From Pseudonocardia hierapolitana (GTDB lineage Bacteria; Actinomycetota; Actinomycetes; Mycobacteriales; Pseudonocardiaceae), in contig NZ_VIWU01000001.1 of assembly GCF_007994075.1 (NCBI RefSeq), forward strand, positions 8,680,001-8,744,000: DNA of 64,000 nt, given 5' to 3'. The notes under the pieces are model-generated. The model was given only the letters and a program-made list of their open reading frames with translations. It was not told the origin of the DNA and did no database searches. Shown here piece by piece: positions 1 to 64,000 of this stretch. Numbering within the stretch: the stretch's first letter is position 1; every line of letters begins with the position of its first letter. Both the position numbers and the translations under genes were made by a program.

Positions 1-432
1 GCGAACCGGCCGAGCAGGGAGGAGCGGCGCAGGCAGGCGGAGGAGCGGCGCGCGCGGATGGCCGCGGGCGACGAGCGCTACCTCATGCCGCGCGACCGCG
101 GGCCCGTCAAGGCCTACATCCGCGACCTGGTCGACTCGCGGCCGCACATCATGGGCCTTTTCATGCCGCTCGCGATCGTCGTGGTGCTCTCCCTGCTGGT
201 CCCGGTGCCGTCCGTCCAGCAGTACCTGAGTCTCTTCAGCCTCGTCGCGCTCTCGACGATGATCATCGAAGGGATCTTCCTCGGCGTCTCGATCACCCGG
301 AAGACGCGGGAGAGGTTCCCGGACGAGCAGATCGGGGCCCTGTCCACCGGCTGGTACGCGTTCACCCGCGCCAGCCAGCTCCGGAAGCTGCGCATCCCGA
401 AGCCGCGGGTCCAGCGGGGCGCGAACCCCTGA
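1..432 (+). CDS. DUF3043 membrane protein, 5' end missing
   Basis: The reading frame is open from the first base, so the N-terminus lies outside the window; an internal ATG at 58 is not the likely true start. The visible part begins with a highly charged Arg/Glu stretch, followed by two hydrophobic segments around the LFMPLAIVVVLSLLV and LFSLVALSTMIIEGIFLGV runs, then a basic C-terminal tail. This layout (basic cytoplasmic N-terminus, two helices, RERFPDEQ-type loop) is that of the actinobacterial DUF3043 family, represented in M. tuberculosis by the gene just before cobU/cobT. The function is unknown. The stop overlaps the region where cobU begins, so the two may be co-transcribed. Confidence 0.8.
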   Translation, partial: ANRPSREERRRQAEERRARMAAGDERYLMPRDRGPVKAYIRDLVDSRPHIMGLFMPLAIVVVLSLLVPVPSVQQYLSLFSLVALSTMIIEGIFLGVSITRKTRERFPDEQIGALSTGWYAFTRASQLRKLRIPKPRVQRGANP

Positions 433-443
433 CCCGCACGCTC

Positions 444-953
444 GTGCTCGGCGGGACGCGATCGGGCAAGTCGCGGCACGCCGAGGACCTCCTGCCGGCC
501 GACTCCCCCGTCCGCTACGTCGCCACCGCTCGGCGGCGGGCCGACGACCCGGAGTGGTCGGCCCGCATCGACGTCCACCGTTCCCGCAGGTCCCCGGCCT
601 GGACCACCGTCGAGGACGCCGACGTCGCCGCGATCGTGCGCGGGGGCGGCGGGCCGCTCCTCGTCGACGACCTCGCCACCTGGCTCACGGCCGTGCTCGA
701 CGACGCCGCGGCATGGGACGCGCCCGCCGTCCCGCCCGCCGTCGGCACCGCCGTCGAGGAACTGGTTGCCGCGGTCGAGTCGGCGCCCGGCCGCGTCGTG
801 CTCGTGTCCGCGGAGGTGGGCCTCGGCGTCGTGCCGGCCACCCGGGCGGGGCGGCTCTTCCGCGACGAGCTGGGCGCGCTCAACGCGGCCCTCGCCGCCG
901 TGTGCGACGAGGTCGTGCTGCTGGTGGCGGGCCTCCCGCTGCGCCTGAAGTGA
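444..953 (+). CDS. cobU: Adenosylcobinamide kinase / guanylyltransferase
   Basis: Bifunctional enzyme of the late cobalamin pathway that phosphorylates adenosylcobinamide and transfers GMP to give adenosylcobinamide-GDP. The P-loop GGTRSGKS is at the very N-terminus, and the HRSRRSPAW segment holds the histidine expected to be guanylylated. At about 169 residues it is close to the family length. GTG 444 is the first conventional start but cuts into the first beta strand; homologues start a few residues earlier (RTLVLGG...), and a CTG at 429 that overlaps the upstream stop by CTGA would restore that strand. The true start may therefore be the unusual CTG. The 3' end overlaps cobT by 4 bases. 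Confidence 0.92.
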   Translation: MLGGTRSGKSRHAEDLLPADSPVRYVATARRRADDPEWSARIDVHRSRRSPAWTTVEDADVAAIVRGGGGPLLVDDLATWLTAVLDDAAAWDAPAVPPAVGTAVEELVAAVESAPGRVVLVSAEVGLGVVPATRAGRLFRDELGALNAALAAVCDEVVLLVAGLPLRLK

Positions 954-1984
954 TCCCGGGACGGTATGAACTCCCCGTGGACCTGCCTCCCGTCACCGCC
1001 CCCGACGTCGACGCCCGGCGCGCCGCCGTCGCCCGCCACGCCGACCTGGACGTGCCTGACGGGGCGCTCGGCAAGCTCGCCGAGCTGGGCGTCTGGCTCG
1101 CCGCGGCCCAGGGCGCCTGCCCGCCGCGCCCGCTGGCCCGGCCGCGTGTGGTGGTGATCGCGGGCGACCACGGGATCGCGGCGGCCGGCGTGTCCGCCCA
1201 CGCGCCCGGCGCCACCGCGCGGCAGGTGACCGCGGTCCGCGAGCACACGGCGCCGGTCGGGGTTCTCGCCGCGGTCGCCGGGGTGTCGGTGCGGGTCGTC
1301 GACGTCGCGCTCGACAGCGATGGCGACGACACGGGGCGTCACCGCGTGCGGCGCGGCAGCGGCCGGATCGACCGGGAGGACGCACTCACGGCCGACGAGA
1401 CCGAGAAGGCGATCGCCGCCGGTCGGGCGCTGGCCGACGAGGAGGTGGACTCCGGCGCCGATCTGCTGGTGCCTGCCTCGCTCGGCGTCGGGGCCACGAC
1501 CCCGGCGGCCACGCTCGTGGCCGCCCTGACCAGCACGGAGCCGGTCGCCGTGATCGGGCGCGGCAGCGGGATCGACGACGCAGGCTGGATGCGCAAGGCC
1601 GCCGCCGTCCGCGACGCGCTGCGCCGCGCCCGCCCGCACGTGCGCGACCCGCTCGCCCTGCTCCGGGTCGCAGGTGGCGCCGACCTCGCAGCGCTCACCG
1701 GATTCTGCGTACAGGCCGCGCTGCGGCGCACCCCGGTGCTGCTCGACGGGCTTGTCGTGGGCGCGGCCGCGCTGCTGGCCGACGAGTTGGCGAAGGGCGC
1801 ACGGGACTGGTGGCTCTACGCCCAGCGCTCCCCGGATCCCGCGATGGCCCTCGTCGAAGAGCACTTGGGCCTCTCCCCCGTGCTCGACCTCGGCGTCCGG
1901 CTCGGCGACGGCACCGGAGCGGTTGCCGCCGTCCCGCTGCTGCAGATGGCCGCGCGGCTGCTGGCGGAGACCGACGCCAGTTGA
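950..1984 (+). CDS. cobT: Nicotinate-nucleotide-dimethylbenzimidazole phosphoribosyltransferase
   Basis: Makes alpha-ribazole phosphate from nicotinate mononucleotide and dimethylbenzimidazole, supplying the lower ligand of cobalamin. The product is about 344 residues, near the normal family length. Recognisable blocks are VVIAGDHGIAAAGVSAH, the glycine-rich GVGATTPAA segment, and the C-terminal SPVLDLGVRLGDGTGA block preceded by the catalytic glutamate region EEHLGL. GTG 950 overlaps the cobU stop in a GTGA arrangement typical of translational coupling; a second GTG at 977 is possible. cobS begins inside its stop codon region, so cobU-cobT-cobS form one operon for nucleotide loop assembly. 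Confidence 0.93.
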   Translation: MIPGRYELPVDLPPVTAPDVDARRAAVARHADLDVPDGALGKLAELGVWLAAAQGACPPRPLARPRVVVIAGDHGIAAAGVSAHAPGATARQVTAVREHTAPVGVLAAVAGVSVRVVDVALDSDGDDTGRHRVRRGSGRIDREDALTADETEKAIAAGRALADEEVDSGADLLVPASLGVGATTPAATLVAALTSTEPVAVIGRGSGIDDAGWMRKAAAVRDALRRARPHVRDPLALLRVAGGADLAALTGFCVQAALRRTPVLLDGLVVGAAALLADELAKGARDWWLYAQRSPDPAMALVEEHLGLSPVLDLGVRLGDGTGAVAAVPLLQMAARLLAETDAS

Positions 1985-2718
1985 GGTCGCTCCGGTTCGC
2001 GCTCGGCCTGCTGACCGTGCTGCCGGTGCGGCCGGTCGAGCCGACCGCCCGGCTCGGGGCCGGCGCGCTGCGCTGGGCTCCGGTCGTCGGCGCTGCGCTG
2101 GGCGCGGTGGCGGGAGGACTGCTCATCGGGCTGGCAGCGCTCGGGGTACCGCCGCTGGTGGCGGGCCTGCTCACCGTCGGTTTCCTCGCACTCGCCACCC
2201 GCGGCATGCACGTCGACGGCCTGGCCGACACCGCGGACGGCCTGGGCTGCTACGGCCCGCCGGAGCGCGCGCTCGCCGTGATGCGCGAGGGTGGGGTGGG
2301 CGCCTTCGCCGTGGTGACGCTCGTGGTGGTGCTCGGCGCGCAGGCCGCGGCGCTCGCCGAGCTGGCGTCCACCGGCCCGTCCGCCGTGGCGGCCGTCGCA
2401 CTGGCCGCGGCCGCCGGCCGGGCGGGTTTCTGCTGGGTGGCCCGGCGCGGGGTGCCCGCGGCCCGGCCCGGCGGCCTCGGCGCGCTCGTGGCCGGGTCGC
2501 AACCGTGGTGGGTTCCCGCGGCGTGGTGGGCGGCGCTCGCCGCCGCCGGCCTCGCCCTGGGCCCGCGCGCCACGATCGGGGTGGCGCTGGGCGCCGCGCT
2601 CGTCGTCGCGCTGTCCTGGCACACGGCCCGCCGATTCGGCGGCATGACCGGCGACGTGCTCGGCGCCGCAGGCGAGCTCGCGACGACGGCGGTTCTCGTG
2701 GCCGTGACGAGCGGCTGA
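1981..2718 (+). CDS. cobS: Adenosylcobinamide-GDP ribazoletransferase
   Basis: Integral membrane cobalamin synthase that joins adenosylcobinamide-GDP to alpha-ribazole. The 245-residue protein is mostly hydrophobic helices and carries the diagnostic block RGMHVDGLADTADGLG near residue 75 and the RFGGMTGDVLGA block near the C-terminus, which belong to the Mg-binding active site of the family. TTG 1981 is chosen because it overlaps the cobT stop (TTGA) and gives the usual start RSLRFALGLLTVLP; longer versions would run antisense-like through cobT. It is the last gene of the cobU-T-S operon; the next gene, ilvE, is convergent. Confidence 0.92.
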   Translation: MRSLRFALGLLTVLPVRPVEPTARLGAGALRWAPVVGAALGAVAGGLLIGLAALGVPPLVAGLLTVGFLALATRGMHVDGLADTADGLGCYGPPERALAVMREGGVGAFAVVTLVVVLGAQAAALAELASTGPSAVAAVALAAAAGRAGFCWVARRGVPAARPGGLGALVAGSQPWWVPAAWWAALAAAGLALGPRATIGVALGAALVVALSWHTARRFGGMTGDVLGAAGELATTAVLVAVTSG

Positions 2719-2876
2719 CGAATCTTCCAGCGTGCGCTGGCCCTCGGCGCTGGCCGTTGCTTCAACGCGAGATTCTTCCCGGCGCGGGTATGACCGTGAG
2801 AAGTACGGCGGCCTGCGGGCCAGAGCGGTGGTGCGCCGGTGGGATCGATCATCCGGGCGCCGAGCGCCGTGACGGA

Positions 2877-3983
2877 TCAGCCGGCCGGGACCAGGCTGCG
2901 CATCCAGCTGTGCGTGTCGGGTGCCACGCCGCGCTGGATCTCCGTCAGCAGCTTGCGCAGCTTCATGGTGATCGGGCCGGGCTGGCCGCCACCGATCACG
3001 ACTTCACCCTCGTTGTGCTTCACGCGGCCGATCGGGGTGATCACCGCGGCCGTGCCGCAGCCGAAGACCTCGCTGATCCGCCCGTCGGCGGCACCCTCGA
3101 GCCACTCCTCGCCCGAGACGCGCCGCTCGGTGACCTGGCACCCCAGCTCCTTGGCCAGCACCAGCAGCGAGTCGCGGGTGACGCCGGCGAGGATGCTGCC
3201 GGTCAGGGAGGGCGTGACCACCTCGACGTCGTCGCCGGAGCCGAACACGAAGAACAGGTTGTTCGACCCCATCTCGTCGATCCACCGCCGCTCCTCCGCG
3301 TCGAGGTAGGCGACCTGGGCGCACCCGTGCTGGGCACCCTGAGCCTGCGGCAGCAGCGAGGCCGCGTAGTTCCCGCCGCACTTCGCGGTGCCGGTGCCGC
3401 CGAGGGCCGCGCGCGTGTAGTCGGTGGACAGCCACACGTCGACGGGCTTGATCGCCCCCGGGAAGTACGGGCCTGCCGGCGAGGCGATCAGCGCGTAGAG
3501 GTACTCCGCGGCCGGGCGCACCCCGAGCCCGACCTCGGTGGCGATCATGAACGGCCGCAGGTACAGCGAGTCCTCGCCGCCTGCCGGCGGCACCCACTCG
3601 CGGTCGATGCCCACGAGCTCCTCGAGCGAGGCGAGGAACAGGTCGTCGGGCAGCTCGGCCATCGCCATCCGCGCAGCCGACGCCCGGAAACGGGCCGCGT
3701 TGGCCTCCGGGCGGAAGGTCGCGATCGACCCGTCCGGCTGCCGGTAGGCCTTGAGCCCCTCGAAGATCTCCTGGCCGTAGTGCAGCACCATCGTGGCCGG
3801 GTCGAGGCTGAGCGGGCCGTACGGCACCACGGCGGGATCGTGCCAGCCCACACCGGTGGTCCAGCGGATGGTGACCATGTGGTCGGTGAAGTACCGGCCG
3901 AACCCGGGATCAGCGACCAGCTCCGCACGCCGGGCTGCCGGCACCGGTGAAGGGTTCGGGGTGCGGGAGAACTGCTCGCTCAT
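2877..3983 (-). CDS. ilvE: Branched-chain amino acid aminotransferase
   Basis: PLP-dependent class IV aminotransferase for the last step of leucine, isoleucine and valine synthesis and the first step of their breakdown. The 368-residue product contains the PLP-lysine block TAKCGGNYAASLLPQAQG, the MGSNNLFFVF segment and the EVFGCGTAAVITPIG block near the C-terminus. ATG 3983 (MSEQFSRTPNPSP) is chosen over an upstream in-frame ATG at 4085, because homologues begin with this short polar leader and the extra residues would read through a palindromic upstream region. The gene lies downstream of gcvT on the same strand with a 124-base gap that holds a perfect 16-base palindrome, a possible operator. 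Confidence 0.94.
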   Translation of the reverse strand: MSEQFSRTPNPSPVPAARRAELVADPGFGRYFTDHMVTIRWTTGVGWHDPAVVPYGPLSLDPATMVLHYGQEIFEGLKAYRQPDGSIATFRPEANAARFRASAARMAMAELPDDLFLASLEELVGIDREWVPPAGGEDSLYLRPFMIATEVGLGVRPAAEYLYALIASPAGPYFPGAIKPVDVWLSTDYTRAALGGTGTAKCGGNYAASLLPQAQGAQHGCAQVAYLDAEERRWIDEMGSNNLFFVFGSGDDVEVVTPSLTGSILAGVTRDSLLVLAKELGCQVTERRVSGEEWLEGAADGRISEVFGCGTAAVITPIGRVKHNEGEVVIGGGQPGPITMKLRKLLTEIQRGVAPDTHSWMRSLVPAG

Positions 3984-4010
3984 ACCGCAGACGGTACTAG
4001 GCGGCACAAC

Positions 4011-4026
4011 GGTCGGACGTCCGACC
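4011..4026. promoter_or_regulatory. 16-base perfect palindrome upstream of ilvE
   Basis: GGTCGGACGTCCGACC is a perfect inverted repeat starting 28 bases upstream of the ilvE ATG. This is a good position for a dimeric regulator site in an ilvE promoter. The regulator is not known from this window. Two GACTCGCGG motifs 23 bases apart (4043 and 4066) lie just upstream and resemble the 22-base repeat family found after pepA. Confidence 0.5.
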
Positions 4027-4107
4027 ATCGCCATCGGACCCCGACTCGCGGGGACCCCAGGGCGCGACTCGCGGGCGGGGGGCATCCGGCCTCCGCGGGT
4101 CGCCGGG

Positions 4108-5205
4108 TCAGCGCACGTGGGAGGGGACGAACGGGGGCTTGACCACCGTGCAGTCGAGTGCTCGGCCGCGGACGTCGACGCTCAGCTGGTCGTCCGGGCC
4201 GACGCCCGACGCGGTGTCGATCAGGGCGAGCGCGATGCCCGTCTTCAGGGTCGGGGAGAACGTGCCGGAGGTGGTGGTGCCGACCTGCTCGCCCTCCGCG
4301 AGGACCGCCATGCCGGCACGTGGGACGCCGCGCCCGGTGGCCCGCAGCCCGCGCAACCGCCGCGACGGCCCGGCCTCCTTCTCCGCGAGCAGCGCCTTCC
4401 GTCCCCAGAACTCCGGCTTGGACCAGCCGACGGCCCACCCGCTACCGGCCTGCACCGGCGTGATGTCCTCGGAGAGGTCCTGCCCGTGCAGGGGGTAGCC
4501 CATCTCGGTGCGCAGGGTGTCGCGGGCGCCCAGGCCCGCGGGGCCACCGCCCAGCGGCTCGGCCGCGGCGAGCAGGTCGTCCCAGACGCGGAGCGCGTCG
4601 TCGGCAGGCACCAGCAGCTCGTAACCGCGCTCCCCCGTGTAGCCGGTGCGGCACACGCGAAGACCGGCGACGTCGGCGAACGCCATGTAGTCCATGCCGG
4701 CGAGATCGGCCGCGCCCGGCAGGACGGTGACGAGCGCCTCGGCGGCCCTCGGCCCCTGCACGGCGAGCACGGCGAGGTCCCGGTGCCGGTCGCTGATGCT
4801 CACGCCCTCTGGGGCCGCCGCTCGCAGGAGCTCGGCGACGCGGGCCGCGTTGGCGGCGTTCGGCACTGCCAGTACCTCGTCGGGTCCGACGAGGTAGACG
4901 ATGATGTCGTCGACCACGCCGCCGGTCTCGGTGCAGCACAACGTGTACTGCGCCTTCCCCGGCCCGATCTTCCCGAGGTCGGCCGTGAAGCAGCGGTTCA
5001 CGAACTCCGCGGCGCCCGGCCCGGTGATCGCGAGCTTGCCGAGGTGGCTCACGTCGAACACGCCCACGGCCTCGCGCACGCTGGTGTGCTCGGCCACCGT
5101 GCCTGCCGGGTAGGCCAGTGGCATCGACCAGCCCCCGAACGCGCCGAGGGTGGCGCCGAGCGCGATGTGCCGGTCGTGCAGCGGGCTGGTGAGGAGGTCG
5201 GCCAC
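4108..5205 (-). CDS. gcvT: Glycine cleavage system T protein (aminomethyltransferase)
   Basis: Transfers the methylene group from the aminomethyl-lipoyl H protein to tetrahydrofolate, releasing ammonia. The 365-residue length is typical. The N-terminal block [17 protein letters not shown], the [16 protein letters not shown] segment containing the folate-site aspartate, and [15 protein letters not shown] are family hallmarks. The other glycine cleavage genes (gcvH, gcvP) are not in this window. The gene sits between a permease gene (9 bases upstream) and ilvE on the same strand, so it is probably in an amino acid metabolism operon; the lipoate genes nearby (lipA, lipB, lpd) serve the same complex. 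Confidence 0.94.
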
Positions 5206-5214
5206 GCGGCGAAC

Positions 5215-6492
5215 CTACCCGGACGCGGGTGCCCTGCCGCGACCGAGCAGCGTGCAGAGCGTCCACGCGACGGCGAGCGCGACGGCCGTGATCACCACCT
5301 GCCGGGTGGGCAGCAGCACGGCCAGGCCGACGCACAGCAGCAGGCCGAGCCCGGACGTCCAGCGCGGCCAGCTGCGCTCGTCGGGGGACAGCCGCAGCGC
5401 GGCGAGGTTGATCACGGCGTAGTAGATGAGAACCGAGCAGGCCGAGAGCGCGATCGCCGCGACCGGGCCTGCGAGCGCCGCGACACCGATCGTGACGAGG
5501 CCGCCGGTGAGGTCGGCGCGCCACGGCGTGCCGCGTGAGGAGATCGCGGCGAGTCCGCCCGGCAGCTCCCGGCGCCGCGCCATGGCCAGCGCGGTGCGGC
5601 TCAGCCCGACCAGCACGGACAGCAGCGCCGAACCTGCCGCCACGGCCGCCCCGGCGCGGACGAGCACGCCGAGCGCGCCCGTCTCGCCCGCGTCGACCAC
5701 GGTGACGAGCGGCGTGGCCTCGGTGGCGAGCCGGTCAGGGCCGAGCCCGACCAGCAGGGCCGCCGCCACGAGCAGGTAGGTCAGCAGCGTGATGCCCAGC
5801 GCCAGCGCGACGGCGCGGCGGATCGTGCGGCGGGGATCGCGCACCTCCTCGCCGAGCGTCGCGATGCGCGCGTACCCCGCGAACGCGAAGAAGACGAGCG
5901 CGGCCGCGGTGAGCACACCGACGCCGCCCCCGGGACCGCGCACCGCTTCGGCGTCCGGGTTGGCCAGTGCGCTGACGGCAGCGGGGTCGGGACCGAGCAG
6001 CCCGATCACCACGACGACCATGAGCACGGCGAGGGTGCCCCCGACCAGGGCGTACGCCCCTCGCGCCGTCCAGCGCACCCCCGAGATGTTCAGCACGGTG
6101 GCGGCGACGATCACCAGCACGGCCGCCGGCAGCGGCTGCGACGGGAGGACGTAGCTGCCGAAGACCCCGGCCGCCGCGGCCGCCGACGACGTCTTCCCGA
6201 CCAGGAACGCCACGCCGGCGAGCCGCCCCGCGCCCGGGGCGAGCCGCTCCCGGCCGTAGACGTACCCGCCACCGCTCTCCGGGTGGGCGACGGCGAGGTC
6301 GGCGGTGGAGGCGGCGTTGCAGGTCGCGACGATCGCCGCGAGCAGGACGGCGAGCAGCAGCCACGGCCCCGCAGCGGCCGCGGCGGGCGCCCAGACCGCG
6401 AACACACCGGTGCCGAGCATCGCGGCCAGACCGAGCACCGTGGCGTCGGCCGTACCCAGTCGGCGCTGCAGGCTCGAAGACACGGCGTCCAC
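5215..6492 (-). CDS. APC-family amino acid permease
   Basis: Predicted inner-membrane amino acid transporter of about 425 residues with roughly twelve hydrophobic helices. It opens with the APC signature [19 protein letters not shown], where the GTG segment in helix 1 forms part of the substrate site, and carries [19 protein letters not shown], the conserved loop after helix 6 in this superfamily. The substrate is not readable from sequence. GTG 6492 is used; a GTG three codons downstream is equally possible. It lies upstream of gcvT in the same direction with only 9 bases between them and diverges from pepA, so the 94-base gap at 6493-6586 should hold both promoters. Confidence 0.85.
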
Positions 6493-6586
6493 CCTTGCAC
6501 CCGGGCCTGCCCGGTCCTACGGCACGCGGGTGTCATTAGCATTTCGAACCGGTCTCGCCCCCCTTCTCCCGAGAGGACCCCCACGC

Positions 6587-8086
6587 GTGTCCACCGACCT
6601 GCACATCGCGGACGGCTCGCCCGTCACCGCCGACGTCGACGCCGTGGTCATCGGCCTGCTGCCCGCGGCGGAGGGGGAGGAACGCCCGCGCCTCGCGCCG
6701 GGCGCGACCGAGGTCGCCGAGGCCTTCGGCGGCGAGGCCGAGCTCGTCGACCTGCTCGCCGTGCTCGGGGCCACCGGCAAGGCCGACGAGGTGGTGAAGC
6801 TGCCCACCCGCGGGGCGATCACGGCGCCGCTGCTGGTCGGCGTCGGGCTCGGCGCGCCGGACGAGGGCGGGGAGCCGCACGCCGAACAGGTGCGGCGCGC
6901 CTCCGGGTCCGCGGCCCGCGCGCTGGCCGGCACCGAGCGCGCCGTCAGCACGCTCGGGCGGCTCGACCTCGGCGCTGCGGCGGAGGGCACGCTGCTGGGC
7001 GCTTACACCTTCACCGCGTACCGCTCGAACGGCGGCGGCCGCACACCCGTCGGCAGCGTCGGGCTCCTCGCCGAGGACGGGCAGGAGGAGGTCCTGCGCA
7101 CCGCCACCGCGGTGGCCTGCGCCGTGCGCACCGCCCGCAACCTGGTCAACACCCCACCCAACGACCTCTACCCCGAGACGTTCGCCGCCCGCGCGAAGGA
7201 GCTCGCCGAGGCCGCGGGCGTCGAGGTCGAGGTGCTCGACGACGAGGCCCTCGCAGAAGGCGGCTTCGGCGGCGTGTTGGGCGTGGGCGGCGGGTCGTCC
7301 CGCAAGCCCCGCCTCGTCCGGCTGCGGTACGCGGGCGGATCCGAGCCGCGTGCGAAGGTCGCGCTCATCGGCAAGGGCATCACGTTCGACACGGGCGGCA
7401 TCTCGATCAAGCCCGCCGCGAACATGGACCACATGACCTCGGACATGAGCGGCGCCGCCGCCGTGATCGCCACCACGGTGCTCGCGGCGCAGCTGCAGCT
7501 CCCGGTGGCCGTCACCGCCACCGTGCCGATGGCCGAGAACATGCCGAGCGCCACCGCCTACCGGCCCGGCGACGTGCTGCGGATGTACGGCGGCAAGACC
7601 GTCGAGGTGCTCAACACCGACGCCGAGGGCCGGCTCATCCTCGCCGACGCGATCGTGCGCGCCGCCGAGGACGAGCCGGACTACCTGGTGGAGACCTCCA
7701 CGCTCACCGGCGCCCAGCAGGTGGCGCTCGGGATGCGCACGGCCGGCGTGATGGGCAGCGACGACCTCCGCGACCGCGTGGCCGCCCACGCCCGCGCCAC
7801 CGGCGAGGACGGCTGGGCGATGCCGCTGCCGGAGCACATGCGGGGTGACCTGGACTCCCGGATCGCCGACATCGCGAACGTCACCGGCAGCCGGTGGGGC
7901 GGCATGCTCGTGGCCGGCACGTTCCTGCGCGAGTTCGTGCCCGACGGCCTGCAGTGGGCCCACATCGACATCGCGGGCCCGAGCTTCCACACCGGAGGCC
8001 CGTACGGCTACGTGACGAAGGGTGGCACCGGCGTGCCCGTCCGCACCCTCCACGCCCTGCTGACCGACATCGCGAAGAACGGCTGA
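6587..8086 (+). CDS. pepA: Leucyl aminopeptidase (M17 family)
   Basis: Cytosolic dizinc/dimanganese aminopeptidase that removes N-terminal residues from peptides. The 499-residue product has the M17 catalytic domain in the second half: [15 protein letters not shown] (metal-binding lysine and aspartate), DMSGAAAV, and the signature [17 protein letters not shown] 6587 is chosen because a GAGAGGA ribosome site lies 9 bases upstream and homologues start with a short leader before the first beta strand; the open frame extends further upstream only through the divergent permease gene. It corresponds to the pepB position of the conserved mycobacterial gene order. Confidence 0.95.
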
Positions 8087-8095
8087 CCCCACCCC

Positions 8096-8155
8096 GGCGA
8101 GTCCGACGTCCCGACACGGCGAGTCGGGCGTCCCGACACGGCGAGTCGGGCGTCC
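8096..8155. repeat. Left array: three tandem 22-base repeats
   Basis: Three units start at 8096, 8118 and 8140, exactly 22 bases apart, each beginning GGCGAGTC and continuing with a GTCCCGACAC-type tail. The first unit begins 9 bases after the pepA stop. Read on the opposite strand the unit becomes GACTCGCC followed by a G(C/T)GTCG core, the same family as the array at 8845-9006, so the two arrays are in inverted orientation. There are no unique spacers, so this is not a CRISPR array. Confidence 0.85.
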
Positions 8156-8187
8156 CCGCTCACCTGAGGCGACTGCCTGTAGGTGAG

Positions 8188-8269
8188 GGCCTGCTGACGG
8201 CGCCGCGCATCGTGCGGGGCGGGTAGGCCGGGGCCTGCCCGTCGTGACGCGCGGCGCCGCCAGCAGGCC
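8188..8269. repeat. Long imperfect palindrome A
   Basis: Arms 8188-8208 and 8249-8269 are 21 bases long and complementary at 20 of 21 positions (GGCCTGCTG...GGCGCCGCGC against its reverse complement). An inner pair (GGGTAGGCC with GGCCTGCCC) extends the stem, so the whole 82 bases could form a strong hairpin or cruciform. The segment 8199-8219 is repeated in inverted orientation, with one mismatch, at 8802-8822 in palindrome B. Confidence 0.8.
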
Positions 8270-8659
8270 GGTGTCACGGGCACGTGAGGGTGGATCTCCG
8301 TGCCCGTCGCGCACGTGGTGTGCGCTCGCGCACCCCCTGTCGGCCCGCGCGACCTGTCGACGGGTTGTGTGAGCCGAGAATGGGTGCGTGAGCTGCGGAG
8401 ATCAGTCCGAGCAGCACACCACCGCCCCGGCGGGGACCCTGATGTGCATCTCGTGACGATCATGGCCGTCGTAGCCGGTGGTCGTCCTCGCCCAGCGCAA
8501 GATCGCCGGTTCGGTGCGCTCGCTGCGGCTCGGACAGCCGTGGGTGCACCGAATCGCCGATCATCGAGGTGTCACGGAGCCTTGATCGCTGTTCCGGCGC
8601 CTTCGCGGCTGGATTCGGCCGTTGAGGCGCCGAAGCCTCGATCATGTCCGCGCACACCG
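8270..8659. other. Intergenic core between palindromes A and B, no gene seen
   Basis: About 390 bases without a convincing coding region. Open frames exist, but their translations are arginine- and alanine-rich with no recognisable domain, no matching ribosome site and no codon pattern like the neighbours. Several short CGATCATG-type motifs recur, and some inverted GGCGCC-containing words are present. No RNA gene is recognised. Confidence 0.5.
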
Positions 8660-8830
8660 CCTTCGGTGGCGCCGCGCGCCGACCGGGCAGGCCCCCGGCC
8701 TGCCCGCGTAGCTTGCCCGGAGGGGCCGCAGAGGCTCAGAGGTCAAGGGTCGCGCAGCGATCGCGAAGCGACGCGAAGCGCCCTTGAGCTCTGAGGGGCG
8801 GCCCCGCACAATGCGCGGCGCCACCGAAGG
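8660..8830. repeat. Nested palindrome B
   Basis: The outer arms 8660-8677 and 8813-8830 are a perfect 18-base inverted repeat (CCTTCGGTGGCGCCGCGC). Inside are a perfect GGGCAGGCC / GGCCTGCCC hairpin near 8685-8705 and a second inverted pair 8735-8749 / 8781-8795 (CCCTTGAGCTCTGAG, one mismatch). The right end 8802-8822 is an inverted copy of 8199-8219 in palindrome A. The pattern looks like a composite palindromic repeat element rather than a simple terminator. Confidence 0.8.
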
Positions 8831-8844
8831 CCACCCGATCGCCG

Positions 8845-9006
8845 GACTCGCCGTGCCGGTTTGTCGGACTCGCCGCGTCGATTCGCCAGACTCGCCGCGT
8901 CGATTCGCCAGACTCGCCGCGTCGATTCGCCAGACTCGCCGCGCCGGTTTGTCGGACTCGCCGCGTCGATTCGCCGGACTCGCCGCGTCGGTTTGTCGGA
9001 CTCGCG
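8845..9006. repeat. Right array: eight tandem 22-base repeats
   Basis: Units start at 8845, 8867, 8889, 8911, 8933, 8955, 8977 and 8999, all exactly 22 bases apart. Each begins GACTCGCCG and continues either CGTCGATTCGCCA or CGTCGGTTTGTCG, so two sub-types alternate unevenly. The last unit is partial and abuts the stop of the minus-strand gene at 9009. Orientation is opposite to the array after pepA. There are no spacers. Confidence 0.9.
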
Positions 9007-9008
9007 GC

Positions 9009-9356
9009 TCAGGGCTCGAGGTCGGCCTGGCCGGCCCGTTTGCGGCGGATGCGTTCGCGGGCGTCGTGGTCGCGCATCCGCTGCGGGTAGCCCACCAGCT
9101 GCACGTCGTAGACGGGCATCGCGAGCGAGCGGGCGAACTTGCGGGCCGCGGCGGGGTCGGCGACGCGCCGCCTCGTCCAGGCGCCGTGCTTGTCGACCAG
9201 CAGCAGCGTGGTCTCGGTGACCGTGGTCCGTGGTTCGACGAACCCCTCGACGCCCTCGTGCGCCGCGGCCCAGGCGCGCAGGTGCGCTAGCCCGTCCGTC
9301 GCGGACGGTCCGCGCGAGCCGATCCGACCCTTCGTCAGCCTTGCCAGCAGGCCCAT
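9009..9356 (-). CDS. Conserved actinobacterial protein of unknown function
   Basis: A 115-residue soluble protein. It has the conserved order seen in short actinobacterial proteins of this neighbourhood: HLRAWAAAHEGVEGFVEPRT, TVTETTLLLVDKHGAWTRRR, and PVYDVQLVGYPQRMRDHD at the C-terminus followed by a basic tail. No catalytic motif is visible and the function is unknown. ATG 9356 is chosen because GGAGG lies 8 bases upstream; a GTG at 9365 is too close to that site. It diverges from lpd, and its 3' end touches the 22-base repeat array. Confidence 0.75.
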   Translation of the reverse strand: MGLLARLTKGRIGSRGPSATDGLAHLRAWAAAHEGVEGFVEPRTTVTETTLLLVDKHGAWTRRRVADPAAARKFARSLAMPVYDVQLVGYPQRMRDHDARERIRRKRAGQADLEP

Positions 9357-9511
9357 CCGACCCACCTCCCGTTCGGCTCAACGCATGATGCCGGTGATTC
9401 GCTCCCGGGCCACCAGGCGCCGCGCCCGGCACCGGCGGATGACAAGATGGCTGCGGCGGCGTGACATGCCGCGTCCACATCCGTGGCAGCCGATCGGTAG
9501 GGAGTACTCAC

Positions 9512-10894
9512 GTGCCCGAGCACAACGCGGACCTGGTCGTTCTCGGCGGGGGTTCGGGCGGCTACGCCGCCGCGCTGCGCGCCGCCGAGCTGGGCATGTC
9601 CGTGGTGCTGGTGGAGCGCGACAAGCTGGGCGGCACCTGCCTGCACTACGGCTGCATCCCCACCAAGGCGCTGCTGCACGCCGCGGAGGTGGCCGACGCC
9701 GCCCGCGAGGGCGACAAGATCGGTGTGAAGAGCTCCCTCGCCGGCATCGACATGGCCGGCGTCAACGGCTACAAGGACGGCGTCGTCGCCCGGCTCTACA
9801 AGGGACTGCAGGGTCTCGTGAAGTCCCGCAAGATCAACCTCGTGGAGGGCACGGGGCGGTTCGAGGGCCCCAACGCCGTGGTCGTCGGTGATGATCGTTA
9901 CGTCGGCCGGAACGTGGTGCTCGCCACCGGCAGCTACGCCAAGTCGCTCCCCGGGCTCGACATCGGCGGCCGGATCATCACCAGCAACGAGGCCATCCAC
10001 CTCGACTCCGTGCCCAACCGGGTGGTGGTGCTCGGCGGCGGCGTGATCGGCGTCGAGTTCGCGTCGGTGTTCCGCAGCTTCGGCGCCGAGGTCACCATCG
10101 TCGAGGCGCTGCCGCGCCTGGTACCCGCCGAGGACGAGTTCTCCTCCAAGCAGCTCGAGCGCGCGTTCCGCCGCCGCAAGATCGCGTTCAAGACGGGCGT
10201 GAAGTTCACCGGCGCCAAGCAGACCGAGGAGTCCGTCACCGTCTCGCTGGAGTCCGGCGAGGAGATCGAGGCCGACGTGCTGCTCGTCGCCGTCGGCCGG
10301 GGCCCGAACACCGCGGGCCACGGCTACGAGGAGGCCGGCATCGCCATTGAGCGCGGGTTCGTGCTCGCCGACGACCGGCTGCGCACGAACCTGCAGAACG
10401 TGTACGCCCTCGGTGACATCGTCCCCGGCCTCCAGCTCGCCCACCGCGGCTTCCAGCAGGGCATCTTCGTCGCCGAGGAGATCGCGGGGCTCGCCCCGGC
10501 GCCGATCGACGAGGCCGGGATCCCGCGCGTCACCTACTGCGAGCCCGAGGTCGCGTCGGTCGGGCTCACCGAGGCGCAGGCACGGGAGAAGCACGGCGAC
10601 ATCCAGACGCTCGTCTACGACCTCGCCGGCAACGGCAAGAGCCAGATCCTGCAGACCCAGGGCGCGATCAAGCTGGTCAAGGCAGGCGGTGAGGGCACGC
10701 CGGGCCCGGTCGTCGGGATCCACATGGTCGGCGCCCGTGTCGGCGAGCTCATCGGCGAGGCCCAGCTCGTCTACAACTGGGACGCCCAGGCCGAGGACGT
10801 CGCCGCGCTCGTGCACGCCCATCCCACCCAGAACGAGGCGTTCGGGGAAGCGCACCTCGCGCTCGCCGGAAAGCCGCTGCACAGCCACAGTTGA
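9512..10894 (+). CDS. lpd: Dihydrolipoamide dehydrogenase (E3)
   Basis: FAD enzyme that reoxidises dihydrolipoyl groups of 2-oxoacid dehydrogenases and the glycine cleavage system using NAD+. The 460-residue protein shows the FAD-binding motif [20 protein letters not shown], the redox disulfide in [17 protein letters not shown], the NAD-binding [16 protein letters not shown], and the C-terminal dimer-interface [10 protein letters not shown] with the catalytic His-Glu pair. GTG 9512 is used, with AGGGAG 7 to 8 bases upstream and the usual PEHNADLVV leader. The gene is 64 bases ahead of the E2 gene in the same direction, so E3 and E2 are probably made together. Confidence 0.96.
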
Positions 10895-10958
10895 TCTGCT
10901 GAGCCGCACGGCCCGGCCCCGATCCCCCGAACCGCAGAAAGAGGAGCTCCGACCCGAA

Positions 10959-12782
10959 ATGGCCTTCTCCGTCCAGATGCCCGCCCTCGGTGAGAGTGTC
11001 ACCGAGGGCACCGTCACCCGGTGGCTCAAGCAGGAGGGCGACCGGGTCGAAGTCGACGAGCCGCTGCTCGAGGTGTCCACCGACAAGGTCGACACCGAGA
11101 TCCCCTCGCCCGCCGCAGGCGTCCTGCAGCGCATCGTCGCGGGCGAGGACGAGACCGTCGAGGTCGGCGGCGAGCTCGCCGTGATCGGCGACGCCGACGA
11201 GGCGCCTGCCGGCGACTCCGGCGGCGACGTCGAGACGGTGGAGCCCACCGTCGACGCGCCCTCCGAGGAGGTGGCAGAGGCCGAGGAGCCGCAGGCACCC
11301 GCAGAGGCCCCCTCCGACCGGGACGAGCCCGCCCCTGCGCCGCAGGCTGCCACCGCGCCTGCCGGCGAGGGCACCGCGGTGCGGATGCCCGAGCTCGGCG
11401 AGAGCGTCACCGAGGGCACCGTCACGCGGTGGCTCAAGCAGGTCGGCGACCGCGTCGAGGTCGACGAGCCGCTGCTCGAGGTGTCCACCGACAAGGTCGA
11501 CACCGAGATCCCCTCCCCCGTTGCCGGCACGCTGCTGGAGGTCACGGCGAACGAGGACGAGACGGTCGACGTGGGCGCGCAGCTCGCCGTCATCGGCGAG
11601 CCCGCGGCAGGCGGCCAGCAGGCCTCGGCCGCCGAGCCGGAACCGGCGCCCGAGCCCGAACCGGCCCCCGAGCCCGAGCCGGACCGCAAGCCGGAGCCGC
11701 AGGCACCGCAGGCCGAGGAGCGCCCGTCCGACGACGGCGCCGCGGCCGCGCCCGAGGCCGCCGCCGAACGCCCACAGCCGGAGGAGCCCCAGGACGACGG
11801 CGCGCGCGGCGGAGCACCGTACGTCACGCCGTTGGTGCGCAAGCTCGCCGCCGAACACGACGTGGACCTGTCCACGATCAGCGGCACCGGCGTCGGCGGC
11901 CGCATCCGCAAGCAGGACGTGCTGGCCGCGGCCGAGGCGAAGAAGCCCGCCCCGGAGCCCGCTGCCGCCCCCGCGGCCGCGCCGGCCGCGGCACCGTCGG
12001 CACCGGCCCCGTCCGGCGCGCCCGCGCGCCAGGTGCCACGACCGGCGGCGGGCGCCCCGGAGCCGGGCACCACGGTGAAGATGCCGCGCCTGCGCCAGCT
12101 CATCGCCCAGCGCATGACCGAGTCGCTGCGGGTCTCCGCACAGCTCACCACGGTGCAGGAGGTCGACGTCACGCGCATCGCCGCGTTGCGGGCCCGCGCC
12201 AAGGCCGAGTTCGAGCGGCGCGAGGGCGTCAAGTTGACGTTCCTGCCGTTCTTCGCGAAGGCCACCGTCGAGGCGCTCAAGGCGTTCCCGCAGGTCAACT
12301 CGTCGATCAACGAGGAGACCAAGGAGGTCACCTACCACGGGGCCGTGCACCTGGCCATCGCGGTGGACACCCCCCGCGGCCTGCTCGTGCCCGTGATCAA
12401 GAACGCCGAGGACCTCAACATCTCCGGGCTGGCCCGCAAGATCGCCGACGTCGCGCAGCGCACCCGCGACGCCAAGATCGGCCCCGACGAGCTGTCCGGC
12501 GGCACGTTCACGATCACCAACATCGGCAGCGCGGGCGCGCTGTTCGACACGCCGATCATCAACCAGCCGCAGGTCGCCATCCTCGGCACGGGCAAGATCA
12601 CCAAGCAGCCCACGGTCGTGACCGGCCCCGATGGTGACGACGTCATCGCCATCCGCTCGGTCTGCTACCTGCCGCTCACCTACGACCACCGGATCGTCGA
12701 CGGTGCCGACGCAGGGCGGTTCGTGAGCGCGATCAAGGCCCGCCTCGAGGAAGGCGCCTTCGAGACCGACCTGGGCCTGTAA
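10959..12782 (+). CDS. sucB: 2-oxoacid dehydrogenase E2 (dihydrolipoamide acyltransferase), two lipoyl domains
   Basis: E2 core of a 2-oxoacid dehydrogenase complex, equivalent to the mycobacterial DlaT shared by the pyruvate complex. The 607-residue product has two nearly identical lipoyl domains with DKVD lysines at residues 43 and 179, each followed by an Ala/Pro/Glu-rich linker. The E3/E1-binding domain ([20 protein letters not shown]) is near residue 287, and the catalytic domain runs from about 370 to the end with [14 protein letters not shown] near residue 575. ATG 10959 follows a GAGGAG site. The very high similarity of the two lipoyl domains even at DNA level suggests recent duplication or gene conversion. 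The substrate (succinyl or acetyl) cannot be fixed from sequence. Confidence 0.94.
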
Positions 12783-12786
12783 GGAG

Positions 12787-12831
12787 GTCGTGGGTGGATA
12801 CGCGTGCCCTGCACGCGTATCCACCCACGAC
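12787..12831. terminator. Perfect 20-bp inverted repeat after the E2 gene
   Basis: The arms 12787-12806 and 12812-12831 are perfectly complementary over 20 bases with a CCCTG loop, starting 5 bases after the E2 stop. No T-run follows, so if it is a terminator it is of the T-less type common in actinobacteria. The next gene starts 15 bases later, so the hairpin could also be an RNA-stabilising or attenuating element between the two genes. Confidence 0.75.
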
Positions 12832-12845
12832 GGCGGAGTGGTCGG

Positions 12846-13328
12846 GTGGAAGGCAAGAAGGGCGCGCTGCTCGGGTTCCTGGCCGCGCAGCGAGCCAGCG
12901 TGCTGGCGATCATCGACGGACTCGACGACGCCGCCCTCACCGGCAAGGTCCCGCCGCTGGGCTGGACCCCGCTCGGCATGGTCGAGCACCTCGAATACGC
13001 CGAGCGGCACTGGTTCCAGGAGGTCCTCACCGGGTCGGCCGAACCGCTGTCCTGGCCGGACGACGACCACACCCCGCTGAACACGCCGCGCCCGCCATCG
13101 GTGGTCTTCGCGTTCTACCGCGACCAGTGCCGGCGATCCGACGCCATCCTCGCCACGACGCCCCTCACCACGCCCGCGGTCGGCCGCCACGACGGCCCGG
13201 ACGCCGACGAGTTCGTCGATGCGCGCCGGATCGTGCTGCACATGATCGAGGAGACGGCCCGCCATGCCGGTCACCTCGACATCGGACGCGAGCTGATCGA
13301 CGGGAAGACGGGCCTCGGCCCCCGCTGA
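12846..13328 (+). CDS. DinB-superfamily (DUF664-type) metal-binding protein
   Basis: A 160-residue predicted four-helix protein. It has the spaced histidines of the DinB/DUF664 metal site: WTPLGMVEHLEYAERHWF in helix 2 and MIEETARHAGHLDIGRELIDG near the C-terminus, plus the helix-1 start LLGFLAAQRASVLAIIDGL. Related actinobacterial proteins include mycothiol-dependent transferases, but no specific reaction can be claimed. GTG 12846 is chosen because it is the first start after the perfect hairpin and gives the usual short leader; an ATG at 12804 would lie inside the hairpin. Confidence 0.8.
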   Translation: MEGKKGALLGFLAAQRASVLAIIDGLDDAALTGKVPPLGWTPLGMVEHLEYAERHWFQEVLTGSAEPLSWPDDDHTPLNTPRPPSVVFAFYRDQCRRSDAILATTPLTTPAVGRHDGPDADEFVDARRIVLHMIEETARHAGHLDIGRELIDGKTGLGPR

Positions 13329-13378
13329 CCCACGGCCACCGGTCGCAATCCCGGCCGGCTTCGGAGAGGATCTCCGCC

Positions 13379-14272
13379 GTGCGTGTCGTCGTCGCCGGTT
13401 CGTCCGGCCTCATCGGTACCGCCCTCGTCGCCGACCTCCGGCACGCGGGGCACGAGGTCCTGCGGCTCGTCCGGCGGGCGCCCGCCGCACCGGACGAACG
13501 CGGGTGGGACCCGCCCGCCGGCCGCATCGACGACGGCACGTTCGACGGCGTGGACGCCGTGGTCAACCTGGGCGGCGCCGGCATCGGTGACCGGCCGTGG
13601 AGCGGGGCGCGCAAGCAGCTGCTGCGCGACAGCCGCAACGTCCCCACCGAGGTGCTCGCGACGGCGGTCGCGCGGCACCGGGTTCCGACGCTGCTCAGCG
13701 CGTCGGGGGTGCACTTCTACGGCGACACCGGCTCCCGCGTCGTGGACGAGACGGCCCCGTCCGGCAGCGGGTTCCTCGCCGAGGTGTGCCGCGACTGGGA
13801 AGCCGCGACCGCACCGGCGGCCGCGGCCGGTTCCCGCGTGGTGCTGATGCGCTCGGCCGGCGTGCTGGCCCCGCACGGCGGACTACTGGGACGGCTGCGA
13901 CCGCTGTTCTCGCTGATGCTCGGCGCCCGGATCGGCACCGGTCGCCAGGCGTTCCCCTGGATCTCACTCGACGACGAGGTCGGGGCGATGCGGTTCCTGC
14001 TGGAGCACGACGAGGTGGCGGGGCCGGTGAACCTCGCCGGCCCGGAGCCCGCCACGAACGCCCAGTTCACCTCGGCGTTCGCCGAGGTGCTGCACCGCCC
14101 CGCGGCGTTCGTCGTGCCGGGGGCCGTGCTGCGCGGGGTGCTGGGGCAGCTCGCCGAGGAGCTCGTGCTCACCGGCCCGTTCGCCGTGCCGGCGGTGCTG
14201 CAGAAGCGCGGCTACCCCTTCCGGCACCTGACGGTCCGCGAGGCACTCCAGGCTGCGGTCGAGCGTCCCTGA
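13379..14272 (+). CDS. TIGR01777-family NAD-dependent epimerase / oxidoreductase
   Basis: A 297-residue extended short-chain dehydrogenase. The nucleotide site is VVVAGSSGLIGTALVADL at the N-terminus. Family hallmarks are VVNLGGAGIGDRPWSGARKQ, the LLSASGVHFYGD segment and, at the C-terminus, RGYPFRHLTVREALQAA, which is the DUF1731 tail of YfcH-like proteins. The physiological substrate is unknown. GTG 13379 follows GAGAGGA by 8 bases. In the conserved actinobacterial order this gene lies between the E2 gene and lipB, as here, although a TetR gene and a broken monooxygenase intervene. Confidence 0.9.
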   Translation: MRVVVAGSSGLIGTALVADLRHAGHEVLRLVRRAPAAPDERGWDPPAGRIDDGTFDGVDAVVNLGGAGIGDRPWSGARKQLLRDSRNVPTEVLATAVARHRVPTLLSASGVHFYGDTGSRVVDETAPSGSGFLAEVCRDWEAATAPAAAAGSRVVLMRSAGVLAPHGGLLGRLRPLFSLMLGARIGTGRQAFPWISLDDEVGAMRFLLEHDEVAGPVNLAGPEPATNAQFTSAFAEVLHRPAAFVVPGAVLRGVLGQLAEELVLTGPFAVPAVLQKRGYPFRHLTVREALQAAVERP

Positions 14273-14313
14273 AACCTGCGCAGCGCGCAAACTTGCGTGG
14301 CGCGCAGGTTTTT
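14272..14313. terminator. Inverted repeat with T-run, terminator and/or TetR operator
   Basis: AAACCTGCGC (14272-14281) and GCGCAGGTTT (14302-14311) are perfect complements, followed by a run of Ts. The internal segment also contains a near-palindrome around GCGCAAACTTGCG. It begins at the epimerase stop and ends 16 bases before the TetR ATG, so it fits a rho-independent terminator for the epimerase and could also be the TetR autoregulatory site. Confidence 0.6.
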
Positions 14314-14328
14314 CGCTAGCCTCGTTCC

Positions 14329-14937
14329 ATGGCCGGGCTGCGCGAACGCAAGAAGCAGGAGACCCGTGCCGCACTCAGCTGGGCCGCGCTCCGCATGGCC
14401 GTCGAGCGCGGCCTGGCCGGCGTCACCGTGGACGAGATCGCCGCCGAGGCCGGCGTCTCCCCGCGCACGTTCAACAACTACTTCGCCAGCAAGTACGAAG
14501 CCATCGTGTGGCGGCACCTCGACCGCTTCACCAGGATCGCCGAGCAGCTGCGCACCCGCCCCACCACCGATCCGATCTGGACGGCGCTCACCGATGCCGT
14601 CCGAGCGGTGTTCGGGACTCCCGGCCCTGCCGAACCCGGCCCTCCGTCCGCATGGACCGCCGGCGTGCGGCTGCTGATCGAGCAGCCCGAACTGCGCGGC
14701 GAGTTCGTGAAGGCGGCCGCAGCGGCCGAACGCGAGCTCGCGGCGGCCGTGGCGGAGCGGACCGGCACCGATCCCGACCGGGACATGTACCCGCGGCTGG
14801 TCGCCGCCGCGGTCGGGACGGCCGTCCACGTCGCCAGCGAGCAGTGGCTGCGCGCCGATCCGCCGGTCGCGCTCGCCTCCCTGCTCGACGACGCACTGCG
14901 CCAGTTAGCGGCCGGCCTGCCGGACCCGCGCACCTAG
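14329..14937 (+). CDS. TetR-family transcriptional regulator
   Basis: A 202-residue regulator with an N-terminal helix-turn-helix: GLAGVTVDEIAAEAGVSPRT followed by FNNYFASKYEAIVWRHL, the standard TetR recognition-helix pattern. The C-terminal ligand domain is not assignable to a known sub-family, apart from loose similarity to MftR/acyl-CoA-type regulators that share the start ERKKQETRAAL. It lies directly ahead of the frameshifted flavin monooxygenase on the same strand (66-base gap) and likely regulated it. No clear Shine-Dalgarno sequence precedes the ATG, so the message could be leaderless. Confidence 0.88.
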   Translation: MAGLRERKKQETRAALSWAALRMAVERGLAGVTVDEIAAEAGVSPRTFNNYFASKYEAIVWRHLDRFTRIAEQLRTRPTTDPIWTALTDAVRAVFGTPGPAEPGPPSAWTAGVRLLIEQPELRGEFVKAAAAAERELAAAVAERTGTDPDRDMYPRLVAAAVGTAVHVASEQWLRADPPVALASLLDDALRQLAAGLPDPRT

Positions 14938-15003
14938 ATCCACATCCCGACCGAGCGTCCCGCGTCGGCGGGACGCCGAACCGTCCTGCCCCGAGGAGGG
15001 CTC

Positions 15004-16561
15004 ATGTCGTACGACGTCGTGATGGTCGGCGCCGGTCCCAACGGCTTGCTGATGGCGGGCGAGCTCGCGCTCGCCGGGGCCGACGCGGTGGTGCTGGAAC
15101 GCCTGCCGGAACCGTCCGCCCAACCCAAGGCGAACGGCCTGGTGGGCCGGGTCGTGGAGGCTCTCGACCGGCGGGGCCTCTACCAGCAGTTCAGCGGCCA
15201 GGACGGGCCGCCGCTGCCCGCGCCCACCTTCATGTTCGGGGCACTCCCGCTGGACCTCACCCGCCTCCCCGGCCACTCCGTCCACGCCCTGCCCATCCCG
15301 CAGCGGCGGATGGAGGAGCTGCTCGCGGAGCGGGCCGCCGCCTTCGGCGTCGGCATCCGGCGGGGGCACGAGGTCACCGCGGTCCGCCAGACCGCCGCCA
15401 CCGTCACGGTCGACGTGCTCGGCCCGGACGGTCCCTACCGGCTCGACGCCCGCTACCTGGTCGCAGCCGACGGCGGTACGAGCGGCATCCGCAAGCAGCT
15501 CGGCATCGGGTTCCCCGGGATCACCGACGACGGGTTCGTCTCCCGAGCGGGCCACGTCGGCATCACCGCCCCCGTGGCCGCGTCGGCGACCGGCGAGCTG
15601 GACGTGCCCGGCATCGGCCGCCTGGCCCCGGCGTCGTTCCTGCGCACCGAGTCCGGGCTCTATCGCATACGGGATGTTCGAGCCCGGCCACTACCGCGTG
15701 AGCGCGTTCGAGTGGGGCGAGACCGGCGTCGAGGACAGCGACGACATCCCCCTCGAGGAGCTGGCCGCCGCCCTGCACCGGGTACTCGGCACGGAGCTCC
15801 CCCTGACGCCGCCTCCGGGCGGGCGGCCCCACCACCTGCGGCGGCGAGTGGGGGTCAACTCCCGGCAGGCCGACCGCTACCGGTCCGGCCGCGTGTTCCT
15901 GGTCGGCGACGCGGCCCACGTGCACAGCGCCGTCGGAGGGCCTGGCCTCAACCTGGGCATGCAGGACGTGCTGAACCTGGGCTGGAAGCTCGCCGCCACC
16001 GTGCAGGGCTGGGCGCCGGGCGACCTGCTCGACACCTACGAGAGCGAGCGCCGCCCCGCCGGGGAGCGGGTGATCATGCACACCCGCGCCCAGAGCGCGC
16101 TGCTGGCCCCGGGCGCGAACACCACGGCACTGCGGTCGCTGCTCACGGAGCTGCTGGATGACACCACCACCCTGCGCCGCGTCGCAGACCTCATGGCGGG
16201 CGCCGACCTGGTGTACCCGACCCGGCTCGACGGCCCGACCCACCCGCTCACCGGCCGCTGGGCACCGGACCTGCCGCTGAGCGTCGACGGCCGGGACACA
16301 CGGGTGGCCGAGCTGCAGAGAGCCGCCCGCCCGGTCCTGCTCGACCTGGCGGGACGGGCGGATCTGACAGCCGCGGCGCACGGGTGGACCGACCGCGTCG
16401 ACATCGTGGCCGCCACGACCCCCGACCCGCCCGCCGACGCCCTGCTCCTGCGCCCCGACGGGTACGTCGCGTGGGCAGGTGAACGCGATGCGGAGGGGCT
16501 GCGACGGGCCCTGCGCGCGTGGTTCGGCGCGCCGGCCTTCTCCACGGCGGGGGTAGCGTGA
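15004..16561 (+). pseudogene. FAD-dependent aromatic monooxygenase, frameshifted
   Basis: PheA/TfdB-type flavin hydroxylase split over two frames. The first part (from ATG 15004) has the FAD motif VVMVGAGPNGLLMAGELALA and the RYLVAADGGTSGIRKQLG segment. The second part carries FLVGDAAHVHSAVGGPGLN and the C-terminal thioredoxin-like region. Removing one base near 15664 (a C between TAT and GCATACGGG) joins them as GLYAYGMFEPG, a natural sequence for this family, and gives one protein of about 518 residues. The rest of both halves is intact, so this is either a recent inactivating mutation or a sequencing error. The substrate is unknown. A TetR gene precedes it. Confidence 0.85.
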
Positions 16562-17307
16562 CCGGCATGGTGACCCGCTCCTGCCGCCGCAGCACCGAAC
16601 CCCTGCGGATCGACCGCCTCGGCACCGTCGAGTACCGCACCGCGTGGGACGTCCAGCGCGCCAACGCCGACGCCCGCCGCGCCGGCACCGGCCCTGACGT
16701 GCTGATGCTGCTGGAGCACCCCTCGGTCTACACGGCGGGCAAGCGCACCCGGCCCGAGGACCGCCCCACCGACGGCACCCCCGTCGTGGACGTCGACCGC
16801 GGCGGGCGGATCACCTGGCACGGACCAGGGCAGCTCGTCGGCTACCCGATCATCGGGCTGGCCGAGCCGCTCGACGTCGTCGACTTCGTGCGGCGCCTCG
16901 AGGAGGCCCTCATCCGGGTGGTGCACGACGCCGGGATCCCGACCGCGGGTCGCGTGGACGGGCGCAGCGGAGTCTGGCTGCCCGCCGGCGACCGCAGGCC
17001 CGAACGCAAGATCGCCGCCATCGGCGTGCGCGTGCAGGGCGGGGTCACCCTGCACGGTTTCGCCCTCAACTGCGAACCCGACCTCACCGCGTACGACCGG
17101 ATCGTGCCGTGCGGCATCACCGACGCGGGCGTCACGTCACTGGCAGCCGAGCTGGGCAGGCCGGTGCCGGTGTCCGAGATCGTCGACGTTGCGGGCGCGG
17201 CCGTCGAGGCGGTCCTCGACGGCACGCTGCCGGTGGCCGAGCACGCCGTGCCGCGCGCCGCCGCTCCGGCCGGGCTCGACCTGCGCCTGCACCCGGCGCT
17301 GCAGTAG
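16558..17307 (+). CDS. lipB: Octanoyl-[acyl carrier protein]:protein octanoyltransferase
   Basis: Transfers octanoate from acyl carrier protein to lipoyl domains, the first step of lipoate assembly, acting before LipA. The 249-residue product has [20 protein letters not shown], the [17 protein letters not shown] block, GRSGVWL, the KIAAIGVRV lysine segment and the [12 protein letters not shown] and [13 protein letters not shown] blocks with the catalytic cysteine. GTG 16558 overlaps the stop of the preceding pseudogene (GTGA); ATG 16567 is an alternative. Its targets include the E2 protein encoded 4 kb upstream and the glycine cleavage H protein. Confidence 0.94.
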
Positions 17308-17324
17308 TCGGGAACTTGCGGTGA

Positions 17325-17519
17325 TCAGGCGCCCCGGTCGTCCGGGGCGCGGCCGTCCTCACCCCCGCGCTCGCGGCCCTTGCCCGCCGCGAACGCGATC
17401 CCGAAGGCGATCCCGATCGGGATCCCGAATGCCAGGTTGTCCATCATGAGCCCGATCGCGACCCCGAGCGGCAGGCCCAGCGCCAAGGAGCTCGCATCGA
17501 TCCACCCGTTGCGTCCCAT
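17325..17519 (-). CDS. Small two-helix membrane protein
   Basis: A 64-residue protein: short polar start MGRNGWID, then two glycine-rich hydrophobic helices (SLALGLPLGVAIGLMMD and FGIPIGIAFGIAFAAG), then a charged tail rich in Gly, Arg and Asp. No function is known; similar glycine-zipper membrane mini-proteins occur widely in actinobacteria. ATG 17519 is used because the longer open frame would run through the intergenic palindrome. It diverges from the ArsR-type regulator gene, and the two share a 64-base promoter region with a 14-base perfect palindrome. Confidence 0.7.
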   Translation of the reverse strand: MGRNGWIDASSLALGLPLGVAIGLMMDNLAFGIPIGIAFGIAFAAGKGRERGGEDGRAPDDRGA

Positions 17520-17540
17520 GCCGCCCGACCGTACCGGAAA

Positions 17541-17554
17541 TCCGTAATTACGGA
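17541..17554. promoter_or_regulatory. 14-base perfect palindrome, candidate ArsR-type operator
   Basis: TCCGTAATTACGGA lies midway between the divergent starts at 17519 and 17584. Its AT-rich centre stands out from the GC-rich surroundings, as expected for an operator overlapping a promoter. The adjacent regulator gene is the natural candidate for binding it. Confidence 0.65.
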
Positions 17555-17583
17555 GAAGCGGTGGCGGATGGCATGCTGATCGG

Positions 17584-18054
17584 ATGACCGACGACCGCGA
17601 CGTGCCGGAGCGGCTCGCCGAGCTCGAGCGCCGCGTCGCCGCGCTGGAGGGGGCGGGCGCACCGACCCGCAGCGAGCCGGGGACCGGCACCGTCCGCTAC
17701 GCGGGTGAGGTGCACCTGCACGGCGACGTCACGTGGGAGATCGCTCTCGACGCCGCCACGGCGCTCGACCTGGCCGACGAACCGCGCGTGGCCGTGCTGG
17801 CCGCGCTCGGACACCCGGCACGGGCCCGGATCGTCCGCAGCCTGCTGGCCGACGGCCCGCGCAGCACCTCCGCGCTGCAGGAGGCGGCCGAGCTGGCCTC
17901 GACCGGCCAGCTCTACCACCACCTGCGCACGCTCACCCACAGCGGCCTGGTCGAGCAGGACGGCCGCGGTTCGTACCGCGTGAACGCCCGCGCGGTGGTG
18001 CCCGTGCTCGTGCTGCTCACCGCGGCCGCGGACGTGGCGGGCCAGCTGCGCTAG
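17584..18054 (+). CDS. ArsR-type winged-helix regulator with N-terminal coiled coil
   Basis: A 156-residue regulator. Residues 8-25 (PERLAELERRVAALEG) look like a short coiled coil. The winged helix follows from about residue 70: VAVLAALGHPARARIVRSLL, the recognition part ASTGQLYHHLRTLTHSGLVE, and a wing ending QDGRGSYRVN. No metal-binding cysteine cluster is present, so it is not a classical metal sensor. It diverges from a small membrane protein gene over a perfect palindrome, suggesting it controls that gene and itself. Confidence 0.85.
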   Translation: MTDDRDVPERLAELERRVAALEGAGAPTRSEPGTGTVRYAGEVHLHGDVTWEIALDAATALDLADEPRVAVLAALGHPARARIVRSLLADGPRSTSALQEAAELASTGQLYHHLRTLTHSGLVEQDGRGSYRVNARAVVPVLVLLTAAADVAGQLR

Positions 18055-18075
18055 AGCTGCCGCGGTCGAGCCGGC

Positions 18076-19011
18076 TCAGTCGAGCTGCGGCGCGACCTGC
18101 GAGGCGATGAGCTCCACCTGGTCGAGGTCGGCGAGGTCGAGCAGCTGCAGGTAGATGCGGGTGATGCCCGTCTTCTCCCGCCACTCCCCCAGCCGGTCGA
18201 CCACCTCGGACGTGGTGCCTGCGAGCCCGTTGGCGCGCAGGTCGTCCACCTCGCGCCCGATCGTCAGCGCCCGGCGCGCCACCTCGGCGTCGTCGCGGCC
18301 CACGGCGATCACCTGTGCGACCGAGCGCACGATCTCGGACGGGTCGCGCCCGATCGCCTGGCAGGCCGCGTCGACCCGCCCGAACTGCGCCGTCACGACG
18401 TCCATCGGCGAGAACCCGACGTTGAACTCGCTGGCGAACCGGGCCGCGAGCGCGGGCGTGCGCTTCGGGCCGTGCCCGCCGACGATCACCGGCGGGTGCG
18501 GCTGCTGCACGGGCTTGGGCAGCGCGGGCGAGTCGGTGAGGGTGTAGTGCCCGCCGGAGAACGAGTACAGGTCGCCGGGCAAGGTGCCCCACAGCCCCGT
18601 GATGATCTCGAGCTGTTCGGCGAGCCGGTCGAACCGCTCGCGCAGGCCCGGGAACGGGATGCCGTACGCGGCGTGCTCGGCCTCGAACCAGCCGGCACCC
18701 AACCCCAGCTCCACGCGGCCGCCCGACATCTGGTCGGCCTGCGCCACGGCCACGGCGAGCGGCCCGGGCAGCCGGAAGGTGGCCGAGTTCACGAGCGTGC
18801 CGAGCCGGATCCGCGACGTCTCGCGCGCCAGCCCGGCGATCGTGAGCCAGGCGTCCGTCGGGCCCGGTTCCCCGGAGACGTCGCCCATCTTCAGGAAGTG
18901 GTCGGAGCGGAAGAACGCGTCGTAGCCCGCAGCCTCGGCGGTGGTGGCGACGCGCAGCAGGTCGTCGTAGCTGGCCCCCTGCTGGGGCTCGGTGAAGATC
19001 CGCAGGTCCAC
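18076..19011 (-). CDS. LLM-class F420-dependent oxidoreductase
   Basis: Luciferase-like TIM-barrel oxidoreductase of 311 residues, likely using coenzyme F420 as is common in actinobacteria. It shows MDLRIFTEPQQGASYDDLL at the N-terminus, AFFRSDHFLKMGDVSG, VELGLGAGWFEAEHAAYGIP and PVIVGGHGPKRTPALAARFA, which match the TIGR03560-like sub-group. The substrate is unknown. The gene converges with the ArsR gene (21-base gap) and diverges from lipA, where an 80-base gap should hold both promoters. Confidence 0.88.
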   Translation of the reverse strand: MDLRIFTEPQQGASYDDLLRVATTAEAAGYDAFFRSDHFLKMGDVSGEPGPTDAWLTIAGLARETSRIRLGTLVNSATFRLPGPLAVAVAQADQMSGGRVELGLGAGWFEAEHAAYGIPFPGLRERFDRLAEQLEIITGLWGTLPGDLYSFSGGHYTLTDSPALPKPVQQPHPPVIVGGHGPKRTPALAARFASEFNVGFSPMDVVTAQFGRVDAACQAIGRDPSEIVRSVAQVIAVGRDDAEVARRALTIGREVDDLRANGLAGTTSEVVDRLGEWREKTGITRIYLQLLDLADLDQVELIASQVAPQLD

Positions 19012-19090
19012 CCTGCGAACCTAGACCCGCCCGGTTTGCTGCCTGCGTGCAACCTCCGGTCGGCGCGAGGCCGGGGCGTAGCCTGGGGCC

Positions 19091-20092
19091 GTGACGATCG
19101 CACCCGAGGGTCGCAAGCTCCTGCGCCTGGAGGTCCGCAACAGCGAGACCCCGATCGAGCGCAAGCCGCCGTGGATCCGGACGAAGGCCCGCACCGGCCC
19201 GCACTACACCGAGCTCAAGTCGCTCGTGCGCTCCGGCGGGCTGCACACGGTGTGCGAGGAGGCCGGCTGTCCCAACATCTACGAGTGCTGGGAGGACCGG
19301 GAGGCCACGTTCCTCATCGGCGGCGAGCAGTGCACCCGCCGTTGCGACTTCTGCCAGATCGACACCGGCAAGCCCGCCGACCTCGACCGCGACGAGCCGC
19401 GGCGCGTCGCCGAGTCCGTGCGCACCATGGGACTGCGCTACTCCACGGTCACCGGCGTCGCCCGTGACGACTTGGAGGACGGCGGTGCGTGGCTCTACGC
19501 CGAGACCGTGCGCCAGATCCACAAGCTCAACCCGGGCACCGGCGTCGAGCTGTTGATCCCCGACTTCAACTCGCGCGACGACCAGCTCGCCGAGGTGTTC
19601 GGCTCCCGCCCCGAGGTGCTCGCGCACAACCTGGAGACGGTGCCGCGGATCTTCAAGCGGATCCGGCCCGCGTTCCGCTACGAGCGCTCCCTCGAGGTCA
19701 TCACGAAGGCCCGGTCGGCGGGGCTGGTCACCAAGTCGAACCTGATCCTGGGCATGGGCGAGACGCCGGACGAGGTCACCGCCGCGCTGCACGACCTGCA
19801 CGAGGCCGGCTGCGAGATCATCACGATCACGCAGTACCTGCGCCCGTCGGTGCGCCACCACCCGGTGGAGCGGTGGGTCAAGCCCGAGGAGTTCGTCGAG
19901 CACTCGAAGGTGGCCGAGGAGATCGGCTTCGCCGGCGTGATGGCCGGGCCGCTGGTGCGCTCGTCCTACCGGGCCGGGCGGCTCTACGCCCAGACCGTGG
20001 CGCACCGCGGCGAGGAGCTCTCCCCCGAACTGGCCCACCTGGCGGCCGAGGGCCCCGCGGCCCAGGAGGCGAGCTCACTGCTGGCGCGCTGA
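19091..20092 (+). CDS. lipA: Lipoyl synthase
   Basis: Radical SAM enzyme that inserts two sulfurs into octanoyl groups on lipoyl domains. The 333-residue protein carries the auxiliary cluster cysteines in [20 protein letters not shown] and the radical SAM motif [10 protein letters not shown] (CxxxCxxC), followed by the conserved [19 protein letters not shown] block. It works after LipB, encoded 1.8 kb upstream, on the E2 and glycine cleavage H proteins. GTG 19091 starts at the usual position ([14 protein letters not shown]). DUF4191 follows 29 bases later in the same direction, as in other actinobacteria. Confidence 0.96.
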
Positions 20093-20121
20093 CGCCCGGC
20101 GCCACCCCGTATCCTCGTCAC

Positions 20122-20853
20122 ATGGCCGGTGGGAAGCCCGACAAGGAAGCGAAGCAGGCTGCCAAGCGCGCGCGGCGTGCGGCGTCCAGGGCGCGCTACA
20201 AGCAGATCTGGCAGGCGTTCCAGATGCAGCGCCGCGAGGACAAGGCGTTGCTGCCCCTCATGGTGGGCGCGCTGCTGCTCTCGGTGGCGGTCTTCTTCGT
20301 GATCGGGCTGTTCTTCGACCTGCACTGGATCCTGCTGCCGCTCGGCATCGCGGTCGGCGTGCTGGCGGCCGTCAGCCTCTTCGGGCGGCGGGTCCAGCGC
20401 AACGTCTACAGCAAGGCCGACGGGCAGCCGGGCGCCGCGGGCTGGGCCCTGGACAACCTGCGCGGACAGTGGCGGGTCACCCCCGGCGTCGCCGGCACCA
20501 CCCACCTCGACGCCGTCCACCGGGTCATCGGCCGGCCCGGGATCATCCTCGTCGCCGAGGGCGCCCCGCACCGGGTGAAGAGCCTGCTCGCGCAGGAGAA
20601 GAAGCGCACTGCCCGCATCGCGGGCACCATGCCGATCTACGACGTGATCGTCGGCAACGACGAGGGCCAGGTGCCGCTCGCCAAGCTGCAGCGCCACCTC
20701 ATGAAGCTGCCGCGCAACATCAGCCGCCAGGAGATGGAGTCGATGGAGGCGCGCCTGGCCGCCCTCGGCTCGCGCGCGGCGGCCATGCCGAAGGGCCCCC
20801 TGCCCGCCGGCGCGAAGATGCGCAGCGTGCAGCGCACCGTCCGCCGCCGCTGA
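20122..20853 (+). CDS. DUF4191 membrane protein
   Basis: A 243-residue protein with a strongly basic N-terminus (KQAAKRARRAASRARYKQIW), two hydrophobic helices (ALLPLMVGALLLSVAVFFVI and WILLPLGIAVGVLAAVSLFG) and a long soluble C-terminal domain containing AEGAPHRVKSLLAQEKKRTA. This is the DUF4191 family found downstream of lipA in many actinobacteria (Rv2219 in M. tuberculosis). The function is unknown; constant linkage suggests a link to the lipoate or envelope context, but this is inference. ATG 20122 is the clear start; the upstream open frame is a shadow of lipA. Confidence 0.9.
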   Translation: MAGGKPDKEAKQAAKRARRAASRARYKQIWQAFQMQRREDKALLPLMVGALLLSVAVFFVIGLFFDLHWILLPLGIAVGVLAAVSLFGRRVQRNVYSKADGQPGAAGWALDNLRGQWRVTPGVAGTTHLDAVHRVIGRPGIILVAEGAPHRVKSLLAQEKKRTARIAGTMPIYDVIVGNDEGQVPLAKLQRHLMKLPRNISRQEMESMEARLAALGSRAAAMPKGPLPAGAKMRSVQRTVRRR

Positions 20854-20857
20854 GAGG

Positions 20858-21316
20858 TCACCGGCTGCGGACGACCACCGTGCGCGTTGCGCGGTCGTGC
20901 CAGCCGCGGCCGTCCTCGTCGCGGGCCAGCGCCGGCAGCACGAGCGCGATCATGGCCGTGCGCAGGAGTGCTCGCGGCACGCCGACGACCGCGGCCGAGT
21001 CCAGCGAGGCCACCCGGATGCCGAGCGCGGTCATCCCCGCGCTCGCGCCGAACACGGCCACCGGCACCGCGGTGAGCACGTACCAGATCCCGAGCACCGA
21101 CCACCCGAGGTTCGGGTCGCCGAACGCGCCGGGCCCGGCGAGCAGGGCCGCGATCCCGTACGCCAGGAGCCAGTCGATCGCGAGCGCGGCGAACCGGCGT
21201 CCCAGCCCCGCCACCGAGCTCGCGCCCTCGGCGGGCAGGCCCAGCCGCTCCCCCGGGTACGGGCCGCCCGCCTCCGCAGGAGCGCCGGGCAGCCAGGACT
21301 CGATCCAGCGCGCCAT
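20858..21316 (-). CDS. RDD-family membrane protein
   Basis: A 152-residue membrane protein. The RDD signature region is GLGRRFAALAIDWLLAYGIA, followed by further hydrophobic helices (SVLGIWYVLTAVPVAVFGAS, GVPRALLRTAMIALVLPALA) and the polar end RGWHDRATRTVVV, typical of RDD proteins. ATG 21316 (MARWIESWLPG) is chosen over an upstream ATG at 21367 because homologues start here. It is convergent with DUF4191 and diverges from glnA, matching the conserved order lipA-DUF4191-RDD-glnA. The molecular function is unknown. Confidence 0.88.
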   Translation of the reverse strand: MARWIESWLPGAPAEAGGPYPGERLGLPAEGASSVAGLGRRFAALAIDWLLAYGIAALLAGPGAFGDPNLGWSVLGIWYVLTAVPVAVFGASAGMTALGIRVASLDSAAVVGVPRALLRTAMIALVLPALARDEDGRGWHDRATRTVVVRSR

Positions 21317-21425
21317 GCGGTCCAGCCTATGCGCAGCCGGGGAGGCGGCGGCCCGCGGAGCCGGCACCGCCGCTGCCGGACGGGTGAGGATTCTGTGACG
21401 AGGACCGGCCCGCCGGTCGAGTCCG

Positions 21426-21463
21426 TTAACGTCTGCGAAACGAACGAGTGACCACCGGGCAAC
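21426..21463 (+). promoter_or_regulatory. GlnR-type nitrogen box upstream of glnA
   Basis: Four pentamers in exact register: TTAAC (21426), GAAAC (21437), GTGAC (21448), GCAAC (21459), each separated by 6 bases. This fits the actinobacterial GlnR consensus gTnAC-n6-GaAAC repeated twice, with one mismatch in the first and one in the last element. It lies 73 bases before the glnA start, where GlnR is expected to act under nitrogen limitation. Confidence 0.8.
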
Positions 21464-21535
21464 ACGGCACCCATAGCGTCGCCGCCGACGAAGGCAGTTC
21501 TACCCGACCAGCGTGTCGCATGAAGGAGTCAGTGG

Positions 21536-22957
21536 GTGTTCAGCAACTCCGAAGAGGTCCTGAAGTACATCTCGGACGAGGGTGTCGAGTACGTCGACAT
21601 CAGGTTCTGCGACCTCCCCGGAGTGATGCAGCACCTCACCGTCCCCGCGTCCACGGCCGGTGACCTGCTCGAGAACGGCGCGGCCTTCGACGGCTCGTCC
21701 GTCCGCGGCTTCCAGGCGATCAACGAGTCCGACATGGCGCTCTTCGCCGACGCCGCCACGGCCCGGCTCGACCCGTTCCGCAAGCACAAGACGCTGAACA
21801 TCAACTTCTTCGTGCACGACCCGATCACGGGCGAGCCCTACAGCCGCGACCCGCGCAACGTGGCCCGCAAGGCCGAGGAGTACCTGCGCGCCTCCGGCGT
21901 GGCGGACACCGCGTTCATGGCGCCCGAGGCCGAGTTCTACATCTTCGACTCGATCCGCTTCGGCTCCAACCCGCAGGAGTCCTTCCACCACATCGACTCC
22001 GTCGAGGGCTGGTGGAACACCGGGCGCGAGGAGCAGGGCGGCAACCTCGGCTACAAGATCAACTACAAGGCCGGCTACTTCCCGGTGCCGCCGGTCGACC
22101 ACTACGCCGACCTGCGCGCCGACATCGTCAGCAACATGATCGCCAGCGGCTTCACCGTGGAGCGCGAGCACCACGAGGTGGGCACCGCCGGGCAGGCCGA
22201 GATCAACTACAAGTTCAACACCCTGCTCCACGCCGCCGACGACATCATGCTGTTCAAGTACCTCGTCAAGAACACGGCGTGGGCGAACGGCAAGACGGCC
22301 ACCTTCATGCCGAAGCCGCTGTTCGGCGACAACGGCTCGGGCATGCACGTCCACCAGTCGCTCTGGAAGGACGGCCAGCCGCTCTTCCACGACGAGTCCG
22401 GCTACGGCGGCCTGTCCGACATCGCGCGCTACTACGTCGGGGGCCTGCTGCACCACGCGCCGAGCCTGCTGGCCTTCACCAACCCGACGGTGAACTCCTA
22501 CCACCGCCTGGTGCCGGGCTTCGAGGCCCCGGTGAACCTGGTCTACTCGGCCCGCAACCGCTCGGCCTGCATCCGCATCCCGCTCTCGGGCAGCAGCCCC
22601 AAGGCCAAGCGCATCGAGTTCCGCTGCCCCGACTCGTCCGGCAACCCGTACCTCGCGTTCTCCGCGATGGTCATGGCCGGCCTCGACGGCATCAAGAACA
22701 AGATCGAGCCGCCGGCCCCGATCGACAAGGACCTCTACGAGCTCCCGCCGGAGGAGGCCAAGGACATCCCGCAGGTGCCCGGCAGCCTCGGCGCCGTCAT
22801 CGACCGGCTCGAGGAGGACCACGACTACCTGCTCGAGGGAGGCGTGTTCACCCCCGACCTGATCGAGACCTGGATCTCGTACAAGCGGGAGAACGAGATC
22901 GACCCGCTGCGGCTGCGCCCGCACCCGTACGAGTTCGCCCTGTACTACGACGTCTGA
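21536..22957 (+). CDS. glnA: Glutamine synthetase type I
   Basis: Makes glutamine from glutamate, ammonia and ATP; this is the main ammonium-assimilating enzyme. The 473-residue length is typical of type I-beta. Visible blocks are [53 protein letters not shown], the ATP-site [18 protein letters not shown], and [10 protein letters not shown] with the tyrosine used for adenylylation control. GTG 21536 follows AAGGAG by about 7 bases. A GlnR-type box upstream indicates nitrogen regulation, and a strong inverted repeat follows the gene. Confidence 0.97.
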
Positions 22958-23025
22958 TCGGTAGTCCTGCCTGACCTGCAGCGACGGGTCCAGGCAGCGT
23001 GATCAGGCCGTCAGCAGGCCGTCAG

Positions 23026-23080
23026 ACGACGAAGGCCCGGTGTTCCCGTCCTCGGACGGGGGCGGCCGGGCCTTCGTCGT
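23026..23080 (+). terminator. Strong stem-loop after glnA
   Basis: The arms ACGACGAAGGCCCGG (23026-23040) and CCGGGCCTTCGTCGT (23066-23080) are perfect 15-base complements with a 25-base loop. It lies 69 bases downstream of the glnA stop. There is no extended T-run; this GGCC-centred stem ending TTCGTCGT is a common actinobacterial terminator shape. Confidence 0.8.
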
Positions 23081-23182
23081 GCGGATCGCTCGGGACTGCT
23101 GCTTTCGCTGGGGAGGCCCGGTCACTACGCTTCTCTCCCTCCCGAGTTCAGGAAACGCCCAGCGAGCCGAAGGGGGCGGAGA

Positions 23183-23443
23183 ATGACGGCACCGGTGGAG
23201 TGCGTGATCCTCGACATCCCGGACGGGCTGCGTCTCGACCTGTTGGGTCTCGTCGTCGAAGTGGGTCGGGTCCGGATCGTGGCCGACCGGGCCGGTCTGC
23301 TCGGCGGCCTGCTCGCCTCGTTGACGTGCGGCGGTGCGGCGGCGGCGGACAGGCTCGAGGCGATGGCGCAGATGATCCGGACTCAGGAGGGAGCGGCGCG
23401 CGAAGGCGGTCAGCCGGAGCCGGAACCGGCCAGCGCTTCGTGA
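23183..23443 (+). CDS. Small hypothetical protein with an LDLLGL...LLGxLL motif
   Basis: An 86-residue protein, mostly non-polar. The segment LDLLGLVVEVGRVRIVADRAG followed by LLGGLLASLTCGG resembles a short module seen in many actinobacterial proteins (pattern LDLLGL.V....L...A..G.LLG.LLC.L), often in secreted or surface proteins, but here without a signal peptide. The C-terminus is Glu/Pro-rich. No function is assigned. ATG 23183 is preceded by GGCGGAG. It lies alone between two terminator-like stems, so it is probably its own transcription unit. Confidence 0.6.
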   Translation: MTAPVECVILDIPDGLRLDLLGLVVEVGRVRIVADRAGLLGGLLASLTCGGAAAADRLEAMAQMIRTQEGAAREGGQPEPEPASAS

Positions 23444-23459
23444 CCGCCCGACGGAGGCC

Positions 23460-23489
23460 CCGGCCCCGTCCTCGCACGGGGAGGCCGGT
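23460..23489. terminator. Terminator-like stem between convergent genes
   Basis: CGGCCCCGT and ACGGGGAGGCCG around 23461-23487 can pair (CCCCGT with ACGGGG plus flanking CGG with CCG). It lies between the 3' ends of the genes ending at 23443 and 23511, and the flanking GTCTTCGTCGT resembles the tail of the glnA terminator. It could serve both strands. Confidence 0.5.
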
Positions 23490-23510
23490 CTTCGTCGTGC
23501 CGGAGGGTCG

Positions 23511-23903
23511 TCAGGCTGCGGTGGTGACCTTCCACAGGTAGCCGTCCGGGTCGCTGAAGTAGCCGTAGTACCCCCACTGCACGGCGGCCGCCTCCTTCAC
23601 CGCGGTGCCCCCGGCCGCCACCGCCTTGCGCATGACCTCGTCCACCTCGTCCCTCGTGTCGGTGAAGAAGTGGAACGAGACGCCGCGGAACCCGGACCCC
23701 TCCGGCGAGACGCCCGCATCCTGCGCCGCTGCGTCCCATTCGTAGAGCGCCAGCTTCGACGACCCGTCGCCGAGGCTGCACCTGACGAACCCCGGGAAGT
23801 CCTGGTCGATCTCGCAACCCAGGCCGTCTGCGTAGAACCTCTTGGCGCGGTCCACGTCCTCGACGCCGAGCATGATGGCGCTCACCTGCACTGACACGGT
23901 CAT
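23511..23903 (-). CDS. VOC-family (glyoxalase/bleomycin resistance-like) protein
   Basis: A 130-residue single-domain vicinal-oxygen-chelate protein made of two beta-alpha-beta-beta-beta units: VQVSAIMLGVEDVDRAKRFY starts the first and FHFFTDTRDEVDEVMRKAV the second, ending GYYGYFSDPDGYLWKV with the usual DPDGY/W metal-site region. The substrate is not predictable. ATG 23903 is used since the longer frame upstream adds a low-complexity leader with no homology pattern. It converges with the small gene before it and follows the 129-residue hypothetical gene on the same strand. Confidence 0.88.
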   Translation of the reverse strand: MTVSVQVSAIMLGVEDVDRAKRFYADGLGCEIDQDFPGFVRCSLGDGSSKLALYEWDAAAQDAGVSPEGSGFRGVSFHFFTDTRDEVDEVMRKAVAAGGTAVKEAAAVQWGYYGYFSDPDGYLWKVTTAA

Positions 23904-24019
23904 CTCCCGTGTGGATGCGGTCGGATGTGCGAGAACCTCGCATCCCGGCACGCTAGGGCGGCCGCCGGCGTCGGCGCTTCTCGATTCCTGATCGGTCCCC
24001 CGACCGGGTTTCGCCGGGC

Positions 24020-24409
24020 TCATCCCGGTGGGCGCAGCCACCGTGCCGCGGCGTCGAAGGTGCCCTCCGGCGTGCTGTTGAAGGCGATCGCGGCATCGGG
24101 TGCGTGCCGGCGCACGAGGTTGATGATGCGTTCGAACAGGTCGAGCCGGTCATCGGCCCTGCGCACGCCACCGCCGACGACCACCACCTCCCACGGCCGT
24201 CGGTCGAGCGCCTCGGTGACGACCGCCTCGATGTCGTCGCTGCCGTCGAGCCCGAACAGGCAGCTCTCGACGCCGACCCCGGCCTCGGCGAAACGGGCCA
24301 TCCCGGCGGCGATCCCCTCGGCAACGGGTGTGGGGTCCCACGGCCCGGGCACCCGGTACGGGTCGAGCCCGATCACCAGGACCCGCGGTTCGGGAACGAC
24401 GCTGTCCAC
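24020..24409 (-). CDS. Conserved hypothetical protein, nucleotide-fold-like
   Basis: A 129-residue protein. It alternates beta and alpha segments: RVLVIGLDPYRVPGPWDPTP at the start, EAGVGVESCLFGLDGSDDIE, WEVVVVGGGVRRADDRLDLF and AFNSTPEGTFDAAARWL at the end. The look is of a small Rossmann-like or response-regulator-like fold, but no catalytic motif is identified and the function is unknown. GTG 24409 (MDSVVPEPRVLVIG) is the most sensible start. It diverges from the epoxide hydrolase gene with only 36 bases between starts, so the two promoters overlap. Confidence 0.65.
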   Translation of the reverse strand: MDSVVPEPRVLVIGLDPYRVPGPWDPTPVAEGIAAGMARFAEAGVGVESCLFGLDGSDDIEAVVTEALDRRPWEVVVVGGGVRRADDRLDLFERIINLVRRHAPDAAIAFNSTPEGTFDAAARWLRPPG

Positions 24410-24445
24410 CTGCCCGACGCTAGCGGCACCCGTACGTTCACGTAC

Positions 24446-25417
24446 ATGGACGCCACCGCGATCGGACACCGGTTCGTCGACGTGAACGGGCTGCGGATGC
24501 ACCTGGCCGAGGCCGGGCCGGAGGACGGGCCCGTCGTCCTGCTGCTGCACGGGTTCCCGGAGTGCTGGTACTCCTGGCGCCACCAGCTGACGGCACTCGC
24601 GGCGGCCGGGTTCCGCGCCGTCGCCCCCGACCAGCGCGGCTACGCGCGCACCGACGCGCCCGCGGCGATCGAGGACTACACGATCCTCCACCTGGTGGGC
24701 GACGCGGTCGGCGTGCTGGACGTCCTCGGCGCGGAGCGGGCCGTCGTCGTCGGGCACGACTGGGGCGGCCCGGTCGCCTGGCACACCGCGTTGCTGCGCC
24801 CCGACCGCGTGCACGGCGTCGTCGGGTTGTCGGTGCCGTTCCGTCCGCGCGGCTCGGCCCGCCCCACCGAGGCCTTCGCCCGCCGCTTCGGGCCCGGGTA
24901 CTACATGCTCCACTTCCAGACCCCCGGCGTGGCGGACGCCGAGCTGGCGGCCGATCCGCGCGCGACGTTCCGCAGGCTGCTCTCGGTCACGTCGGGCGGA
25001 ACGCCGCCGCCGCGGCCGGTCGTCGAGCCGGGCGGAGGGTTCCTGGGCTTCCTGCCCGAGCCGGACGACCTCCCGGCGTGGCTCACCGAGCAGGACCTCG
25101 ACACCTACGTCGCCGAGTACCGCGGCCGCGGCTTCACCGGCGGGCTCAACTGGTACCGCAACATCGATCGCAACTGGGAGCTCACCGCGGCCTGGCACGA
25201 GACGCCGGTCACCAGGCCCGCCCTGTTCCTGGCCGGTGAGCAGGACCTCGTGATCGCCGGTGTGCCACCCGACGCCCTCGTCGACTCGCTGCGACACACG
25301 CTCCCCGACCTGCGCGGTGTCACCCTCCTGCCCGACTGCGGGCACTGGACCCAGCAGGAACGGCCGGAGGAGGTCAGCGCCGCGATCGTCGGGTTCGCCG
25401 GCAGCGTCACCACCTGA
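24446..25417 (+). CDS. Epoxide hydrolase (alpha/beta hydrolase fold)
   Basis: A 323-residue hydrolase of the soluble epoxide hydrolase type. The oxyanion motif is LLHGFPECWYSW (HGFPE), the nucleophile elbow VVVGHDWGGPVAW carries aspartate as expected for epoxide hydrolases, and DCGHWTQQE near the C-terminus holds the catalytic histidine; lid tyrosines occur in YRGRGFTGGLNWYRN. It probably detoxifies or degrades small epoxides in the cytosol. ATG 24446 starts the standard leader ATAIGHRFVDVNGLRMHLAE. Confidence 0.92.
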   Translation: MDATAIGHRFVDVNGLRMHLAEAGPEDGPVVLLLHGFPECWYSWRHQLTALAAAGFRAVAPDQRGYARTDAPAAIEDYTILHLVGDAVGVLDVLGAERAVVVGHDWGGPVAWHTALLRPDRVHGVVGLSVPFRPRGSARPTEAFARRFGPGYYMLHFQTPGVADAELAADPRATFRRLLSVTSGGTPPPRPVVEPGGGFLGFLPEPDDLPAWLTEQDLDTYVAEYRGRGFTGGLNWYRNIDRNWELTAAWHETPVTRPALFLAGEQDLVIAGVPPDALVDSLRHTLPDLRGVTLLPDCGHWTQQERPEEVSAAIVGFAGSVTT

Positions 25418-25428
25418 CCGGCACGTCG

Positions 25429-25920
25429 TCACAGACCGGCGTTCAGGGCCCGCAGCAGCCGGGCGAGCTCGTCGCGCTCGTCGGGGGCGAGGTGCGCGAC
25501 GAGCCGTTCCTCGGCCGTGAGGAACTCCGCGATGTCCCGATCGATCCGTTCGCGGCCCGCGGGCGTCAGCTCGACCGACGCGGTGTGCCCTCCCGCCGTG
25601 CGCCGCGTCTCCACGAAGCCGGCGGCCTCGGCGCGCGCCACCCGCTGGCTGATCGCGCCGCCCGTCACGAGGCACGCCTGCGCGAGCGCGGCGGGGGTCA
25701 TGCGGAACGGCGCCCCCGACCGCCGCAGCGTGGCGAGCAGGTCGAACGTGGCGCTGTCGATGCCCAGCGCTGCGAGGGTGCGCCTGCGGTGGTCGGCGAA
25801 CGCCTTCGCGATGCGCAGGACGCGCGCCACGACGCCGATCGCCGTGACGGGCACGTCCGGGCGTTCGCGCGCCCACTGGTCGGCGATGTCGTCCACCGCG
25901 TCGCGGTCGTCGTGGCCCAC
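25429..25920 (-). CDS. MarR-family transcriptional regulator
   Basis: A 163-residue regulator. The winged helix runs from about residue 45: LGIDSATFDLLATLRRSG, FRMTPAALAQACLVTGGAIS (recognition helix), QRVARAEAAGFVETRR, and the wing RTAGGHTASVELTPAGRE. It diverges from an SDR gene. The gap of 71 bases contains two matching 14-base inverted repeats (CTTTAG-N2-CTAAAG), one near each start, so the regulator very probably controls itself and the SDR. The inducer is unknown. Confidence 0.93.
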   Translation of the reverse strand: MGHDDRDAVDDIADQWARERPDVPVTAIGVVARVLRIAKAFADHRRRTLAALGIDSATFDLLATLRRSGAPFRMTPAALAQACLVTGGAISQRVARAEAAGFVETRRTAGGHTASVELTPAGRERIDRDIAEFLTAEERLVAHLAPDERDELARLLRALNAGL

Positions 25921-25928
25921 CCCTCAGA

Positions 25929-25942
25929 CTTTAGCTCTAAAG
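25929..25942. promoter_or_regulatory. MarR operator candidate 1
   Basis: CTTTAGCTCTAAAG is an inverted repeat of CTTTAG with a 2-base centre, 9 bases upstream of the marR start. A second copy lies exactly 40 bases to the right, about four helical turns away, on the same face of the DNA. Confidence 0.85.
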
Positions 25943-25968
25943 ATTTGCTACCGTCGCCACAACACGGT

Positions 25969-25982
25969 CTTTAGACCTAAAG
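25969..25982. promoter_or_regulatory. MarR operator candidate 2
   Basis: CTTTAGACCTAAAG is the second copy of the inverted repeat and ends next to the AGGAGG ribosome site of the SDR gene. Binding here would block both transcription and possibly access to the start region of the SDR message. Confidence 0.85.
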
Positions 25983-25991
25983 AGGAGGATC

Positions 25992-26717
25992 ATGACCAGG
26001 ACCGCAGTGGTCACCGGAGGCGCGACGGGCATCGGACGGGCGGTGGCCGAGCACCTCGTCCGGGAAGGCACCGAGGTCGCGATCATCGGACGAAGGCGAG
26101 ACGTCCTCGCGGTGGCCGCGGCCGAGATCGGCGCGAAGGCGGTGGCCTTCGACGCCGCCGACCCGGCCGCCGTCACCGCCGCCCTGCCGCAGCTGCCCGG
26201 TTCGATCGACGTGCTGGTGAACGCCGCCGGCGCCAACACCGATCTGGCGGCAGAGCGGTCGGCCGACGAGCTCGCCGCCACCCGCGCCTCGTGGCTGGCC
26301 AACTTCGAGGCGAACGTGCTCACGGCGGTGCTCGTCACCACCGCCCTGCTCCCCCGGATCGCCGACGGCGGCCGGATCGTCAACCTCGGTTCGGTCACCG
26401 CCCGCTCGGGCGGCGGCAGCTACGGCGCGGTCAAGGCCGCGCTCGAACCGTGGACCAGCGAGCTGGCCTTCCAGCTCGGCGAGCGCGGGATCACGGCGAA
26501 CGTGGTGTCACCCGGACCGACGGAAGGCACGGGGTTCTTCGGCGGGGCGGACTTCCCGCCGCAGCGCCGCGCCTTCGCGGAGAGCCGCAGCGCCGACGGC
26601 AGGCTCGGGCGGGCCGACGAGGTCGCCGCGCTCATCGCGTTCGTGGCCTCGCCACAGGCATCGCACCTCACCGGCCAGGTGCTCCACGTGAGCGGCGGGA
26701 TGCACCTCGGCCGGTGA
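25992..26717 (+). CDS. Short-chain dehydrogenase/reductase
   Basis: A 241-residue classical SDR. The cofactor motif TGGATGIGRAVAEHL, the NAG-type strand VLVNAAGANTD, the catalytic serine region IVNLGSVTARSGGGSYGAVK with YxxxK, and the C-terminal HLTGQVLHVSGGMHLGR are all present. The arginine-rich GRRRD after strand 2 favours NADP(H). The substrate is unknown. ATG 25992 follows AGGAGG at ideal spacing. Expression is likely controlled by the divergent MarR protein through paired operators. Confidence 0.93.
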   Translation: MTRTAVVTGGATGIGRAVAEHLVREGTEVAIIGRRRDVLAVAAAEIGAKAVAFDAADPAAVTAALPQLPGSIDVLVNAAGANTDLAAERSADELAATRASWLANFEANVLTAVLVTTALLPRIADGGRIVNLGSVTARSGGGSYGAVKAALEPWTSELAFQLGERGITANVVSPGPTEGTGFFGGADFPPQRRAFAESRSADGRLGRADEVAALIAFVASPQASHLTGQVLHVSGGMHLGR

Positions 26718-26723
26718 CCGCCG

Positions 26724-27296
26724 TCAGGGCCGGGCCCGCAGCCCGTCGAGGATGATCTCGGCGAGATGCGCCGAACGCTCGCTGCTCGTCTCCGCGTCCG
26801 CGTGGCGGATCGCGGCGAACGCGCCCGCGACGAGCGCCATCACCTCGTCGACGGTGACGTCGGGGCGCACGGCGCCTGCCGCGTGCGCGCGATCGAGCAG
26901 GTCCGCGACCTGGCCGGCGAGGTCTGCCGCGACGTCCGGCGCGGCGGTGCGCAGGTCGAACTCGGCGGCGATGAGCGCGCTCTTCACGGCCGCGTTCTCG
27001 GCCCCCATCGCGATCATGCGGGAGAGCTGGGTGAAGAGGGCCGCGGGATCGTCGCCGGCGGCGAGCGCCCTCGCCTCCGCCACCAGCCGCTCGAGCTCGT
27101 CGATCGCGACAGCGAGGTACAGCGCCTCCTTCGTGGGGAAGTGCCGGTGGACGGTGCCGGGGCCGACGCCCGCGCGGCGCGCGATCTCATCGAGCGAGAC
27201 GCCGAGACCGTCCTCGGCGAACAGGCGCTGCGCGGTCCGCAGGACTCGCTCGCGATTGCGGCGGGCGTCGGCTCGCAGGCCCCGGTCACTGGACAT
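26724..27296 (-). CDS. TetR-family transcriptional regulator
   Basis: A 190-residue regulator with a clear N-terminal HTH: RERVLRTAQRLFAEDGLGVS, LDEIARRAGVGPGTVHRHF and PTKEALYLAVAI. The C-terminal half belongs to the common SbtR-like class of actinobacterial TetR proteins, judged by its layout only. It converges with the SDR gene (6-base gap) and diverges from the SnoaL-like gene over about 100 bases that contain AACCGGG / CCCGGTT repeats. Confidence 0.92.
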   Translation of the reverse strand: MSSDRGLRADARRNRERVLRTAQRLFAEDGLGVSLDEIARRAGVGPGTVHRHFPTKEALYLAVAIDELERLVAEARALAAGDDPAALFTQLSRMIAMGAENAAVKSALIAAEFDLRTAAPDVAADLAGQVADLLDRAHAAGAVRPDVTVDEVMALVAGAFAAIRHADAETSSERSAHLAEIILDGLRARP

Positions 27297-27344
27297 GTCG
27301 GCCCTAGTGTAACCGGGGCGCTGCCCCGTATGGTGCGGGAGCGC

Positions 27345-27365
27345 AACCGGGGCGGCGACCCGGTT
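27345..27365. promoter_or_regulatory. Inverted repeat in the TetR / SnoaL-like divergent promoter
   Basis: AACCGGG (27345-27351) and CCCGGTT (27359-27365) form an inverted repeat with a 7-base centre. A further GTAACCGGG half-site lies nearer the tetR start (about 27309), so two overlapping operator arrangements are possible. It is a candidate TetR binding region. Confidence 0.55.
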
Positions 27366-27397
27366 ACGGCACCCGGACGGTTCACGAGGAGGCCCTG

Positions 27398-27769
27398 ATG
27401 ACCGGACGCGATCCCGCAGCCCTGGTGCGGCGGATGCAGGAGTGCTTCAACACACGGCAGTTCGACCAGGCCGACGACCTGTTCACCCCCGGCTTCTTCA
27501 GCCATGCGCTCGGCACCACCGGGTTCGAGGCGGGCAAACAGGCCTGGCGTGGCCTCGTCGCCCACTTCCCCGACTACCGCGTCGTCGCCCGGGACGTCAT
27601 CGTCGACGACGACAGGGTCGCTATCCGCTCCTCGGTCGAGGGCATCCCGGCCCCGGACGACGGCACGCAGCCGATGCTGATCGAGATCTTCCGCGTCGAC
27701 GACGGCCGGCTCGCGGAGATGTGGGGGCTCGGCCAGGGGCTCCCCCTCGAGAGGCTCCGGTTGCGCTAG
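27398..27769 (+). CDS. SnoaL-like polyketide cyclase / ester hydrolase-fold protein
   Basis: A 123-residue protein of the NTF2-like SnoaL group: MQECFNTRQFDQADDLFTPG, GKQAWRGLVAHFPDYRVVAR, and LIEIFRVDDGRLAEMWGLGQ, the typical end of the barrel with the conserved EhW-type strand. Such proteins are small isolated domains of varied function; nothing here points to polyketide synthesis. Regulation by the divergent TetR gene is likely. Its stop overlaps the stop of the convergent cation exchanger by 3-4 bases. Confidence 0.85.
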   Translation: MTGRDPAALVRRMQECFNTRQFDQADDLFTPGFFSHALGTTGFEAGKQAWRGLVAHFPDYRVVARDVIVDDDRVAIRSSVEGIPAPDDGTQPMLIEIFRVDDGRLAEMWGLGQGLPLERLRLR

Positions 27770-28827
27770 TCCACCTCGATCGGCGGCCCTCCGAAGACGC
27801 CGAAGCTGATCGCCCAGTAGGCGAGGTAGAGGGCCAGCAGCGTGACGCCGTGCCAGCGCCGCAGCCTGCCCGTGAAGATGAAGTAGGCACCCAGGCCGGT
27901 CACGATGATCAGGGCGGGCAGGTGCCAGGTGAGTACCTCCGGGTCGACCACGATCCCCCCGGCCAGGACGATGATGCCCAGCTTGCCGGTCACCGAGAAG
28001 ACGACGCTGCCGATGACGTTGCCCACGCCGATCTCCGGCACGCCGCGGCGGATCGGTTCGACGGTCAGGAAGATGTCCTCGATGGTGAGGACGGCGGTGG
28101 CGATCGTCGCGCCGAAGAGGGTGCCCTCGAGCCCGTAGGTCTCGAGGATGCCCTCGGTGCCGATACCCGTCACCGTGGCGCCGAGGATCAGCCCGGCGAG
28201 GGCGAGCACGGCCAGTCCGAGCCGGATCCAGCCGGAGCGGGCCCCGGTGGTGACGAATGGCATCGCGTCGGAGAAGGCGTGCGTGGGCTCCTCGTCCGGG
28301 GTGTCCGCGGACGCGACGGCCGTGCCGCCCCCGGTGCCGCGGGCCGCTGCGTACGCCTCGTAGATCTCGACGTCCCGGAAGACCGGGACGTCGCTGCGGG
28401 ACTCGCGCGCGGCGACCCACGCGATGAACACGACGAACAACGCCAGCAGGACCACGCCGTGCACGGCGGTGAGCGGTGCCATCAGCGTGAACGCGATCAT
28501 CACCAGCGGTGAGGCACCGAGGACGACGACGTACTCGCGCGGGATGTTCACGCGGGTGGGGGTCAGGAGCGCGGCGAGCGCGAGCACGACCCCGGTCATC
28601 GACAGCGCGGTGCCGAACACGACGCCGAGCGCGACGCCCTCGAGGTCCTCGAGGTTGAGCGCGACCCCGAGGAAGACGTCGTCGAACTCGATGCCGGTGA
28701 AGATGATCGCGAGCAGGAACACCGACACCCGCAGGCCGCTCGCCACCCCGACCAGGTAGCCGATCAGCTTCTCGGCGCTGAAGATCAACAGCGCGGCACC
28801 GCAGACGAAGACGAGGATCGATGTCAC
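27766..28827 (-). CDS. CaCA-like cation exchanger coupled to pqqE
   Basis: A 353-residue membrane protein with about ten helices in two halves, as in calcium/cation antiporters of the YrbG type. In ordinary members each half has a GTSxPE motif; here the first is replaced by FTGIEFDDVFLGVAL and the second by IATAVLTIEDIFLTVEP, so the ion site keeps acidic residues but in a different setting. GNVIGSVVFSVTGKLG after the second repeat is still canonical. GTG 28827 overlaps the pqqE stop (GTGA), placing it firmly in the PQQ operon. It may move Ca2+ or another cation relevant to PQQ enzymes; this is inference. Confidence 0.75.
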   Translation of the reverse strand: MTSILVFVCGAALLIFSAEKLIGYLVGVASGLRVSVFLLAIIFTGIEFDDVFLGVALNLEDLEGVALGVVFGTALSMTGVVLALAALLTPTRVNIPREYVVVLGASPLVMIAFTLMAPLTAVHGVVLLALFVVFIAWVAARESRSDVPVFRDVEIYEAYAAARGTGGGTAVASADTPDEEPTHAFSDAMPFVTTGARSGWIRLGLAVLALAGLILGATVTGIGTEGILETYGLEGTLFGATIATAVLTIEDIFLTVEPIRRGVPEIGVGNVIGSVVFSVTGKLGIIVLAGGIVVDPEVLTWHLPALIIVTGLGAYFIFTGRLRRWHGVTLLALYLAYWAISFGVFGGPPIEVD

Positions 28828-29924
28828 GGGACCACCTCTCGGGGATGCGGGCGGGGTGTCAGCACGACCTCCTGTGGACCCGCCGGGTCGTTCGCGGCCC
28901 GCACCGCGGCAGTGACGAGCTCGTGGTCCGGGGAGAGGTGGCAGACCGGGTCGGTGCGCGCGGCGTCGCCGGTGAGCTGGAACGCCTGGCAGCGGCAGCC
29001 CCCGAAGTCGAGCTCGCGGCGCTCGCAGCCGCGGCACGGCTCGGGCATCCAGTCGGTGCCGCGGAACCGCCGGAAGAGCGGTGACTCCTCCCAGATCCAG
29101 TCGAGGGACCGCTCGCGCACGTTCGCGCGAGGGAGCGGGAGCTCGTGCGCGGCGAGGCAGGGCAGGGCATCGCCGTTGGGCGCGACGACGAGCTGGCGGC
29201 TCGCCCAGCCGCCCATGCACGGCTTGGGGTAGCGCTCGTAGTAGTCGGGGAGGATGTAGAGGATCTGCATCCGGTCCCGAAGTCGCTCGCGCGCGGCCCG
29301 CACCGCCGTCTCGGCCCGTTCGAGCTGCGCCCGGCTCGGCAGCAGGCCGCCCCGGTTGCGCCACGCCCAGCCGTAGTACTGGGTGTTGGCCAGCTCGACG
29401 CGGTCGGCACCCATCGCCTCGACCAGCTCGAGGATCCCGTCGATCCGGTCGAGGTTCTGCCGGTGCAGCACCACGTTCACGGTCAACGGCCAGCCCAGCT
29501 CCTTGACCGTGCGCGCCGCGTCGAGCTTGCGCTGGTACGACGGCGTGCCGGCCAGCCGGTCGGACAGGACCGGCTCGTCGGCCTGCACGCTGATCTGCAC
29601 GTGGTCGAGGCCGGCCTCGCGCAGCTGCCCGGCGCGGGCCGGAGACAGGCCGAGCCCGCTCGTCACGAGGTTCGAGTACATCCCCAGCTCGCGGCCGGTC
29701 CGCACGAGCTCGACGACGTCGCGGCGCCGCAGCGGCTCACCTCCGGACAGGTGCAGCTGCAGCGCGCCCAGCTCCCTGGCCTCGGCGAGCACCCGTTGCC
29801 ACTCCGCCGTGGTCAGCTCGTCGCGGTAGTGGGCGAGCTCGAGCGGGTTGGAGCAGTACGCGCAGTGCAGCGGGCAGTCGTAGGTGAGCTCGGCAAGCAG
29901 CGCGAACGGACCGTCACTCCTCAT
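28824..29924 (-). CDS. pqqE: PqqA peptide cyclase (radical SAM)
   Basis: Radical SAM enzyme that cross-links the glutamate and tyrosine of PqqA, the first step of PQQ formation. The 366-residue protein has the radical SAM motif in LAELTYDCPLHCAYCSNPLE (CxxxCxxC), LHLSGGEPLRRRDVVELV, and a C-terminal SPASM region with CMGGW, LPCLAAHELPL, CRGCERRELDFGGCRCQAF that binds auxiliary clusters. It overlaps pqqD upstream and the cation exchanger downstream, which shows tight operon organisation. Confidence 0.96.
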   Translation of the reverse strand: MRSDGPFALLAELTYDCPLHCAYCSNPLELAHYRDELTTAEWQRVLAEARELGALQLHLSGGEPLRRRDVVELVRTGRELGMYSNLVTSGLGLSPARAGQLREAGLDHVQISVQADEPVLSDRLAGTPSYQRKLDAARTVKELGWPLTVNVVLHRQNLDRIDGILELVEAMGADRVELANTQYYGWAWRNRGGLLPSRAQLERAETAVRAARERLRDRMQILYILPDYYERYPKPCMGGWASRQLVVAPNGDALPCLAAHELPLPRANVRERSLDWIWEESPLFRRFRGTDWMPEPCRGCERRELDFGGCRCQAFQLTGDAARTDPVCHLSPDHELVTAAVRAANDPAGPQEVVLTPRPHPREVVP

Positions 29925-30228
29925 CGCGATCGACCTCCACGCACCGCCGCGCGAGGAGCCGGTCGAGGAACCCCCGCACCTCCTCGTCGACGACGCGGGA
30001 GTACCGCGCGCCCAGCTCGGCCACGATCTCGGTCACGGTGCGCTGTCCGTCGCACAGTTCGAGGACGGCCGTGCCGGTCGCGTTCAGCACGACGACGGTC
30101 TCCGGCGACAGGAGGACGTGCCGCTCCCGCGCCCGGTCGAACGTGAGCCGGACGTGCCGTGCCAGCCGGGGGCGGTCGCGGCTATCGATCTGCGTCGGCC
30201 CGGTCCGGATAGGCGGTGTCGATGGCAT
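29914..30228 (-). CDS. pqqD: PQQ biosynthesis peptide chaperone
   Basis: Small protein that binds PqqA and presents it to PqqE. The 104-residue product has [58 protein letters not shown] and a C-terminal helix, the standard PqqD winged-helix layout. ATG 30228 is the only plausible start and lies 47 bases inside the end of pqqC, a long overlap; the first dozen residues are outside the conserved domain. The gene overlaps pqqE by 11 bases. Confidence 0.92.
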
Positions 30229-30907
30229 CGAGCATGCTCCAGAGGACGTCGTTCTTGAACGAGAGCGCGGCGACCGCGGCGGCCTGCTCGGCCGGGGTGC
30301 GGCAGTACTCGGTGACGACCTCGAGGGCGTGCTCGGAGTCGCGGGGCGCCTGCGTGAGCCGGGCCCGGAAGTAGGCGAGCCCGGCGGGGTCGATCCACGG
30401 GTAGTGCCGCTCGAACGCGGCGAGGCGCTCGGCCATCAGGTCCGGCGCGAACAGCTCCGTCAGCGACGAGGCGACCGCCTCGACCCACGGGCGGGTGCGG
30501 GCGAAGGTCACGTACGCGTCCACGGCGAAGCGCACCCCGGGCACGACGTGCCGCTCGTCGGTCACCTCCGCCCGCGAGAGCCCCACCGCCTCACCAAGCG
30601 AGAGCCACGCCTCGATCCCGCCCTCGCCTGCGCTCGCGCCGTCGTGGTCGACGATGCGGCGGATCCAGCGGCGACGCACCTGCGGATACGGGCAGTTGGA
30701 CAGGATGGCGGCGTCCTTGCGGGGGATGTTCGCCTGGTAGTAGAAGCGGTTCGCCACCCAGCCCTGCACCTGCCCGCGGCTCAGCGAGCCCTCGTTCATC
30801 CGGCGGTGGAAGGAGTGCAACGAGTGGTAACGCTGGGACTGGGCGCGCAACGAGGCCACGAACTCGTCGGCAGCCACATGATCTGCGTCGGCCAGGGTCG
30901 CCGTCAT
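30182..30907 (-). CDS. pqqC: Pyrroloquinoline-quinone synthase
   Basis: Cofactor-free oxidase that performs the final ring closure and eight-electron oxidation to PQQ. The 241-residue protein contains [59 protein letters not shown] and [20 protein letters not shown], all characteristic. ATG 30907 overlaps the pqqB stop (ATGA), so translation is coupled. Confidence 0.96.
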
Positions 30908-31794
30908 ACCTGCACCTCCATGCCGTCCACGGCCACCTCCATGCCGTGCTCCTCGACGGTGCGCCGCTCTCGTGAGTCGTCGAGGAGGATCGGGTTCGTG
31001 TTGTTGATGTGGATGTAGATCTTTCGTGGGATCGGCAGCGGGGCGAGTTGCGCGAGGCTCCCACCGGGACCGTCGATGGGCAGGTGCCCCATGTCGCGGG
31101 CCGTCTTGCGGGCGAGCCCCAGCTCGATCAGCTCGTCGTCGCGCCAGCAGGTGCCGTCGACGAGCAGGCAGGAACAGTCCTCCAGCTGGTCGCGCACCGG
31201 GAGGAAGGCCTGCATGCCCGGCAGGTAGACGGCCGACCGGCCGGTGCGCTCGTCGGTCAGGCGGTACCCGACCACCCGGCCCTTCTCCGCGCCGGAACCG
31301 AAGCGGGCCCGCTTGCTCGTCGGCACGTCGAAGGCCCGGAACGAGAGCCCGTCGGCCAGCGAGGCGTCGGCGTCGGGAACCACCGGGTGCCAGCGCACCG
31401 GGCAGTACGCCTCGAGCGTGCGCAGGATCGACGTGCCGTCGGCGAGCGTGGCACGCACCGCCTCGGTGGAGTACACGTCGACGCCGCGACCCTCGCGCAG
31501 GAGAAGCAGGCCGAGCGTGTGGTCCAGCTCGGCGTCGGTGAGCAGCACCGCCTGCAGTGGCGTCCTGCGCCCGTCCCGCGGGCGCAGGGCGGGGGACGAC
31601 TCGATCTGGGTCCGGATGTCGGGTGAGGCGTTCAGCACGAACCAGCGGTGCCGGTCGGTGCTCACCGCCACCGACGACTGCGTGCGGGGCCGGCACGGCC
31701 TGCTGCCGTCCCTTACCGCCCGGCAGCCCGGGCAGTCGCAGTTCCACTGCGGGAACCCGCCGCCCGCCGCCGACCCCAGCACGCGAATCCACAC
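30904..31794 (-). CDS. pqqB: PQQ biosynthesis protein B (metallo-beta-lactamase fold)
   Basis: Iron-dependent hydroxylase of the metallo-hydrolase fold acting on the tyrosine of the PqqA cross-linked product. The 296-residue protein has [20 protein letters not shown] at the N-terminus with its cysteine motif, [29 protein letters not shown] (metal-site Asp/His), [18 protein letters not shown] and [18 protein letters not shown] 31794 is the start; its ribosome site lies within a segment that can be paired in a hairpin (see 31800-31838). Confidence 0.95.
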
Positions 31795-31799
31795 GTCGC

Positions 31800-31838
31800 C
31801 GTCCCCCTCCCTGGGGGACGCCGCGGGCGACGTCCCCC
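31800..31838 (-). promoter_or_regulatory. Three-segment alternative hairpin between pqqA and pqqB
   Basis: Read on the minus strand, three 8-base segments follow the pqqA stop: GGGGGACG (31838-31831), CGTCCCCC (31820-31813) and GGGGGACG again (31807-31800). The middle one can pair with the first (10-base loop) or with the third (5-base loop). The third includes the purine-rich ribosome site just before the pqqB GTG. Pairing 2-3 would hide that site, while pairing 1-2 would free it, so this could set the PqqA to PqqB ratio or act as a switch. Confidence 0.65.
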
Positions 31839-31848
31839 GGAACCGGTG

Positions 31849-31938
31849 TCAGTCGTCCATCCGAGCGACGTACATCGTCACCTCGGGCGCGCACGCGAAT
31901 TCCTCGAACTCGGGGGTCTCCCATTCAGCGAGCTCCAC
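31849..31938 (-). CDS. pqqA: PQQ precursor peptide
   Basis: A 29-residue peptide too short for routine gene finding. It ends [16 protein letters not shown]; the E-x3-Y spacing (Glu and Tyr of EVTMY) is the pair that becomes PQQ. The N-terminal part is acidic ([13 protein letters not shown]) with the tryptophan typical of PqqA. GTG 31938 is chosen because GGAGG lies 8 bases upstream; the in-frame GTG at 31947 touches that ribosome site and is unlikely. It sits between the PQQ dehydrogenase gene and pqqB on the same strand. Confidence 0.92.
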
Positions 31939-31983
31939 CGGTGTCACCTCCTCTCCGTCGCTGGGTCACGCGATTCCGGGGAT

Positions 31984-33684
31984 TCACTCCTCCGGAAGCG
32001 CGAAGGCGATCAGCGCGCTGCCGTGGCCCGCGCCGAGCATTCCGGGCAGGAATCCCTCGGCCCATCCACCCCAGCCGACCGGCACGGCGATGTACTGCCG
32101 GCCGTCCACGCTGTAGGTCGACGGGCTGCTGTGGTGGCCGCTGCCGCACTGGAACTGCCACAGCTGCTCGCCGGTGCGGGCGTCGAGCGCGACGAACTCC
32201 CCGGTCGGCTTACCCGCGAACACGAGGTCGCCGCCCGTGGCCAGCGTCGACGCGCACATGGGCAGGTCGTTGCGGTAGCGCCACTTCTCGTCGCCATTGG
32301 CGTCGAACGCACTGATGGACCCCGCCATGTCCTCGATGTCCACCTGAACGCCCGCGCCCCAGTAGGGGATGCTCTCCTTGAACTCCCGGCGGCGCCGGGT
32401 GGCGGTCGCCCCGGTGTCCTGCACCGGGACGTAGAAGAGCTCGGTCTTCGGGCTGTAGGAGGCGTGCGTCCATTCCTTGGCACCCGCCGGGCCCGGGTAG
32501 AAGTGGACCGGTTCTCCTTCCTTGTCCGGGTAGACCTTGGCCGTCACCTGACCTTCCCTCGTGATCGCGCCCCACGTGATGCGGTCCACGAAGGGGGTGA
32601 TGCCGACCCGCTCGCCGTTCGTGCGGTCGAGGACGAAGAAGTATCCGTTCTTGTCGAAGTGCCCGAGCAGTTTGCGCCCGCCCGACTCGAACAGGATGCA
32701 TTCCGCGATGCTGTCGTAGTCCCACAGGTCATGCGGCGTGCACTGGTAGTGCCAGCGGATCTGGCCGCTGTCCGCGTCGACCGCGACGATGCTGTCGGTG
32801 AAGAGGTTGTCGCCCTCCCTGACCTCGCCGTCGAAGTCGGGCGCCGGGTTGCCGGTGCCCACGTACAGCAGGTTGGTCTCGGCGTCGAAGGTGCTGGTGA
32901 GCCAGCAGTTCGCGCCGCCCCGCGCCCATGCCTCGCCGTCGGATGGCCACGTCTCGGAGCCGGGCTCGCCGGGCTTCGGGACCATGTAGCAGCGCCACTG
33001 GTGCTCGCCGGAGTCGACGTCGAACGCGTCGAGGTGGCCGCGGACACCGAACTCACCGCCCGAACTGCCGACGATGACCAGGTTCTTCACGACCAGCGGC
33101 GCGACCGTGGCGCTCTCCCCGGCCCGCACGTCCCCGTAGGTCTTGTCCCATACGCGCTTGCCGTTGGTGGCGTCGAGCGCGAGTACGTGGGCGTTCGCGG
33201 TGACGAAGAAGACCTTCCCCTTCGCCACGGCGACCCCGCGGTTCACGTTCCCGCAGCACAGGGACACGTCGAATGGGACCGCGTGCTTGTAGCGCCAGAT
33301 CTCCACGCCCGTCTTCGCGTCGAGGGCCCACATCCAGCCGTCCCAGCCGGAGACGAACATGATCCCGTCGACGACGATCGGCGTGGCCTCGAACGAGTAG
33401 GTCGACGCACCCGCGATCAGGCCCGTCGTGCCGGCCTGGAAGACCCACGCCGGAAGGAGCCGTCTGACGTTCTCCGTGTTGATCTGGTCCAGCGGGCTGT
33501 AGCGCTGCCCGTTGTACGCCCCGTAGTAGGTGAGCCAGTTCTGCGGCTCCTCGCGGGCGTTGAGGATGCGCTCGTAGGTGACCTCGGCCACCACCGGTGG
33601 GGCGACATCCGCACCCGGGGTCTTGTAATTCAGCAATGCCTGGTCGATGGCCTCGCCCGCGTCGACGTAATCAGCAGTCGTCAT
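31984..33684 (-). CDS. PQQ-dependent alcohol dehydrogenase, lanthanide-type active site, no signal peptide
   Basis: Eight-bladed quinoprotein of 566 residues. Adjacent cysteines C143-C144 (SLCCGN) form the usual strained disulfide; metal ligands correspond to E211 (SSGGEFGVRG) and N279 (GTGNP), and the catalytic aspartate is D322 in TPHDLWDYDS. A second aspartate follows at D324, the marker of lanthanide-dependent XoxF/ExaF-type enzymes; calcium enzymes have Ala or Ser there. There is no cytochrome c domain. The N-terminus MTTADYVDAGEAIDQAL shows no signal peptide, and the start is well supported by GGAGG, so where the enzyme works is unclear. Substrate not predictable. It forms an operon with the cupredoxin-like gene and the pqq genes. 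Confidence 0.93.
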   Translation of the reverse strand: MTTADYVDAGEAIDQALLNYKTPGADVAPPVVAEVTYERILNAREEPQNWLTYYGAYNGQRYSPLDQINTENVRRLLPAWVFQAGTTGLIAGASTYSFEATPIVVDGIMFVSGWDGWMWALDAKTGVEIWRYKHAVPFDVSLCCGNVNRGVAVAKGKVFFVTANAHVLALDATNGKRVWDKTYGDVRAGESATVAPLVVKNLVIVGSSGGEFGVRGHLDAFDVDSGEHQWRCYMVPKPGEPGSETWPSDGEAWARGGANCWLTSTFDAETNLLYVGTGNPAPDFDGEVREGDNLFTDSIVAVDADSGQIRWHYQCTPHDLWDYDSIAECILFESGGRKLLGHFDKNGYFFVLDRTNGERVGITPFVDRITWGAITREGQVTAKVYPDKEGEPVHFYPGPAGAKEWTHASYSPKTELFYVPVQDTGATATRRRREFKESIPYWGAGVQVDIEDMAGSISAFDANGDEKWRYRNDLPMCASTLATGGDLVFAGKPTGEFVALDARTGEQLWQFQCGSGHHSSPSTYSVDGRQYIAVPVGWGGWAEGFLPGMLGAGHGSALIAFALPEE

Positions 33685-33699
33685 GTCATCTCCTCCTTC

Positions 33700-34164
33700 C
33701 TACGGCCGCGGCTGTTCGGGCCGGTCGAGTCGGGCCTCCGGTGGTACCTCGCCGAGCACGACGATCGCGCCGGTGAGCCCCCGGCCCTCGTCGTTGCCGG
33801 TGGGCGAGCTGAACCAGTAGTAGCCCGGTCCGTCGAGGTTGAGCGTCGCCCGTCCCCGGGAATGGTTGACCAGCCAGATGAACTTCCGGTCGCCATTGCT
33901 CGGCAGGAGCGCGCAATGCGTGTTCAGGTCGTCGTTGATGAGTGTGAGTTCGAGATCGCCGCCGTGCGGAAGGACCAGGACCGACGGGTCCCAGCACAAC
34001 TCGTCCGGGTTGATCCGGACCGTCGCCTCCATGCGGCCGTCGCTTTTCTCCGTGGCCTGCGCAATGTTCCCGGTCGCCAGTACGCGACCCAGCGCCGCCT
34101 TGTTCTGGCCGTCCAGGCCGAGCTTGCCCATCAGGGCACTGCGCTCCTGCGCGGTACTCGTCAC
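33700..34164 (-). CDS. Cupredoxin-fold protein lacking copper ligands
   Basis: A 154-residue protein. After an alpha-helical leader (residues 5-40) comes a beta domain ending GPGYYWFSSPTGNDEGRGLT and GAIVVLG, the shape of a plastocyanin-type copper site. The expected Cys, His and Met of that loop are Ser, Asn/Asp and Leu, so a type 1 copper site is unlikely; only H83-C84 (NTHC) remain elsewhere. No signal peptide is seen. GTG 34164 is chosen, since GAGGAGG lies 8 bases upstream, whereas GTG 34173 touches the ribosome site. It directly precedes the PQQ dehydrogenase (15-base gap), suggesting a partner or chaperone role; that is inference. Confidence 0.75.
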   Translation of the reverse strand: MTSTAQERSALMGKLGLDGQNKAALGRVLATGNIAQATEKSDGRMEATVRINPDELCWDPSVLVLPHGGDLELTLINDDLNTHCALLPSNGDRKFIWLVNHSRGRATLNLDGPGYYWFSSPTGNDEGRGLTGAIVVLGEVPPEARLDRPEQPRP

Positions 34165-34206
34165 CGGCTCCACCTCCTCATACGGAACTTTTGTCGGAAT
34201 CGCTCG

Positions 34207-35337
34207 TCATGCGACTTCCGGTTTGAGAATGACCTTCGTGAAACCCTCGGCCTGCCGCTCGACGCTCTCGTAGGCGCTGGGCGCCTCGGCGAGCGGCAAC
34301 TCGTGGGACACGACGAAACCGGGGCTGGCCCGGCCCTGCGTGATCAGGTCGCGCAGCTGCCGGTTGTACCGCTTGACGTTCGCCTGCCCGGTTCCCACGC
34401 GCAGTCCCTTCTCGAACAGCGCGTCGAGCGCGAAGGGCAACCGGCCCGGATCCGACGGCACGCAGTGGCCGGGCACACCGAGCGAGCCCGCGGGGCGTAC
34501 GACCTGCACGAGCAGGTTCAGCGCCTGGTTCGGCGCGGCCGCCGGTTCCGACCGGTTCCCGGACGCCGCGACGACCTGGTGGCCCGTGGCGTCGATCCCC
34601 CGGTCGGTGCCCTCCCCTCCGGTCAGGTCCCTGATCTGCTGGACCGGGTCCCCTTCGGCGAGGTCGATCGCGACCGCGCCGATCTCCCGGGCCGTGGCGA
34701 GCCGCGCGGGCACGCGGTCGACCACGAAGACCTGGGCGGCACCGCGCAGCAGCGCGCAGTACGCGGCCATCAGCCCGAGGGCCCCGGCGCCGAACACCGC
34801 AACGGTCTCCCCCGGGGAGACGCCCGCGAGCTCACACCCGTGGTAGCCGGCGGCGAAGACGTCCGCGAGGAGCGTGTAGTCCGACTCGTGATCGATTCCC
34901 GGGGGCAGGAGCATGCAGTTGAAGTCCGCGAAAGGCACCCGCAGGTACTCGGCCTGACCTCCCGGATAGGGTGCGATCGCGGAGTTTCCGCACACGCCGA
35001 GAGCGACGCCCTGCGGGTTCACGGTCAGGCAGAAGCCGCTGAGGCCGGCCACGCAGTTCTTGCAGAAGCCGCAGGCGATGTTGAACGGCATCACCACGCG
35101 ATCGCCCCGCTCCAGACCGGTGACGCCGCTGCCGACGTCCTCGACGATCCCGAGGTTCTCGTGGCCGAACACGATCCCGGGCTCCGCCGCGGTCCGGCCC
35201 TCGTACAGATGCAGGTCCGAGCCCGAGATGCCGGTGGACGTGATCCGCACGACTACGTCGTTCGGGTGCTCGATGCGCGGATCGGGTACCTCCTCGACGG
35301 CGAGGTCGAAGGGTTTCCGGTACACCACCGCCCGCAT
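34207..35337 (-). CDS. Zinc-dependent alcohol dehydrogenase, glutathione-independent formaldehyde dehydrogenase-like
   Basis: A 376-residue medium-chain dehydrogenase. It has TSTGISGSDLHLYEGR with Ser in place of the usual catalytic-site Cys, FGHENLGIVEDVGSG, the structural-zinc region CGFCKNC...FCLT, and the NAD site VAVFGAGALGLMAAYCALL. The insert and the overall layout match formaldehyde dismutase / FdhA-like proteins. It could oxidise the aldehyde made by the quinoprotein encoded next to it. ATG 35337 is the start. It is the first gene of the minus-strand PQQ transcription unit and diverges from the GAF-LytTR regulator gene. Confidence 0.88.
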   Translation of the reverse strand: MRAVVYRKPFDLAVEEVPDPRIEHPNDVVVRITSTGISGSDLHLYEGRTAAEPGIVFGHENLGIVEDVGSGVTGLERGDRVVMPFNIACGFCKNCVAGLSGFCLTVNPQGVALGVCGNSAIAPYPGGQAEYLRVPFADFNCMLLPPGIDHESDYTLLADVFAAGYHGCELAGVSPGETVAVFGAGALGLMAAYCALLRGAAQVFVVDRVPARLATAREIGAVAIDLAEGDPVQQIRDLTGGEGTDRGIDATGHQVVAASGNRSEPAAAPNQALNLLVQVVRPAGSLGVPGHCVPSDPGRLPFALDALFEKGLRVGTGQANVKRYNRQLRDLITQGRASPGFVVSHELPLAEAPSAYESVERQAEGFTKVILKPEVA

Positions 35338-35440
35338 GAACCTCCTGCCTCCAGTCGTGGCCGTCGTGTCGCGCGTTCAGCCCCTAGGAGCACCATCACC
35401 CGATCGTTAACCTGGGTTGCGCCTCGATGTGGCGGCAGGG

Positions 35441-35479
35441 CATTCGGGCGGTGTTCATCCGGGTGGAGTCATTCGGTGC
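35441..35479. promoter_or_regulatory. Three direct repeats in the PQQ locus divergent promoter
   Basis: CATTCGGGCG (35441), CATCCGGGTG (35456) and CATTCGGTGC (35470) are spaced 15 and 14 bases apart between the divergent starts at 35337 and 35536. LytTR regulators bind direct repeats, so these are candidate sites for the adjacent regulator, although the spacing is shorter than the roughly two-turn spacing typical of that family. Confidence 0.4.
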
Positions 35480-35535
35480 GCGCCTGGTGATCTCCGATCC
35501 TGGAGCGCTCGGTCCGTCACCCATAGGGAGTTGGG

Positions 35536-36969
35536 ATGAACGGCGCCAAGGGCCCAACGAGCGGGGCGACACCCGCAACGAGCGGTGTGGCGCTCGCCGA
35601 CGCCGACGTCCGCGCCACGAGTGCCGCCTGGGAACGATTCGCGGCCGGGGCGGAGTCGGTGGACGGGGTGCGGCCCGAGATCCTCATGTCCTGGTACCGG
35701 TGCCGCGAGGAGTACGAGGTCGACCCGCACCTGGATCGCGCACCGCCCGCGGCGGAGGTGGGCGCGCACTCGATCGACCACGACGTGGTGTACGCCGAGC
35801 TCGGGGGCATGGCGGCTTCCGCGGCCCGTGAGGTGGACGGGCTGGACGGCATCGTCACCGTGGCGGACGGCGACGGCCGGATCCTCGGGACGTGGGGCAG
35901 CAGGCGCATCCTCCACCAGGCCGCCGACAGCAACCTCGCCCCGTGGTCCACGTGGTCGGAATGGGCGAGCGGCACCAACGGCATGGGCACGGCCCTGGAG
36001 AGCCACCGCCCGGTGCTGGTGCGCGGCCCCGAGCACTGGTGCCAGGGGTTCCACGAATGGGTGTGCGCCGGTGTCGCGGTCCGGGACGTCGTCACCCACG
36101 AGCCGCTGGCAGTGCTCGACGTCTCCTGCTGGAACAGCCCGCTGTCGGCGGACGTGCTGCCCTGGCTGGGCAAGGTCGCCGCGGCCACCGAGGCCAAGCT
36201 GCGGCAGCGGGCCCACCACAGCGGCACGCTCCTCGCGGCCGCCCTCGGCGACCTCCGCGTCGCACCCGAGACCCCGCTCGCCGCCGTGGACCTGGCCGGG
36301 AGCGTCGTGCTCGCGAACAGCGAGGCCGCCGTGCTGATGGGCACCCCGGCCGACCAGCCCGCCTACGCGCCCGCGCACCGCTTCACGCCCCAGCTCTCGG
36401 CGCTGCCGATCCTGGTGCGCCGCGCGGTGGAGCGCGCCCGCAAGGACCCGGACTGGACGGGGTCGACGCAGGTCCACGTGCCGTTCCTGGACATCACCGT
36501 CCCGGTCGTGGTCCGGCCCGTCTTCACCGGCACCCAGCTGATCGGCATGCTGCTCGCGTTCGGGTCCGCCGGTTCCTCCGGCTGCGAGCAGCCGGCCGGC
36601 TACCTCGTTCCCGCCGCGACGACGGGCCCGCTCCCGAGCCGGGTCGTCGCACTGCGGGACGACCGCTGGGTACTGCTGGACCCCCGCGAGATCCGCTTCG
36701 CCGAGGCCGACCACAACACCGTCTGGCTGGCCACCGACCAGGGCCGACTCGTGGCCGCGACGCGAGGCCTCGACCGCCTCGAGCAGCAGCTCGAGGACAA
36801 GGGCTTCCTCCGCGTGCACCGCCGGTTCCTCGTGAACCTCAGCCGGGTGCGGGAGGTCGAGCAGGGCTTCAAGGGCGCGCTCTTCCTCGCCACCGACGCC
36901 CGCTCGCGCGAGACGGTGCCGGTCTCGCGCCGGCACGCGTCGCAGCTGCGTCAGACGTTCGGGCTCTGA
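35536..36969 (+). CDS. GAF-LytTR transcriptional regulator of the PQQ locus
   Basis: A 477-residue regulator. Residues about 25-215 form an AcoR/AdhR-type N-terminal sensor with a GAF domain (RPEILMSWYRCREEYEVDP, SEWASGTNGMGTALE, GPEHWCQGFHEWVCAGVAVR). In sigma-54 activators this sensor is followed by an AAA domain; here instead comes a PAS-like middle part (APETPLAAVDLAGSVVLANS) and a LytTR DNA-binding domain from about 370 (RLEQQLEDKGFLRVHRRFLV, NLSRVREVEQ). AcoR-type sensors respond to alcohols or acetoin, so control of the divergent alcohol-oxidation operon is plausible. ATG 35536 follows AGGGAG. Confidence 0.88.
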   Translation: MNGAKGPTSGATPATSGVALADADVRATSAAWERFAAGAESVDGVRPEILMSWYRCREEYEVDPHLDRAPPAAEVGAHSIDHDVVYAELGGMAASAAREVDGLDGIVTVADGDGRILGTWGSRRILHQAADSNLAPWSTWSEWASGTNGMGTALESHRPVLVRGPEHWCQGFHEWVCAGVAVRDVVTHEPLAVLDVSCWNSPLSADVLPWLGKVAAATEAKLRQRAHHSGTLLAAALGDLRVAPETPLAAVDLAGSVVLANSEAAVLMGTPADQPAYAPAHRFTPQLSALPILVRRAVERARKDPDWTGSTQVHVPFLDITVPVVVRPVFTGTQLIGMLLAFGSAGSSGCEQPAGYLVPAATTGPLPSRVVALRDDRWVLLDPREIRFAEADHNTVWLATDQGRLVAATRGLDRLEQQLEDKGFLRVHRRFLVNLSRVREVEQGFKGALFLATDARSRETVPVSRRHASQLRQTFGL

Positions 36970-36982
36970 GCGGAGCGGCCGC

Positions 36983-37462
36983 TCAGAGCTTCAGGAGCAC
37001 GTTGGAGCAGCTGGAGAGGTCGATGCCCTTCTCGTCGACGTCGAGGCTGGTCAGCACGCCGTCCTCGACGATCGCCGCGTAGCGCTTCGAACGCCTCCCG
37101 AGCCCGAAGCCGCTGCCGTCCAGCTCGAGGCCCATGGCCGCGGTGAACTCGCCGTTGCCGTCGGCGAGCAGCACGATGTCGTCGCCGACGCCGTGGGCCT
37201 TGCCCCAGGCGTCCATCACGAACGGGTCGTTGACCGCGACGCACGCGATCGTGGTGACACCCTTGGCCTTCAGCTCGTCCGCCCGCTCCACGAACCCGGG
37301 CAGGTGGATGTTGGAGCAGCCCGGCGTGAACGCGCCCGGCACGGCGAACAGCACGACCTTCCCGGTGCCGAGCACCTCGCCGCTCTTCACGACGGTGGGG
37401 CCGTCCGCGGTCATCGTGCGCAGCTCGGCGTCGGGGAGCCGGTCGCCAACGGAGATCGTCAT
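36983..37462 (-). CDS. Peroxiredoxin, Prx5-like
   Basis: A 159-residue thiol peroxidase that reduces hydrogen peroxide or organic peroxides. The peroxidatic cysteine lies in VPGAFTPGCSNIHLPGFVER, the Prx5/PMP20 signature; a second cysteine is near the C-terminus (DLSSCSNVLLKL) and could be the resolving residue. WGKAHG and the MGLELDGSGFGLGRRSKRYA block are also typical. ATG 37462 gives the standard N-terminus MTISVGDRLPDAEL. It converges with the GAF-LytTR gene. Confidence 0.94.
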   Translation of the reverse strand: MTISVGDRLPDAELRTMTADGPTVVKSGEVLGTGKVVLFAVPGAFTPGCSNIHLPGFVERADELKAKGVTTIACVAVNDPFVMDAWGKAHGVGDDIVLLADGNGEFTAAMGLELDGSGFGLGRRSKRYAAIVEDGVLTSLDVDEKGIDLSSCSNVLLKL

Positions 37463-37472
37463 GCGGTTCAAC

Positions 37473-38396
37473 CTACGCCGGACGCTCCGCCCGTTCCGCG
37501 AGCGCGTGAGCGGCACCACGCGGCACCACGACCACCGGCACCGGCGAGTGCCGCACGATCCGCGACGAGCGGGAGCCGATGAACACGTGCTCGAGCGGGC
37601 CCGCGGTGCTGGACCCGACGGCGAGGAGGTCCCCGTCCTCCCAGCCGATGTCCTCGATCGCTCCCGCCCAGTCGCTGCCGTACCCCACCGCCGACGCGAG
37701 CGCGGACGGTTGCCGGGGCAGCCGCTCGACCTGCTCCAGGACGGCGCGCTGGGCCCGCTCGACCTCCGCCGCCCACTCGCGCGCCACGGCGTCCTCGGCC
37801 CGGGAGCCGATCCCGGCGGTCAGCGGCGTGCGCGGGCGCACGGCGAACGACGCGACGCGCAGCGCGGCCTTCGCCCGTGCGGCCACGCCCGCGACGGCGA
37901 CGACCAGCTCGTCCGCGCCCTCGGTGGCGTCGAACGCGGCCGTCACCCGGCGGACCGTGGCATCGGCCCGGCAGCGGAAGCCGCGGGGGCCGAGCACCAC
38001 CGGGAGCGGTGAGCTGTGCAGCAACCGGTCCGCAACGCTGCCGAACGCGACGCGCCCGAGCACCCCCGCCGTGGACGAGCCGAGCACGAGCAACCGGGCG
38101 CCGTGCTCACGCGCGACGTCCAGGAGGCCCACCGACGTCGAGCGCGCCCTGGCGACGACGAACGAGGCCGGGCGGTCGCCGGGCACCAGGCGCCGGGCCT
38201 GCTCGATCGCCTCCTGGGCGCTGCGGTCGAGGTACTCCTGGTACTCGGCGTCGACCCGCGCCATACCGGGCGGCCAGGGCGGCGGCACCACCGTGCACAA
38301 GAGGAGGTCCGCGTCGAGCGAGCGGGCGAGCATCACGCCGAGGTGCACGGCGGCCGTCGCGCGCTCGTCGCGGGGCAGCCCGACGAGGACGGTCAT
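37473..38396 (-). CDS. Tandem universal stress protein
   Basis: A 307-residue protein made of two UspA domains. The first starts VLVGLPRDERATAAVHLGVM and ends LVLGSSTAGVLGRVAFGSVA; the second ends LLAVGSSTAGPLEHVFIGSR with SRIVRHSPVPVVVVP, the ATP-binding G-2x-G-9x-G(S/T) type motif. The ATG overlaps the stop of the upstream permease gene (ATGA), so the two are co-translated; USP-permease pairs are common and often couple transport to stress or nucleotide status. Confidence 0.92.
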   Translation of the reverse strand: MTVLVGLPRDERATAAVHLGVMLARSLDADLLLCTVVPPPWPPGMARVDAEYQEYLDRSAQEAIEQARRLVPGDRPASFVVARARSTSVGLLDVAREHGARLLVLGSSTAGVLGRVAFGSVADRLLHSSPLPVVLGPRGFRCRADATVRRVTAAFDATEGADELVVAVAGVAARAKAALRVASFAVRPRTPLTAGIGSRAEDAVAREWAAEVERAQRAVLEQVERLPRQPSALASAVGYGSDWAGAIEDIGWEDGDLLAVGSSTAGPLEHVFIGSRSSRIVRHSPVPVVVVPRGAAHALAERAERPA

Positions 38397-39835
38397 GACA
38401 TGTCCTCGCGCGGCGTCCCGGCAGCCAGCCGCGAATGCCGGATCCCGTAGGTGAAGTACCAGACGAGCACGATCGCCACCCAGATCCCGAAGACCGCGAC
38501 CGTGATCGGCCTCAGGTTGCTGATGACCCAGAGGCACCCCAGCACCGACAGGATCGGCGTGACCGGATAGCCGGGGACCCGGAATCCGCGCGGCAGATCG
38601 GGTGCCGTGCGCCGCAGGATGATCACGCCGATGGAGACGACGAGGAACGCCACGAGGGTGCCGATGCTCGTCATCTCGGCGAGGAAGTTGATCGGCAGGA
38701 AGCCGGCGAGCAGCGCGATGGCGACCGCGACGACGATCGTGTTGTTCACCGGCGTCCTGGTGCGGGCGTTCACCTGCTTGAAGAAGCCCGGCAGCATCCC
38801 GTCGCGACCGATCGCGAACAGGATGCGGGTCTGGCCGTAGATCACCACGAGGGTGACGCTGAAGATCGAGACGATCGCCCCGGCCGCGAGGACGGTGCCG
38901 GGCCAGCTGGCGCCCACCACGTCCTCCAGGATGGCGGCGAGCCCGGCCTCCTGCCCCTCGAACTCCGCCTGGGGCTGCGCGGCGACGGCGACCACGGCGA
39001 CCGCCACGTAGACCGACGTGACGATGAGCAGCGCGAGGATGATGGCGATGGGCATCGTCCGGCGTGGGTTCTTCACCTCCTCCCCCGCGGTCGACACAGC
39101 GTCGAGGCCGACGTAGGCGAAGAAGATGATGCCGGCGGCACCGGTGACGCCCGCGATCCCGAACGGCGCGAAGTCGGCGAGGTTGTCGGTGTTCCAGCCC
39201 GTGATACCGATGACGACGAACATCACCAGTACGGCGATCTTGATGACCACCATGACCGCGTTGACCGTGGCCGACTCGCTCGCCCCCCGGATGAGCAGCA
39301 GGGCGCACAGCGCGATGAGCACGACGGCGGGCAGGTTGATCAGCCCACCGCCCTCCGGCGACTGGGACAGCACATCCGGGATCTGGAAGCCGAACAGGTT
39401 GCCGAGCAGCTGGTTGAGGTACTGCGACCAGCCGACGGCCACCGCCGCACCGGACACGCCGTACTCGAGCAGCAGGCACGCCGCCACCCCCATGGCGACG
39501 ACCTCCCCGAGCGTCGCGTACGCGTAGGAGTACGACGACCCCGACACCGGGACCGCACCCGCCAGCTCCGCGTAGCACAGCGCGGTGAGGCCCGCGACGG
39601 CTCCGGCGATCACGAAGGACCAGATCACGGCCGGCCCGGCGACCGGCACGGCCTCGCTCAGGATGAAGAAGATGCCCGTGCCGATCGTCGCCCCGACCCC
39701 GATCATCGTGAGCGGGAACAGCCCGATGGTGCGGGCGAGCTGCCCACCGCCGTGGCCGTCGACCCCGGTCTCCGCCGCCATCACCTCCACCGGCTTGCGG
39801 CGGAAGGCCTGGTGCAGCAGCGGTGCCATCGCCAT
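38393..39835 (-). CDS. APC-superfamily amino acid transporter (cationic amino acid type)
   Basis: A 480-residue transporter with about twelve helices. The first helix has TIGLFPLTMIGVGATIGTGI with the GxG substrate-binding turn. It carries IFFAYVGLDAVSTAGEEVKN and PRRTMPIAIILAL, the loop seen in CAT/YfnA-type transporters, and GQTRILFAIGRDGMLPGFF. It likely imports amino acids; specificity is not readable. It forms an operon with the tandem USP gene downstream. Confidence 0.9.
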   Translation of the reverse strand: MAMAPLLHQAFRRKPVEVMAAETGVDGHGGGQLARTIGLFPLTMIGVGATIGTGIFFILSEAVPVAGPAVIWSFVIAGAVAGLTALCYAELAGAVPVSGSSYSYAYATLGEVVAMGVAACLLLEYGVSGAAVAVGWSQYLNQLLGNLFGFQIPDVLSQSPEGGGLINLPAVVLIALCALLLIRGASESATVNAVMVVIKIAVLVMFVVIGITGWNTDNLADFAPFGIAGVTGAAGIIFFAYVGLDAVSTAGEEVKNPRRTMPIAIILALLIVTSVYVAVAVVAVAAQPQAEFEGQEAGLAAILEDVVGASWPGTVLAAGAIVSIFSVTLVVIYGQTRILFAIGRDGMLPGFFKQVNARTRTPVNNTIVVAVAIALLAGFLPINFLAEMTSIGTLVAFLVVSIGVIILRRTAPDLPRGFRVPGYPVTPILSVLGCLWVISNLRPITVAVFGIWVAIVLVWYFTYGIRHSRLAAGTPREDMS

Positions 39836-39964
39836 CTCCTCGGTCGGGGCTCACCACGATCCAGGTCAGCCGGGCGGGACGCGAGCCCCCGAACGGAGGC
39901 TGCGCCTGATCAGGAATCGGGACCCCGCCCCGGTCGCGGTCACGCAGGGTGGGAGCCTCATCAC

Positions 39965-40798
39965 ATGTGCGACCCCATCGCGCGGCTGTTCGACCTGATC
40001 GCCGACGGCTACGACGAGGACGTCCCGTTCTACGCGACGATCGGCCGCCTGCTCGTGCAGTGGGCGGAACCGGCGGCGGACGCGCGGGTACTGGACATCG
40101 GGGCGGGCCGCGGCGCGATCACGCGGGCGCTGGCCGAGTCGCGCGGGGCGGCGGGGTCGATCGTGGCGGGCGACATCTCCCCGCGGATGCTGGAGCAGCT
40201 CGCCGCGCTGCAGCTGCCCGGCGTGGAGACCCGGCTGCTGGACGCCCGACGGCTCGATCTGCCCGATGCCTCGTTCGACATGGTGTTCGCCGGGTTCGTC
40301 CTCTCGGCCATCCCCGATCCCGCCCGGGCCATCGCAGAGCTGGCGAGGGTACTGCGCCCCGGCGGGCAGATGCTGCTGTCGGCGCCCGGGCCGTGCTCAG
40401 CGGACGAATGGTGGGTGCGCTACGGGGAGATCGTCGACGAGTTCACCGCCAGGGTGGACAGCGGCCTGGCGCCCGAGGCGGAAGCGGTCCCGGTGTCGGC
40501 CGACGTCGCCGCAGACGCACCTGCGCACACCCATGACGACGTGGCGACCGAGTTGGAACGGATCGGGCTGCGCCCGGTCGCGCACACCCACGCCGAGGTC
40601 GAGCTCCCCATCGACGGCCCGGAGGCGTACTGGCGGTGGCTGCAGATGCACGGCAACCAGTGGATCCACGACGCGCTGTCCGAGCCCGACCGCGCCGAGT
40701 TCCGCGATCGGGTCCTCGACAGCCTGCAGAACCTCCACCCCGCTCACGGCAAGCGGCTGATCGCGGGTGCCGTCTTCGAGCGGCTGGAGCGCGTTTGA
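39965..40798 (+). CDS. Class I SAM-dependent methyltransferase
   Basis: A 277-residue UbiE/COQ5-like methyltransferase. The SAM site is ARVLDIGAGRGAITRALAES, motif II is GDISPRMLEQLAAL, and FDMVFAGFVLSAIPDPARAI with LARVLRPGGQMLLSAPGPC forms motifs III-IV. The acceptor is unknown. ATG 39965 (MCDPIARLFDLIADGYDE) is preceded by a purine-rich GGGAG stretch. The next gene, lysR-type, starts within its stop codon. Confidence 0.88.
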   Translation: MCDPIARLFDLIADGYDEDVPFYATIGRLLVQWAEPAADARVLDIGAGRGAITRALAESRGAAGSIVAGDISPRMLEQLAALQLPGVETRLLDARRLDLPDASFDMVFAGFVLSAIPDPARAIAELARVLRPGGQMLLSAPGPCSADEWWVRYGEIVDEFTARVDSGLAPEAEAVPVSADVAADAPAHTHDDVATELERIGLRPVAHTHAEVELPIDGPEAYWRWLQMHGNQWIHDALSEPDRAEFRDRVLDSLQNLHPAHGKRLIAGAVFERLERV

Positions 40799-41745
40799 CC
40801 CCTCGGGCGAGGCACCCGGTCGCGCATCTGGCGAACCTCGACCTGAACCTCCTGGTCGCGCTGCGCGAGCTGCTGCGGGAGCGGAACGTGACGCGCGCGG
40901 CGGCGCGGATCGGGGTCTCCCAGCCGGCGGCGAGTGCGGCGCTGTCGCGGCTGCGCCGGCACTTCGACGACGAGCTGCTCATCCGCGCGCGTTCCGGCTA
41001 CACGCTCTCGCCGCTCGCGATGCAGCTCGCCGACCAGGTCGAGACGGTGTGCGCCGCCGCCGAGCGGCTCTTCGCCACGGGGCGCGCTTTCGACCCGAGC
41101 ACGTCCCGCCGGGAGTTCACGCTCCTTATGGCCGACTACACGATCGCCGTGCTCGGCAGGCACCTGTCGACGACGATCGGCGCGCAGGCCCCCGGCGTCG
41201 ACCTGCACCTGCGGCTGGTGCGGGAGGCGTTCGCCCTGGACTTCGCCGAGACGATCACCCTGATCGACGGCATGGTGTCGCCGCCCGTCGAGAAGTTCGA
41301 GCTGCCGTCCGTGCGCTCGGTCGAGCTGTTCACCGACCGCTGGGTCTGCATCGCCGACGCCGCCAACCCCGACGTCGACGGCGGGATCACGATCGAGCGG
41401 CTGGCCGAGCTGCCGTGGGTGGCGCCGTTCCAGCCCGACCGCGGCAACCCGACGGCCGCCCCGATGAGCCGGCAGCTCGCGCTCTTCGGCATCCGCCCCG
41501 AGATCCGCGTCCGCGTCGAGAGCTACCAGGCGGTGCCCTACCTCGTCGCAGGCACCGACCGCGTCGCCCTCCTCCAGGAGCGGCTCGCCACGCAGGTGGC
41601 CGGCCTGCTCGGGCTGCGGGTCCTCCCCTGCCCCGGCGATCCGGAGCCGATCGTGGAACGTCTCTGGTGGCACGCCGACCGCGACGGCGACCCCGCGCAC
41701 CGGTGGCTGCGTGAGACCGTGATCGCCGCAGCAGCACGCCTCTGA
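40795..41745 (+). CDS. LysR-family transcriptional regulator
   Basis: A 316-residue regulator. The HTH is LDLNLLVALRELLRERNVTR, AAARIGVSQPAASAALSRLR, with RHFDDELLIRARSGYTLSPL, the NodD/LeuO-like sub-group pattern. The C-terminal effector domain spans the rest. TTG 40795 overlaps the methyltransferase stop (TTGA) and gives the usual distance to the HTH; no ATG is available. It lies 83 bases ahead of the FAD oxidoreductase-transporter-aconitase X genes on the same strand and likely activates them. Confidence 0.9.
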   Translation: MTPRARHPVAHLANLDLNLLVALRELLRERNVTRAAARIGVSQPAASAALSRLRRHFDDELLIRARSGYTLSPLAMQLADQVETVCAAAERLFATGRAFDPSTSRREFTLLMADYTIAVLGRHLSTTIGAQAPGVDLHLRLVREAFALDFAETITLIDGMVSPPVEKFELPSVRSVELFTDRWVCIADAANPDVDGGITIERLAELPWVAPFQPDRGNPTAAPMSRQLALFGIRPEIRVRVESYQAVPYLVAGTDRVALLQERLATQVAGLLGLRVLPCPGDPEPIVERLWWHADRDGDPAHRWLRETVIAAAARL

Positions 41746-41828
41746 GCTGGGAATATCTGTTCAGCTGATAGCGCGTAGACGGATTGACTATTTCCTCGCG
41801 GTCCGCGCGGGTTCCTAGCGTGTGACGC

Positions 41829-43118
41829 ATGCCGCACCCGCTCACCGACCTCCCGGTCCACACCGTCACGCGTCCGGAAGGGAACGCGACGCACGAGGTC
41901 ACCGCCGACGTCTGCGTCGTCGGCGCCGGCATCGCGGGCCTCTCGGCAGCCGTCGAGGCGGCACGGCTGGGCCGCTCCGTCGTGCTGGTCGACGCGTTGC
42001 CCGTGCTGGGCGGGCAGATGGTCAACTCGCTGATCGGGCTGTTCTGCGGTGTCTTCGGCAACGCCCCCGAGCACCGCCAGCTCACCCACGGCCTGTTCGA
42101 CGACGTTTTCTCCGACCTCGGCGCCACCGGCGACCTGTTCTACAACCGGGGCCACACCACCACCGTCGGCTACGACGAGGTGCGCCTCGGCCGGTGGGTC
42201 GAGCAGACGGTTGCCGCCCACGGCATCCAGGCGATCACGGGCGCTGTGATCGTCGGCGTGACGCGGTCGGCCGACCGGATCGACGCCGTCCGCTTCGCCA
42301 CCCGCTACGGCACCGTCGAGGTCACCGCCACCGGCTTCGTCGACGCCAGCGGCGACGCCGCCCTGGCCTGGGAGGCCGGGTTGCCGTGCCGGCTGCCGGA
42401 GCGGGAGATCTACGGCAGCCAGCAGCTCGTCGTCGAGCACCTCGACGAGAGCCGCCGCCCCGACCCCGCGGAGCTCGCCGCCCGGATCGGGGCGAAGGCC
42501 GAGGAGTTCGGCCTGCACCGCCACGACGGGCTCGCGTTCTTCTTCCCCGGCCGCGGCACCGCGGTGCTCAACATGACCCACATCGAGGCCCCGCTCGACC
42601 CGATCGCCGCCGCGGACGCCCAGATCCGCGGCAAGGAGCAGGCCGACCGGGCCATCGCGCTGTTGCGCGCGGAGTTCCCCGACGTCTTCGGCAACGCCCG
42701 GGTGCGCAGCTACGGCTTCCCGGGACGCCGCCAGACCCGCTGGGTGGCCGGGGTCCACCAGCTCACCGTCGACGAGGTCCGCACCGGCACCCGCTTCCCC
42801 GACGCGGTGGCGCGCACGGCGTGGCCGATCGAGCTGCACGACACCCCGCAGGGATACGTGTGGGAGACGTTCGGACCCGACCACGTGCACTACGTGCCGC
42901 TGCGCGCGATGACCCCGCCCGACGTGCACAACCTGCTCGTCGCCGGCCGCTGCATCGACGGGGACGCGGCGGCGCTGTCCAGCGTGCGGGTCATGGGGCC
43001 GTGCGGCGCCGAGGGCTTCGCCGCCGCGCACGTGCTCGACCTCGTCGGCAAGGACAGCGTGCACGACGTCGATCTCGGGTCACTCGCCGAGCGCGTCGCC
43101 GCGAACGTCGAAGGCTGA
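41829..43118 (+). CDS. FAD-dependent oxidoreductase of the aconitase X cluster
   Basis: A 429-residue FAD_oxidored-type protein. The dinucleotide motif is VCVVGAGIAGLSAAVEAARL, followed by PVLGGQMVNSLIGLFCGVFG. The C-terminal FAD contact is LVAGRCIDGDAAALSSVRVM with GPCGAEGFAAAHVL. Similar enzymes dehydrogenate or reduce carboxylic acids, for example tricarballylate dehydrogenase TcuA, but the substrate here is unknown. It is the first gene of the cluster after the LysR gene and is followed by a proton symporter gene 19 bases later. Confidence 0.85.
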   Translation: MPHPLTDLPVHTVTRPEGNATHEVTADVCVVGAGIAGLSAAVEAARLGRSVVLVDALPVLGGQMVNSLIGLFCGVFGNAPEHRQLTHGLFDDVFSDLGATGDLFYNRGHTTTVGYDEVRLGRWVEQTVAAHGIQAITGAVIVGVTRSADRIDAVRFATRYGTVEVTATGFVDASGDAALAWEAGLPCRLPEREIYGSQQLVVEHLDESRRPDPAELAARIGAKAEEFGLHRHDGLAFFFPGRGTAVLNMTHIEAPLDPIAAADAQIRGKEQADRAIALLRAEFPDVFGNARVRSYGFPGRRQTRWVAGVHQLTVDEVRTGTRFPDAVARTAWPIELHDTPQGYVWETFGPDHVHYVPLRAMTPPDVHNLLVAGRCIDGDAAALSSVRVMGPCGAEGFAAAHVLDLVGKDSVHDVDLGSLAERVAANVEG

Positions 43119-43137
43119 GATCCCAGGAAGGACGGCA

Positions 43138-44436
43138 ATGACGCTCTCCGAGACCACCCGGATCACCGCCGCTGACGAACGCCGTTCCGCCCGCGGCGGC
43201 GCCTTCTCGATGTTCGTCGACAGCTTCGACGTGTACCTGCCCGCCCTCGTGCTGCCGGCGGCAATGGCCTACTTCATGCCGCAGGACCTGCCCGCGCCGA
43301 TCCGCGCCACGTTCACGACGGTCCTGTTCACCGTCGGGCTGCTCGGCCGCCCGATCGGCAGCGTGATCTTCGGGAACCTGTCCGACCGGATCGGCCGCAA
43401 GCGGGTCACGATGCTGTCGGGCTGGGGCTTCACGGTCGTCACGCTGCTCATGGGCCTGTTGCCCGGGTACGCGGCGTGGGGCTACGGCGGCATCGCCGTG
43501 TTCGCGGTGCTGCGGCTGGTCGGCGGGATCTTCCTGGCCGGCGGGTACGCCGCGCCGATCCCGCTCGCGCTCGAGCAGGCCCGCCCGCACCGCCGCGGCC
43601 GGGTCGGCGCGCTGATCGGCATCGGCGCGCCCGGCTCGTTCCTGCTGATGAACGTCCTTCTGTTCGGGGTGCTGGAGACGGTGCCGAAGGACGGGTTCCT
43701 GTCGTGGGGCTGGCGGGTGCCGTTCGTCGTGGGCTTCCTGCTCGGGCTGGTCTACCTCTGGCACTACCGCAAGGTCGTCGAGGACGAGGAGTCGATCGTC
43801 GAGCGGCGCGCGTCCTCGACCCGCCAGCCCGTGGTCGAGCTGTTCACCACCCACCGCGCGCTGATCACGTCGGTGTTCCTGTTCACCTGTGGCTACTGGT
43901 TCGCGACCCAGATGTCGGTGTCGTTCCTGACGACGCTGCTGGTGCAGGTGCTGGGCCGGAGCCCGACGCTCGGCAGCGTGCTGGAGATCGTGTCGTCGAT
44001 CGTCACGATCGGGATGATCGTGGTGCTGGCCGAGGTCTCCCAGCGGATCGGGCGGCGAGCGCTGCTGATGCGCTGGGCGCTGGTGATGACGGTGGTCGTC
44101 GCGGCGGCGTTCGTGCTGCTGGTCGTGGCCGCCAGGGGCGGTGCGCCGGAGTGGGTGCTCGGCGTGCTCTACGTGGTGGCGAAGGTGGTGCCGTCGGCGC
44201 CGCTCGGCGTGATCCTGGTGTACCTGAACGAACGCTTCCCGTCGTCGGTGCGCGCGTCCGGCTACGGCATCGGCTACATGTTCGGGCTGATCCTGCCAGG
44301 GCTCTACACCGTCTGGCTGCTCGCGCTCTCCACGCTGATGCCCTACGAGTTCACCCCGGTCGTGCTGATCGTCTTCGGCGGCCTGCTGATGTTCACGGCC
44401 GTGCGGCGCGGCCCCGAGACCCACCCGGTCCGATGA
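43138..44436 (+). CDS. MFS transporter, metabolite:H+ symporter (MHS) type
   Basis: A 432-residue transporter with twelve helices. GLLGRPIGSVIFGNLSDRIG with GRKRVT is the MHS loop 2-3 motif, and FPSSVRASGYGIGYMFGLIL occurs in the second half. MHS members carry carboxylates, citrate-like acids and betaines, which fits import of the acid used by the flanking enzymes. ATG 43138 follows AGGAAGG. Its stop overlaps the aconitase X start (ATGA). Confidence 0.9.
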   Translation: MTLSETTRITAADERRSARGGAFSMFVDSFDVYLPALVLPAAMAYFMPQDLPAPIRATFTTVLFTVGLLGRPIGSVIFGNLSDRIGRKRVTMLSGWGFTVVTLLMGLLPGYAAWGYGGIAVFAVLRLVGGIFLAGGYAAPIPLALEQARPHRRGRVGALIGIGAPGSFLLMNVLLFGVLETVPKDGFLSWGWRVPFVVGFLLGLVYLWHYRKVVEDEESIVERRASSTRQPVVELFTTHRALITSVFLFTCGYWFATQMSVSFLTTLLVQVLGRSPTLGSVLEIVSSIVTIGMIVVLAEVSQRIGRRALLMRWALVMTVVVAAAFVLLVVAARGGAPEWVLGVLYVVAKVVPSAPLGVILVYLNERFPSSVRASGYGIGYMFGLILPGLYTVWLLALSTLMPYEFTPVVLIVFGGLLMFTAVRRGPETHPVR

Positions 44437-45719
44437 AGCTCACCGACGACGACAAGGCCATGCGCGACGGCGCCGAGGGTCCGGCCGTCGCCGCCGCGAT
44501 GGACCTGCTGATCCGCTACGGCGAGGCGCTGGACGCCGAGCACCTCTGCGACGTGCGCAACGTCGCGGGCACCACCACCCAGCCCTCCCCGGTCAAGGCG
44601 CGGCTGGTGGCCGAGGGCGGCTGGGAGAAGGCCTTCTCGGTGATCAACCTCGATGCGGACTTCGATTCGTACGAGGCGTTGCCGATCCCGGACATGAAGG
44701 TGCCCACCTGCCAGCTGCAACAGGGCTTCGGGCCGGACTCGGTCGGCATCGCGCCGTACCCGGAGAAGTTCGTGGAGCTGCAGTCCGACGCCGAGGCGTT
44801 CTACGGCAGGCGCGGGGTGCACATCCTCGCCACCTGCACGCCGTACCAGGTGGGGAACCTGCCGACGCGCGGCGAGCACTGCGCGTGGATGGAGTCCTCC
44901 GCGGTCGTGTACGCCAACTCCGTGCTCGGGGCGCGCACCAACTGCGAGGGCACGGCGTCGACCGGCGCGGCGAGCCTCACCGGCCGGATCCCGTGCTGGG
45001 GCAACCACCACGACGCCCACCGGCTCGGCACGCACCTCGTGCGCGCTGACGTTCCGGTGTCCGGGTTCCGCGACTGGGGCATGTTCGGCTACTTCGTCGG
45101 CGAGCTCGTGCAGGAGGCACGACCGGTCGTCGTCGGCGACCTGGCCCGGCCGGACCTCACCGAGCTCAAGCACTTCGGCGCCGCCGCGGCGTCGTCGGGC
45201 GGGGTGGAGCTCTACCACGTCCCCGGTGTCACCCCGGAGGCGCCGGACGTCGAGACGGCGTTCGGCGGGACCGTCCCGGAGGCGGTGGGTTACGGCGCCG
45301 CCGAGCGCAGGCACGTCTACGAGACCCTCAACGACCAGGGCAGCTGCACCGACGTCGACTTCGTGCTGCTCGGGTGCCCGCACGCCTCGCTCGACCAGAT
45401 CCGCGCGGCAGCACGCGCGCTGGAGGGCCGCCGTCTGCACTCCGGCACCCAGCTGTGGATCATGGCGCCGCGCGCGCTGAAGGACACCGCCGACCGCAGC
45501 GGCTACACCGCCGTGATCGAGGCCGCCGGTGGGAAGGTGCTCGCCGACTCCTGCCCGGCGATGTCGCGCTCGGCCCCGCCGGGCACCAAGGTCTTCGCCA
45601 CCGACTCGGCCAAGCAGGCGCACTACCTGCCCGCGATCCTCGGCATCGAAGCCTGGTTCGGCACGCTTGACGAGTGCGTCGACGCCGCCGTCACCGGGCG
45701 CTGGAGGGGTGGGCTGTGA
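44433..45719 (+). CDS. Aconitase X large (catalytic) subunit
   Basis: A 428-residue DUF521/AcnX protein. AcnX enzymes are dehydratases; characterised members act on cis-3-hydroxy-L-proline or mevalonate 5-phosphate and bind an iron-sulfur cluster. Visible blocks are KVPTCQLQQGFGPDSVG, LATCTPYQVGNLPTRGEHCA, YANSVLGARTNCEGTASTGA, SFTG-like SLTGRIPCWGNHH, and the C-terminal LADSCPAMSRSAPPGTKVFA, with conserved cysteines in several of them. ATG 44433 overlaps the transporter stop and its own stop overlaps the small-subunit gene, so the three are co-translated. The natural substrate is unknown. Confidence 0.9.
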   Translation: MKLTDDDKAMRDGAEGPAVAAAMDLLIRYGEALDAEHLCDVRNVAGTTTQPSPVKARLVAEGGWEKAFSVINLDADFDSYEALPIPDMKVPTCQLQQGFGPDSVGIAPYPEKFVELQSDAEAFYGRRGVHILATCTPYQVGNLPTRGEHCAWMESSAVVYANSVLGARTNCEGTASTGAASLTGRIPCWGNHHDAHRLGTHLVRADVPVSGFRDWGMFGYFVGELVQEARPVVVGDLARPDLTELKHFGAAAASSGGVELYHVPGVTPEAPDVETAFGGTVPEAVGYGAAERRHVYETLNDQGSCTDVDFVLLGCPHASLDQIRAAARALEGRRLHSGTQLWIMAPRALKDTADRSGYTAVIEAAGGKVLADSCPAMSRSAPPGTKVFATDSAKQAHYLPAILGIEAWFGTLDECVDAAVTGRWRGGL

Positions 45720-46120
45720 CCGTTCTGCACGGGCGCACCGTCGTGCCCGGCGTCGTCGAGGGTGAGGCGCTCGTCTCGCACGAGACGATCTCCGGCTGGG
45801 GCGGGATCGACCCGGCCACCGGCACGATCATCGAGCGCCGCCACGAGCTGTGCGGCGTGTGCTTCACGGGCAAGATCCTGGTCTTCCCGGGAGCGAAGGG
45901 CTCGTCGGGCTGGTCGGGGTTCTTCCAGACCACCAGGCTGCTGGGCACCGCACCCATCGGGATGATCTTCACCGTCGTGACGACGAAGGCGGCGCTGGGC
46001 GCGGTGGTGACCCGCGTACCCGCGCTGACGGACCTGGATCGGGACCCGACGGAGGCGATCAGGACGGGCGATCGGCTCCGTCTCGACGCGACCGCGGGCA
46101 CCGTCGAGATCCTGCGTTAG
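45716..46120 (+). CDS. Aconitase X small (swivel) subunit, DUF126
   Basis: A 134-residue swivel domain that completes AcnX. It shows TVVPGVVEGEALVSHETISG, WGGIDPATGTIIERRHELCG, GKILVFPGAKGSSGWSGFFQ and the end RTGDRLRLDATAGTVEI. GTG 45716 overlaps the large-subunit stop (GTGA). It is the last gene of the LysR-controlled cluster and is convergent with the glutamate dehydrogenase gene, whose stop overlaps its own by a few bases. Confidence 0.92.
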   Translation: MTVLHGRTVVPGVVEGEALVSHETISGWGGIDPATGTIIERRHELCGVCFTGKILVFPGAKGSSGWSGFFQTTRLLGTAPIGMIFTVVTTKAALGAVVTRVPALTDLDRDPTEAIRTGDRLRLDATAGTVEILR

Positions 46121-49100
46121 CCGCCGCTCGCCCGCACCAACGTCCGTATCTCGCGGAGCGCGACCGAGACGGTCGCCAGGTCGGACCGGCCGGCCGCGCC
46201 GATCTCGTCGAGGAGCCGCAGGCAGCGGTTCGCCGCGACGTCGGTCCGCGCGATCCAGTCCCGTACCAGCTCCTGCCCGGTGCAGCCCGACCAGCTCGTC
46301 CGCACGACCTCGGCCGTGATCGCCGAATGGACGACGTGCAGATCCTCGCGGAGTGCCGCCCTCGCCAGCGCAGGCCAGCGTTCGTCGCGCGGCAGGTCGA
46401 GGATCCGGGCCCGCAACCAGTCCAGCCGCAGGTGCTCCTCGAGCGCGAAGTGGACCACCGCCACCTCCCCGACCGGACGCCCGGTCGAACGCGCCACCGC
46501 GGTGATGTCGAGCGCGGAGATGAGGTCCGGCGACGTCCGCACCGCCCTCGCCAGCTCCTCGGGGACGCCGGCGTCCACGTGGCCGCGGACCGTCCGGTCC
46601 AGGGCGCTGCGCCGGTTCTCGCTGATCAGAGCCGGGATCAGCGAGGTCAGCTCCCGCACCCCCGGCTCGAAGAACTCGATGGTCTGGGCGATGTCGAGCG
46701 GCTGTTCCCGGTTGCGCAGCAGCCACCGTGTCGCCCGCTCGGCCAGCCGGCGCAGCTCGAGGAAGAGCGAGATCTGGGTGCGGGTCGGCACGACGCCGTC
46801 GAGCGCCTCGAGCCTCTCCCACAGCGCGCCCATCCCGAAGACGTCCCAGGCCGCCGTGTGTGCCCGTGCAACGTCGGGTGCCGAGAGGCCCGTCTCGTCC
46901 GTCAGGCGCGACACGAACGTCATGCCCGCCCGGTCGACGACGCCGTTCGCGACGCGGGTCGCGATGATCTCCCGTCGCAGCGGGTGCTCCTGGATCTGCC
47001 GCGGACAGCGGTCGCGCAGCACACGGGGGAAGTACCGCTCGAGCGCCCGGCCGAGGAACGGGTCCTCCGGCACGTCGGAACCGATCAGGTCGTCGAACAG
47101 CTCGATCTTGCTGTGGGCCAGCAGCAGCGCGAACTCCGGGAGCTGGAGGCCCCCGTTGATCTCGGCCCGTTCCATGAGCTCGTGGGTGCCGGGCAGCTGC
47201 TCGGCCGCTCGGTCGACCCGGCCCGAACGCTCCAGGGCGTCGAGGTACCGGGCGTGGACGTCCCGCATCGCAGGGGCTTGCGCCGAATCGAGGTGGATCG
47301 CCCGCGTCAGGCCGTCGCTGTCGGCGAGCACGTCGGCGGCGACCTCGTCGGTCATCGCCGCGAGCAGCTCGTCGCGCTGCTTGCCGGTGAGGTCGCCGTC
47401 GCGCACCACGCGGTCGAGCAGGATCTTGATGTTGACCTCGCGGTCGGAGCAGTTCACAGCGGCCGCTCCGTCGACGACGTCGGCGTTGATCTGGCCGCCG
47501 AGCAGCGCGTACTCGGTCCGGCCGCGCTGCGTGAACCCCGAGCTCCCACCCTCGCCGGCCACCCGGCACCGCAGCCCGGTGGCGTCGACCCGGACGGCGT
47601 CGTTCCGCTTGTCACCGACCTCGCCGTGCGGTTCGGCCGACGCCTTGACGTACGTGCCCACGCCCCCGTTCCACAGCAGGTCCACCGGGGATTCGAGGAC
47701 GGCGCGGACGAGCTCGTCCGCGGAGAGCGAGTCGGCGTCGACGCCGAGGGCCCGGCGCATCTCGTCCGACAGCGGCACGTCCCTCGCCGTCCTGGGGAAC
47801 ACCCCACCGCCTGCGGAGATGAGCGACCGGTCGTAATCCGCCCAGGACGAGCGGGCCAGCCGGAACAGCCGCGCCCGTTCGTCGAAGCTGCGCCCGGGGT
47901 CGGGGTCGGGATCGACGAAGACGTGGCGGTGGTCGAAGGCGGCCACCAGCCTGATGTGCCGCGACAGCAACATGCCGTTGCCGAACACGTCGCCGGACAT
48001 GTTCCCGATCCCCGCGACGGTGAAGTCCTCGTCCTGCACGTCGATACCGAGCGACCGGAAGTGCCGCCGCACCGACACCCACGCACCACGGGCGGTGATG
48101 CCCATCGCCTTCCGGTCGTAGCCGGTGGATCCGCCGGAGGCGAACGCGTCTCCGAGCCAGAAGCCGTACTCGGCGGAGATCGCGTTGGCGATGTCCGCGA
48201 ACTCCGCGGTGCCCTTGTCGGCGGCGACGACGAGATACGGGTCGTCGCCATCGTGCCGCACCACGCGGCGCGGCGGCACGGCTCGGCCGTCGACCATGTT
48301 GTCGGTGACGTCGAGCAGCCCCCGTACGAACGTGCGATAGCAGGTCGCGACGTCGGCCTGTGACTTCACGACGAACCCGCCCTTCGCGCCGACGGGCACG
48401 GCGACCGCGTTCGTGACGCTCTGCGCCCCGACCAGACCGAGGATCTCGGTGCGGAAGTCCTCGGGCCGGTCCGACCAGCGCAGCCCACCCCGGGCGATGG
48501 GACCGCCGCGCAGGTACACACCCTCGACCAGCGGCGAGTACACGAAGGTCTCGAACGCAGGCCTCGGCAGCGGCAGGTCGGGGACTGCGTGCGGGTCGAG
48601 CTTGAAGACGAGCGACGTCGCCCCATCGGTGAAGAAGTTCGTCCGCAGCGTCGCGGTCACCAGGTTCAGGAGGCTGCGCAGCACGCGGTCCTCGTTCAGC
48701 CGCGCCACCAGGTCGATGCGCCGCTCGATCTCGGCGACGGCCTCCTTGGCGGCGAGACCGCGGTCCTCGCGCACGTCGCGGTCGGGATCGAACCTGATGG
48801 CGAACAGCTCGACGAGCAGCGCCGCGATCTCCGGGTTGTCCACCAGCGTCGTGGCCATGACGTCCCGGCTGAACGTCGTCCCGGCCTGCCGCAGGTACCT
48901 GACGTACGCGCGGAGGACGGTCGCATCCCGTCCGCGCAGGCCGGCGCGGAGCACGAGCCGGTTGAACCGGTCGTTCTCGATCTCGCCGCGCCACACCGCC
49001 GCGAGGGTGTCCTCGAAGCGGGCCCGGACGTCGGCGACGTCGAACTCGTCCAGGTCCTCGTGCCGCAACCCGAGGTCGTAGATCCACACCGGCTGCGCGC

Positions 49101-50925
49101 CCGCAGGCCGGATCTCGTACGGCCTTTCGTCGACGACCCGCGTCCCCATGTTCTCCAGCAGCGGCACGACGTCGGAGAGCATCAGCGGCTCGCCGTAGCG
49201 GTAGAGCTTCAGGCGGGGCAGCGGGTCGATGCTGTCGAGCAGGGAGTACAGGTGGATCGCGAGGCCGTCGGGCGGGTCCCCGGCCAGCAGGGCCTCGAGC
49301 CTGCGGATGTCGCTCACCGCGGTCCGCGCCGTGTGGTCGTCCTGGTAGCCGGGGGGCATCGCGTTCGCGTAGCGGCTGAGCAGCAGCACCCCCTGTTCCT
49401 CGCCGAACTCCTCGACGAGCGCGTCGGCGAGGTCGTCGGTCCACGTGCGCAACGCCGAGGTGAGCCGGGCCTCGACCAGGGAGGCGTCCAGATCGGCCAC
49501 CGCGCCGGGCTCGACGTAGATCACGAAGTGCAGGCGGGCCACGGAGGAGTCCGTCACCAGCGTCGACTCCTCGGCGTGCACGCCCTGGAACGCGCTCATC
49601 AGGGTGTCGCGGATGCAGACCCGTGCCGCCTCGTCGAGCCGTCCGAGCGGCAGGTCGACGAAGCAGGAGAAGAACCTCCCGAAACCGTCCCGGCGCACGC
49701 GCAACCGCAGCCGCTGCTGGTGCTGCAGCTCGAGGATCGCCATGGCGTCGCCGTACAGCTCGTCCGCGGTGGACTGCAGGACCTCGTCCCTCGGGTAGCC
49801 GTCGAGGATGTCGACCAGGACCTGCGCCTCGTAGGTGTGCCGGGGATCCGCGGCGCGATCGAGCACCGCCCGCATCTTCTGCCGCGCGATCGGGATCTCG
49901 GCGAGCGCAGCCTTCGCCACGCTTCTCGGGTAGAGCCCGAGGAAGCGCCGCTCGCCGACCGCCCGTCCGTTCTCGTCGATCCGCTTGACCCCGACGTAGT
50001 CGAGATGGGTCCCGCGCTGGACGGTGGCGCGCGAGTTGGCCTTCGTGATGTTGAGCAGAACCGGTTCCGGCAGCCTTCTGCGCACGTCGGCCGGCAGCGT
50101 CGAGAGCGGATGGGGTGTCCCCGGAACGGTGCGCAAGATGCCGAGGCCGGACCCGTCGACCGCCCGCAACACCTCCTCGCGCGGGCCGGGCACGAGCTCG
50201 TACTCCCGGTAGCCGAGGAACGTGAAATGGTCCTCGGCGAGCCACCGCAGGAACTCCGCGGCCTCCGCCCGGTCCTGCGGATCGACGGTCGGCGCCTCGG
50301 CATGGAGGCCCTGCGCGATCGAGACCGCCCGCTCCCGCATCGCGGCCTGGTCCTCGCTGGCCGCTCGTACGTCGCCCAGCACGCGGACCAGGTCCCGCCG
50401 GAGCTCGTCGAGCACGGCCGGGTCGGCCTGGCGGTCGATCTCGATGTGGTGGAAGGACTCCCGGACCACCTCCGCGCTCCTCTGCTCGTCCTCGCCGAGC
50501 ACGGCGAGCAGCTCGCCGCTCGCGCCGCGCACCACCTCGAAGACCGGGTGGAGCGCGATGTGCAGCCCGAACCCGTGCCTGCCGAGCTCGGTCTCGAGCG
50601 ACTCCGGGATGAACGGCATGTCGTCGGCCACGACCTGCACGACGGTGTGGGGGCATGCGAAGCCGTCCGCGTCGAAGGTCGGCGAGCACACCGCCACGGT
50701 GAGCTCCCCCGGCTGACGGCGGCGCGCCAGGCGCAGGTGGGCGAGCGCCGTGCCGAACAGGTCGGGGACGGCGCGGGCGGCGAGGTCCTCACCGGCGACG
50801 CGCTCGTAGTACCGGTCGACGAGCGGGAGGTACAAACGCGCGTCGGCCGCGCCCATCCGTTTCGCCGCGTACTGCCGCACGCGTTGGATGACCTCCGACC
50901 GGTCGTCGTGCGGAATGGCACGCAT
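46117..50925 (-). CDS. gdh: NAD-specific glutamate dehydrogenase, large (180 kDa class)
   Basis: Oxidatively deaminates glutamate to 2-oxoglutarate and ammonia; the large class is used mainly for catabolism. The product is 1602 residues, the normal size of the GDH-180 class. The long N-terminal regulatory part contains ACT-like segments. The catalytic part starts near residue 800 (GLRWSDRPEDFRTEILGLVG, VGAKGGFVVKS with the catalytic lysine) and continues through GIGNMSGDVFGNGMLLSRHI near residue 975. ATG 50925 (MRAIPHDDRSEVIQRVRQYA) follows GGAGGAG; an upstream ATG at 51039 would add a basic leader and is rejected. With glnA it brackets nitrogen metabolism in the window. Confidence 0.95.
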   Translation of the reverse strand: MRAIPHDDRSEVIQRVRQYAAKRMGAADARLYLPLVDRYYERVAGEDLAARAVPDLFGTALAHLRLARRRQPGELTVAVCSPTFDADGFACPHTVVQVVADDMPFIPESLETELGRHGFGLHIALHPVFEVVRGASGELLAVLGEDEQRSAEVVRESFHHIEIDRQADPAVLDELRRDLVRVLGDVRAASEDQAAMRERAVSIAQGLHAEAPTVDPQDRAEAAEFLRWLAEDHFTFLGYREYELVPGPREEVLRAVDGSGLGILRTVPGTPHPLSTLPADVRRRLPEPVLLNITKANSRATVQRGTHLDYVGVKRIDENGRAVGERRFLGLYPRSVAKAALAEIPIARQKMRAVLDRAADPRHTYEAQVLVDILDGYPRDEVLQSTADELYGDAMAILELQHQQRLRLRVRRDGFGRFFSCFVDLPLGRLDEAARVCIRDTLMSAFQGVHAEESTLVTDSSVARLHFVIYVEPGAVADLDASLVEARLTSALRTWTDDLADALVEEFGEEQGVLLLSRYANAMPPGYQDDHTARTAVSDIRRLEALLAGDPPDGLAIHLYSLLDSIDPLPRLKLYRYGEPLMLSDVVPLLENMGTRVVDERPYEIRPAGAQPVWIYDLGLRHEDLDEFDVADVRARFEDTLAAVWRGEIENDRFNRLVLRAGLRGRDATVLRAYVRYLRQAGTTFSRDVMATTLVDNPEIAALLVELFAIRFDPDRDVREDRGLAAKEAVAEIERRIDLVARLNEDRVLRSLLNLVTATLRTNFFTDGATSLVFKLDPHAVPDLPLPRPAFETFVYSPLVEGVYLRGGPIARGGLRWSDRPEDFRTEILGLVGAQSVTNAVAVPVGAKGGFVVKSQADVATCYRTFVRGLLDVTDNMVDGRAVPPRRVVRHDGDDPYLVVAADKGTAEFADIANAISAEYGFWLGDAFASGGSTGYDRKAMGITARGAWVSVRRHFRSLGIDVQDEDFTVAGIGNMSGDVFGNGMLLSRHIRLVAAFDHRHVFVDPDPDPGRSFDERARLFRLARSSWADYDRSLISAGGGVFPRTARDVPLSDEMRRALGVDADSLSADELVRAVLESPVDLLWNGGVGTYVKASAEPHGEVGDKRNDAVRVDATGLRCRVAGEGGSSGFTQRGRTEYALLGGQINADVVDGAAAVNCSDREVNIKILLDRVVRDGDLTGKQRDELLAAMTDEVAADVLADSDGLTRAIHLDSAQAPAMRDVHARYLDALERSGRVDRAAEQLPGTHELMERAEINGGLQLPEFALLLAHSKIELFDDLIGSDVPEDPFLGRALERYFPRVLRDRCPRQIQEHPLRREIIATRVANGVVDRAGMTFVSRLTDETGLSAPDVARAHTAAWDVFGMGALWERLEALDGVVPTRTQISLFLELRRLAERATRWLLRNREQPLDIAQTIEFFEPGVRELTSLIPALISENRRSALDRTVRGHVDAGVPEELARAVRTSPDLISALDITAVARSTGRPVGEVAVVHFALEEHLRLDWLRARILDLPRDERWPALARAALREDLHVVHSAITAEVVRTSWSGCTGQELVRDWIARTDVAANRCLRLLDEIGAAGRSDLATVSVALREIRTLVRASGG

Positions 50926-51052
50926 GCCTCGCTCCTCCCGGATCGCCTCACCGAGAAGGCTCCACCTTCGCGGCCGTCTTGGGGAGCGCCTGCCCTTGTG
51001 CAATCGGGTCTCTCGGCTCATCCTCGGCCCGGGACGCACGAGGGAGCGGCCG

Positions 51053-51235
51053 ATGGAACGAACACCACCGGAGCCGTCCGGCGACTACGAGTACGACCTC
51101 GTCCACGAACCCGGCCTCGAGTTCGAGGCACCGCACGAACAGCACCACGACAGCAGCCCGCCCCCGAAGCCCGACCCGGGGGGCGACTACGGCTACGACG
51201 AGGCCCACGACTGCAGATCGGTCGGGGACGGCTAG
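51053..51235 (+). CDS. Small acidic protein with repeated GDYxYDxxHE motif
   Basis: A 60-residue very acidic protein. It has two copies of one motif: GDYEYDLVHE near residue 10 and GDYGYDEAHD near residue 43, joined by a His/Ser/Pro-rich linker (HEQHHDSSPPPKPDPG). There are no cysteine or membrane segments. The function is unknown; the Tyr-Asp-His pattern may bind metal or another protein. ATG 51053 follows AGGGAG. It diverges from the glutamate dehydrogenase gene and overlaps the end of the AhpD-like gene on the other strand. Confidence 0.7.
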   Translation: MERTPPEPSGDYEYDLVHEPGLEFEAPHEQHHDSSPPPKPDPGGDYGYDEAHDCRSVGDG

Positions 51236-51813
51236 CGGTAGCCCCGCTTGAGCAGGTATCCGGCTCCCGCCTCATAACCCTCGGGGCTGAGCTGTTCGAA
51301 CCCGAAGACGTCGGCGAGCCGGTTGGTGGTGTCGAAGGCGGCGCAGACCGCGAGCGCGTCCTGAACCTGCTGGGGTGATACTCCCGCGGCCAGCACTCCC
51401 CGCATGTCGTCGGCGTCGACCGTTCCCTCCCGGGTCAGCTTCCCGAGCATCCGCAGCGTTGCCCGCAGCGGCTCTTCGATGGGTGCCGATTCCAGATCGG
51501 TCAGCACCGCCGCGACCCGTGGCCCGTCCTGGTACGCCTGCCTCGCGGTCGCGGTGTGCGCGCCCATGCAGAACGCGCACCCGTTCACCGTGGACACGAA
51601 GGCCGCCATCAGCTCCCGGTCGCCCACCGACCAGGCGGACGGCCCGCGCATGGCCCCGTGGGTGAACACCTTGGCCCGGGCACCGTAGAAATCGGGCCGG
51701 TAGAAGGTCAGCTTTGCGGCATCCGGTACCGGGTGCCCGGAGAACAGCCGGATGAGCGCGAACAGCAGCTTGACCCCCGGGCCGTAGCCGCGGTCGAGGA
51801 TCTCAAGTCGCAT
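51232..51813 (-). CDS. Carboxymuconolactone decarboxylase / AhpD-like protein
   Basis: A 193-residue all-helical protein with the AhpD redox motif VNGCAFCMGAHTATARQAY (CxxC followed by His), and helices on both sides. Such proteins act as thiol-dependent peroxidase partners or decarboxylases. The C-terminus LSPEGYEAGAGYLLKRGYR is typical of the CMD family members of about 190 residues. ATG 51813 lies 11 bases inside the upstream gene, so the two are coupled. Confidence 0.9.
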   Translation of the reverse strand: MRLEILDRGYGPGVKLLFALIRLFSGHPVPDAAKLTFYRPDFYGARAKVFTHGAMRGPSAWSVGDRELMAAFVSTVNGCAFCMGAHTATARQAYQDGPRVAAVLTDLESAPIEEPLRATLRMLGKLTREGTVDADDMRGVLAAGVSPQQVQDALAVCAAFDTTNRLADVFGFEQLSPEGYEAGAGYLLKRGYR

Positions 51814-52135
51814 GGTCCTGCCTTCCCTCGATCGCCTCGGCCAGGGCCGCCAGCCCTGCTTCGTACAGCCGGGCGGACCGGCCGACCGCGGCGCATACCA
51901 CCAGCTCGAAGAGCTGGCCCTCGGTGCAGCCCGACGCCTTCGCCGCAGCCAGGTCCGCCTCGGTGACCTGCGCCGGCCGGTCGACGACCTTGCCGATCAG
52001 CACGTCCAAGGGCGGGGAGAGGCCGTCGCCCGCGAAGGCACGCGCCCGCTCCTCCGCAGATGCACTGCCCTCCCCGTTCAGCACCCGATCCACCAGGGCT
52101 CGGTGCCCTGCTCGCTTCTCGTCCTCATCCAGCAC
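51803..52135 (-). CDS. AhpD-like companion protein lacking CxxC
   Basis: A 110-residue helical protein. LIGKVVDRPAQVTEADLAAA, KASGCTEGQLFELVVCAAVG and RSARLYEAGLAALAEAI follow the helix pattern of the carboxymuconolactone decarboxylase fold, but only single cysteines remain, with no CxxC pair. GTG 52135 has GGAGAG 6 bases upstream. It overlaps the AhpD-like gene by 11 bases, so the two probably form a heteromeric pair or share a pathway. The exact role is unknown. Confidence 0.7.
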   Translation of the reverse strand: MLDEDEKRAGHRALVDRVLNGEGSASAEERARAFAGDGLSPPLDVLIGKVVDRPAQVTEADLAAAKASGCTEGQLFELVVCAAVGRSARLYEAGLAALAEAIEGRQDHAT

Positions 52136-52438
52136 GGCGCTCTCCGCTCCTCTGCGGGTGGGCTTCCTGCCCTCGTGTACTAGACGATCGGCACAACGCC
52201 GAATGTGACACGCCCGCTCCTCCGTCGAGCGGCTTCTGGGTGCGTGGTCCTGTGCCCAACCCCAGCGGGCCGTCCCCGAGCAGAGCCGCGACGTAGGCAC
52301 GGTGCTCGGCCTGGTCACCGACCAGCACTTGCGGGCCGCGGCGGGGCACAGCATTGCCGCGGTGCCGGCGGCCTCACCGCGTCTGCGCCGCCCGACACGG
52401 TCGACGTGCAGCGGGTGTCTTCCCGAGCAGCGGCGATC

Positions 52439-52543
52439 GAACGGACACCGGAGGGCTACGACGAACTCGCCGTCCGCTACGAGGCCACCGTCCATGTCGG
52501 CACGATCGACACCTGGCTCCGCCACTTATCAAACAGGCTTTAG
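52439..52543 (+). pseudogene. Transposase C-terminal remnant (IS5-like)
   Basis: The last 34 codons before a stop at 52541 read ERTPEGYDELAVRYEATVHV and GTIDTWLRHLSNRL, which resembles the C-terminal end of IS5-family transposases. There is no catalytic DDE part upstream and no terminal inverted repeats were found, so it is a decayed fragment. The surrounding 52136-52539 contains nothing else that looks coding. Confidence 0.45.
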
Positions 52544-54072
52544 CCGGCTCGCCATTGGCGAGCGACCGTGGCGCGCTGCGCCGGGCGGCGTCGCTCGGAT
52601 CTCGGGTGTCCGGGCGGTGGGGGTGCGGTGCTGCGGTAGCCGTGCCCGGTCGGTGTGGTGATCCGCAGCGTGTGCCGCGGCCCGGGCTCCGGCCGAATTT
52701 CCCAGCCGGGTGCCTGGCGGGCGTAGTTGCACTGGGCGCAGGTCCCGTTGCCGTTCTCCGCCGAGGTCGCCCCGCCCTGGTGGTGGGGTAGGGCGTGGTC
52801 GATGTGGCGGATCGGGGCGTCGCACCACGGGGTGGTGCAGTACTGGTCGCGGATCTCGATGAACCGGGCCAGCCCGGCCGGGAACACCCGCCGGGTGGAG
52901 TCCATCCCGACCAGCCGCCCGCTCTCGGGGATGACATACAGCCGCCGCAGCCAGGCGGTCTCGGTTTCGGCGCCCGTCACCGCGAGTCGGCGGGCCAGGC
53001 CGGCCGGGATCGGCCCGTACCCGGCCAGCAGCGCCGGCTGCTCACGGCCGTCGCCTTCGCCTTCGCCGAGGAGGGTCCGGTCGGTCATGATCAGGTGGAT
53101 CTCCACCGGCACCCCGGTCGCGGTGGCCTGCCCGGTCACGCGTTCGACAAGGGTGTCGGCCATCAACTGGCCCCGGGTGCGCCCGTCCCCGGCCGCGATC
53201 GCGGTGTCGGCGGCTTCGCGCAGGGCGGCGTGGACGGCGACCCCGTGGGCGACCGGGAGCAGCGCGGTGACCCGGGCCATGACGTCCGGGGCCGGCCGGG
53301 AGGTGACCCGCCGCTCCGACTCGGCCTTCGCGCGGCGTCGGGTGTATCCGGCCGGGTCGAGCCGGTAGGCGATCTTGCGGATCTCGGCGGTCAACCGGCG
53401 GTCCCCCCACCCGGTCAGCCCGGACGGGTCGGCGCACAGGTGGGCGTCGACGAGCTGGCGGTATTCCTTGGACAGGAAGATTGTTTCCTGGGCGAGCAGG
53501 CCGGCCCGCCATTCGGAGATCGCGCCCTGTTCGAGCGCGGTCAGGGTGTGGGGCATCTCGGCGACCAGGACCTTGGCCAACCCCAGGTGCCGGCCACCGC
53601 GGTAGGGGGATTCCTGGCGGGCCAGCGCCACCTGCGCGGCCACCCCGCGGCCCTGCCGCTGCGCCGGCAGCCCGGTGGCCGCGTGCCCGGCCCGCATCGA
53701 GGTGTCCAGGTCGACGGCGATCCGGGCCTGGGCGGCCGCGGCGGCCGACTTCAACCGTTCCAGGGCCCGCAGCTGCTCGATCCGTTCGGTGTCGGGGACG
53801 TCCCGATCGAACCGGGCCAGCCGATCGACCCAGGCGTTGATCGTTGCGGAGTTCAGCAGGTCGTCCGGTAGCGCGTCGGACAGCGCGCCCGGCACGGCGT
53901 CCGGCGTCACGTTCGGCACGGCGTTCGGCGACGGATCCGACAGCGCGTCCGGCAAGGCATCCGAGGTGGAGTCGGCCGCCGCCTCGGCTGGGGTGATTGG
54001 CAGTGCGCCCGGCGCCGGAACTGGTGGGTCGGCTGGTGTCTCGAGTAGCGCGCCGGTCAGCATGGTGCGCAT
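52540..54072 (-). CDS. DUF222 / 13E12-type HNH endonuclease
   Basis: A 510-residue protein of the 13E12 repeat family. After a low-complexity leader built of DALPDALSDPSPNAVPN-like repeats, the DUF222 domain covers the middle (LEQGAISEWRAGLLAQETIF). The HNH nuclease is near the C-terminus: RDQYCTTPWCDAPIRHIDHA, HHQGGATSAENGNGTCAQCN, with paired zinc cysteines and the His-His catalytic pair. Such genes are multicopy in many actinobacteria. Two ATGs (54072, 54063) are available. A perfect SOS box lies about 107 bases upstream, implying damage induction through LexA. Confidence 0.9.
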   Translation of the reverse strand: MRTMLTGALLETPADPPVPAPGALPITPAEAAADSTSDALPDALSDPSPNAVPNVTPDAVPGALSDALPDDLLNSATINAWVDRLARFDRDVPDTERIEQLRALERLKSAAAAAQARIAVDLDTSMRAGHAATGLPAQRQGRGVAAQVALARQESPYRGGRHLGLAKVLVAEMPHTLTALEQGAISEWRAGLLAQETIFLSKEYRQLVDAHLCADPSGLTGWGDRRLTAEIRKIAYRLDPAGYTRRRAKAESERRVTSRPAPDVMARVTALLPVAHGVAVHAALREAADTAIAAGDGRTRGQLMADTLVERVTGQATATGVPVEIHLIMTDRTLLGEGEGDGREQPALLAGYGPIPAGLARRLAVTGAETETAWLRRLYVIPESGRLVGMDSTRRVFPAGLARFIEIRDQYCTTPWCDAPIRHIDHALPHHQGGATSAENGNGTCAQCNYARQAPGWEIRPEPGPRHTLRITTPTGHGYRSTAPPPPGHPRSERRRPAQRATVARQWRAG

Positions 54073-54178
54073 TCTTTGCTACCGGGTATTCGCTGGTGTC
54101 GCGGACACTTTTCGGGTCTTCGCGTGAGGGCGGAGCTTGGTGGGGTTGGCGCGGTTTTCGACATGCCTCCAGTTTACG

Positions 54179-54192
54179 CGAACAGATGTTCG
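54179..54192 (-). promoter_or_regulatory. SOS (LexA) box upstream of the HNH gene
   Basis: CGAACAGATGTTCG is a perfect inverted repeat matching the actinobacterial SOS consensus CGAAC-N4-GTTCG. It is in the promoter region of the 13E12-type gene transcribed leftwards. In M. tuberculosis several 13E12 genes are known LexA targets, which supports the call. Confidence 0.85.
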
Positions 54193-54765
54193 ACGCGTAG
54201 GTCTTTTTGGGTGATCGGGGTGTTCACTATTGTGAACGCGGCTTGAGTGGGAGATCGCGTGCGGCCGGGTAGGTGGCGGGGTGGGAACTGCCGATTCCGT
54301 GGTTGCGTTGCGCGGTGCTCGCCTTGCCTCCCGGGCCTGCGTGCGAGCCCGTCCGGTTGGGGTGCGCGGCAACTAGCGTGTGGTTGCGCGGCGAGGGAGG
54401 GGTCGGGACCACAGGATAGTTGCGTGGGCACCCGGCGGTGACGGTCTCGTCGTGAACCGCCGTGCCCTCCAGTCGGGGACGGCCGTCAACGCGACCACGT
54501 CATTCGGTAGTGATGCCAACCGGACCAACAGGTCGAGGTGACGGAGCGGCGGACGGAATCGTCAGCGCACCGGGCCTGAAGCGGGGAGCGATTGCCTGCG
54601 TGCCCGAGTCGGGAACGGCGCGCCCACCGGCATGATCACCAGTTGGGCGCATGTCAATCGGGTCCTACGGCGGTGATCAAGGGCAAATGGTCGCTCTCGA
54701 AGATCGTTTGACAACCATCTCCCCTTGATCGCTGAAGGTTCCTCGCGTCGATCAGGCAACAGCCT
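54193..54765. other. Intergenic region, no gene recognised
   Basis: About 570 bases with lower GC than the genes. It contains a GTTCAC-TATT-GTGAAC inverted repeat (54222-54237) but no open frame with ribosome site, domain or conserved pattern. It lies between the SOS box and the peptidase-E-like remnant and looks like degraded DNA. Confidence 0.5.
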
Positions 54766-54949
54766 CTATCCGTCGAAAATGCTCTGATCGGGCGGCTCGG
54801 CCATGATCGGGGCGAGGCCGGTGCCCGGAGCGATCTCCTCCGCCTCCCACCCCCGGCGGAACAGCACCGCGTCCCGGCCGTGCAGCACCGTCCCCCCCCC
54901 GCTCGCTCGCAGCCAGGCGCCCTCGCGCAGCCCCAGCACCGGCACGTCT
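54766..54949 (-). pseudogene. Peptidase E-like (S51 / type 1 glutamine amidotransferase-like) C-terminal remnant
   Basis: About 60 codons read VPVLGLREGAWLRASGGGTV, LHGRDAVLFRRGWEAEEIAP, PGTGLAPIMAEPPDQ, the characteristic end of actinobacterial peptidase E-like proteins (GLREGTxL ... ARLFRRG ... PG). An in-frame stop lies directly upstream, and the catalytic serine domain is absent, so only the tail survives. A run of nine C in the + strand (54892-54900) lies inside it and could vary in length. Confidence 0.55.
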
Positions 54950-55013
54950 CAGGCAACGCCACGCGACCCGATGAAGAGGCGAGCCGATCCCGGTGATGGC
55001 GCGCCTTGCGAGA

Positions 55014-55436
55014 TCACCCCAGATCGCGGTGAGCGATGACGTTCGTGATGTGGACCCGCGCGACCGCGAAGCCGGCCGACGCGAGGGAGCGGGAGAACTC
55101 CTCCGGGTCTTGCGAGGGCATGTATCGCCTTCCGATGGCCATGCCCACCCGCAAGAAGTCGTCCGGGTCGTCGGACAGCGCCGCCTCCCCTTCCAGCATG
55201 GCGAACCGGTACGGATGGGCATCGTCACTGACGGACACGGCCACGCGGCCGTCGCGGGCGATGGACCTGCCCTTCACGCTTCCGGGATGCGTCGTGAAGA
55301 TCAACTGGTCACCCTCGATGATGAAGCAGATCGGGGTGACGTGCGGGAGCCCGTTCGATCGGCAGATCGCCGCGTTGCCGAGACGGGATCCCTCGGTCAC
55401 GAACTCGCGCCATTCGTCGTCCGACATGACGGTCAC
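55014..55436 (-). CDS. Pyridoxamine 5'-phosphate oxidase-fold (PPOX) protein
   Basis: A 140-residue split-barrel flavin/F420-type protein: EWREFVTEGSRLGNAAICRS, NGLPHVTPICFIIEGDQLIF, HPGSVKGRSIARDGRVAVSV, and YRFAMLEGEAALSDDPDDFL. This is the TIGR03618/F420-dependent or Rv1155-like pattern, but the cofactor is not fixed. GTG 55436 overlaps the stop of the upstream alpha/beta hydrolase (GTGA); an ATG at 55427 is an alternative. The two genes form an operon. Confidence 0.88.
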   Translation of the reverse strand: MTVMSDDEWREFVTEGSRLGNAAICRSNGLPHVTPICFIIEGDQLIFTTHPGSVKGRSIARDGRVAVSVSDDAHPYRFAMLEGEAALSDDPDDFLRVGMAIGRRYMPSQDPEEFSRSLASAGFAVARVHITNVIAHRDLG

Positions 55437-56134
55437 GGGTGGTTCCTCCTCGTCGACTCCGCGTACCGCTCGAAGAGGTCCGCCAGTTCCTTCGGCCGGC
55501 TCAGGGCGGGGCAGTGACCGCTGGCGATCTCGTCGGGGACGATGCCCAGGCGCTCGTGCGCCAACCGGCGGAACAGGTCGGGCGGGAAGAAGCGGTCCGC
55601 TGTGCCGAGCACGAACCTCGTCGGCACGTCCGGCCACGCCTCCAGCGGCCACGGGGCAGCCGTCGAGGCCGGTGACGGGTGCGCGCGCTCCCGCGCGAGC
55701 GCCTCGTCGGCCAGCTCTCGCGGTACGTCGTGGTAGAAGCTCACGTACGGATCGGGGCTGCCGGTCAGCCCGCCGTCGCGCGCGGCCTGTTCCTCGACCG
55801 CGCTCCGGTAGCCGGAGTTGCGCCACCAGTCGTCCGGTGGCTCACCGGGGGCCGGGATCATGCCTGCGACCAGGACCAGCACGTCGACCGGGAGCCGATC
55901 GGCAACCAGAGGTGCGGTGAACGCACCGAACGACTGACCGACGACGACGAGGTCCCGCTTCCCGTCGACGGCGTCGACCACCGAGTCGGCGTAGTCGGTC
56001 AAGGTCGCTGATTCGTCATCGCCGGGAAGGTCGGGGGCCACCACGTCGTGCCCGCGCGCACGGAGCTCGGCCTCCACGAGGTGCCAGTACCAGCCCGAGT
56101 CTCCCGCGCCGTGGATCAACACGAACGTTGTCAT
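55433..56134 (-). CDS. Alpha/beta hydrolase
   Basis: A 233-residue hydrolase of the esterase/EstC type. TTFVLIHGAGDSGWYWHLVE has the oxyanion motif, RDLVVVGQSFGAFTAPLVAD the nucleophile serine elbow (GxSxG), and DEIASGHCPALSRPKELADL the catalytic histidine. The substrate is unknown. ATG 56134 is used; the frame upstream is a shadow. It is coupled to the PPOX gene downstream. A truncated LysR gene lies just upstream on the other strand, which may once have been its regulator. Confidence 0.9.
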   Translation of the reverse strand: MTTFVLIHGAGDSGWYWHLVEAELRARGHDVVAPDLPGDDESATLTDYADSVVDAVDGKRDLVVVGQSFGAFTAPLVADRLPVDVLVLVAGMIPAPGEPPDDWWRNSGYRSAVEEQAARDGGLTGSPDPYVSFYHDVPRELADEALARERAHPSPASTAAPWPLEAWPDVPTRFVLGTADRFFPPDLFRRLAHERLGIVPDEIASGHCPALSRPKELADLFERYAESTRRNHP

Positions 56135-56191
56135 GGCATCCACGCTAGAGACATTGAGCATCATGTAAAGCGATAGTTCCCGATCGATTCG

Positions 56192-56454
56192 ATCGGAATC
56201 CTCTATGTTCCTAAGGAGGGCACGTTCGGCCGGGCGGCCGCCCGGCTCGGCTACACCCAGTCGACGGTGAGCCAGCAGGTCGCAACGCTGGAGCGGACTG
56301 TGGGCGGCGCGCTCTTCGACCGCCCCGGCGGACCCATGCCGGTCCGGACCACGCCGCTGGGCGCCGTCGTCCTCGAGCACGGGCGCGACCTGCTGGCGAA
56401 GGCGGAGCAGCTCGCCGACGCCGTCGACCGGTTCAAGGCGGGCGACGGCCGTAT
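56192..56454 (+). pseudogene. LysR regulator remnant, cut at both ends
   Basis: The open frame reads EGTFGRAAARLGYTQSTVSQ, QVATLERTVGGALFDRPGG, TTPLGAVVLEHGRDLLAKAE up to AVDRFKAGDGRI, an intact LysR helix-turn-helix and linker helix. The first part of the HTH domain and any start codon are missing, and after about 56454 the frame turns into antisense of the ligase gene (which ends at 56433). Only about 80 residues remain, so the protein is certainly non-functional as an activator. Confidence 0.75.
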
Positions 56455-58070
56455 TCCACCCGGGCTGCCACGGCCGCCCGCAGCGCCTTCTTGTCGATCT
56501 TGCCGACCTTGGTGGTGGGCAGCTCGTCGACCAGCTCCAGGCGCTCGGGCAGCTTGAACCTCGCGACGCCCGCGGCGTCCATGGCGTCCCGCACCTCGTC
56601 GAGGGTGACGGCGGCACCGGGGCGCGGCACGACGAAGACGCAGACCCGCTCCCCCAGGACCGCATCGGGCATCGCGACCGCCGCGACCTGGCTGACGGCG
56701 GGGAGCTGGTAGACGAGGTTCTCCACCTCCTCGGCCGAGATCTTCTCGCCGCCGCGGTTGATCATGTCCTTGTCCCGGCCCTCGACGATCAGGTAGCCAT
56801 CGGGAGTACGGCGGCAGATGTCGCCGGAGCGGTACCAGCCGTCGGCGGTGAACGCGCGGGCGTTCTGCTCCGGGGCGCGGTAGTAGCCGCGCGGGGTGTA
56901 CGGGCCGCGGGTGAGCAGTGATCCCGGCTCGCCGTCGGGCACGTCCTCGTCGAGCTCGTCGACCAGCCGCACCTCGTCGTCCGGGGACAGCGGCCGGCCC
57001 TGGGTGGTGCAGATGATCTCCTCGGGGTCGTCGAGGCGGGTGTAGTTGAGCAGGCCCTCTGCCATGCCGAACACCTGCTGCAGGGTCGCGCCGAGCACCG
57101 GGCGCACCCGGCGGGCCAGCTCGTCGGCGAGCCGCGCGCCGCCGACCTGCAGCACCCGCAGCGATGCGAGGGGCCCGTGCTCGGCGGCGTGCTCCAGCCA
57201 GCGGCCGGCCACCGCCGGCACGACCGCGGTGTGCGTGACGCCCTCGGCCGCGATCGTCGCGAACGCCCGCACCGGCTCGGGCGACGGCAGCATGACGACC
57301 CGGCCGCCGGACAGCAGTGTGCCGAGGATCCCGGGGCAGGCCAGCGGGAAGTTGTGGCCCGCAGGCAGGCTCACCAGGTACACCGTCCCGGCGTCGAAAC
57401 CGCACACCTGCGCGCTGGCCAGCGCGTTGTAGGCGTAGTCGTCGTGGGTGCGCGCGATCAGCTTCGGCAGCCCGGTGGTGCCGCCGGAGAGCAGGAACAC
57501 CGCCACGTCCCGGCTGTCCGGGTGCGGGCCCGACCAGCCGGGCCCCGGCGCACCGAGGGCGCGCAGATCGTGGTGGCCCGCGGCGATCTCGTCGCCCGCC
57601 ACGAGCACGTGCCGCAGCGCCGGCACCTCGGCGACGAGCTGCGCGGCGAGCGACTGGTGGTCGAAGTCCCGCAGCCGGTCCGGCACCGCGATCGCGGCCG
57701 CCTCGGCGTGGCCGGCGAGGTGGGCCAGCTCCGCGCGCCGGTGCGCAGGCAGCGCCATCACCGGCACGATCCCCGCGCGCAGGCAGGCCAGCGTGAGGAC
57801 GACGAACTCCCAGGTGTTGGGCAGCTGCACGACGATCCGGTCGCCCGGCCCGAGACCCAGCCCGACCAGGCGGGCGGCCATCGCGTCGGCGCGATCGGCC
57901 AGCCCGGCGTGGGTGAGGCGCAGCCCGCCGTCGACGAGCGCGACGGAGTCGGGGCGGCTCTCGGCCGCCTCGCGCAGCAGCTCGCCGAGCGCCCTGCCCT
58001 GCCAGAAGCCCGCCGCGACGTACCGCCGCGCGAACTCCTCCGGCCACGGGACGACACCGTCACGGACCAT
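56433..58070 (-). CDS. Aryl acid AMP ligase (dihydroxybenzoate/salicylate type)
   Basis: A 545-residue adenylate-forming enzyme. It resembles DhbE/EntE/SdgA: GVVPWPEEFARRYVAAGFWQ at the N-terminus, FLLSGGTTGLPKLIARTHDD (P-loop), SLPAGHNFPLACPGILGT, the diagnostic FGMAEGLLNYTRLDDPEE, and YRSGDICRRTPDGYLIVEGR with PTTKVGKIDKKALR (catalytic lysine). It activates an aromatic acid, with salicylate or 2,3-dihydroxybenzoate most likely. No carrier protein, NRPS or siderophore gene is nearby; instead it overlaps the flavin hydroxylase by 11 bases, so a catabolic role resembling the salicylate-gentisate sdg pathway is favoured. ATG 58070 is the likely start. Confidence 0.9.
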   Translation of the reverse strand: MVRDGVVPWPEEFARRYVAAGFWQGRALGELLREAAESRPDSVALVDGGLRLTHAGLADRADAMAARLVGLGLGPGDRIVVQLPNTWEFVVLTLACLRAGIVPVMALPAHRRAELAHLAGHAEAAAIAVPDRLRDFDHQSLAAQLVAEVPALRHVLVAGDEIAAGHHDLRALGAPGPGWSGPHPDSRDVAVFLLSGGTTGLPKLIARTHDDYAYNALASAQVCGFDAGTVYLVSLPAGHNFPLACPGILGTLLSGGRVVMLPSPEPVRAFATIAAEGVTHTAVVPAVAGRWLEHAAEHGPLASLRVLQVGGARLADELARRVRPVLGATLQQVFGMAEGLLNYTRLDDPEEIICTTQGRPLSPDDEVRLVDELDEDVPDGEPGSLLTRGPYTPRGYYRAPEQNARAFTADGWYRSGDICRRTPDGYLIVEGRDKDMINRGGEKISAEEVENLVYQLPAVSQVAAVAMPDAVLGERVCVFVVPRPGAAVTLDEVRDAMDAAGVARFKLPERLELVDELPTTKVGKIDKKALRAAVAARVEYGRRPP

Positions 58071-59583
58071 CGCGGACCTCCGTGTCTGCGGTGACCACGG
58101 CATCGGCCCGGCCGGAGAGGACGACCGTCAGTGCGTCCGCCTCCCCGTCCACCAGGACCGCTGTGCGGCCGTGCACCAGGCGGATCTCCTCGCAGACCAG
58201 GGTGCGGGTGAACGCCGCACCGCCGTGGACCGCGACCAGCGCCGCCCCACCGTCGATCACCTCGCGCACCCGGGCCCTTGCCGCCGGCAGCCCGGACTCG
58301 TCGGCCGGCGCCTCCACGTGCGCGGCCCCGGCCGGGACCTCGGTCAGCAGCCGACCGGGGAACGTCGTGCCACCGGCGGCCAGTGGCGTGTCCAAGGGTT
58401 CGGCGCCGTACCGCTGCACCCACGCCCAGTGGGTGGAGGCGACGAACCCGGGGTCGCGGCGCGCGAGCCGGGCGTCGGTGATGCTGCGGGAGAGGAAGTG
58501 GTAGGCGAACTGCCAGGGCTCGAACGCGTCGTGGTAGCGCCCGAAGTGCTCCCACCAGGACAGCGACGGGCGCGCCGAGCCCTGGACCGCATCGACCGAC
58601 GGCCGTGCCGCGGCCTCGTACGCGGCGAGCGCGGCCGGCAGGTCGCCGGTGTGGGTGGTGAGGGCCTGCGCGAGCGCGACCGCGTCCTCCATCGCCATCT
58701 TGGTGCCCGAGCCGACGGAGAAGTGCGCGGTGTGCGCGGCGTCGCCGAGCAGCGCCACCGGGCGGGGTTCGAGGGTGGTCCAGCGGGCGGTGCGGCGGGT
58801 GCGGAAGTTGCCCCACCGCGAGTTGTTGACCAGCAGCTTGTGGCCCTCGATCTGCTCGGCGAACACCTCTTCCAGGTACGCGCGGGTCTTCTCGTCGCTC
58901 GGCCCCGGCGGCTGCGACACGTCGAACTCGTCGAGACCCGCCGCCCGCCAGGACGCCTCGTCGGTCTCCACGATGAAGGTCGAGACGTCCGCGCCGGCCG
59001 CTGTTGATGTGATCGGGTAGCCGTGCACGGCGAAGACGCCGTGCGGTCCGCGCTCGTGGACGAACGTGAGCCCGTCGAACTGGTAGTCGGTGCCGAACCA
59101 GATGAACTTCGCCGTGGCGGTGTCGACCGTCGAGCCGAACGCGGGCTCGAGCGCGGTGCGCAGCTGCGAGCCGGTGCCGTCGGCGGCCACGACGAGGTCG
59201 TACCCGTCGAGGTCGGCGAGGGCCACCTCGGTGGAGAACCTCAGGTCGGCGCCGAGCCCGCGGGCGCGGTCCTGGAGCAGCCCGAGCAGCGTGCGCCGCA
59301 CGATCGCGGCCATGCCGTTGCCACCGCAGCGGATCCGCTCCCCCTTGAGCCGCACCTCGATGGCGTCCCAGTGCCTGCCGCGGGAGTCGAGCGCCTCCCG
59401 CAGCACGGGGTCTGCCTCGACGATCCCGGCGAGGGTGCGGTCGGAGAACACCACGCCGAACCCGAAGGTGTCGTCGGCGCGGTTGCGCTCGAACACGGTG
59501 ACCTCGATGGACGGGTCCCGCTTCCGGATCAGCGCGGCCAGGAACAGCCCGCCCGGTCCCCCACCCGCGACGGCGACGCGCAT
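58060..59583 (-). CDS. FAD monooxygenase of the salicylyl-CoA 5-hydroxylase type
   Basis: A 507-residue flavoprotein. It has VAVAGGGPGGLFLAALIRKR at the N-terminus, the long variant substrate region (RGRHWDAIEVRLKGERIRCG), and PVALLGDAAHTAHFSVGSGT plus KMAMEDAVALAQAL. This set matches salicylyl-CoA / 2-aminobenzoyl-CoA hydroxylases of the type found with DhbE-like ligases. It likely hydroxylates the aryl thioester made from the ligase product, although the CoA-transfer step gene is not present here. ATG 59583 is the start. The PaaX-type regulator gene is just upstream. Confidence 0.88.
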   Translation of the reverse strand: MRVAVAGGGPGGLFLAALIRKRDPSIEVTVFERNRADDTFGFGVVFSDRTLAGIVEADPVLREALDSRGRHWDAIEVRLKGERIRCGGNGMAAIVRRTLLGLLQDRARGLGADLRFSTEVALADLDGYDLVVAADGTGSQLRTALEPAFGSTVDTATAKFIWFGTDYQFDGLTFVHERGPHGVFAVHGYPITSTAAGADVSTFIVETDEASWRAAGLDEFDVSQPPGPSDEKTRAYLEEVFAEQIEGHKLLVNNSRWGNFRTRRTARWTTLEPRPVALLGDAAHTAHFSVGSGTKMAMEDAVALAQALTTHTGDLPAALAAYEAAARPSVDAVQGSARPSLSWWEHFGRYHDAFEPWQFAYHFLSRSITDARLARRDPGFVASTHWAWVQRYGAEPLDTPLAAGGTTFPGRLLTEVPAGAAHVEAPADESGLPAARARVREVIDGGAALVAVHGGAAFTRTLVCEEIRLVHGRTAVLVDGEADALTVVLSGRADAVVTADTEVRDGP

Positions 59584-59687
59584 CAGGACACGCACCTCCG
59601 GGACGAGTGGCCACCCTCGTCGGTGGCGCGCGCCGAACACTACAACCGTTCGCCGACGGACGTCCATGTATCGTCACCCTTCGCGGA

Positions 59688-60509
59688 TCACGAGGCCTGC
59701 GCGAGCTCCCCCAGCACCCCGTCGACGAACACCTCGGCCGGTGCGCGCAGCAGCCCGTGGGCCTCGAGGAACACCTCGTGGGCCGCCCGGCCCGACCAGC
59801 CCTCGGGAAGCAGCTCCGGCGGGAGGTCCGGGTCGCGGAACGGGAAGCGCCGGTAATCGTGCACCAGCTGCATCCGCGCGACCAGCGCCTCCCGGCCCGG
59901 GAGGCCGCGGCGGTAGGCACCGAGCCGGGGCCGGTACGCGTCCAGCAGCACGGCGTAGTCGCGGTCGAGCCCGGCGAGGTCCCACGCGCGGCTCGCCATG
60001 TCGCGGTCGGCGGCCGGCCCTTCCGAGCGGGACCGGAGGATGTCCAGCCGCACAGAGGCGTGCCCGGCCAGGTGGGTGCGGACGCCGGCCGTTCGGTCGT
60101 GCGAGCTGATCCACACCGACGGCGCGAGCGGCCCGAACCCCAGCCACGCCAGCTGCTTGCGCAGGCCTTCACGCAGCGCGCGCTCGGTCTCGGGCACCTG
60201 GTAGATCACCGTGTGCCACTGCCCGTCCCACGGCCCGGTGGTGCGATCGAAGATCCGCGAGCGGCCCTCGTCGAGCAGCCGCCACGCCGTGTCGGTGAGG
60301 ACGTAGACGGTCTCGCGCCCGTCGCGGCGGCTGTCGAGCCAGCCCTCCTTGCGGAGCCGGGCGGCCACCACCCGCACCGTGGGCTCCGGCACGTCGAAGC
60401 AGGCCATCAGCGCCGCGAGCGCCCGCAGCCGGACCTCGCCGCCCCGGAAGCGCAGGTAGTCGCCGAACAGGTCGAACACGAGCGAACGCGCCTTCACGCA
60501 GGTGAGCAT
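59688..60509 (-). CDS. PaaX-family transcriptional repressor
   Basis: A 273-residue regulator. N-terminal winged helix LRALAALMACFDVPEPTVRV, VAARLRKEGWLDSRRDGRET; middle and C-terminal domains typical of PaaX (LGFGPLAPSVWISSHDR, RDYAVLLDAYRPRLG, RRFPFRDPDLPPELLPEGW). PaaX proteins sense aryl-CoA esters such as phenylacetyl-CoA, which fits the adjacent aryl-activating and aryl-CoA hydroxylase genes on the same strand. ATG 60509 is chosen. It diverges from the amidohydrolase over 171 bases. Confidence 0.92.
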   Translation of the reverse strand: MLTCVKARSLVFDLFGDYLRFRGGEVRLRALAALMACFDVPEPTVRVVAARLRKEGWLDSRRDGRETVYVLTDTAWRLLDEGRSRIFDRTTGPWDGQWHTVIYQVPETERALREGLRKQLAWLGFGPLAPSVWISSHDRTAGVRTHLAGHASVRLDILRSRSEGPAADRDMASRAWDLAGLDRDYAVLLDAYRPRLGAYRRGLPGREALVARMQLVHDYRRFPFRDPDLPPELLPEGWSGRAAHEVFLEAHGLLRAPAEVFVDGVLGELAQAS

Positions 60510-60680
60510 ATTCGCAACAGCACACAGACGGTCGTCACGGGGATGTCGAGGACCGGGCGGAACGCGTGCCACCGCGCGGAAACGGTGCGCAACCGCGCCG
60601 CAACGCCGAGCTGATCAGGGAAACACGAACTCGTTCCGAACGTCACCACGGCGACACGCACGCGCCCGACTCTCTTCCTC

Positions 60681-61523
60681 ATGACCTCGCGCAGCCCCGG
60701 CCGGGTACACGACGCGCACCGCCACATCGGCGTGCTGCCGGCGCACCCGTTCTACGGCGGGCCGCCGGTCAACCCGGACACCACGGCGCGGGCGACGATC
60801 GACGAGCTCCTCGCCGACCTGGACCGCGAGGGCGTCGAGCGCGCACTGGTGCTGCCCAACTACGGCGTGCCGGACCCGGGCACGTCGTTCGCGCTGAACG
60901 ACCTCGTCATCGAGGCCGCGCAGCGGGACGACCGCATCCTCGCGGGGCTGTGGACGTCGCCCCGCCCGCAGGACGCCGCCGCCACCGCGAAGGCGCTCGC
61001 CCTCGCCGCTGAGCCGGGCGTGGCCGTGCTGAAGCTGTCGTTCCTGCTCGGCGGCCGGGCGGGCGACGAGACCTGCCGCCCGCAGCTGGACGCGATCTTC
61101 GCGGCCGCCCGCGCGCACGGGCTCGTCGTGCACGTGCACACCAGCCCCGGCGCCGCGAGCGACGTCGACGAGATCGGGCTGCTGGTCGACCGGTACGCCG
61201 ACGACGTGCCGCTGCACCTGGTGCACCTCGGCGGCGGGATGAGCGGGCACATCAAGCTCATCGGTCACCGGTTCTTCGACTGGATCGCCGCGGGCAAGCG
61301 CGTCTACACCGACACGAGCTGGGCGATCGGGTTCGCCCCGCGCTGGCTCGCGGCCGAGATCGAGCGCCGCGGCATCGGCGCCGACCGCGTGCTCTTCGCC
61401 TCCGACCAGCCGTGGGGCGACTTCGCCGGGGAGCACGCGCGGCTCGCCGCCGCCACCGGTGACGGCGAGCTCGCCGAGCTCGCCTTCTCCCGCAACTTCG
61501 AGGCCCTCCACGGCCTCGGCTGA
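60681..61523 (+). CDS. Amidohydrolase-2 family protein leading the nitrogen-starvation cluster
   Basis: A 280-residue TIM-barrel amidohydrolase. Metal ligands are visible in RVHDAHRHIGVLP (HxH), LVVHVHTSPGAAS, LHLVHLGGGMSGH and FASDQPWGDFAGE (Asp). Members hydrolyse or decarboxylate small organic acids and amides. It lies 24 bases ahead of the MSMEG_0572-type gene on the same strand. In the Nit1-like clusters known from other bacteria a nitrilase acts in this neighbourhood, so this enzyme may take its place; that is inference. ATG 60681 has no clear ribosome site, so the message may be leaderless. Confidence 0.85.
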   Translation: MTSRSPGRVHDAHRHIGVLPAHPFYGGPPVNPDTTARATIDELLADLDREGVERALVLPNYGVPDPGTSFALNDLVIEAAQRDDRILAGLWTSPRPQDAAATAKALALAAEPGVAVLKLSFLLGGRAGDETCRPQLDAIFAAARAHGLVVHVHTSPGAASDVDEIGLLVDRYADDVPLHLVHLGGGMSGHIKLIGHRFFDWIAAGKRVYTDTSWAIGFAPRWLAAEIERRGIGADRVLFASDQPWGDFAGEHARLAAATGDGELAELAFSRNFEALHGLG

Positions 61524-61547
61524 CCCCATCCACCGAGAGGAACCGTC

Positions 61548-62105
61548 ATGACCCAGACCGCCCCCGCCACCACCGGAACGCCGCTGATCTCCGACGAGGA
61601 GCTCAAGGCCAACCAGCTGGCCAGCCTGAACGAGATCCCCCACCCCTCGCTGCCCGCAGGCAGCAGCCTCTACGGCTCCACCAAGATCTTCCCGGACTAC
61701 CAGGCGGGCGAGGGCGAGTGCTACTTCACGCTGGTGCACGGCATCGCACACGAGTCGTCGGTGAGCTTCGTGGCGATCCTGCAGGCGCTGCGCGCCCTGC
61801 GGAAGGGCTTCGAGTCGGTGCTGTACTTCTACGGCCCCGCCGCGATGAACGCGATGGCCACCCGCGGCTTCCCGACCACCGGCGAGTCGGCCTTCCCCGG
61901 TGAGCACAACATCAACACCCAGATCGAGCGGTTCATCGCCGAGGGCGGCACTGTCTACGTCTGCCGGTTCGGGCTGTCGCTGCACGGCCTGCGCGAGGAG
62001 GACCTGATCGCCGGGTGCATCCCGTGCCACCCGCTCGACGTCCAGGACGCGCTGATCCACTACGCGCGCAAGGGCGCCATCATCAACTCCACCTACAACC
62101 TCTGA
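61548..62105 (+). CDS. MSMEG_0572 / Sll0783 family nitrogen-starvation response protein
   Basis: A 185-residue protein of unknown biochemistry, conserved from cyanobacteria to actinobacteria. Recognisable parts are LISDEELKANQLASLNEIPH, KIFPDYQAGEGECYFTLVHG, FESVLYFYGPAAMNAMATRG and the C-terminal YARKGAIINSTYNL. The related Synechocystis gene sll0783 is known to be required for nitrogen-starvation responses. In known clusters it is followed by the nitrilase; here the radical SAM gene follows after only 7 bases. ATG 61548 follows GAGAGGAA. Confidence 0.92.
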   Translation: MTQTAPATTGTPLISDEELKANQLASLNEIPHPSLPAGSSLYGSTKIFPDYQAGEGECYFTLVHGIAHESSVSFVAILQALRALRKGFESVLYFYGPAAMNAMATRGFPTTGESAFPGEHNINTQIERFIAEGGTVYVCRFGLSLHGLREEDLIAGCIPCHPLDVQDALIHYARKGAIINSTYNL

Positions 62106-62112
62106 GCCGGCC

Positions 62113-63186
62113 GTGACGGGCATCCCCACGCGGCCGTCCACGCGGGTGGACGTCGCGATCCTGGGCGTCCGGGTCGACGCCCCCGTCTCGCGGCGCGCCG
62201 GCGCGGGCCCGAGCGACGACGGCCACGTGGTGCTCGCCGGCCGGGCCACGGCGCTGCCGATCAACCCGGCGAGCCCGTACACGATCAGCGGGGGCCGGCT
62301 GCTGCTCGACGGGGCGGACCTCGGCCTCGACGCCGAGCCGGTGCGGCGGCCGCGGTTCTACGACCTCGCCACCGCCGACGGGGTGCCCTACGAGAGGCTC
62401 GCCCGCCTGCACGGGCGCGACGTCCTCGCCACCACGGTCGTGCAGACCTGCATCCGGTACGCCGAGGACCAGCGGTGCCGGTTCTGCGCGATCGAGGCGT
62501 CGCTCGAGGCGGGCTCCACCACGGCGGTGAAGAGCCCTGCGCAGCTCGCCGAGGTGGCGGAGGCCGCGGTCCGGCTCGACGGCGTGGGGCAGATGGTGAT
62601 GACCACCGGAACGACGAACGGCCGCGACCGCGGTGCCCGCCACCTCGCCCGGTGCGTCCGCGCGGTGCTGGACGCGGTGCCGGGTCTGCCGATCCAGGTG
62701 CAGTGCGAGCCACCGGCCCCGGACGATCTCGCGGCGATCCGCGAGCTGCACGACGCCGGGGCGACCGCCATCGGCATCCACGTCGAGTCGCTGGACGACA
62801 CCGTGCGGCGGCGGTGGATGCCCGGCAAGGCCACCGTCCCGCTCCCGCAGTACGAGGCCGCGTGGGACGAGGCCGTGCGGGTGTTCGGCGCCAACCGGGT
62901 GTCGACCTACCTGCTCGTCGGTCTCGGCGAGGACCCGGACGACCTCGTGCACGGCGCGCTGCGGCTCGCCGACCGCGGCGTCTACCCGTTCGTGGTGCCC
63001 TACCGGCCGCTCGCGGGCACCCTGGCCGCCGCCGACGGCGCCGGCCCGCCCGACCCGCTCGTGCTGGAGGACGTCACCCGGCGGGTGGCGGCCGGCCTGC
63101 GGGCCCGCGGCATGTACGGCGCGGACCAGGGCGCGGGCTGCGCGGCCTGCGGAGCGTGCAGCGCGTTGCAGGCGGCCGGGGCATGA
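62113..63186 (+). CDS. MSMEG_0568 family radical SAM protein
   Basis: A 357-residue radical SAM enzyme of the Nit1-type cluster (Sll0785 position). The cluster cysteines are C113, C122 and C125 in TCIRYAEDQRCRFC, an unusual Cx8Cx2C spacing in place of CxxxCxxC. A second cysteine group lies at the C-terminus (QGAGCAACGACSALQ, Cx2Cx2C), which may bind an auxiliary cluster. The middle holds RMTTGTTNG-like and VQCEPPAPDDLAAIRELHDA segments. The product is unknown. GTG 62113 is the start; its stop overlaps the next gene (ATGA). Confidence 0.92.
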   Translation: MTGIPTRPSTRVDVAILGVRVDAPVSRRAGAGPSDDGHVVLAGRATALPINPASPYTISGGRLLLDGADLGLDAEPVRRPRFYDLATADGVPYERLARLHGRDVLATTVVQTCIRYAEDQRCRFCAIEASLEAGSTTAVKSPAQLAEVAEAAVRLDGVGQMVMTTGTTNGRDRGARHLARCVRAVLDAVPGLPIQVQCEPPAPDDLAAIRELHDAGATAIGIHVESLDDTVRRRWMPGKATVPLPQYEAAWDEAVRVFGANRVSTYLLVGLGEDPDDLVHGALRLADRGVYPFVVPYRPLAGTLAAADGAGPPDPLVLEDVTRRVAAGLRARGMYGADQGAGCAACGACSALQAAGA

Positions 63187-64000
63187 GCGGCGATCCGCTG
63201 ACGCGGAACGTGCTGCTCGTCGACCACCGCGCGGCCGAGCCGGCCGCGAGCTGGCGGATCGAGGAGGCCGACGGCCCGGGCAGGCGGGCGCACGCCGCGC
63301 TGCGGCACCGCGCGTTCGTCACCGAGCAGGAGCTCTTTGCGCGCACGGATCGCGACGTGGCCGATGACGACCCGCGCACGCTGGTGCTGGTGGCCAGGGC
63401 GGCGGACGGGTCCGTACTCGGGGGTGTCCGGCTCGGTCCGGCCGACGCAGGCGGCGCCGACGTCGGCTGGTGGAGCGGCTCGCGGCTCGTCGCCGCTCCG
63501 GGCGCGCCGCGCGGCGTCGGGCCGGCGCTGGTGCGGGCGGCGTGCGCGAGCGCCGAGGCCGCGGGTGTGCTGCGCTTCGACGCCACCGTGCAGGACCGGT
63601 ACGAGCGGATGTTCACGCGGCTCGGCTGGCGCCGAACCGGCACCGTCTCGGTGGGTGGGCGGCCGCACGCGGCGATGACCTGGCCGGTCGGGCGGCTCGC
63701 CGCGCTGGCCCGCGCCACCAAGGGACCGCTGGGTGGGCTGCTCGCCGGCATGCACCTGGGCGGTGCGGGCTTCATCGGGGACGACGGCGCCCCCGTGCCC
63801 GGCACCGACGTCGTGGCGGCGTGCGACGCGATCCTGCCGTCGATGGTCGAGCGCGATCCCGAGTGGGCGGGCTGGTGCGGGGTGCTCGTCAACGTCAACG
63901 ACCTGTCCGCGATGGGTGCCGCGCCGGTCGGCCTGCTCGACGCGGTGGCAGGCCGGGACGCGTCGTTCACGGCGCGGGTGCTGGCCGGGCTGCGCGCGGC
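63183..64000 (+). CDS. MSMEG_0567 / Sll0786 family GNAT and AIR-synthase fusion, 3' end missing
   Basis: The frame is open to the window edge, giving 272 residues. The first 165 are a GNAT acetyltransferase-like domain (RAFVTEQELFARTDRDVADD, GVRLGPADAGGADVGWW, FTRLGWRRTGTVSVGGRPH). A PurM/AIR-synthase-like domain then begins (LGGAGFIGDDGAPVPGTDVV, WCGVLVNVNDLSAMGAAPVG, LLDAVAG). This fusion is the Sll0786 type of nitrogen-starvation protein. The ATG overlaps the radical SAM stop. Any nitrilase, flavoprotein or glycosyltransferase partners would lie beyond the window. Confidence 0.9.
   Translation, partial: MSGDPLTRNVLLVDHRAAEPAASWRIEEADGPGRRAHAALRHRAFVTEQELFARTDRDVADDDPRTLVLVARAADGSVLGGVRLGPADAGGADVGWWSGSRLVAAPGAPRGVGPALVRAACASAEAAGVLRFDATVQDRYERMFTRLGWRRTGTVSVGGRPHAAMTWPVGRLAALARATKGPLGGLLAGMHLGGAGFIGDDGAPVPGTDVVAACDAILPSMVERDPEWAGWCGVLVNVNDLSAMGAAPVGLLDAVAGRDASFTARVLAGLRA

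Follow-up and report, generated by a model that had tools for sequence, protein, structure and literature searches.

The described enzymes with which the PQQ-dependent alcohol dehydrogenase (ADH) studied here can be compared are the PedH/ExaF lanthanide ethanol dehydrogenases and the XoxF methanol dehydrogenases. A 2024 survey (PMC10875860) met no XoxF in its Gram-positive genomes and, in one passage, calls this unsurprising, XoxF being periplasmic. For Arthrobacter isolates with xoxF-like signals, a passage of PMC5606694 describes growth with Ce or Ca, one isolate growing significantly better with Ce. In Mycobacterium smegmatis, the region MSMEG_3721-3727 has been described, in a passage of Haft 2011 (PMC3023750), as a pqq cassette with the lone PQQ-ADH of that cassette, MSMEG_3726; the region also holds the gene that gives its name to the family of the partner protein discussed below, and we liken it to our locus by this published description. 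Location, metal, and copper ligands do not come up in these passages or in those of PMC6529628 on the cluster. The family is already known, in that the partner is in databases (TIGR04339/PF23509) and MSMEG_3726/3727 are named in print. In the titles, abstract openings, and passages returned by our literature search, we found no report of a cytosolic lanthanide enzyme, of relocation, or of copper loss in TIGR04339.

The window analyzed here is a stretch of 64,000 nucleotides from the genome of Pseudonocardia hierapolitana, which consists of one contig of 8.86 Mb. The ADH is encoded on the minus strand by an open reading frame of 566 codons that runs from an ATG at 33684 to 31984, and the protein matches the genome at this locus alone (E ≤ 1e-50). 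The features of the region are as follows.

27766..28896, minus strand: cation transporter of the Na/Ca-exchanger family (PF01699), after pqqE; start codon not fixed; this type (CaX) or an MntP-like protein recurs beside relatives
28824..29924, minus strand: pqqE (TIGR02109)
29914..30228, minus strand: pqqD (TIGR03859)
30182..30907, minus strand: pqqC (TIGR02111)
30904..31794, minus strand: pqqB (TIGR02108)
31849..31938, minus strand: pqqA precursor peptide, 29 residues, likely GTG start
31984..33684, minus strand: PQQ-dependent ADH, 566 residues, no signal peptide; E211, N279, D322, and D324; vicinal C143-C144; no CxxCH
32710..32739, minus strand: catalytic motif TPHDLWDYDS with the extra Asp324 (residues 316–325, translated from these bases and aligned to PedH and ExaA)
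33700..34164, minus strand: cupredoxin-fold partner (TIGR04339/PF23509, MSMEG_3727 family), likely GTG start at 34164, longest open reading frame from 34173; ligand positions H-S-D-L
34207..35337, minus strand: zinc-type dehydrogenase, similar to glutathione-independent formaldehyde dehydrogenase and scoring under the cut-off of that family; precedes the partner gene
35536..36969, plus strand: divergent LytTR-domain regulator; a homologue lies near 17 of 37 relatives
36983..37519, minus strand: peroxiredoxin (Redoxin/AhpC-TSA) for peroxide handling, close to the operon

With 623.2 bits against a curated cut-off of 480.05, the window ADH is a member of the PQQ-dependent methanol/ethanol dehydrogenases (TIGR03075). 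The preliminary description of this DNA, made from the letters alone, had read the gene as a lanthanide-signature PQQ-ADH, and the open reading frame, the TPHDLWDYDS motif with D322 and D324, and the family score all bear this out. It had also proposed structural modeling of the metal site. The predicted structure (pLDDT 86.9) has PedH as its top Foldseek match (E 3.2e-57, 38% identity), and among solved structures PedH is also the highest-scoring relative by sequence (372.8 bits, versus 325.2 for ExaA and 299.7 for the best XoxF). The window ADH shares with XoxF the fold and the extra Asp two residues past the catalytic Asp; it differs in its lower similarity, for which reason (299.7 bits or less versus 372.8 for PedH) an identity as XoxF was rejected, and in that no cytochrome c was found among ten neighboring window proteins scanned. 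A quinohaemoprotein alcohol dehydrogenase was rejected as well, since the 566 residues contain no haem c domain or CxxCH motif and the Pfam matches are to PQQ/propeller families only.

For comparison, we used 38 actinobacterial ADHs (window included), 27 further actinobacterial ADHs from loci selected solely through the partner gene, a basal ADH (L017), 11 sister ADHs from Gemmatimonadota and one Armatimonadetes metagenome-assembled genome (MAG; the contig is short and may be mis-binned), and 48 outgroup ADHs. E211, N279, D322, and D324 of the window ADH align with E199, N281, D323, and D325, the metal ligands of PedH according to a table in PMC11845868. Thus, all four PedH ligands are shared, as is the fold; unlike PedH/ExaF, the window ADH has no signal peptide, has a cupredoxin-fold partner, and carries Lys345 where PedH has Arg. 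D322 is the catalytic Asp and D324 the extra one, a position at which the calcium enzyme ExaA has Ser in the alignment. Asp324 is present in 38/38 actinobacterial ADHs, 30 of which were retrieved by a scan that had the D324 motif among its patterns and was biased to that extent, in 27/27 of those picked by the partner gene, and in 30/30 loci of another partner-picked set, to which the window's own locus belongs and which shares members with the 27. No catalytic or metal residue varies across the 38; among the 27, Asn279 is replaced by Asp once. Sister ADHs have Asp at the 324 position in 10 of 11 cases and Glu in the other (L156). Asp324 in the outgroup (48/48) was left out as evidence because the scan patterns contained the motif. 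The recurrence of Asp324 in these alignments is beyond chance, and the predicted site is of the lanthanide type, although Asp324 alone is no proof of lanthanide use. We consider it probable that the actinobacterial ADH uses a lanthanide.

The preliminary description had further stated that the protein lacks a signal peptide and that its start is marked by a ribosome site. Both points hold: AGGAAGGAGGAG lies immediately 5′ of the ATG, and an in-frame stop occurs five codons before it, so that no upstream start can add a signal peptide, the open frame contributing only EGGDD. The longest open reading frame of the partner likewise meets a stop 11 codons upstream and gains no hydrophobic stretch. 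To score relatives, we counted as signal-like an uncharged hydrophobic 11-mer within the 85 residues before the domain, which is a crude rule of our own, combined with inspection by eye, and not SignalP. By this hydrophobicity rule, such a segment is found in 0/38 actinobacterial ADHs, 0/27 of the further ones, 1/1 for L017, 11/11 sisters, and 36/48 of the outgroup, where the 12 missed ADHs include some (L066, L074, and L079) whose signals are visible by eye and have N or H in them, and others with N-terminal extensions. Export by a signal peptide of the PedH/ExaF type is therefore not found for the window ADH, which has no suitable in-frame start, or for its 38-member group. A conserved N terminus resembling M(T)xxYVDAGxA runs across relatives.

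Cysteine content also differs between the groups. The catalytic part of every sister ADH contains four Cys (columns 143, 144, 396, and 425), compared with a mean of 7.8 (range 5–12) in the 38 and 7.0 (6–9) in the 27. The 396/425 pair occurs in 11/11 sisters and 24/48 outgroup ADHs and in 0/38, 0/27, and 0/1 (L017), and extra Cys appear in the actinobacterial branch at columns such as 232 (25/38), 260 (27), 477 (26), and 513 (33). The lost pair and the new Cys would fit a shift to a reducing compartment. All 38 and all 27 keep the vicinal pair C143-C144, the site of a disulfide in exported relatives, and this retention does not fit easily with such a compartment. Weighing these features, we regard a cytosolic location of the actinobacterial ADH as very likely.

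The gene directly upstream of the ADH, on the same strand, encodes the partner in 40/40 loci with an ADH above 600 bits; none was found at the 48 outgroup loci. The window partner scores 284.7 bits with TIGR04339 (cut-off 75) and 276.1 with PF23509 (cut-off 27), and its model has a cupredoxin fold (pLDDT 83.5), which it has in common with auracyanin and other cupredoxins. At the positions of the type-1 copper ligands His-Cys-His-Met, however, it reads H-S-D-L. These changes (Cys to Ser, the second His to Asp, and Met, with few exceptions, to Leu) characterize the actinobacterial branch: among the 120 actinobacterial-type partners listed of 2143 matches, 119 have H-S-D-L and one H-S-D-M, and at the 27 further loci, 18 have S-D-L, three S-D-M, and six escaped the pattern searched for and, by eye, have SxxGNDEGRGL. 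Conversely, all 120 Gemmatimonadota-type partners among the matches listed (120 of 1280) have H-C-H-M. Since the fold is kept and the ligands are replaced, the partner has lost the copper center usual for this fold, and we conclude from the residues present that electrons cannot pass to a type-1 copper in the actinobacterial partner. In one scan of viral contigs, no relative of the partner protein was confirmed. The pqqA-E genes, the partner, and its lost copper site are absent from the preliminary description, and we judge them to be more telling features than those it gave.

The Gemmatimonadota loci (L051, L154-L162) and L050 resemble the window in gene order and families, with the partner followed by the ADH, but differ in having ADH signals and an H-C-H-M partner. 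The window ADH is 61–63% identical to those of L051 and L050. Lipoprotein-like signals were seen by eye on the sister ADHs (11/11) and sister partners, and of the Gemmatimonadota-type partners, 119/120 were flagged by crude signal rules (111 by a lipobox rule and eight more by hydrophobicity). Three actinobacterial partners were also flagged, and on inspection none has a signal at its start (L027 and L039 owe the flag to an upstream in-frame extension and P0166 to an internal match). In a tree of 97 sequences, calculated without L054 (375 residues) and without XoxF sequences, support was 100 for the outgroup split, 99 for the clade of actinobacterial ADHs plus L017, and 96 for the actinobacterial clade; the sister group was unsupported as a clade, and each label requires one change. 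By parsimony, the signal appears to have been lost once. The basal relative L017/L163 (ADH at 9590-11383 of L163) carries a hydrophobic segment at the N terminus of its ADH, and its partner reads H-S-N-L; it is perhaps an intermediate between the signal-bearing and signal-less forms. As judged by these comparisons, the actinobacterial ADH and partner are shown to have a common origin with the Gemmatimonadota pair of an ADH and a type-1-copper-type protein, which is lipoprotein-like and bears signals.

The ADH/partner pair is patchy yet wide in Actinomycetota, occurs in several families, and often comes with pqqB-E. In a phylum-wide draw, 14/396 genomes match the ADH at E ≤ 1e-50; 12 of these matches (the window's included) are 59–100% identical, some being broken or split, and the remaining two, at 39–44%, are different, signal-bearing proteins. 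Within the window's own family, the partner is above its cut-off in 74/248 genomes, and the best 80 loci include carriers in Pseudonocardia, Streptomyces, Amycolatopsis, Saccharopolyspora, Geodermatophilus, Kineosporia, Paenarthrobacter, Solirubrobacterales, and others. The view that a Gram-positive cytosolic quinoprotein would be unusual stands in part: a cytosolic location is likely by comparison, but the protein is not peculiar to one genome and its family is in databases. Among Gemmatimonadota, the partner was above the cut-off in 2/200 genomes of a phylum-wide draw (three at E ≤ 0.001) and in 9/21 genomes of the family of L051, probably Longimicrobiaceae. Some labels look mis-binned, namely those of two 93%-identical proteins from “Dehalococcoidia” MAGs (P0007 and P0008) and that of a PQQ-ADH contig titled Klebsiella pneumoniae (L064). 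Two loci of the same phylum, L021 and L022, hold separate exported-looking PQQ-ADHs with, by eye, a lipobox-like signal, a C-terminal CxxCH stretch, and a WDYD motif.

Neighboring genes were counted at the first 38 loci, of which the window is one and several have short flanks, and in 36 further regions, which include nine repeats (L169, L181, L184-L190) and from which L200, having no ADH, was left out. The loci are related and were not drawn randomly from all carriers, so that the counts represent non-independent events. At the first 38, an MntP-like protein was found 16 times and CaX nine times (either, 24), a LytTR regulator 18 times, and pqqE 20 times; KatG was found 15 times and an R2lox-like protein (a relative of R2-like ligand-binding oxidases) seven times, with no overlap, giving 22/38 with either. 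The further regions gave 17 MntP-like, 13 CaX (either, 29), 21 pqqE, 18 KatG, and six R2lox, again with no overlap between the latter two (24/36 with either). Without the repeats, MntP-like or CaX occurs at 23/27 and KatG or R2lox at 23/27. KatG was not found beside 23/38 loci, the window among them, and 18/36, some of these having short flanks; the KatG-less loci with R2lox relatives near the operon include L030, L040, L041, L047, L049, L052, L077, and others. A homologue of the zinc dehydrogenase was found beside only 1/37 relatives (L047). Twenty control regions 100–300 kb away, in 20 of the same genomes, gave 0 matches to the neighbor queries. The 11 sister loci showed no MntP-like, CaX, KatG, R2lox-like, LytTR, or pqqE gene, and their stretches of 3.5–20.6 kb no pqq, KatG, or transporter homologue; the 48 outgroup loci showed KatG once and pqqE once. 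As for annotation, the MntP-like protein belongs to PF02659 and scores well under the cut-off of the MntP equivalog; CaX does not reach that of TIGR00367, nor R2lox those of its families. From these neighbors, we infer that the transporters would serve cytosolic metal handling and that KatG or peroxiredoxin would point to oxygen or peroxide chemistry.

On balance, the protein sequences and their neighbors favor a cytosolic, PedH-like, lanthanide-type PQQ alcohol dehydrogenase whose electrons take a copper-free route, perhaps to oxygen. PQQ would be loaded in the cytosol, the pqq genes adjoining the ADH in the window; the four-ligand site of E211, N279, D322, and D324 would hold a lanthanide; and the ADH would oxidize an alcohol to an aldehyde. 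In the next step, electrons would pass to a cytosolic acceptor. There is no obvious acceptor for a cytosolic PQQ enzyme; we favor oxygen, reached directly or via a small carrier, as a tentative and rather doubtful candidate. Peroxide from an oxygen route would be removed by the neighboring KatG or peroxiredoxin, the copper-less partner may persist as a subunit for binding or gating, and the nearby cation transporter would set cytosolic metal supply or efflux. The genome also encodes a mycofactocin maturase (G000:C1:4132829-4133842, 657.9 bits). Mycofactocin was rejected as a general acceptor because the family cut-off is reached in only 23/40 carrier genomes, with the four Streptomyces and three Micrococcaceae carriers below it. 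The boldest version of the scheme, a first cytosolic lanthanide enzyme that acts as a PQQ/lanthanide alcohol oxidase passing electrons to oxygen, with peroxide removal by KatG or peroxiredoxin, lanthanide supplied or cleared by the transporter, and an ex-blue-copper partner serving as a copper-free subunit or handling lanthanide via its new acidic loop GNDEG, is unlikely to be correct in full.

The same observations can be read in other ways. The metal of a cytosolic PQQ-ADH could be divalent, either Ca2+ or, for instance, Mn2+, the extra Asp being an inherited residue; the neighbors are of the Na/Ca-exchanger and MntP families, and R2lox-like proteins, whose family binds Mn/Fe, recur. Yet Asp324 is present in all 38 and all 27 ADHs, PedH is the closest solved relative while ExaA, with Ser at this position, scores lower, and free Ca2+ in the cytosol is very low, which together make a divalent metal a somewhat unlikely choice. 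If the ADH left the cell by an unrecognized route (co-export, type VII, or lysis), it could act at the cell surface like its relatives. This would be in keeping with the conservation of the vicinal Cys pair, with a fold seen otherwise in exported proteins, and with the hydrophobic N-terminal segment of the L017 ADH. We consider such export improbable, given that the partner is also signal-less, the second Cys pair is absent, extra Cys have appeared, the copper site is lost, and other exported-looking actinobacterial PQQ-ADHs bear signals by eye (L021, L022, and L072).

It is also conceivable that the protein is a degenerate or repurposed quinoprotein without a catalytic role, for example, a sensor or a PQQ sink. 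The loss of the partner's copper route would agree with this, as would a passage of PMC6529628, according to which growth of M. smegmatis on ethanol requires mycofactocin and an overlapping PQQ-dependent function was excluded under the authors' conditions. The invariance of the catalytic and metal residues in the 38 and the presence of pqqE near 20/38 and 21/36 loci make a noncatalytic protein very hard to credit, and the cytosolic lanthanide-type dehydrogenase remains the reading that we prefer.

Actinobacteria of several families thus seem to use inside the cell an enzyme that is otherwise known to act beyond the cell membrane. The signal-bearing sister pair with its copper ligands is the natural comparison for the signal-less actinobacterial pair, and the question raised is where the electrons of a quinoprotein go without cytochrome c or copper. 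If the reading is true, a cytosolic lanthanide-type enzyme would mean that rare earths are put to use within Gram-positive cells.
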